DNA of 22,778 bases, taken from the IMG/VR virus record IMGVR_UViG_3300032278_000124, positions 1 to 22,778 of that record; one strand, given 5' to 3'. Both the position numbers and the translations under genes were made by a program. Shown here in pieces: positions 1-22,778 of the stretch. How positions within the stretch are numbered: the stretch's first letter is position 1; each line of letters begins with the position of its first letter. The stretch is from a virus. The notes beneath the pieces were generated by a model. The model did no database searches, was not told the origin of the DNA, and was given only the letters and a program-made list of their open reading frames with translations.

Positions 1-2
1 TT

Positions 3-1505
3 CTTGTGCACGTCAAAGGTCCTCGGGGAGGCCAGCCCTTCTTGCTCCAGGACTGGCAGCGGGATCTGGTCCGTACCATGTTTGGCTGGGTTGATTCTGA
101 CGGGATGCGCCGGTATAGGCTAGTTTGGGTCGAGGTTCCCAGAAAAAACGGAAAAACGACCCTGGCCGCGGCCATTGCGCTCTTGGTCCTCTTTTGTGAT
201 CAGGAACACGGCGCCGAGGTGTATAGCTGTGCATCAACCCGGGAGCAGGCTTCGCTCTGCTTTAACATATCGTCCCAAATGATCCGGAAGCCCAAGACGT
301 CGATCCTGGAAGAGCACTGCGTGATACGCAGCTCCCAGAAAACGATCCGGCTCAAAGAGGACGATTCCTTCTACCGCGCCATCCCGGCCGAGGTGGAGTC
401 CGCGTGGGGGTATAACGCCTCGTGCGTGATCGCCGACGAGGTCCACGCCTGGGGTTTACATGGGCGGGAGTTCTGGGAGGCGATGCAAACGTCTCAGGGT
501 GCTCGCTCTCAGGCGCTCACCCTGGCCATCACAACGGCTGGATTCGATCGCAATAGCATATGTTATGATCTGCACTCCGAAGCCCTTAGGGGGCGGGATG
601 GGGGGCTTAAGGATGATCGTATGCTCCCCTGTGTCTATGCTGCCGAACAGGATGACGACTGGACGGATCCGGCGGTGTGGCAAAAGGCCAACCCTGGTTT
701 TGGCGTCTCGGTGATGGAGGAGTATATCCGGCGGGAATGCTGGCGAGCCAAGCGCCAGCCCAGTTACGAGAATACGTTTCGCCGGCTCCACCTTAACCAG
801 TGGACTAGCCAGGAAAATCGGTGGATTTCGATGGGGCATTGGCGACGATGTCCCCGCGAGACGATGGACATTCCGGAAAAGTCCTTTTGCTTTGGCGGGT
901 TGGACTTGGCCACGAGTGTTGACTTGTGTGCATTTAGCTTGGTATTCCCGCAAGACGACGGGACGTTTATCGTGCAGATGAGGTTTTGGATCCCCGAAGA
1001 AAAGGTGGACGACGCGGCCCTGACGGATCGCGTGCCATACCGGCAATGGGCCAAGGAGGGTTGGATCGAGGTTGTGCCGGGCGCTTCAATAGATTTCGAT
1101 TTCGTCCACACGCGGATCGAGGAGGATTGCGAGCGATACCAGGTTAAGGGGATTGGATTCGACCCGTGGAACGCCGAAGCAACTAGGCAACACCTAGAAA
1201 AAAAGGGGATCAAGATGGTCAAGCTCCGGCAGGTATACGCTGACCTGGCCGAGGCTTGCAACCTACTGGAGAAGACGGTGGTAGATCACGCACTTAGGCA
1301 CCAGATGAATCCGATCCTGGAGTGGAACGCCGACAACGTGGCGGTGCAACCCGACCAGTATGGAAACAACAAACCTGTTCGGCCGGTGGGTCTTAGCGAT
1401 CGGTACAAGATCGACGGGGTGGTTGCGTTGCTGATGGCACTGAGCCTGGCCGTAAGACTGAAAGGGCCGAGCATTTACGAAACTCCAGGACAACTTGCTA
1501 TTTAA
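3..1505 (+). CDS. terL: Terminase large subunit (5' end truncated)
   Basis: Packaging motor: an ATPase that drives DNA into the prohead and a nuclease that cuts concatemers. Numbering from the GTG at 6, the protein shows a Walker A-like VPRKNGKTT (44-52), Walker B VIADEVHAW (141-149), a coupling motif LAITTAGF (173-180), and an RNase H-like nuclease with likely metal-binding D300 (GGLDLATS), D386 (GFDPWN) and D470 (KIDGVVALLMAL). These are hallmarks of the Terminase_1/HK97 type. The frame stays open to the left edge (the codon before GTG is CTT), and Walker A sits closer to the N-terminus than is usual for about 550-residue relatives, so about 40-70 N-terminal residues probably lie outside the window. 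The small subunit would be expected further left. The gene is followed within 15 bases by a small membrane protein and then the portal. Confidence 0.96.
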   Translation, partial: LVHVKGPRGGQPFLLQDWQRDLVRTMFGWVDSDGMRRYRLVWVEVPRKNGKTTLAAAIALLVLFCDQEHGAEVYSCASTREQASLCFNISSQMIRKPKTSILEEHCVIRSSQKTIRLKEDDSFYRAIPAEVESAWGYNASCVIADEVHAWGLHGREFWEAMQTSQGARSQALTLAITTAGFDRNSICYDLHSEALRGRDGGLKDDRMLPCVYAAEQDDDWTDPAVWQKANPGFGVSVMEEYIRRECWRAKRQPSYENTFRRLHLNQWTSQENRWISMGHWRRCPRETMDIPEKSFCFGGLDLATSVDLCAFSLVFPQDDGTFIVQMRFWIPEEKVDDAALTDRVPYRQWAKEGWIEVVPGASIDFDFVHTRIEEDCERYQVKGIGFDPWNAEATRQHLEKKGIKMVKLRQVYADLAEACNLLEKTVVDHALRHQMNPILEWNADNVAVQPDQYGNNKPVRPVGLSDRYKIDGVVALLMALSLAVRLKGPSIYETPGQLAI

Positions 1506-1517
1506 GAGGTGGTGGCG

Positions 1518-1691
1518 GTGAATAATCCTTGGCTCGTCGTGGCTTTTTGTGGGGCTACAGTAGCCCTCCTGGGGGCCTATACCTACGCTCCCGCACTAGG
1601 ATTCCTGACCTTAGGCGTCATAATGGCTGTAATGGGCCTTCGGGGGTATCAATCCGGCCAGTCCGGTACACCTACGCGCAAGAAAACCTAA
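1518..1691 (+). CDS. Small two-helix membrane protein, unknown function
   Basis: About 57 residues, starting MNNPWLVVAF, with two hydrophobic segments (about residues 4-20 and 25-40) and a polar, basic tail ending TRKKT. The frame is open from a GTG at 1509, but GTG 1518 is preferred because AGAGGTGG lies 6-12 bases before it. The stop abuts the portal start codon, so the two are translationally coupled. The position between terminase and portal is unusual for a membrane protein. A holin or an injection-associated protein is conceivable, but nothing in the sequence proves a role, and no lysis partner is nearby. Confidence 0.6.
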   Translation: MNNPWLVVAFCGATVALLGAYTYAPALGFLTLGVIMAVMGLRGYQSGQSGTPTRKKT

Positions 1692-3323
1692 ATGCTCTCC
1701 GTGATTGATTCCGTAATCAGCGAATACTTTGGTCCTACCAATACGACGACCCTAGCCAATCCCGATGAGTGGTTCATGGATTGGGTAACCCCCGGGGCTT
1801 CTGATTCGGGTATCCGGGTGAACGGTACGTCAGCGATCGAGTCGGGGGCTGTCTATCAGGCCTTGACTGTGATCGGTGGGGACGTGGGCGCGATGCCGTT
1901 AGAGTTATTCCGGCGGGTTGGTCGATCTAAGGAGCTGGCCGAGGGCCACCCCTTAAACGATCTTTGGTTGGCTCCCCATCCGGAGCTTACTCGTCAGATG
2001 TTTTTAGAGACGCTCACCCAGTGGGCGCTACTTTGGGGCAATGGTGTGGCCCTGATTCAGCGCGACGGCGCTAACCGTCCTGTTGAGTTACTCCCACTCC
2101 TGCCTGACCGTACGTTCGTGCAGCGGGACCTGGACACAGGGGATCTGTACTACCTGACGACTATCGATAAGCGTCGGGTTGCGTTCCCCAAGGAGGATAT
2201 TTTCCACATCCCGAATCTGGCCATGGATGGGGTGTGGGGAAAGAGTGTGTTTGAGGCGGCGAGGAACGCGATTGGCTTAGATATGGCGATCGAGAAGAGC
2301 GGGAATAAGAGCTTTTCGAATACACAATCCCCAGCAGGCGTGGTCACCCACCCAGAAACGATGTCTTCTGACGCGCGGAAGGAATTCCGGCGGGAATGGC
2401 GGGAAATACACGGAGGGATCGATAACACCGGCCGCGTGGCTCTCCTGCAAGAGGGTGCGACGTTCCACCGCTTGGCCGGGTCAAATGTGGACTCGCAGCT
2501 TGTCGACGCTTTGCAGAAGTCCCCAGCCCGCGTGGCTCCGTTTTTCAATATCCCACTCCACAAACTGGGTGTCCTGGAGCGAGCGACTTTAAACAATATC
2601 GACGCTTTAGAGCGTACGTATCTATTCGGGACGCTTTGGCGCTGGCTGTGCCGATGGACGGCCGAATCTGATCGGAAGTTGATGTCACCCAGGGACAGGG
2701 GCACGCGGCGGCTATTCCATCGGTTCGACGCCTCGAAGCGGACGATGGGCGATCCCCTGGTTAGATCCCAAATCCACGAGGCGAGCATCCGTGGTACGTG
2801 GATGTCGCCTAACGAGGTGCGGGACCAACTAGACATGCCGCCACGCGAGGGCGGGGATAGCTACGATAACCCCACAACGACTCCAGGCGGCGCCGCTGGT
2901 TCTCCGGCAGAGGAGTCGGGTGGTAACGCGGCCACGGCCCAAGTCAAAGAGGCGGCGATATACGCGGCCACGGAGGCGGCTGCAAGGGTGGTTAGCCTAA
3001 CCGATCGGGCTATTGTTCGCTTCGCGAAGAAAAACTCTGCGGAGTCGGATCCCGAATGGATTGCAGCAGCATACGAGTCCTTACGCGATCAGGTACAGTC
3101 TATGTTGGCTCCCCCCCACGCGGTTTGTGCTGCCTACGTCGGCGCGGATCCGTCCCCATCGGGGATCGCGGCGGAGTACGTCTTGGATGCCGCGGGGTTC
3201 ATTCGCGCTAGCTTGTCCTGTTGGTCGGGGTCTGGCTCGATTGACGATGTTATAAAAGGTTTTACGAATTCTAAGTCGGGTCGCGTTGAATCTTTGGCGT
3301 CTAAAATATCCCTGGGGATTTAA
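1692..3323 (+). CDS. Portal protein (HK97/lambda-like portal family)
   Basis: Forms the dodecameric ring at the capsid vertex through which DNA enters and leaves and on which head assembly nucleates. Diagnostic stretches are HPLNDLWLAPHPELT (86-100) followed by a WGNGVALI segment (115-122), the LLPDRTFVQRD region (137-146), and the stem/crown part with FFNIPLHKLG (284-293) and NNIDALERTYLFGTLWRW (301-318). The first roughly 395 residues cover the normal portal length. The remaining roughly 145 residues form an Ala-rich, partly disordered linker (398-425) and a helical tail not typical of the family. ATG 1692 directly follows the previous stop. Its ribosome site is weak, consistent with coupling. 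Confidence 0.95.
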   Translation: MLSVIDSVISEYFGPTNTTTLANPDEWFMDWVTPGASDSGIRVNGTSAIESGAVYQALTVIGGDVGAMPLELFRRVGRSKELAEGHPLNDLWLAPHPELTRQMFLETLTQWALLWGNGVALIQRDGANRPVELLPLLPDRTFVQRDLDTGDLYYLTTIDKRRVAFPKEDIFHIPNLAMDGVWGKSVFEAARNAIGLDMAIEKSGNKSFSNTQSPAGVVTHPETMSSDARKEFRREWREIHGGIDNTGRVALLQEGATFHRLAGSNVDSQLVDALQKSPARVAPFFNIPLHKLGVLERATLNNIDALERTYLFGTLWRWLCRWTAESDRKLMSPRDRGTRRLFHRFDASKRTMGDPLVRSQIHEASIRGTWMSPNEVRDQLDMPPREGGDSYDNPTTTPGGAAGSPAEESGGNAATAQVKEAAIYAATEAAARVVSLTDRAIVRFAKKNSAESDPEWIAAAYESLRDQVQSMLAPPHAVCAAYVGADPSPSGIAAEYVLDAAGFIRASLSCWSGSGSIDDVIKGFTNSKSGRVESLASKISLGI

Positions 3324-3356
3324 CGATGATCCTATCCGCACTTCCTGGGGGCTGCC

Positions 3357-3638
3357 GTGGAAGATATCGACGCGCTGAGGGTTGAGATTGAAAGGTTGAA
3401 TGAGGGTTTAACGCGGATCGACGAGGGGCTAAGTCAAAGGTTGGATTCGCTCAGTAATCGCTTCGGTTTGTTGGAAGACCATATGACTGGTAGGGACGCA
3501 GATAATCCCGGATTATTGATCCGGATCGATCGTCTAGAACAGACAGAAAAGGCGAGCGTGGCCCAGATGCGTTTTATGTGGGCGTCGATATCAACGATCG
3601 TGATCGCAATAGCCTTGAGCTTATTAGGGGTGACGTAA
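3357..3638 (+). CDS. Coiled-coil protein with C-terminal membrane helix
   Basis: 93 residues. Residues 1-45 and 55-70 are charged heptad-like helix (repeated I/L/V spacing, as in VEIERLNEGLTRIDEGL). Residues about 73-92 (MWASISTIVIAIALSLLGV) are a single membrane helix at the extreme C-terminus, giving a tail-anchored design. This resembles XhlA-type and other small phage accessory membrane proteins in architecture, but I cannot assign it to a family. GTG 3357 is preceded by a G5 run five bases upstream. Its TAA overlaps the protease ATG (TAATG at 3636-3640), so it is coupled to head maturation. A second small membrane protein in the head cluster is unexpected. Confidence 0.7.
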   Translation: MEDIDALRVEIERLNEGLTRIDEGLSQRLDSLSNRFGLLEDHMTGRDADNPGLLIRIDRLEQTEKASVAQMRFMWASISTIVIAIALSLLGVT

Positions 3639-4360
3639 TGCACGAAGCATGGCCGCGGTTCCGGTATCCGGAAAACTTGGCGGAGCCGGTGGAACTGTTA
3701 ATTTACGACGTGATAGGTTTTTCTGGCGTAACGGCGGAGGAGTTCACTGCGGAGCTTTCCGCGGTTCCCGCCGGGCGTGGCGTTGTGGTTCGGATAAACT
3801 CGTTCGGTGGCCAGGCGTTCGACGCTATGGCCATCTACAACCGGTTGCTGGACCGCAAGAAGCGGGGGACGGTGGCCACGGTGATTGACGGCGTTGGGGC
3901 CTCGGCAGCTTCGGTGATCTTCCAGGCCGGCGACACACGGACGATGAACGCCGGAACGGAGATTATGATCCATGAGGCGCAAAGTCTGCGCGCTGGCACG
4001 GCTGCCGATCACCGGAAAGAGGCCGACTTACTGGAATCCGTAAATGCGAATATTGCAGAGATTTATTCCGAGCGTGTGACAATTGAGCCCTCGGACGTTG
4101 CGGAGCTCATGACGGAAGAAACGTGGATGTCGGCGGCTCTGGCTATTGAAAGGGGCTTTGCGGACGATTCCGGGGCGTCCTCTGCCATTGCTGCCTGTGC
4201 CGGGTTTGAACTGTCTGGACTGAAGCGGCGGCCCTCTATGGCCCAAGCGAACGACTCCCGCGAGTTGACTCGCGAGGTGACGCGCAGGGCTCATGACACG
4301 AGGGTCCGGGAGCTGGAATTAAAGCGGAGGGGCTTGACTCAACTAGGGGGTTCGGTCTAG
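3638..4360 (+). CDS. Prohead maturation protease, ClpP/S49-like
   Basis: Self-compartmentalised serine protease that cleaves the capsid protein's scaffold domain during head maturation. Numbered from ATG 3638 (240 residues): GRGVVVRINSFGG (47-58) is the ClpP-type beta-strand and glycine loop, GVGASAASVIF (85-95) carries the likely nucleophile S92, and MIHEAQ (110-115) gives the catalytic H112. ETWMSA (161-166) lines up with the ClpP Asp region but has E161 where ClpP has Asp. The frame is open from 3578, but the first 20 codons overlap the upstream gene. AGGGGTGA just upstream of ATG 3638 and the TAATG overlap fix the start. The last 45 residues are a basic, helical tail. Confidence 0.93.
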   Translation: MHEAWPRFRYPENLAEPVELLIYDVIGFSGVTAEEFTAELSAVPAGRGVVVRINSFGGQAFDAMAIYNRLLDRKKRGTVATVIDGVGASAASVIFQAGDTRTMNAGTEIMIHEAQSLRAGTAADHRKEADLLESVNANIAEIYSERVTIEPSDVAELMTEETWMSAALAIERGFADDSGASSAIAACAGFELSGLKRRPSMAQANDSRELTREVTRRAHDTRVRELELKRRGLTQLGGSV

Positions 4361-4518
4361 TTTTAAAGTAGTGGCCTGGCCGTAGTCCGTCGACTGGGGA
4401 CTGCCGCTATCTGATGGAATTCGCATACTAGCGATCTGGCTTGCGTTCTATCGCCAACGATGGAGCGTTTCTTCATGCGCTCCTTCACCAATTTTCAACC
4501 AATTGGGGAGGCGCTACT
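4361..4518 (+). promoter_or_regulatory. Structured leader before the capsid gene
   Basis: 158 bases without a gene between protease and capsid. Three consecutive inverted repeats are visible: GTAGTCC/GGACTGC (4382-4388 with 4398-4404, one G-U pair), GGAGCG/CGCTCC (4462-4467 with 4478-4483) and CCAATT/AATTGG (4488-4493 with 4501-4506). The last ends at the edge of the GGGGAGG ribosome site (4505-4511). None is followed by a clear T-run, so terminators are unlikely. They may adjust stability or translation of the capsid mRNA. No convincing -35/-10 pair was found here. Confidence 0.4.
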
Positions 4519-5898
4519 ATGCCAGCCACACTAAAAACATCCGGCCAATTGCGCGAAGATCAGCAAGAGTTGCTTGATGAAGCGCAGGCCATCAATGCCG
4601 CCGCGGAGGGTGACTCCCGCGAGCTGACGGAAGAGGAAGACGCCCGGTACATGTCCATCATGGAAGAGGGTGGGCTAGTCGATGGCATCGTGTTATCGAT
4701 CGGCAAGGCTGAGAAGCGAGAGAAGGCAAAAGCTCGTCTTGTCGCCTTGCGGTCCGATGCGGCTAAGCCTAACCGGGCGGCCAGGACGCATGCGGACGCA
4801 TCTGACGGCTATTCGGGTGGGATCTCGCTAGAACCACGGATCAAGGCCTGCGGGGCGCTCAGGTCGTTTAAAGGCCCTTCCGCGGCCGAAGACGCCTACG
4901 TTTCCGGCCGGGTTATCTTGGCCGTTGCCTTCGGCCATCAGGGATCGAAGGAGTGGTGCGAGAACCACGGCGTGAGCCTTGCCGTTGAAGAGAAGGATAA
5001 CACGACGGGCGGTGTTTTGGTTCCTACTGAAATGTCGACGTCGATTATCAATCTCCGTGAGGAGTTCGGGGTTGTTCGCCGGAGTATGCGAGTATTCCCG
5101 ATGGCTTCTGATAATCAGAATATCCCTCGCCGGAAGACGGGCGTAACTGCCTATGCGGTTGGTGAGGGTATTGCGATTACGGAAAGCAACCCAACTTTCG
5201 ACGTTGCTAACGTGACAGCGAAAAAATGGGGTGTGCTGTCGCTAATCAGTTCCGAGATTGCTGAGGATGCGATTATTTCCTTAGCTGATTTTGTGGCCGA
5301 GGAAATGGCGCTGGCTTTCGCGGATAAGGAGGATGACGCCATGTTCAACGGAGATGGTACTTCGACCTACCACCAAGTCTTCGGGATTACTCAGAAGATT
5401 GACGATGGGACCCACACGGCAGGCGTAATTGACGCTGCTACGGGTAACGATTCGTTTGAGGATCTCGACCTGGCCGACTTCGAAAAGGCGGTGGGATCTC
5501 TTCCCGAATTCCCTGGTATCAATCCGCGGTGGTATATTTCCCGCGCGGGTTATTACGCTTCGATGGCCCGGCTTGTCTATGCTGCTGGAGGAAATGACCG
5601 GGATGACATCGAAGGCGGAACGGGTCGCCAGTTCTTGGGGATCCCGGTTGTTATCTCCCAAAAGCTTAATAGTACGTTGGGCACAGACGCCAGTACGATT
5701 AAGTGTCTATTGGGTGATCTGGATATGTGCGCTAGCTTCGGTGAACGCCGGGGCTTCACTTTTGATTCTTCGACTTCGTACAAGTTCAACACGGATCAAA
5801 TCGCAGTGAAGGCCACGACGCGATTCGGGATGGCTGTACATTCGCTTGGTGACAACACGGACGCCGGCCCGATGTTGGGTCTTAAAACGGCTGCGTGA
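4519..5898 (+). CDS. Major capsid protein, HK97 fold
   Basis: Builds the icosahedral shell. 459 residues from ATG 4519, chosen over the upstream in-frame start at 4441 because GGGGAGG lies 7 bases before it and the extra 26 residues do not look like protein. Residues 1-90 are charged, helical and probably the delta/scaffold domain removed by the protease encoded upstream. Residues 163-195 (TTGGVLVPTEMSTSIINLREEFGVVRR region) and about 270-290 (EDDAMFNGDG followed by QVFGI) are hallmark Phage_capsid segments. The C-terminus (ATTRFGMAVHSLGD) matches the usual end of the A-domain. No Lys/Asn crosslink pair was assessed. Confidence 0.96.
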   Translation: MPATLKTSGQLREDQQELLDEAQAINAAAEGDSRELTEEEDARYMSIMEEGGLVDGIVLSIGKAEKREKAKARLVALRSDAAKPNRAARTHADASDGYSGGISLEPRIKACGALRSFKGPSAAEDAYVSGRVILAVAFGHQGSKEWCENHGVSLAVEEKDNTTGGVLVPTEMSTSIINLREEFGVVRRSMRVFPMASDNQNIPRRKTGVTAYAVGEGIAITESNPTFDVANVTAKKWGVLSLISSEIAEDAIISLADFVAEEMALAFADKEDDAMFNGDGTSTYHQVFGITQKIDDGTHTAGVIDAATGNDSFEDLDLADFEKAVGSLPEFPGINPRWYISRAGYYASMARLVYAAGGNDRDDIEGGTGRQFLGIPVVISQKLNSTLGTDASTIKCLLGDLDMCASFGERRGFTFDSSTSYKFNTDQIAVKATTRFGMAVHSLGDNTDAGPMLGLKTAA

Positions 5899-5928
5899 CT
5901 TTAAAACCCCATTGGGAGGAAATGAGCG

Positions 5929-6348
5929 ATGCAAGAATCTCAATCCGGACTTACTTCCGTTCTCCTGGCGCCTCAGGCCATGACGAATAGCGCCACCGTA
6001 ACTGCCAACCTAGACACTCGCGGTGCGGACTATGCCGAGATCACCGTTAACTTGTCGGCTGAGGTTAACACCAACGCTATCGGTCCGACTCTTAGTCTGT
6101 TGGAGTCGGACGACACGGTGGTAACTAACTTTTCAACGGTGGTTGCTGATGTAACGGCCAAGGACATTACCGCGGCAACGTTCCATCAGTGGCACGTTGA
6201 CAGTCGCCAGGTTCGCAAACGCTACTTGCGTCTGAGTGTCTCGACGGAGACAACGACGAACGACGACGTTACGGTTGGTGCAACTGCCCAACTGTATCGT
6301 CAGGATGAGGGTTTAGCACAATCCACAAATCTCGTGGTTGTTGTTTAA
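5929..6348 (+). CDS. Small beta-rich protein next to capsid, probable virion protein
   Basis: 139 residues rich in Thr, Val and Ala, with alternating hydrophobic strands (for example the DTRGADYAEITVNL segment, residues 29-42, and RKRYLRLSVSTETT, 96-109). No signal peptide, helix bundle or enzyme motif is visible. It has an excellent ribosome site (GGGAGGA, 5914-5920) and sits directly after the capsid gene, the usual place for decoration, head-fibre or head-stabilising proteins. I recognise this style of short beta-protein from phage structural clusters but cannot name a family. A strong terminator follows, so it may be the last gene of a high-level capsid transcript. Confidence 0.6.
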   Translation: MQESQSGLTSVLLAPQAMTNSATVTANLDTRGADYAEITVNLSAEVNTNAIGPTLSLLESDDTVVTNFSTVVADVTAKDITAATFHQWHVDSRQVRKRYLRLSVSTETTTNDDVTVGATAQLYRQDEGLAQSTNLVVVV

Positions 6349-6395
6349 GGCTGCAAAGCCCTCCCCTGTTTATTCGTCTTTACTGGGGGCTTGGA

Positions 6396-6438
6396 CCCCC
6401 TTACCCCCAAAGATGGCGGGTAAGGGGGAGGGTCTTTT
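6396..6438 (+). terminator. Intrinsic terminator after the capsid block
   Basis: A perfect 11-bp stem pairs CCCCCTTACCC (6396-6406) with GGGTAAGGGGG (6418-6428) around an 11-base loop, and TCTTTT follows at 6433-6438. It lies between the beta-rich protein and the methyltransferase-glycosyltransferase gene, on the strand of transcription. Partial termination would give more capsid than downstream message. Confidence 0.75.
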
Positions 6439-6457
6439 AAAATCAAGGGGGTTTAGC

Positions 6458-7666
6458 ATGTCGACAACAGCTACGGCTACATCTAAGAAGCCTTTTTTGA
6501 ATATTGGAAGCGGCGGAGTCCATCTAGGGAACGAGTGGGAAAATGCGGATATTGCAGACGGTACGGACATTCTTGACCTCGAATGCTTCGAGTCCGGATG
6601 GTTTAAGAAGATCCGTGCGTCTCATGTCTTAGAACATTTGTCATTCAAAGAGGTTTCAAGAGCGCTCGAACAAATCATGAGCGTTCTGGAACCGGGCGGT
6701 GTCCTGGAGATAAGCGTCCCCGATTTTGTCCGGATAATACAGATCAAAGCCCACGATGAAAATTGGCGGTTCTATTTGATGGGCGGCCAAACCGATGAAC
6801 ACGACTTTCACAAGAGCGTGTGGACGGTATCGACGTTGACGCGTGCGCTCGAGGATGCGGGTTTCGAGGGGATCGGGTCTTGGCGGGGAGATGCTCGGGA
6901 TACTTCTTCGCATGCGTGTAGCGCAAATCTCGTGTGCCGCAAGCCGGAGGACGATCTCCGACTCCCGGGACATCGCACGGGGGCGCCACAGGAGTCTGAG
7001 AAAATCAAGGTAGTGGCTGTAATGTCCCTACCGCGGGTTAGCTTCACGGATCACTGGGGACACACGATTGATGCGCTGTCCAAGTTCAATATTCCTATAT
7101 GGCGATCTACGGGGGTCTTCTGGGGCCAATGCATGCAGCGATTGTTCGAAAAGGCCTTGGCATCGGGTTTGGATTGGATCCTAACGATCGATTACGATAC
7201 CGTCTTCACCCAGGAACAACTGGATCATTTAATCGGAACGTTTGGGCGAAATAAGAAGATCGATGCGCTCTGTGCAATTCAAGCTCGCCGTAAAGGCGGG
7301 ACGGTACTTGCGGTGCGAAAAGGCAATACGGAACTCCCAATAGATGGCGGTCCTCAGCAGATTGATACGGGACATTTCGGCCTGACGCTTATTCGGGTGG
7401 ATGCTCTCAAGGATCTTCCGAAGCCTTGGTTTGCATCGAAGCCTGACGAGTCGGGCGGCTGGGATGAAGGGCGGATTGATGATGACATCTGGTTCTGGCA
7501 CCAATGGCGGGAGAATAAGCGGACTCTCTATATGGATACTGGTTGTAAGGTTGGCCACCTTGAGATTTGCGCGCATGATTTTGACGATAATTACGACCAC
7601 GAATTGATTACCGTTCCTGAGTGGCGTGAAAGGTATATGAGAGATGGCTCAAATGGAGACGGTTAA
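6458..7666 (+). CDS. Methyltransferase-glycosyltransferase fusion
   Basis: 402 residues from ATG 6458, set by AAGGGGG six bases upstream. The in-frame extension to 6338 crosses the terminator and is rejected. N-terminal half (about 1-165) is a class I SAM-dependent methyltransferase: LNIGSGG (14-20) is motif I, HVLEHL (56-61) and LEPGGVLEISVPDF (77-90) are later Methyltransf_11-type motifs. C-terminal half (about 183-402) is a GT-A glycosyltransferase: LTIDYDTVF (242-250) holds the metal-binding D245-x-D247, and DDDIWFWHQW (341-350) with VGHLE (365-369) match the acceptor/metal end of GT2-like enzymes. A linker of about 20 residues joins them. Likely substrates (virion protein, host glycan or nucleotide-sugar acceptor) are unknown. 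Its place in the head cluster suggests virion modification, which is inference. Confidence 0.85.
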   Translation: MSTTATATSKKPFLNIGSGGVHLGNEWENADIADGTDILDLECFESGWFKKIRASHVLEHLSFKEVSRALEQIMSVLEPGGVLEISVPDFVRIIQIKAHDENWRFYLMGGQTDEHDFHKSVWTVSTLTRALEDAGFEGIGSWRGDARDTSSHACSANLVCRKPEDDLRLPGHRTGAPQESEKIKVVAVMSLPRVSFTDHWGHTIDALSKFNIPIWRSTGVFWGQCMQRLFEKALASGLDWILTIDYDTVFTQEQLDHLIGTFGRNKKIDALCAIQARRKGGTVLAVRKGNTELPIDGGPQQIDTGHFGLTLIRVDALKDLPKPWFASKPDESGGWDEGRIDDDIWFWHQWRENKRTLYMDTGCKVGHLEICAHDFDDNYDHELITVPEWRERYMRDGSNGDG

Positions 7667-7817
7667 GCTCCTAAAGGACTGGAAGGGTTACCGCAAAGGC
7701 GAGACGGTTAGGACTTATCCCGGCGTGGCGAATCTATTGACAAGCAAGTTGAGGATTGCCATCCCGGTTAAGGAGGTGAAGCGTGCCGATAAGCATCGTA
7801 ACCCCCGCAACAAATGA
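7644..7817 (+). CDS. Small head-cluster protein of about 57 residues
   Basis: Reads MAQMETVKLLKDWKGYRKGE and continues to a TGA at 7815-7817. The KLLKDWKGYRKGETV start and the GVANLLTSKLRIAIPV segment fit a recurrent type of tiny phage protein found beside head-tail connector genes (a short beta unit followed by a helix and the pattern 'vaxxLlxxgxAxPv'). It overlaps the glycosyltransferase end by 23 bases and the connector start by 35, typical of dense phage packing. Function unknown; possibly a connector accessory. Confidence 0.65.
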   Translation: MAQMETVKLLKDWKGYRKGETVRTYPGVANLLTSKLRIAIPVKEVKRADKHRNPRNK

Positions 7818-8367
7818 CCCGGTGACGTTGGCGGAGTTCAAGGCCCATGAGCGCATCACGCACACCGAAGAGGATGGCGTGATTGCTAAGAAGATCTCTG
7901 CGGCTACGCAGTTCGTCCAGGCGATTTCGGATAGGCAGCTGGTTGACGCAACTCTTAAAGAGGTTTTCGAATGCTGGCCGAGTAAGAGACTTATTCACCT
8001 CGGCCGTCCTCCCGTCGACAGCGTTTCGTCGGTGAAGTATTACGACACCTCGGCGACTCCCACGTTAACCACGATGTCCACGGATGATTACCGTGTGTAT
8101 ACGTTTCAGGATCAGCCAGGAATCTTAGAGATCGACGAGGATACCGTATTGCCTGATCTGGACGATAGGATCTACCCGATCGAGGTGACTTTCGTAGCCG
8201 GCTACGGTGCGCAGGCTGCCGTTCCCGAAATCTACAAAGAGGCGATCCACCTCGTGGCCGCGGACTATTTCAACAATCGTGAGGACGGGGAGTATCGCCT
8301 GCTGGATCGTACGCGGCGCAGGGCCGAGGCTTTGGTGGGTGCTAAGGCGTGGGGATCTTACGCATGA
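7783..8367 (+). CDS. Head-tail connector protein, gp6-like
   Basis: Adaptor that binds the portal and starts the neck. 194 residues from GTG 7783, with a near-perfect AAGGAGGT ribosome site just upstream. The opening PVTLAEFKAHERI with the helical DGVIAKKISAATQFVQAISDRQL (about 31-53) is the signature of the phage gp6/gp8-like connector family. The later segment GYGAQAAVPEIYKEAIHLVAADYFNNRED is the family's C-terminal helix bundle. The stop overlaps the next start as ATGA (8364-8367). Confidence 0.9.
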   Translation: MPISIVTPATNDPVTLAEFKAHERITHTEEDGVIAKKISAATQFVQAISDRQLVDATLKEVFECWPSKRLIHLGRPPVDSVSSVKYYDTSATPTLTTMSTDDYRVYTFQDQPGILEIDEDTVLPDLDDRIYPIEVTFVAGYGAQAAVPEIYKEAIHLVAADYFNNREDGEYRLLDRTRRRAEALVGAKAWGSYA

Positions 8368-8720
8368 GCAACACGATGCGGATAGGCGCCGGCGAACGCA
8401 CGCAGTTTTATCACGTCGAAAATAAGACAAACACGGGACGCGATGAAGTAGGCGACACCACGGAGCCGGAGTGGACGAAGTACGTGGAGATTTGGGCCAA
8501 GGAGGATGGCAACTTGGCTGGACAGGAGCATCAAGTTGCAGCCAAGCAGGTAGCTGAGGCGACGCATCGATTGACGTTCCCCTATGTGGCTGGCCTCGGC
8601 CACGATATGCGGTTCCGGCAGCCAGCCACAGGCCGAGTCCTGGGGATCGTCCACATCAAGAACGACTTTGGCGAGAATATCCAACACGTGGTCTGGGCGA
8701 AGGAAGGGCTTGGTGCCTAA
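8364..8720 (+). CDS. Head closure / head-tail joining protein
   Basis: 118 residues starting MSNTMRIGAGERTQFY. The pattern of an N-terminal basic strand, a WTKYVEIWAKEDG turn, an AAKQVAEATHRLTFPYVAG strand and the RVLGIVHIKNDF segment matches the Phage_H_T_join/SPP1 gp16-like stopper family, which seals the portal after packaging. The ATGA overlap with the connector decides the start over an in-frame codon five residues upstream. It is coupled to the next gene by an 8-base overlap. Confidence 0.88.
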   Translation: MSNTMRIGAGERTQFYHVENKTNTGRDEVGDTTEPEWTKYVEIWAKEDGNLAGQEHQVAAKQVAEATHRLTFPYVAGLGHDMRFRQPATGRVLGIVHIKNDFGENIQHVVWAKEGLGA

Positions 8721-9183
8721 TAACATAAAGTTTGAGATCAAGGGTCTACCGGAGGTGACACGGGTTCTTCGCAAGCTTCCCGCGAGGCTAGCTAAGAAAG
8801 TCTTCCGCAAGGCCACGGCGGCTGCTGCTAAGCCGATCCGTAAAGATATGCGGAGTTTGTATCGACAAAATGCTAACGACACTGGGAACCTGCGTAGGTC
8901 TGTTGGTATTCGCATAAAGACATATCGCCGGACGGGTGACGTTATCGCGGTAATTGGCGCTCGCAAGGCTCCCAAGTTTACGGTAGGTGGCCAGACGGCT
9001 GCAAAATATGCCGTGGGAATTGAGCGGGGATGGAGGAACAGGACCCCGAAGCCTGTCGTGCGCATCGCTCTTGTCCGCGGTAAATCGCGGTTTGTGGAAG
9101 ATTTCGTAAGTGCTTTAGGAAACAATGTGGCGAGGGAAGCGGTTAAGGACGTCGACGTTCGGAAGGCCTTGTCTGTCAAGTGA
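8713..9183 (+). CDS. HK97 gp10-like tail/neck protein
   Basis: 156 residues from GTG 8713, with AGGAAGGG at 8701-8708 as ribosome site. The upstream 43 codons of the open frame lie inside the closure gene and are rejected. The early FEIKGLPEVTRVLRKLP and KKVFRKATAAAAKPIRKDMR stretches, a middle GNLRRSVGIR and a YAVGIERGWRNRTPKPVVR segment match the HK97 gp10 family (minor tail or tail-completion protein acting between head closure and the tail tube). The protein is highly basic, as is usual for the family. Confidence 0.88.
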   Translation: MPNNIKFEIKGLPEVTRVLRKLPARLAKKVFRKATAAAAKPIRKDMRSLYRQNANDTGNLRRSVGIRIKTYRRTGDVIAVIGARKAPKFTVGGQTAAKYAVGIERGWRNRTPKPVVRIALVRGKSRFVEDFVSALGNNVAREAVKDVDVRKALSVK

Positions 9184-9195
9184 GTGATCTTTGCC

Positions 9196-9645
9196 ATGGC
9201 TGACATCGAAGCCTCTATCTTTATGCGAATCTCGGGGTCTAGCGATCTCCATAAACACATAGGGGCAGGTAGCGCCTCTAGGGTGTACCAGGGACGTCTC
9301 CCCCCTGGTTGCGAGTATCCGGCGTTGAGGAGCAACCTATTAGCGCAGGAGTCGGCTGGGACGCATTTAGGGGGCAATACGGGCGCGACACGGAGCACGT
9401 GGCAGTTTGATTGCTACGCCGAGACAGCCAAGGAGCGGCGGGACATGAAAAACGCTCTGATTAAAACGATGATCGGTCAGGACAACGGCCGAGGTGACTG
9501 GGCGGGAATCCAAGTTCACGAGGTCGTTTTGGAGGACGTGGCCCACGAACCGTATATGCCGGATCACGCGGGTAGTTCCGAGGGCACTTTATCGACGTCT
9601 GTCACAATGGGAATCCATCACGAAGAACCTAGTCTTGTTTGGTAG
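9196..9645 (+). CDS. Tail completion protein, DUF3168/gp17-like
   Basis: 149 residues from ATG 9196 (MADIEASIFMRISG). GTG 9184, directly after the preceding stop, is an alternative; neither has a clear ribosome site. A short N-terminal helix, RVYQGRLPPGCEYPALR, then STWQFDCYAETAKERRDMKNALIKTM follow the order of the DUF3168 family: conserved proline-rich strand followed by 'xxfqvdcyaxtxxeaxxlxxal'. Members terminate the tail at the head-proximal end. The gene lies exactly where that family is usual, just before the tail tube region. Confidence 0.8.
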   Translation: MADIEASIFMRISGSSDLHKHIGAGSASRVYQGRLPPGCEYPALRSNLLAQESAGTHLGGNTGATRSTWQFDCYAETAKERRDMKNALIKTMIGQDNGRGDWAGIQVHEVVLEDVAHEPYMPDHAGSSEGTLSTSVTMGIHHEEPSLVW

Positions 9646-9656
9646 GAGGAAAACGA

Positions 9657-10073
9657 ATGGCAGATTTATCAATCACTGCTGCAAACGTTCTGCCGGTGGA
9701 CGGCGTGGGGAAGAATACGGCCACGGGCACATCGGCCGGCATTATCACTGCGGGTGAGCCGATCTACCTGGCATCGGCGAACAGCAATAAGGTCACGAAG
9801 TGTGAGGCCGACGATACCGCCGCCGCCGCGGCTTGCGTGGGGATCGCGATAAACGACGCCGCGGCTAGCCAGTCCGTAACATACTTAAAGAGCGGTAACC
9901 TTGACATAAACGCGGTCGCGACGAAGGGGACTGTATACGTCGTCAGCGCGGCGGCCGGGAAAATTGCTCCCGTGGCCGATCTGGTTTCTACTAACTTTGT
10001 AACGATTTTGGGCGTTGCTTCATCCACGACCAGGATCAACATAAAACTAAACGCTACGGGCGTTGTTGTCTAA
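9657..10073 (+). CDS. DUF2190-like virion decoration protein
   Basis: 138 residues beginning MADLSITAANVLPVDG, with a strong AGGAGG ribosome site at 9643-9648. Ala- and Thr-rich repeating short strands, a GEPIYLAS turn, an 'AAAACVGIAINDAA' segment and the late GTVYVVSAAAGKIAPVADL motif match small phage proteins of the DUF2190/capsid-decoration style. These trim the outer head or sometimes act as fibres. Its place before the tail tube makes a tail-associated role possible too. An in-frame start 18 bases upstream lies before the ribosome site and is rejected. Confidence 0.7.
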   Translation: MADLSITAANVLPVDGVGKNTATGTSAGIITAGEPIYLASANSNKVTKCEADDTAAAAACVGIAINDAAASQSVTYLKSGNLDINAVATKGTVYVVSAAAGKIAPVADLVSTNFVTILGVASSTTRINIKLNATGVVV

Positions 10074-10086
10074 AGGAAAATTTAAC

Positions 10087-10503
10087 ATGGCTAATACTGG
10101 TAACACTTCGTCGCTTGCGTTTGCGTCATCTTCTTGGGCTCCGAGTTTCGAGGTTATGACGCCTCCTGGCTACACGAAGGAGGTGATCAGGGATAGTCAC
10201 TTAGGAACGACAAATTTTCACACGACGGTTCCCTCCGACTTGGTAGAGCTCGATCCTATGACGGTGTCTTTTCAGTTTGACGGAGAGCTGGCGAGCATCC
10301 CGATCACGGCCGCCGATGCTGCGGAGTCTGTGACGCTTACTTTTCCCGTCATTGCTCCTGATACAAATGGGCCTACGCTTGTCGGTACGGCGTTCCTGAC
10401 TAACTTCCAACCGGGTGATCTCACTAACGACGATAAGATTATGGCCGAGGCTACTTGGCAGTGGGATGGAAAAACAGAACCCGTATGGGCTCCGGGGAGC
10501 TAG
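10087..10503 (+). CDS. Probable tail tube (major tail) protein
   Basis: 138 residues from ATG 10087, with AAGGAAA upstream. The sequence is beta-rich: VELDPMTVSFQFDGELASIPI (about 54-74), then AFLTNFQPGDLTNDDKIMAEATWQWDG (about 107-133). The pattern 'GxxxnfxpxdltxddkixaxaxfkxsG' is typical of siphovirus tail tube proteins, which stack as hexameric rings around the tape measure. Position between tail completion genes and tail chaperones supports this. Length is at the short end for the group. Confidence 0.78.
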   Translation: MANTGNTSSLAFASSSWAPSFEVMTPPGYTKEVIRDSHLGTTNFHTTVPSDLVELDPMTVSFQFDGELASIPITAADAAESVTLTFPVIAPDTNGPTLVGTAFLTNFQPGDLTNDDKIMAEATWQWDGKTEPVWAPGS

Positions 10504-10506
10504 GTT

Positions 10507-10953
10507 ATGTCTATCGAAATACATGAACACTCGTCGAATGACATCATTCGACGGCTGAATGCCAAGGACGGCAAGAAACGAGATCTTATGGTGGACATGG
10601 TGGAGGTCAGTAATCGAGAGCAATGGCAAGGAAAAGAGCGACTTCGTAGGCTCGGGTATTTCTCGCTCCCCGGTCAGCATATAACCCTGGTGGCCGATAC
10701 TACCTGGGAGCAGCGTATGCGCGTTATGGCGATGGTGTGTGATAGGTATGGTGGTTTTTCTGTTTGCCTTACGGTGCCCACCAGGACAACCCCGCTACAC
10801 CCATCGATTGTTGATACGGTGCCGAAGGACCAAAGGAACATAACGTTCGATGAATATTTAAAGATGGCACGTGAAATAGATGCTCCTGTCCCAGTTGCGA
10901 CAGTTTCAAATGGAAAAGGGGGTAACGATGGCGAAGATGCTAACGGCGGATGA
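10507..10953 (+). CDS. Unknown protein between tail tube and tail chaperone
   Basis: 148 residues, not recognised. N-terminal part (1-45) is charged and contains NDIIRRLNAKDGKKRDLMVDMVEV. The middle is mixed alpha/beta (GYFSLPGQHITLVADTTWEQRMRVMAMVCDRYGG, about 50-83). The C-terminus is disordered and Gly/Asn/Asp-rich (NGKGGNDGEDANGG). GGGGAG before ATG 10507 is a good ribosome site. The end overlaps the chaperone G start by 26 bases. Genes in this slot often help tail assembly, but no motif supports a particular role. Confidence 0.75.
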   Translation: MSIEIHEHSSNDIIRRLNAKDGKKRDLMVDMVEVSNREQWQGKERLRRLGYFSLPGQHITLVADTTWEQRMRVMAMVCDRYGGFSVCLTVPTRTTPLHPSIVDTVPKDQRNITFDEYLKMAREIDAPVPVATVSNGKGGNDGEDANGG

Positions 10954-11332
10954 GATACTTGGAGTTAAGCTTAGGGGGGAGGTGGTGGACATGACGCCGC
11001 ACGGCTGGTCCGGTTCTGTCGTAGTGCGGCAGATGTCCAGCATGGAACAGGCCGAGTTTTTGTATTTGTATGGTTTGCGCGTCGAGAATCTCTCGAAGGA
11101 CACAGGCGATCCCAAGGACATGCGGGGTATGAGCGAGTGGATGGCTTGCCGATGCATTGTCGACGAGTCGGGCGCGAGGCTCTTTGAAAACGATGCTATA
11201 GAGGATTTGGGCGACTTGTCGTTTGCAGCTTTGCAAGAGGTGTCGAATGTCGTCAATCGTCTTACGTTTGAGACTGGCGAAGCGGACGGGGTCGAGGAAG
11301 CGGGAAAAAACTCCGAAGCGCCGGCGGCCTAG
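10928..11332 (+). CDS. Tail assembly chaperone G
   Basis: 134 residues from ATG 10928, with AAAAGGGGG upstream. Binds the tape measure protein and keeps it soluble until tube polymerisation. MAKMLTADEILGVKLRGEVVDM opens with the usual beta-strand, WMACRCIVDESGARLFENDAIEDLGDLSFAALQEVSNVVNRL (about 74-116) is the classic 'lfddeDxelLgexsfaal' chaperone signature, and the acidic, disordered tail EADGVEEAGKN carries the slippery codons. A fraction of ribosomes should shift to -1 near 11302-11311 and make the longer G-T protein of about 240 residues. ATG 10928 is preferred over an upstream in-frame start at 10880. Confidence 0.88.
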   Translation: MAKMLTADEILGVKLRGEVVDMTPHGWSGSVVVRQMSSMEQAEFLYLYGLRVENLSKDTGDPKDMRGMSEWMACRCIVDESGARLFENDAIEDLGDLSFAALQEVSNVVNRLTFETGEADGVEEAGKNSEAPAA

Positions 11333-11355
11333 TTGACGTGTTTAGGCTGGCCGGC
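11302..11355 (+). promoter_or_regulatory. Programmed -1 ribosomal frameshift signal
   Basis: GGGAAAAAAC at 11302-11311 contains two overlapping slippery heptamers in the G reading frame: G GGA AAA and A AAA AAC. The -1 frame is open from there through the T ORF with no stop (AAA CTC CGA AGC and onwards). Eight bases after the second heptamer a stem-loop pairs 11320-11330 (GCCGGCGGCCT) with 11344-11355 (AGGCTGGCCGGC): 11 pairs, one G-U, one bulged G. That spacing is what frameshift stimulators need. Confidence 0.85.
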
Positions 11356-11649
11356 AAGTTAGGGATGACAGCGGAAGAGGTGATGGAAAGGGTATCGGCT
11401 ACGGAGTTCGATTATTGGCGGGCGTATTGGCTGATCGAAACACCCGACCAGGACCTATACTTTGGGCTGGCTATGCTTCGCACGTGGATTGACAACACGT
11501 TTTGTAGGCAGCGAGGTGACAAGCGGGCAGAAGTGGCTGACGCAATGCCGCAATTTGCTCGACAGGGGAAGGCCGACGCGGCCGTTCCGAACCCGATGAC
11601 GTCTTATCATGCATTTAGAATGGCGGTTCCGACATGGCGTCGGCAGTAG
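11338..11649 (+). CDS. Tail assembly chaperone T, read by -1 frameshift
   Basis: Second half of the G-T fusion that helps load the tape measure. The open frame in the -1 register runs from before 11302 to the TAG at 11647-11649; the coordinates given begin at the first possible independent start, GTG 11338, which lacks a ribosome site and lies six bases after the G stop. As a fusion, about 113 T residues follow K127 of G. LAGKLGMTAEEVMERVSATEFDYWRAYWLIE resembles gpT-like proteins (a 'lgxsxxelxxxxsaxexxewxayxxl' helix pair, as in DUF4035-type partners). The end overlaps the tape measure start by 16 bases. Confidence 0.85.
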   Translation: MFRLAGKLGMTAEEVMERVSATEFDYWRAYWLIETPDQDLYFGLAMLRTWIDNTFCRQRGDKRAEVADAMPQFARQGKADAAVPNPMTSYHAFRMAVPTWRRQ

Positions 11650-13388
11650 GTACGCTCGCGATTAACCTCGTGGCCCGCACGGGGGGGCTCGTCAAAGGCT
11701 TTGGCCAAGCTTCCCGCAAGATGCAAGGGTTGTCAGCGTTCGCGGGTATCGGGACAGCAGCGGTTGGCGGTCTGGGGCTAGCTATTGTTGGGGCTGCCAA
11801 GGCTGGCGTCGTCGCCATAACGTCCTTGGTCAGGACACAGGAAGAGTTCAACCGGGCATTGAACCAATCCTTGGCCATAATGGGGGATGTTACGGATGCC
11901 TTGCGTGGCGACATGGTGCAAGCGGCGCTGGAGGTTTCCAGGACCACAACGTTTAGCGCTAAGCAAGCCGCGCAAAGTTACTTCTTTCTGGCATCGGCTG
12001 GACTCAACGCAGAACAGGCCATTGCGGCCTTACCTCAGGTGGCGAAATTCGCGCAGGCTGGCATGTTTGACATGGCCACAGCCACGGACTTGTTGACGGA
12101 CGCTCAGAGCGCATTAGGCCTGTCTTCCAAGGACGCGCAAGTTAACCTCCGGAACATGACGCGTGTATCCGATGTCTTGGTCAAGGCTAATACACTCGCA
12201 AACGCATCGGTGGAGCAGTTTAGCCGTGCGCTTACAAACCGCGCGGGTGCGGCGGCTAGAGCGTTGGGAAAAACGGTAGAGGAAACCACGGCCGTTCTGG
12301 CTGCCTTTGCTGATCAGGGGATCAAAAACGAAGTAGCTGGGACGAAGCTTGACATTGTCTGGCGCGATTTGCAGACGCAAGCTGTGAAACAGAAGGAAGC
12401 TTTTAAGCTTGCGGGCGTTGCGGTGTTCGACGCTGGCGGCGAGATGCGCAATACCGCGGACATTGTCGAGAATCTCGAAAACTTGCTTGCTGGTGCTTCG
12501 GACGAAACACAGAAGATGACGCTAATGACGCTGGGTTTTACAGACAAGTCCATTGCGGCCACCAAGGCGCTCCTGGGAACCTCGGCTGGAATACGAAGGT
12601 ATGAGGAGGAATTGAAAAACGCAGCGGGAACGACGGCCGAGGTTGCTGAGAAACAGCTAACCCCCATGCAAAAGGCACTAGCCAAGTTAAATGCGGCTTG
12701 GGAGCGGCTGGCGTTCGCAATAGCGCCCCTCAATGTTGTGTTTGTGTTTATGCTAAATATCTTGGCAAAAGTACTAAATGTTCTGGCTAAGATGGTTGCG
12801 TTTGTGACGGGAACGGGGGAGGCGTATCGTAAGATGAAAGCCGCAGCCGAAGGAGCGGCCAAGGCTTCCAAGGAGGTTGCAGCGGCCGGCGATAAAGCAT
12901 CCAAGGCGGTTGAGGGGCACACCTCGGCGGCGGATAAGTTCCTCAAAAAGATGGAAGAACAGAAAAAGGCCACAAAGAATGCCAAAGACGCGGCGAAACT
13001 CTTAGAGGATCAGATGAAAAGTGGAAAGCGCGTATTCGAGAATACACGGACGCCGGTCGAAAAGCTGAAGGCGAAGATGGCGGATCTCAGGAGCTTGCTG
13101 AAGGTTGGCGCCATAGACTGGAACACGTACCAACGCGCCGTCATGGCGGCGCAAGGAGAACTTTCTAAGGCGAAGACCGGGCGCACCGTCAGCGCGGTCA
13201 AGCGTGGGTCTGCAGACTTTTTCAAGGCTTTGGCTGAGAGGGAATCGAGGCAGAACGCAAGGCGGAACCCTCTCTTCAAGATCAACAAGGACATTCTTGA
13301 CGAACAAAAAAAGCAAACGAAGGTACTAGAGGATATTAAAACAGAGGCCGAGAAACCGGGCGTTGAAGTTACGGAGGTATCATTCTGA
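11634..13388 (+). CDS. Tape measure protein
   Basis: 584 residues. Sets tail length and is ejected with DNA. Hallmarks: hydrophobic Gly/Ala segment (about 34-62), TQEEFNRALNQSLAIMGDV (68-86), then the TP901/PhageMin_Tail core with STTTFSAKQAAQSYFFLASAGLNAEQA-like text at about 102-129 (S at 102 read as R-T-T-T-F-SAKQAA) and ATDLLTDAQSALGLSS (150-165), a long hydrophobic helix (358-392) and a Lys/Ala-rich coiled coil (about 396-520). It is short for a tape measure. At roughly 1.5 angstrom per residue the tail would be about 90 nm, an inference. ATG 11634 overlaps T. The stop overlaps the next start as TGATG. Confidence 0.94.
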   Translation: MASAVGTLAINLVARTGGLVKGFGQASRKMQGLSAFAGIGTAAVGGLGLAIVGAAKAGVVAITSLVRTQEEFNRALNQSLAIMGDVTDALRGDMVQAALEVSRTTTFSAKQAAQSYFFLASAGLNAEQAIAALPQVAKFAQAGMFDMATATDLLTDAQSALGLSSKDAQVNLRNMTRVSDVLVKANTLANASVEQFSRALTNRAGAAARALGKTVEETTAVLAAFADQGIKNEVAGTKLDIVWRDLQTQAVKQKEAFKLAGVAVFDAGGEMRNTADIVENLENLLAGASDETQKMTLMTLGFTDKSIAATKALLGTSAGIRRYEEELKNAAGTTAEVAEKQLTPMQKALAKLNAAWERLAFAIAPLNVVFVFMLNILAKVLNVLAKMVAFVTGTGEAYRKMKAAAEGAAKASKEVAAAGDKASKAVEGHTSAADKFLKKMEEQKKATKNAKDAAKLLEDQMKSGKRVFENTRTPVEKLKAKMADLRSLLKVGAIDWNTYQRAVMAAQGELSKAKTGRTVSAVKRGSADFFKALAERESRQNARRNPLFKINKDILDEQKKQTKVLEDIKTEAEKPGVEVTEVSF

Positions 13389-14464
13389 TGGCAGTTGTAG
13401 GCTCTGCGGTCTTGATGTCCTCCGGCGGCTCCGATGCGGTGAAAGGTAAGGTTCGCTATGCGTCTGTATATCAGGTTACTACGGATGACGCAGACGATCT
13501 TTCTAAAACGGTCCTGGCTGCAACGGGTCTCCCCGCTCTTGAGTCCGCGTATTCTGCTGGGAATGAATCGGACGCGGACGCTAGGTGCATCCTTAGAACG
13601 CCTACGGTTACGGGGAACCGTAAGTTGTGGTTTGTCGAATGCGTTTTCGAATCTCCCACGACGGACGGCGGCGGCCCGAATGCGCAGGGTAGCTTTTCGA
13701 TCCTCGTGATCGAGCCGGACGTCTCGATCAGGTGGCAAACTTTGACAGAACAATATAACACAGACGCCCGCGGTAAGCTTGTTATGAACTCTGCGGGGGT
13801 TCGGTTCAAGAACCCCCCGGAGCGACAGAAGACCATAAAAGTTCTACGGGTATCTAGGAACCTTTCCTACTTTGATGATTCTGCGTTTGAGGTGTTCCGC
13901 GACAAGCTCAACGCGAACCCGGTAAGAATCAATTTGAACAATGCATTTTTCACAGCGGCACCATTCGAGCTCCTGATGCAGAACCTAGAGTCTAACCGGC
14001 AGGAGAAGGAAGGCGTGAGGTATTGGCGTATAACGTTCGAGTGCATGAAAGGCGAATGGATCGACGACATCCTCGACAAGGGGTTTGTTCAAAAGGAATC
14101 GAGCGCGGTCCGAACAATCGATGGGGAATCTGTCTATAGACAAGGGTACGGCTATACGGATGCGTACACGGCCGCTAGCGATGCATCGGGACTTCCGGTG
14201 ATAGATGAACCGCTGGTGAATGGCGGGACGACAGAGGCCATCCTGGACAGTACGTTGGGGCTTCCGGTGAACGAGGAGGTTTTTCTTGACGGCCAGGGCC
14301 GTAGGTTGGACGACTCTGACAATCCGGTATTCCTGCGGTTCTGGCCTTATGCGCCTATCTCGTTTATCCCGCTCTTGCCGCCGAGTATTTTCAGCCCTCT
14401 TACGTCTGGCGGGAGTATCCGGATTAATACGGAGACAGGCGAGGCAGTCAACCCTAACGTGTAA
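13388..14464 (+). CDS. Distal tail region protein, unknown family
   Basis: 358 residues, coupled to the tape measure by TGATG, with GGAGGT at 13374-13379 as ribosome site. Residues about 60-210 are beta-rich (KLWFVECVFESPTTDGGG, VIEPDVSIRWQTLTEQYN, GVRYWRITFECMKGEWIDDIL), a style shared with distal tail or baseplate-hub proteins of siphoviruses. The C-terminal 100 residues contain VDGQGRR-like loops (FLDGQGRRLDDSDNP) and a Pro-rich FIPLLPPSIFSPL turn. The first gene after the tape measure is normally the distal tail protein, so that role is likely from context but not proven from sequence. Confidence 0.7.
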   Translation: MAVVGSAVLMSSGGSDAVKGKVRYASVYQVTTDDADDLSKTVLAATGLPALESAYSAGNESDADARCILRTPTVTGNRKLWFVECVFESPTTDGGGPNAQGSFSILVIEPDVSIRWQTLTEQYNTDARGKLVMNSAGVRFKNPPERQKTIKVLRVSRNLSYFDDSAFEVFRDKLNANPVRINLNNAFFTAAPFELLMQNLESNRQEKEGVRYWRITFECMKGEWIDDILDKGFVQKESSAVRTIDGESVYRQGYGYTDAYTAASDASGLPVIDEPLVNGGTTEAILDSTLGLPVNEEVFLDGQGRRLDDSDNPVFLRFWPYAPISFIPLLPPSIFSPLTSGGSIRINTETGEAVNPNV

Positions 14465-14472
14465 AGGTCCTT

Positions 14473-14991
14473 ATGGCTATTACAAACGAAGTCCGATCTG
14501 ATTTTTTTTGGGCGGGTACGCATAACTTCGGGGGCTCCGTAGCATTGCCTGCGAACACAGTTGTGGACGGTACGGTTAATGCAAGTGATCCACTAGGTTC
14601 AACTAAGACCGTCCATCGGCATGCTGTTAGTAGTGGCCAGGCTTTAGGCGCCGATGTTGCTACACAAAGTGTCCTGATCCACATTGCACGCGCGGCGGGT
14701 ACGCTGGACTCGTTCGAGGTTGTGTGCGATACGGCCCCGACGGGCGGCGATAAACAGTTTACCGTAGACCTGCACAAGGGGAACGCCTCGACAGCGTTTG
14801 CTACCGTATTGTCGTCTGTCGTCACGATGAACTCGTCGGATGCCGACAGGACGATAGAAACTGCTACGCTCTCGACCACGACCTATGCCGACGGTGATCA
14901 ATATCTTTTAGTAGTAACGGCCAGCGGCTCTACAGGGAGCCAGGGGGATGGGTTCGTTGCCACGATGACCATCAGCGAAAATCCGACATAA
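14473..14991 (+). CDS. Beta-sandwich virion protein (fibre or spike type)
   Basis: 172 residues, Thr/Ser/Ala/Asp-rich. The latter part repeats a jelly-roll-like pattern: HIARAAGTLDSFEVVCDTAPTGGDKQFTVDLHKGN (about 73-107), then TYADGDQYLLVVTASGSTGSQGDGFVATMTISE (about 138-170). Many phage virion proteins end in this 'xxxGDxlxvxvxxsxxtGsxgxGlxvxltixE' strand pair. Probably a homo-oligomeric surface or tail component. ATG 14473 has AAAGG eight bases upstream. The stop overlaps the following start as TAATG. Confidence 0.65.
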   Translation: MAITNEVRSDFFWAGTHNFGGSVALPANTVVDGTVNASDPLGSTKTVHRHAVSSGQALGADVATQSVLIHIARAAGTLDSFEVVCDTAPTGGDKQFTVDLHKGNASTAFATVLSSVVTMNSSDADRTIETATLSTTTYADGDQYLLVVTASGSTGSQGDGFVATMTISENPT

Positions 14992-15632
14992 TGACGACGA
15001 TACGTCAATTCGATCTTGTGGCCATGCGCCGCGTTGTCCGTGAGACTCGCGATAGCGAGGACTCAGCGAGGAATATTAAGAAGGTGTTCCAGGATCGGAA
15101 CAGAGATCCGGCTTGGCATCATTCATTCCGCGCTAAGGTGATATCGCCATGGGGCATAGCATCCGGCGGTACGGGGACGGTCCAGCGGATTAACCAAGCG
15201 ACGGGCGAGGTGATCCCCGGGGTGACGTACACACTGACGAACCGATACCTGATCGATCTGGAAGTGGATAAGGAGGTGGCCGTTTTTCTTGTCAACGGCG
15301 AGCTTGTCGCAATCGGTATTTCTGCGGAAGCGCAGTGGATCGTTGCAACGTTTGACTCTGCGTTTGATACGTCAGACGCAACAATAGCGGGGACGATGAC
15401 TGAGAGCTACCTAGGCACGGCTCCGACAAACCCGGTGACGCTCCACAATCCCCCTGTGTTTGCATCTGGTACCTATATGTTTTCCGGTACGGTGAATCAT
15501 AGTGGCTTGGCATTGTCTCGGGGGACTGCGGGTGTTTACGGATTGATACAGGTCGAATGTGATAACACGGTGGACTTTGAGGAAGCGATCCGGCAGGCAC
15601 AGGCTTTTGCCATGACAGCGGGGGATTCGTAA
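14991..15632 (+). CDS. Unknown virion-cluster protein
   Basis: 213 residues, not recognised. The first 45 residues are basic and helical (RQFDLVAMRRVVRETRDSEDSARNIKKVFQDRNRD), followed by beta-strand-rich text with Thr/Gly-rich loops (SGGTGTVQRINQATGEVIPGVTY, then DLEVDKEVAVFLVNGELVAIGI at about 84-105). No enzyme motif seen. TAATG overlaps on both sides tie it to its neighbours, so it is very likely a virion or tail-assembly protein. Confidence 0.7.
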   Translation: MTTIRQFDLVAMRRVVRETRDSEDSARNIKKVFQDRNRDPAWHHSFRAKVISPWGIASGGTGTVQRINQATGEVIPGVTYTLTNRYLIDLEVDKEVAVFLVNGELVAIGISAEAQWIVATFDSAFDTSDATIAGTMTESYLGTAPTNPVTLHNPPVFASGTYMFSGTVNHSGLALSRGTAGVYGLIQVECDNTVDFEEAIRQAQAFAMTAGDS

Positions 15633-15979
15633 TGGCATTAGTCGGACAACAGCTGGATCAGATGCAGCCAACTGCTTCCGGGAGTGAGTGGTATATTGCC
15701 ACGGGGGTGACGAACCTGATTGACATTGCGTTCACGTCGTTCAAGCTGGCTAACTTTTCCGACGAGGAGATCCTGGTCGATATCTACCACGACTCGGCCG
15801 GCGGAAGTACGTGGGACAATACGACGATCATCTACGCTCAAATCCGTTTGCTCCCACTTCGAACTCGCGACATAAAGCCAGCTGTGTGGTTCAGTACGAA
15901 CACTGAACAGCTGGGGATCAAGGCCTCCTCGGCCTCTAAGATCAACGCAACGGTGTACGGTCAGATTCGAACGAGCTAG
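15632..15979 (+). CDS. Small beta-rich virion-cluster protein
   Basis: 115 residues. Strand pattern YIATGVTNLIDIAFTSFKLANFSDEEILVDIYHDSAGGSTWDN (about 21-63), then AQIRLLPLRTRDIKPAVWFSTNTEQLGIKAS. Resembles short beta-sandwich phage structural proteins that report 'time to bind' surfaces only by context; no named family recognised. The G5 run just before ATG 15632 and the TAATG overlap define the start. No cysteines, helices or enzyme motifs. Confidence 0.65.
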   Translation: MALVGQQLDQMQPTASGSEWYIATGVTNLIDIAFTSFKLANFSDEEILVDIYHDSAGGSTWDNTTIIYAQIRLLPLRTRDIKPAVWFSTNTEQLGIKASSASKINATVYGQIRTS

Positions 15980-15983
15980 TGAC

Positions 15984-16520
15984 ATGTCGTGGTTTAAGGG
16001 TTGTTGTTGCGGGACTAGGCTAATCAGCTGCTCGGTTTGTCCTGGAAGCGGGTTCGAGGCGCCGTCTACCATAGAAGTTAAAATCAACTCCCCTGTTCCT
16101 GACTTTAACGATCTGTGCGGTACTTGCGAGGACGACCTAGGGGACGGATCGGGAGTGGGGGGGGCTGCTAAGTTTGTCTTGCGCCGCACGGGCTGTCCTT
16201 CGGAGATACTCTTTCCTGATTTACCTATTCACGCTTGCGTGTGGTGTGTGAACTTCGCTGCCGTGAAGGGGTGCGTTTATAATTGGTTGTATGTGGATTT
16301 GTACAGGGCAGCCGGAAGCAGGAATGTGATTTTGCAGGGGGTCCTAAGCAACAGCTTCGGAACTTCGGAGTATTACTATTGGCGGAAGGATCTGGGAGCC
16401 GTTGGGGTTGGGTTTTCGTGCACGGGTTTCGAGCACAACCTGGCTTTCGCGGCGGCGGTTCCCTCGGATAACTGCAGGAGCGGGTCAACGTTAGATGTGG
16501 GCTTCCCGACGTTATCGTAG
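15984..16520 (+). CDS. Cysteine-rich protein with three CxxC pairs
   Basis: 178 residues with 13 cysteines: C7-C9 as a CCC triplet, C16, C19, C45, C48, C71, C85, C88, C97, C146 and C164. CxxC pairs at 16/19, 45/48 and 85/88 suggest zinc-binding knuckles or a disulfide-rich virion domain. The middle (about 98-140) is aromatic and beta-like (NWLYVDLYRAA, SEYYYWRKDLG). No secretion signal. No family recognised. It starts four bases after the previous gene and a second Cys-rich gene follows immediately. Confidence 0.65.
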   Translation: MSWFKGCCCGTRLISCSVCPGSGFEAPSTIEVKINSPVPDFNDLCGTCEDDLGDGSGVGGAAKFVLRRTGCPSEILFPDLPIHACVWCVNFAAVKGCVYNWLYVDLYRAAGSRNVILQGVLSNSFGTSEYYYWRKDLGAVGVGFSCTGFEHNLAFAAAVPSDNCRSGSTLDVGFPTLS

Positions 16521-16521
16521 G

Positions 16522-16743
16522 ATGTGTGTCTATCAGCACTGTCCAGACGGCTTGTATCGCTGTCTGTGGTGTGGTGATGTAAGGAACACGGATCGGATCA
16601 TCAGCAATTGTTGTACGTCTTTGTGTTCTTTTTGGCGGAGGCTTAAGGAGTGCGAGGGCTGCCAACGGAGAAGGCGGTCCGTGGTTCGGAATTCTGGAAG
16701 GCTGTACGGGTTGGCGTCGAAGTTTTTTAATAAGTGGACATAG
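16522..16743 (+). CDS. Small Cys-rich, basic protein
   Basis: 73 residues from ATG 16522, one base after the preceding stop; a GTG nine codons upstream overlaps the previous gene. Nine cysteines (2, 7, 14, 17, 30, 31, 35, 44, 47) are packed into the first 47 residues, with CxxC at 14/17 and 44/47. The C-terminus is very basic (CQRRRRSVVRNSGR). This looks like a small zinc-ribbon protein. Pairing with the upstream Cys-rich gene suggests they act together, an inference. No ribosome site is evident, so translation may depend on termination-reinitiation. Confidence 0.55.
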   Translation: MCVYQHCPDGLYRCLWCGDVRNTDRIISNCCTSLCSFWRRLKECEGCQRRRRSVVRNSGRLYGLASKFFNKWT

Positions 16744-16811
16744 CCGCGCGGTCGAACACGACAAACGATATCGATTTCATGGCCTTTGGTATTCAGTACG
16801 GCCCGGCGTAA
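16734..16811 (+). CDS. Possible 25-residue leader peptide
   Basis: A short open frame from GTG 16734 to the TAA at 16809-16811 encodes MDIAARSNTTNDIDFMAFGI followed by QYGPA. It begins within the last codons of the upstream gene and its stop overlaps the next ATG as TAATG. That bridging geometry, together with the lack of a ribosome site before 16811, would allow reinitiation coupling. An internal ATG at 16779 gives a 10-residue version. It could equally be untranslated spacer. Confidence 0.3.
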   Translation: MDIAARSNTTNDIDFMAFGIQYGPA

Positions 16812-18070
16812 TGGCGTTTAGCTTTCAAATCGGTGAAACTGCCATTCCGGCGGCTCACACGGTCCAGACGATAAGCGTCACTGGCTTCACGCCGAAGCTG
16901 GTTATTATTTGGGGCGCATCCGGCGAGAACACCGATCATATGCGGGTCGGCTGGGGGATGGGAACCTCCTCGACAAACCGCGTTGCACGTAGTGTGTTCT
17001 CCGATCATAACGTAGGTACTAGTGATTGCCGGAGTTACCGATCAGCTAGCCACATAGTCTACTTTGATGGCCCTGCGGCGGCGGACGAAGCGCACGCCGA
17101 TCTCGACTCGCTCAACGACGGTAATTTTAAATTGGATTGGAGCACTACGGGTGCGGACGTTGAGGGAAAGTTTATTCAGTGGTTGGCAATTGGCGGGTTT
17201 GATATCTCCGATGCTTCGGTGTCTTCGTTTACTGCGCCGAGTTCAACGGGTGTTTCTAATCACGCTGATTCTAATTTTAATGTGGGTGCGCCTGATCTGG
17301 CGGTGTACATGACGGGTAACATGATAGCGTCGGATACGTTCCCGAAAGAGCGGGACCACGCTGTTATCTCAATCGGGGTTGCGACGGGGACGGACGAGGA
17401 ATGGTGTGTAGCGATTGTTGCCAAGGACGCGGTAACGACAACGGTGACTTACAAGGGCAACCGAGACGACAAATGCGTAGGGGTTATCGACGACGGGAGC
17501 GAGGCGTGGGAATACCTTGGGGAACATTCCGCGTTTACGTTCGCGGGCGGGAATGGTGGCCACGATGTTAATTGGACAACAGCCACATCGTCTAGCAAGT
17601 TAATCGACGTCATGTTTGTGAGGGGCGGCGATTACAAAGCGGGATTGCGAGCGGAGAAGACGACGATAGGTTTGGATTCGGTAGTTGGTGCGGGTTTTCA
17701 AGGATCGTGCGTTTTGGGAATGGGAACGGAGCAAAATAACAACGTGCTTGACGGCGATCTTCGGCTGACGATTAGTGCCGGGTCGGACACCCAAAATCGC
17801 TTTATGTGGTTTGGCGACGAAGACAATGTCGGGACGACGAATTGCAAGAGTGACAAGCTCGATCAGATGTATAGGCGGTTCGACATGTCGATGTTTTTGC
17901 TATGCAACTTCGACTTGGCGACGATGGATTCTGACGGCTTCACGACGAATTGGGACATCGCCGGAGCGGATCCCAACGAGTGGTGCTACCTAATAATTGG
18001 CGGTGTGGAGTCAATGCCAAGCGAGCGGGGTTTCAGTCGTGGCATGAGTAGACCGCGGGGGACGTTTTAG
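16811..18070 (+). CDS. Virion protein with triplicated beta domain
   Basis: 419 residues containing three diverged copies of one domain at about 20-129, 160-256 and 262-398. Copies 1 and 3 align clearly: SVFSDHNVGTSDCRSY (61-76) with WFGDEDNVGTTNCKSD (333-348), and DSLNDGNFKLDW (99-110) with TMDSDGFTTNWD (371-382), each followed by a strand ending AIGG or IIGG. The middle copy is shorter (AIVAKDAVTTTVTYKGNRDDKCVGVI, about 201-226). I recognise this 'edxxxttxxxxxxsdxcixxx...xadfxsxdxdGFtlnW' pattern from phage structural genes but have no family name. Probably a tail or fibre component. Start coupled by TAATG. Confidence 0.75.
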   Translation: MAFSFQIGETAIPAAHTVQTISVTGFTPKLVIIWGASGENTDHMRVGWGMGTSSTNRVARSVFSDHNVGTSDCRSYRSASHIVYFDGPAAADEAHADLDSLNDGNFKLDWSTTGADVEGKFIQWLAIGGFDISDASVSSFTAPSSTGVSNHADSNFNVGAPDLAVYMTGNMIASDTFPKERDHAVISIGVATGTDEEWCVAIVAKDAVTTTVTYKGNRDDKCVGVIDDGSEAWEYLGEHSAFTFAGGNGGHDVNWTTATSSSKLIDVMFVRGGDYKAGLRAEKTTIGLDSVVGAGFQGSCVLGMGTEQNNNVLDGDLRLTISAGSDTQNRFMWFGDEDNVGTTNCKSDKLDQMYRRFDMSMFLLCNFDLATMDSDGFTTNWDIAGADPNEWCYLIIGGVESMPSERGFSRGMSRPRGTF

Positions 18071-20032
18071 ATGCAAATACTATGGCGGAAGAACACGGCG
18101 TTCGGGCTTTCATTTCCGATTGTCGATAAGGAAAACCCCGACGCGTTCCTTGCTACGGGCAGTCCGACCGTGCTTGGATATTACAACGATTCCGGAACAT
18201 GGACTACGCTGCCCAGCCTCGGCGCGGTTACGCACATTGCATCGGGTTTATGGTCCATCGACTTGACGGCAGCGAATCTCAATCACGATAAGGTTATCCT
18301 TAAGGTTACCCATAGCGGGGGTTTAGATACTGCGTTTTTCTTTGACCTTGAAGCCGAGGAGAAGTTAAGGGACCTGGACAAGTGGAGAGGTACGCAACCG
18401 AGTACGCTTAATAACGCCAAGGTGCAGGTTGACGTGCAGCGGTGGATCAACGGTATTCCTAACGCGTTGAGCACGGGAAGCGTTGACACCAATATCAGGC
18501 TATGGCGCGGCAACGAGCCCCTGATCCTTAACAATGATTACGTACAATCGTCTGTTGGCGAGATGCAAGCGGATGTCGTTACGGCTGCGGCGATTGCTTT
18601 AAACGCGATTACATCGTCCGAGTTAGACGCGACAGCCGTAACCGAAATACGCGATGCTATCATTTCGGATGGGAACGCATTCGCGGGCGGCAACATAGAT
18701 GCGGCGATATCGTCGCGGTTGGCGCCGACCATTGCTGGCCGTACGTTGGATATCAATGGTGTAGGAAAAGCCGAGGCGGACGTTGTGCAGTGGCTGGCGG
18801 TTGCGTGTTCTCCGGTTACCACGGGCGGGTTGCCGGAAGTTGACATTTTACACTGGAACGGAGCCGCAGTAGCTACGCCAACCGTTGCGGGCGTTCCGGA
18901 GGTGGACGTCACGCACACTGAGGGGGCTGCCGTCGAAGCAACATCGGGCAGGTTCGACGTTGACGTGCATTTGTGGAACGGGGTGGCGGTAGCGGCGCCG
19001 AATGTGCCTGGAGTCCCAGAAGTTGATGTCAACTATTGGCGAGCATCGGTTCCAGGCCTTTTGGCTAACGATGCTGTCCCCGCAAATACGACTACCTGGA
19101 ACTCTGCTGCGGTAGCTGCGCCGGCAGTTTCTGGCGTTCCTAAAGTCGATCCGACGCATTGGAACGGGGACGCGGTAGCAACGCCAACAACGGCGGGAGT
19201 CCCCGAAGTGGACCTAACATACTGGCGAGGGTCGGAACCAAACTTGCTTGTCTCAAACCGTATCGATGCGAGCGTCGGAGCAATGGCAACGGACACGATG
19301 AACGCAGATGCCTTGGCTATAGATGCATTGGCTGAAATCAATGCGCAGGTGGATACGGCGATTGCCGACGCCCACCTTGATCATATATTCCACACGGGCG
19401 GCCAAGCTCAATCGGCCTCTACTGCTACGGTGACGAGGACCAACCTAGCCGAGGTTACTTCGGAGCATTATCGTGGGATGACTCTTCATTTCGTGACGGG
19501 AGCGCTATCTGGTCAGGCGCGCCCAATTGTGTCGTACGACGGTTCTGCGAAGTACCTTACCACCCTGGCCTTCACCGAGGCGCCTGCCAGTACTGACGAA
19601 TTCGTCATTAAAACCGACCATTGGGGCGCCGATGTCAATCAGTGGCTCGCGGCCGCAGTAGCTGCGCCAACTGTTGCGGGCGTTCCGGAGGTGGACGTCA
19701 CGCACATCGCCGGCGTAACGTCCCCGGCGACGTCCTTGCGTCGATTGTACGAGGACACGGTTAGCAGCGTGGTGAACGATGGTGCTCCCGCCGGCCATGC
19801 GTTCACAACGAGCCTGTCGAGCGCTGTGAACGACGCGTACCGGAATTGGGTATTGGTGTTCTACACGGGCTCGAACTCGGGGCATGGCCGCCGGGTCGTG
19901 GATTATAACGGGGCGACGAAGGCGGTGATTCTGGACGAGCCGTTTCCGCACGCTGTGGCAAACACGGATGCGTTTATTCTTTACGCGGCCGTGTATGTTC
20001 CCCGATTCCAGGATCGGACCGAGATTTATTAA
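18071..20032 (+). CDS. Repeat-rich tail fibre / receptor-binding protein
   Basis: 653 residues, the last and largest gene of the structural block. An N-terminal beta domain (1-95) is followed by W-x-G repeats (W105, W125, W145), a linker helix (165-200), then a run of about 21-residue repeats with consensus PEVDVTHWNGxAVATPTVAGV (about 255-385, again at 518-545). Interrupting them is a domain that appears twice: YRGMTLHFVTGALSGQARPI... (467-513) and YRNWVLVFYTGSNSGHGRRV... (590-637), both 'tG...GxxRxixdYdg'. Such repeats build trimeric fibre shafts; the duplicated domain may sit as knobs or blades. GGGGAC precedes ATG 18071. Receptor binding is inferred from architecture and position. Confidence 0.82.
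   Translation: MQILWRKNTAFGLSFPIVDKENPDAFLATGSPTVLGYYNDSGTWTTLPSLGAVTHIASGLWSIDLTAANLNHDKVILKVTHSGGLDTAFFFDLEAEEKLRDLDKWRGTQPSTLNNAKVQVDVQRWINGIPNALSTGSVDTNIRLWRGNEPLILNNDYVQSSVGEMQADVVTAAAIALNAITSSELDATAVTEIRDAIISDGNAFAGGNIDAAISSRLAPTIAGRTLDINGVGKAEADVVQWLAVACSPVTTGGLPEVDILHWNGAAVATPTVAGVPEVDVTHTEGAAVEATSGRFDVDVHLWNGVAVAAPNVPGVPEVDVNYWRASVPGLLANDAVPANTTTWNSAAVAAPAVSGVPKVDPTHWNGDAVATPTTAGVPEVDLTYWRGSEPNLLVSNRIDASVGAMATDTMNADALAIDALAEINAQVDTAIADAHLDHIFHTGGQAQSASTATVTRTNLAEVTSEHYRGMTLHFVTGALSGQARPIVSYDGSAKYLTTLAFTEAPASTDEFVIKTDHWGADVNQWLAAAVAAPTVAGVPEVDVTHIAGVTSPATSLRRLYEDTVSSVVNDGAPAGHAFTTSLSSAVNDAYRNWVLVFYTGSNSGHGRRVVDYNGATKAVILDEPFPHAVANTDAFILYAAVYVPRFQDRTEIY
18863..18917 (+). repeat. 55-bp direct repeat in fibre gene, copy 1
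   Basis: Matches 19652-19706 at 53 of 55 bases (differences A/G and C/T, at 18875 and 18883). Codes for part of the AVATPTVAGVPEVDVTH repeat unit. Near identity at the DNA level over synonymous sites points to recent duplication or ongoing recombination. Confidence 0.85.
19652..19706 (+). repeat. 55-bp direct repeat in fibre gene, copy 2
   Basis: Second copy of the repeat at 18863-18917, 789 bases downstream and in the same reading frame (789 is divisible by three). Homologous recombination between the copies would delete 263 residues without breaking the frame. Confidence 0.85.
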
Positions 20033-20076
20033 CTTCGCTCCTCTCGCAAGGCAAGTCGAAGTCCTGCGGCCCTCCT

Positions 20077-20104
20077 AACCGTAGAATCAGCGGAATCTAC
20101 GGTT
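20077..20104 (+). terminator. Possible terminator after the fibre gene
   Basis: AACCGTAGA (20077-20085) pairs perfectly with TCTACGGTT (20096-20104) around a 10-base loop, and the 3' arm runs into TTAT. It lies 45 bases after the fibre stop. The 3' arm is also the first of the tandem repeats, so a protein-binding role is an alternative. Confidence 0.4.
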
Positions 20105-20142
20105 TTATCTACGGTTTTATCTACGGTTTTATCTACGATTAG
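20095..20142 (+). repeat. 12-bp tandem repeats (iteron-like)
   Basis: Three exact head-to-tail copies of ATCTACGGTTTT at 20095-20106, 20107-20118 and 20119-20130, then a decayed fourth (ATCTACGATTAG, 20131-20142). A further half-copy lies inverted at 20077-20085. The period of 12 is close to one helical turn, so repeats would face nearly the same side of the DNA, as in iteron origins or cooperative operators. Confidence 0.85.
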
Positions 20143-20162
20143 ACCGGCCTGTGGCTCTGCCC

Positions 20163-20195
20163 ACTTTGTGCAACAGCCAGGCTGTTGCACAAAGT
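20163..20195 (+). repeat. Perfect 33-bp palindrome
   Basis: ACTTTGTGCAACAGCC (20163-20178) and its exact reverse complement GGCTGTTGCACAAAGT (20180-20195) flank a single A. No T-run follows on either strand, so it is not a standard terminator. Candidate roles are a dimeric-protein operator, a recombination or resolution site, or an origin hairpin. Confidence 0.9.
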
Positions 20196-20219
20196 AATAA
20201 GGTTATTCGGGAACCTCCC

Positions 20220-20248
20220 TTGAATCGTTATGCAAGAGGGGTTATCCT
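20220..20248 (+). promoter_or_regulatory. Candidate sigma70-type promoter for csrA
   Basis: TTGAAT (20220-20225) and TATCCT (20243-20248) are separated by 17 bases, each matching the consensus at four of six positions. It overlaps an imperfect inverted repeat (20212-20222 with 20233-20243). Predicted by eye only. Confidence 0.35.
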
Positions 20249-20289
20249 CCGTGTGTTTGCATTGCCAACCTTGTATTGAGGAGCTGAAC

Positions 20290-20457
20290 ATGCTGATCCT
20301 AAGCCGTCGCCGTGGCGAGACGATACACATAGGCGAAGATATCGTCATAGAAATCAGGCATGTTCGCGCGGACCTGGTCCGTGTTGGGATCTCGGCCCCC
20401 GAGCATGTCAAGATATTGAGGGGAGAACTTTTTGACATAGAGGACGACGATGGCTAG
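20290..20457 (+). CDS. csrA: CsrA/RsmA family RNA-binding regulator
   Basis: 55 residues, nearly the whole length of a bacterial CsrA. MLILSRRRGE is the conserved first strand, IGEDIVIEI and VRADLVRVGISAP (25-37) follow the family order, and L4 and R44 (in KILRGELF), key RNA-contacting residues in known CsrA, are present. The dimer binds GGA motifs in mRNA hairpins, usually over ribosome sites, blocking translation or altering stability. ATG 20290 is chosen because it begins the conserved strand and GAGGAG lies six bases before it; an in-frame ATG at 20230 would add 20 unrelated residues. It opens the early-type module. The acidic tail (DIEDDDG) is short. Its targets, phage or host, are unknown. 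Confidence 0.93.
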   Translation: MLILSRRRGETIHIGEDIVIEIRHVRADLVRVGISAPEHVKILRGELFDIEDDDG

Positions 20458-20461
20458 AAGC

Positions 20462-20485
20462 GCCCCATGGGGCATCTTGATTTTT
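20462..20485 (+). terminator. Weak terminator-like hairpin after csrA
   Basis: GCCCCATGGGGC (20462-20473) is a perfect palindrome, followed seven bases later by TTTTT (20481-20485). The gap between stem and T-run and the tiny loop make it weak. The palindrome contains an NcoI-like CCATGG core that may matter only by chance. Confidence 0.25.
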
Positions 20486-20533
20486 ATCCTGTTCGGCAAT
20501 TTAACGTAAACGAATTTTGGGAAAGGAAACACA

Positions 20534-21583
20534 ATGCCAACCGAACTGGTCGTACAATCGGACGAACAAGCAGCGAAGATGCAGGAATCGACACAACTTG
20601 CGAACACTTGGACGGTCCAGGACCTCGTCGATTCGGCGCAGAAGGTCAAGGAAGCCATGGCGCAGGCCATGTCGGCCGACGTGCATTATGGCGTGATCCC
20701 GGGAACCCGGGGGAAGCCGAGTCTATGGAAGCCTGGCGCGGAGAAGCTGTGCAGTCTGTTCCGGCTCGGAACACAGATCGAGCTAAACCGTACGGAGCTG
20801 GACAACGGGCACTTGGAAGTTGAGGCCCGCGTGAGGCTGGTGCACCTCCCCACGGGGAGACATGTGGGCGAGGGGGTGGGAAGCTGCACGACGATGGAAA
20901 GCCGTTATAGGTTTAGGGGCTGGGAGGGTAACGGAACGGAGCGTAAGCGGGTCGAGAACAGCAACCCGTGGGACCTGCGGAACACTGTCGTTAAGATGGC
21001 CTGTAAGCGGGGACTGGTTGCCGCAACACTGATTGTCACGGCTGCGTCTGACGTGTTTAGCCAGGACGTGGAGGATGTAGTAGGTCTGCAGACTCCACCT
21101 CCTCCTCGCCGGCGGGCGCCGCCCAAGTCTGCACCCCCAAGTCGCGAGAATCTCGGGGAAGTCCTGACAGAGGAGGCCCGCGGGTTCGACCAGGGGACGG
21201 ATGCTAAGCCCGTCTCGGACTTTGGGGCTATGGCCGCGGCGCTCAAGGACGATCAGAGCGGGCTAAAGCCACAGGAGTTTGATCGGGGGGATAAGGCGCT
21301 GGCGTGGGTCGATAGCTGCCGGGAGCGTGGGAGGGTGCCTAGGGAGGAGGTAGAGGATCTCTATTGGATCGTGATTGTCCTGATCTGCGGGCTGGCCGAA
21401 GGGGACCACGACGGGGCGATAGCGTGCGCCGAGTGGCTGCACGGACTCCTCTCGCGTGGGGCTATCACGGCGGACGTGCTTGATACGGCCAAACAGCTAG
21501 TATACGAGACGTCAGGGCTCCAGCCGGATCGCGAGATCAAATCGTTTTTGGGTGACGAGGGGACGAGCGAATCAAGTGGGTGA
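20534..21583 (+). CDS. Possible ssDNA-annealing/recombination protein
   Basis: 349 residues from ATG 20534, with AAAGGAAAC upstream. Residues 30-182 form a compact, recognisable phage domain: VKEAMAQAMSADVHYGVIPG (38-57), KPSLWKPGAEKLCSLFRL (61-78), VRLVHLPTGRHVGEGVGSCTTMESRYRFRGW (100-130), PWDLRNTVVKMACKRGLVAATLIVTAASDVFSQD (145-178). The order of a strand-rich 'GxGxxs' part, then a basic 'NTxxKMAxKRAxVxAxL' helix recalls Erf/RAD52-like annealing proteins, so a role in phage recombination or replication is plausible. I recognise the domain as widespread in phages but not its accepted name. A Pro/Arg-rich linker (187-204) leads to an unrecognised helical C-terminal region. Confidence 0.6.
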   Translation: MPTELVVQSDEQAAKMQESTQLANTWTVQDLVDSAQKVKEAMAQAMSADVHYGVIPGTRGKPSLWKPGAEKLCSLFRLGTQIELNRTELDNGHLEVEARVRLVHLPTGRHVGEGVGSCTTMESRYRFRGWEGNGTERKRVENSNPWDLRNTVVKMACKRGLVAATLIVTAASDVFSQDVEDVVGLQTPPPPRRRAPPKSAPPSRENLGEVLTEEARGFDQGTDAKPVSDFGAMAAALKDDQSGLKPQEFDRGDKALAWVDSCRERGRVPREEVEDLYWIVIVLICGLAEGDHDGAIACAEWLHGLLSRGAITADVLDTAKQLVYETSGLQPDREIKSFLGDEGTSESSG

Positions 21584-22277
21584 CGACCTATCGGCGCTTA
21601 TTGCCCTGGTAACCGATCGGGAGGTTTCCACGGTCGCGGCGGCGGCGGCCCTAAGGGAGATCTGGGACAGGCGTCTCGCCGGAGACACCCCCGAGGACTT
21701 CCTTGCCTTCTGTCGCTCGCGATGGAGCCTAACCCGGTTGCAGGTCCGGGAAGCCTTCCAGATGCTCTCTACGGCCACGCGGCTCAAAGGCCAGTATAGG
21801 GGGCACCAGTTCTACGAGCGACTCCTGCGGCCACTCAGGGACCTTACGCCCGCCGAGCAGGGGCAAGTGTACGCCAAGGCGGTCGAATTAGCGGGCTCGG
21901 GGGAGTGGGGAGAACCGGTCGTTACCCCGGCAGTGATTCGGCGGGCTCGCTCTTTGCTTTTTCCGCCGCAGAGGGCCGAGAAGACGGAGGCGGAGCTTTG
22001 GGAGTCGGCGCGGAAGAAGTGGCAAACGTTCTTAAATTCGACGGAAAAGCTTCCGTGGCAACAAGTTAAGGCCCCTTTAAGGCGAATTGACAGCTGGCTA
22101 GTAATTGGGGGGGGGGCGGACGATGGAAGAAGTAAGGAAGACGCTGAACAAGGACCTACACAATCCGGGTCGGATAACCGGGGCGGCGGTGGCGGCGGGG
22201 AAGCCGATCGGGGCGGGGACGAGGCTGGTGAAGGTGGCGGTAAGGTGCAGGGGCTGTGGAATTGGCCTCGGGGGTGA
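21576..22277 (+). CDS. HTH / ParB-like DNA-binding protein
   Basis: 233 residues from GTG 21576 (overlapping the previous stop by 8 bases); GTG 21552 is an alternative and neither has a good ribosome site. RRLAGDTPEDFLAFCRSRWSLTRLQVREAFQML (about 29-61) has the spacing of an HTH in KorB/ParB-like or plasmid-control proteins, and YERLLRPLRDLTPAEQGQVYAKAVELAG then VTPAVIRRAR (about 79-124) matches the helical segment that follows it in many phage versions. It may bind the repeat region upstream of csrA (inference). After a G10 tract at 22107-22116 the C-terminus becomes low-complexity Gly/Asp/Glu, suggesting the frame is wrong there or the end is dispensable. Confidence 0.65.
   Translation: MGDDLSALIALVTDREVSTVAAAAALREIWDRRLAGDTPEDFLAFCRSRWSLTRLQVREAFQMLSTATRLKGQYRGHQFYERLLRPLRDLTPAEQGQVYAKAVELAGSGEWGEPVVTPAVIRRARSLLFPPQRAEKTEAELWESARKKWQTFLNSTEKLPWQQVKAPLRRIDSWLVIGGGADDGRSKEDAEQGPTQSGSDNRGGGGGGEADRGGDEAGEGGGKVQGLWNWPRG
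22107..22116 (+). repeat. G10 homopolymer
   Basis: Ten consecutive G near the 3' end of the HTH gene. A +1 shift here would join the HTH reading frame to the next ORF. Could be a slippage-prone tract or a miscounted homopolymer. Confidence 0.9.
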
Positions 22278-22539
22278 TCCCTTGTATTTTTATCTCCACC
22301 TCCTGGGCTCGGAGTGTGTGGACTCGTATCAAGGCGATCTGATATGGTTCGGGGCGTGGCCGGTGATCCGGAAGACGGTACACTTGGATTCGGTTGGGGT
22401 AAAGTGGGTCATCAAGGCCATTGGATCGGATGGGGGCATCACGGAACTCGGGGACGTCGAGGGGTACAAGACGAGGAAAGGGGCGTACAAGTGGATCAGC
22501 GCGACCGAGAAGCCTTCGCCGTCCTCACCTCGATCTTGA
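22123..22539 (+). CDS. Unknown protein overlapping the HTH gene
   Basis: 138 residues from ATG 22123. VRCRGCGIGLGGDPLYFYLHLLGSECVDSY (about 46-75) is Cys-containing (CRGC and a later C), followed by strand-like text (GVKWVIKAIGSDGGITELGDVEGYKTRKGAYKWI). It looks more protein-like than the HTH frame it overlaps for 155 bases, so it may be an independent gene or, by a +1 shift at the G10 tract, the C-terminal half of the HTH protein. No family recognised. Confidence 0.5.
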   Translation: MEEVRKTLNKDLHNPGRITGAAVAAGKPIGAGTRLVKVAVRCRGCGIGLGGDPLYFYLHLLGSECVDSYQGDLIWFGAWPVIRKTVHLDSVGVKWVIKAIGSDGGITELGDVEGYKTRKGAYKWISATEKPSPSSPRS

Positions 22540-22709
22540 TACAGCTGGGCAGGCAGTCCTCAGTTTTCAAATCCTGGTGGAACGGATTGACGCAAGAGGA
22601 GCGAGAGGAGGTGTACCGGCCCCACTTGGCCATGCTTTTGTGGTTCGCTGAGGAGCGGGAGCGGGCGAAGGGAGGCGATACCGGGGGATCCCCTCCGGCT
22701 GAATTTTGA
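22491..22709 (+). CDS. Small acidic/helical protein, unknown
   Basis: 72 residues from GTG 22491, with AAAGGGG at 22477-22483 as ribosome site. Reads MDQRDREAFAVLTSILIQLG, then SWWNGLTQEEREEVYRPHLAMLLWFAEERERAKGG, an amphipathic two-helix protein with several Trp. The same frame is open upstream to 22314, but that part looks like shadow sequence of the preceding gene. It overlaps the previous gene by 49 bases. Function unknown. Confidence 0.5.
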   Translation: MDQRDREAFAVLTSILIQLGRQSSVFKSWWNGLTQEEREEVYRPHLAMLLWFAEERERAKGGDTGGSPPAEF

Positions 22710-22752
22710 GGCCTGGGGATGGTGTGGGGTATGTGTTTGGTGAGGAAACGGC

Positions 22753-22778
22753 ATGGACCAAAAAGGCCTAAATTACAC
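22753..22778 (+). CDS. Start of a further gene, cut by the window edge
   Basis: ATG 22753 reads MDQKGLNY up to the edge and is preceded by GAGGAAA (22742-22748) at good spacing. Only eight codons are visible, so nothing can be said of function. It indicates that the early-type operon continues to the right. Confidence 0.4.

Follow-up and report, generated by a model that had tools for sequence, protein, structure and literature searches.

A small repeat hairpin cassette common to otherwise unrelated phages, with a possible role in transcription termination

Background

In this study, we report a small intergenic cassette in the DNA of a phage, in which the 3' arm of a hairpin is reiterated in tandem at a pitch of 12 bp, and find that it is a real cassette common to otherwise unrelated phages. 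The sequence analysed in full (hereafter the window) is a linear 22.8-kb IMG/VR virus record (22,778 nt) which reads as a tailed phage with its genes on one strand. The tandem 12-bp reiteration of the 3' arm together with TTTT, in phages that are unrelated, is the unusual part of the element. From its sequence features, we tentatively interpret positions 20077-20137 as a transcription-termination or insulation cassette between the structural (late) genes and a probably early block holding csrA and a putative annealing protein, the likeliest of the interpretations considered, although we give it slightly less than an even chance.

Gene organisation around the gap

Terminase, portal and capsid genes of the window were recognised by Pfam, and further structural genes extend up to position 20032. 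The portal had a single relative in IMG/VR, at 31% identity, and the gene adjoining the gap had none there. Inside the structural block, a 442-aa ORF (6338-7666) carries an N-terminal methyltransferase domain (Pfam Methyltransf_23). Between the stop codon at 20032 and the csrA start at 20290 lies a gap of 257 nt with no credible gene overlapping it, in agreement with an earlier sequence-only reading that had placed no gene in 20077-20195 and had seen a control region as one possibility; the gap does have the look of a deliberate control region. Genes without known function follow the putative annealing protein up to the window end at 22778. The features of the gap and its surroundings are as follows.

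18071-20032, plus strand: gene for a 653-aa product without a family, which closes the structural block; the hairpin lies 45 nt past the stop codon
20077-20104, plus strand: hairpin with 5' arm AACCGTAGAATC, loop AGCG and 3' arm GAATCTACGGTT, the arms having a single A-A mismatch; the repeat array opens with the 3' arm
20095-20137, plus strand: tandem array of 3.6 exact copies of ATCTACGGTTTT, each copy holding the complement of the 5' arm and then TTTT
20138-20142, plus strand: ATTAG, decayed remainder of a fourth copy, read from the sequence (a 95% copy in the repeat search)
20163-20195, no strand assigned: perfect 16+1+16 palindrome, ACTTTGTGCAACAGCC A GGCTGTTGCACAAAGT (20163-20178 and 20180-20195, 100% complementary), without a T-run
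20290-20457, plus strand: csrA, first gene past the gap, 55 aa; Pfam PF02599, E 7e-19; PHROG CsrA-like regulator
20534-21583, plus strand: putative single-strand annealing protein, 349 aa; PHROG 10048 (function unknown); Rad52/RecT-like predicted fold

A GAGGAG ribosome-binding site, read from the sequence, lies directly 5' of csrA, a phage-borne gene for a post-transcriptional regulator whose relatives have a scattered distribution. CsrA, an RNA binder, was the sole recognised binding protein near the array, which lies about 150 bp upstream of it. The product of 21552-22277, previously proposed to be HTH/ParB-like, belonged to no Pfam or PHROG family and its model reached a pLDDT of only 44, and the proposal was not borne out.

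The structure of the 20534-21583 product was modelled from an alignment of 14 sequences (pLDDT 70). The model matched human RAD52 (Foldseek probability 1.00, E 8e-4; VIA Z up to 8.9, over 86 residues) as well as phage RecT/Erf-family proteins (BFVD E 1e-13), and the predicted structure has the fold of the Rad52-type core domain. Residues in the motif SLWKPGAEK of the PHROG 10048 protein are invariant, and PHROG 10048 is likely to be a family of single-strand annealing proteins. Because the model matches both RAD52 and RecT/Erf-type proteins, the gap appears to form the border between the structural genes and a block for recombination; the recombination-type gene expected downstream of the repeats is thus supported by its predicted fold.

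Repeat array, hairpin and palindrome

Tandem Repeats Finder (TRF) reported the array at 20095-20137 with a period of 12, 100% matches and a score of 86, the highest of any array in the window. Three full copies are followed by ATCTACG and then by the decayed tail, which matches the unit at 9 of 12 positions. The arms of the inverted half-copy (20077-20088 and 20093-20104) are 92% complementary across a 4-nt loop. RNA folding of 20070-20111 gave a stable stem-loop of -13.1 kcal/mol (z -3.9), with no shuffled sequence folding equally well. The 9-nt half AACCGTAGA of the 5' arm is exactly complementary also to copies 2 and 3; when the whole array was folded, the 5' arm had several copies as possible partners, and none of the resulting structures dominated.

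The longest period-12 self-match run was 31 in the window and at most 12 in 100 mononucleotide shuffles, and the longest perfect palindrome arm was 16 in the window and at most 11 in 20 such shuffles. The 12-bp repeats, the inverted half-copy and the palindrome described earlier from the letters alone were therefore all recovered at their positions by TRF and repeat searches, above shuffled controls.

The palindrome at 20163-20195 is a feature separate from the hairpin and array. Its region folded at -32.2 kcal/mol (z -3.5), and it had no match in the viral contigs or fetched loci and no convincing one in plasmids or phages, which also led us to reject an IS-end junction as its source. Apart from this palindrome and the hairpin at 20077-20104, no strong intergenic inverted repeat was found anywhere in the window. 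An Rfam search returned no family, and a literature search on the repeat strings found no paper.

The same cassette in three other phages

Viral contigs were scanned for the exact 20-mer ATCTACGGTTTTATCTACGG, which was matched in three contigs, L041 (G001), L042 (G002) and L043 (G003), besides the window (G000), and was absent from the genomes of 84,980 bacterial and archaeal species. An exact 18-mer had zero matches in Verrucomicrobiota genomes, and the relatives of the annealing protein (39-41%) came with neither csrA nor the motif.

L041 and L043 follow one plan, consisting of an arm AACCGTAGATTC, a short loop, GAATCTACGGTTTT and one further ATCTACGGTTTT, and L042 has three 12-mers with a closer inverted arm. 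Each contig holds a single cassette, always intergenic and with an array of 42-61 bp; the copy numbers across the four phages are 2, 2, 3 and 3.6. In an alignment of the four cassettes, 33 columns were invariant and the loops variable, with the 12-mer and its 12-bp pitch fully conserved. The centre between the arms is largely self-complementary in the window, L041 and L043, and these three also have the tail TTTTATCT past the arm.

Pairwise DNA comparison of the four contigs found 24-42 nt in common at 90-100% identity. The cassette scored E ~1e-9 to 1e-12 in four of the six pairs (the window against each other contig, plus L041 against L043) and 2e-5 to 7e-6 in the remaining two, and nothing outside it was stronger than E ~0.009. 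At the protein level, the window and L042 had terminase, portal, one head gene and CsrA in common at 26-33% identity; the sole other match, between L041 and L043, was the cassette itself, translated, and pairwise comparison found no protein common to all four phages. In L042 csrA lies at ~4220-4369; the other two fragments are without it.

The neighbours of the array also differ: a ParB-like gene and terminase in L041, a small terminase in L042 and a D5-type primase in L043. In all three contigs the flanking genes lie on the strand opposite to CTACGGTTTT, and the gene strand after the hairpin reads TTTG (L041), TTTTG (L042) or TTCC (L043). Two of these unrelated phages have a second short motif, TTGTTACC(A/G)GTTG, some 100 bp away from the cassette: L042 (9622-9653) holds it as a tandem pair, and in L041 (10427-10439) an inverted copy lies next to it.

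Several other explanations were discarded. An adapter or linker artefact might produce exact identity across contigs, but the loops and flanks differ between them, and the ATCTACGGTTTT unit resembles no sequencing adapter known to us. A cos/terminase site does not fit, as the array is just upstream of terS (Terminase_4) in L042 only and kilobases away in the others. Integrase arm sites at an attP were rejected likewise, an integrase being found only in L042 among the four and 15.5 kb from the array; single pattern matches near integrases in L102 and L105 may be due to chance. A CsrA-binding hairpin was suggested by ATGGA in the L038 loop but is not conserved, since L040 has no GGA.

Looser repeat arrays in further phages

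A looser scan for CTACGGTT-N4-CTACGGTT returned 79 stretches, many coding repeats and chance matches among them, and also two groups whose non-coding DNA holds several AACCGTAG copies. The first (L056 2540-3100, the same in L065, L075, L094, L100 and L112) has about a dozen units like AGTAAACCGTAG within some 520 bp of non-coding sequence; these AACCG units mostly have a pitch of 12-15 bp, and 22 nt of the L056 region are identical to the window array read on the other strand. The second (L048 2534-2671, L081 837-973, L099 4834-4949, and L106) has 4-8 AACCGTAG copies directly past a repA-like helicase gene, some of them in hairpins around GGGGGCTAAAGCCCCC. Both groups may belong to a wider pattern of the same kind. 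It seems quite unlikely that the 12-bp CTACGGTT/AACCGTAG arrays, comprising the four near-identical cassettes and the looser arrays of the L056 and L048/L081/L099 groups, are the cis site of one widespread factor, a site that many unrelated phages would use and that host chromosomes would exclude.

AT-rich viral contigs (L124, L152, L160, L192, L208, L216 and others) gave a further hairpin, AACCGTAGAG-loop-CTCTACGGTT, which has a T-tract and stands some 10 nt ahead of an ATG. It varies in loop and inner stem, and the gap of 7 nt is the same in about 94 matches; it is possibly a leader or start-site hairpin.

Proposed transcription termination and competing explanations

In the window cassette, a single 5' arm is followed by a spacer of 10 bases, within which a short inner stem can form, and then by tandem copies of the 3' arm with its T-tract, a design that would suit a terminator. 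The hairpin stands just past the inferred operon limit, before csrA, and runs directly into TTTTATCT. A consensus terminator scan raised no flag there; it allows loops of up to 8 and so passes over the mismatched stem. As the only strong intergenic inverted repeats, the two gap hairpins are the sole good candidates for ending the ~20-kb one-strand block. An ordinary terminator had been dismissed in the sequence-only reading on account of the palindrome, which indeed has no T-run; that dismissal does not extend to the hairpin at 20077-20104. Within the window, the repeat hairpin is better fitted by termination, the reading that had been dismissed on the palindrome alone.

We also searched the 84,980 species genomes for AACCGTAGA-N7-12-TCTACGGTT and obtained 96 hairpins in many phyla. 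A T-rich tail, defined as 6 or more T among 10 bases counted from the end of the stem on one strand or both, was present in 85 of the 96, a count that includes two stem Ts and slightly overstates the tail, and at least 4 consecutive Ts followed the stem-end point in 74. Judged by sequence, these genomic hairpins look like ordinary intrinsic terminators, and the 85 with T-rich tails suggest that this stem is one often reached by evolution for termination.

Under the termination reading, the hairpin would form in late transcripts, which would end at the first UUUU. A polymerase that reads through would reach the next copy, which could pair with the same 5' arm and supply another UUUU, so that transcription may have more than one opportunity to end within the repeats. 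Another hairpin, formed by the palindrome 60 nt beyond, could block read-through or shield the 3' end. We infer that so small a cassette may move between phages at module borders, its copy number shifting by slippage. Should the cassette be a terminator whose 3' arm is reiterated, it would be a simple route to a strong stop that slippage can tune. The chief argument against termination is orientation: with TTTG, TTTTG and TTCC on the gene strand, only one or two of L041-L043 could terminate sense transcripts well. Also against it, all 12 bases of the unit are conserved, which is more than a stem and U-tract need, and the fold of the whole array has no dominant structure.

The main rival is a binding array at the DNA level, since in L041, L042 and L043 the T-rich side lies on the gene-less strand. 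Here a phage or host protein would bind, as dimers arranged head to tail, the CTACGGTT half-sites together with one inverted copy, and would control csrA and the following genes or the preceding block. The full retention of 12-mer and pitch in four phages, the free orientation relative to genes, the position ~150 bp before csrA, and the AACCGTAG arrays with 12-15 bp pitch and no T-tracts in non-coding DNA of the L056 and L048/L081/L099 groups are all consistent with such a site, which would point to a factor common to unrelated phages. However, no DNA-binding family was found among the window proteins past the site, no protein is common to the four phages, and absence of the 20-mer from host genomes would be odd for a host factor; moreover, the self-complementary centre between the arms in three of the phages is something a protein array does not need. 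On the sequence evidence, we regard this explanation as possible but doubtful.

It is unlikely that the cassette is a tiny palindromic element, selfish or neutral, which has no function for the phage, spreads through recombination at short homologies and is copied by slippage. Phage annealing proteins favour recombination at short homologies, and the cassette occurs once per contig, always intergenic and with variable copy number and orientation, as such an element might. Yet its exact sequence is kept across phages with unrelated proteins, neither a target duplication nor a mobilising gene was seen, and the hairpin arms coincide with common terminator stems. Least probable is a replication origin made of iterons and a palindrome, which had been put forward earlier and which we consider very unlikely. 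Iteron-like tandem repeats (3.6 copies by TRF) with an inverted copy, a locally lower GC content (0.50 around the array, 0.556 overall), the recombination gene that follows, the D5-type primase adjoining the L043 array and the octamer arrays past a repA-like helicase gene in L048, L081 and L099 speak for it. The GC-skew check proposed with that idea turned out against it, as cumulative skew rises steadily through the site to the window end without change. No initiator gene was found in the window, which like the other contigs is a fragment, so that an initiator may lie further off; each array covers only 42-61 bp; and the surroundings of the four arrays have no gene in common, although an origin is usually transferred along with its initiator.

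Comparison with known systems

With its 42-bp extent and near-identity in phages that have little else in common, the cassette would be among the smallest exchangeable phage regulatory parts known. It resembles the iteron origins of plasmids and phages in its tandem short repeats and inverted copy, but differs in having no adjacent initiator, skew change or common module. Tandem 11-12 bp repeats are also found in ParR- and TubR-type centromeres, with which it has the 12-bp head-to-tail pitch in common; in contrast to these, the copies are few and no partition gene pair was found beside the window array.

The promoter early stem-loops (PeSLs) of T4-like phages are reported to be mobile promoter-terminator cassettes (cited in PMC4503421). 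Both are short stem-loop regulatory cassettes common to phages and tied to gene shuffling, and the present stem-loop likewise occurs at gene-block borders in several phages. It differs from PeSLs in belonging to unrelated, apparently non-T4 phages, in occurring once per contig, in its repeated 12-mer and in that no promoter was detected as part of it; a scan of 19900-20700, limited to sigma-70-type promoters, gave no site at its threshold.

Compared with intrinsic (Rho-independent) terminators, the cassette repeats its 3' arm and T-tract at exactly 12 bp, is common to unrelated phages and has its T-rich side antisense to the genes in three of the four. With those terminators that have AACCGTAGA/TCTACGGTT stems, it has in common the arms, a stable hairpin and, in the window, a T-rich tail and a position past the last gene of a block.
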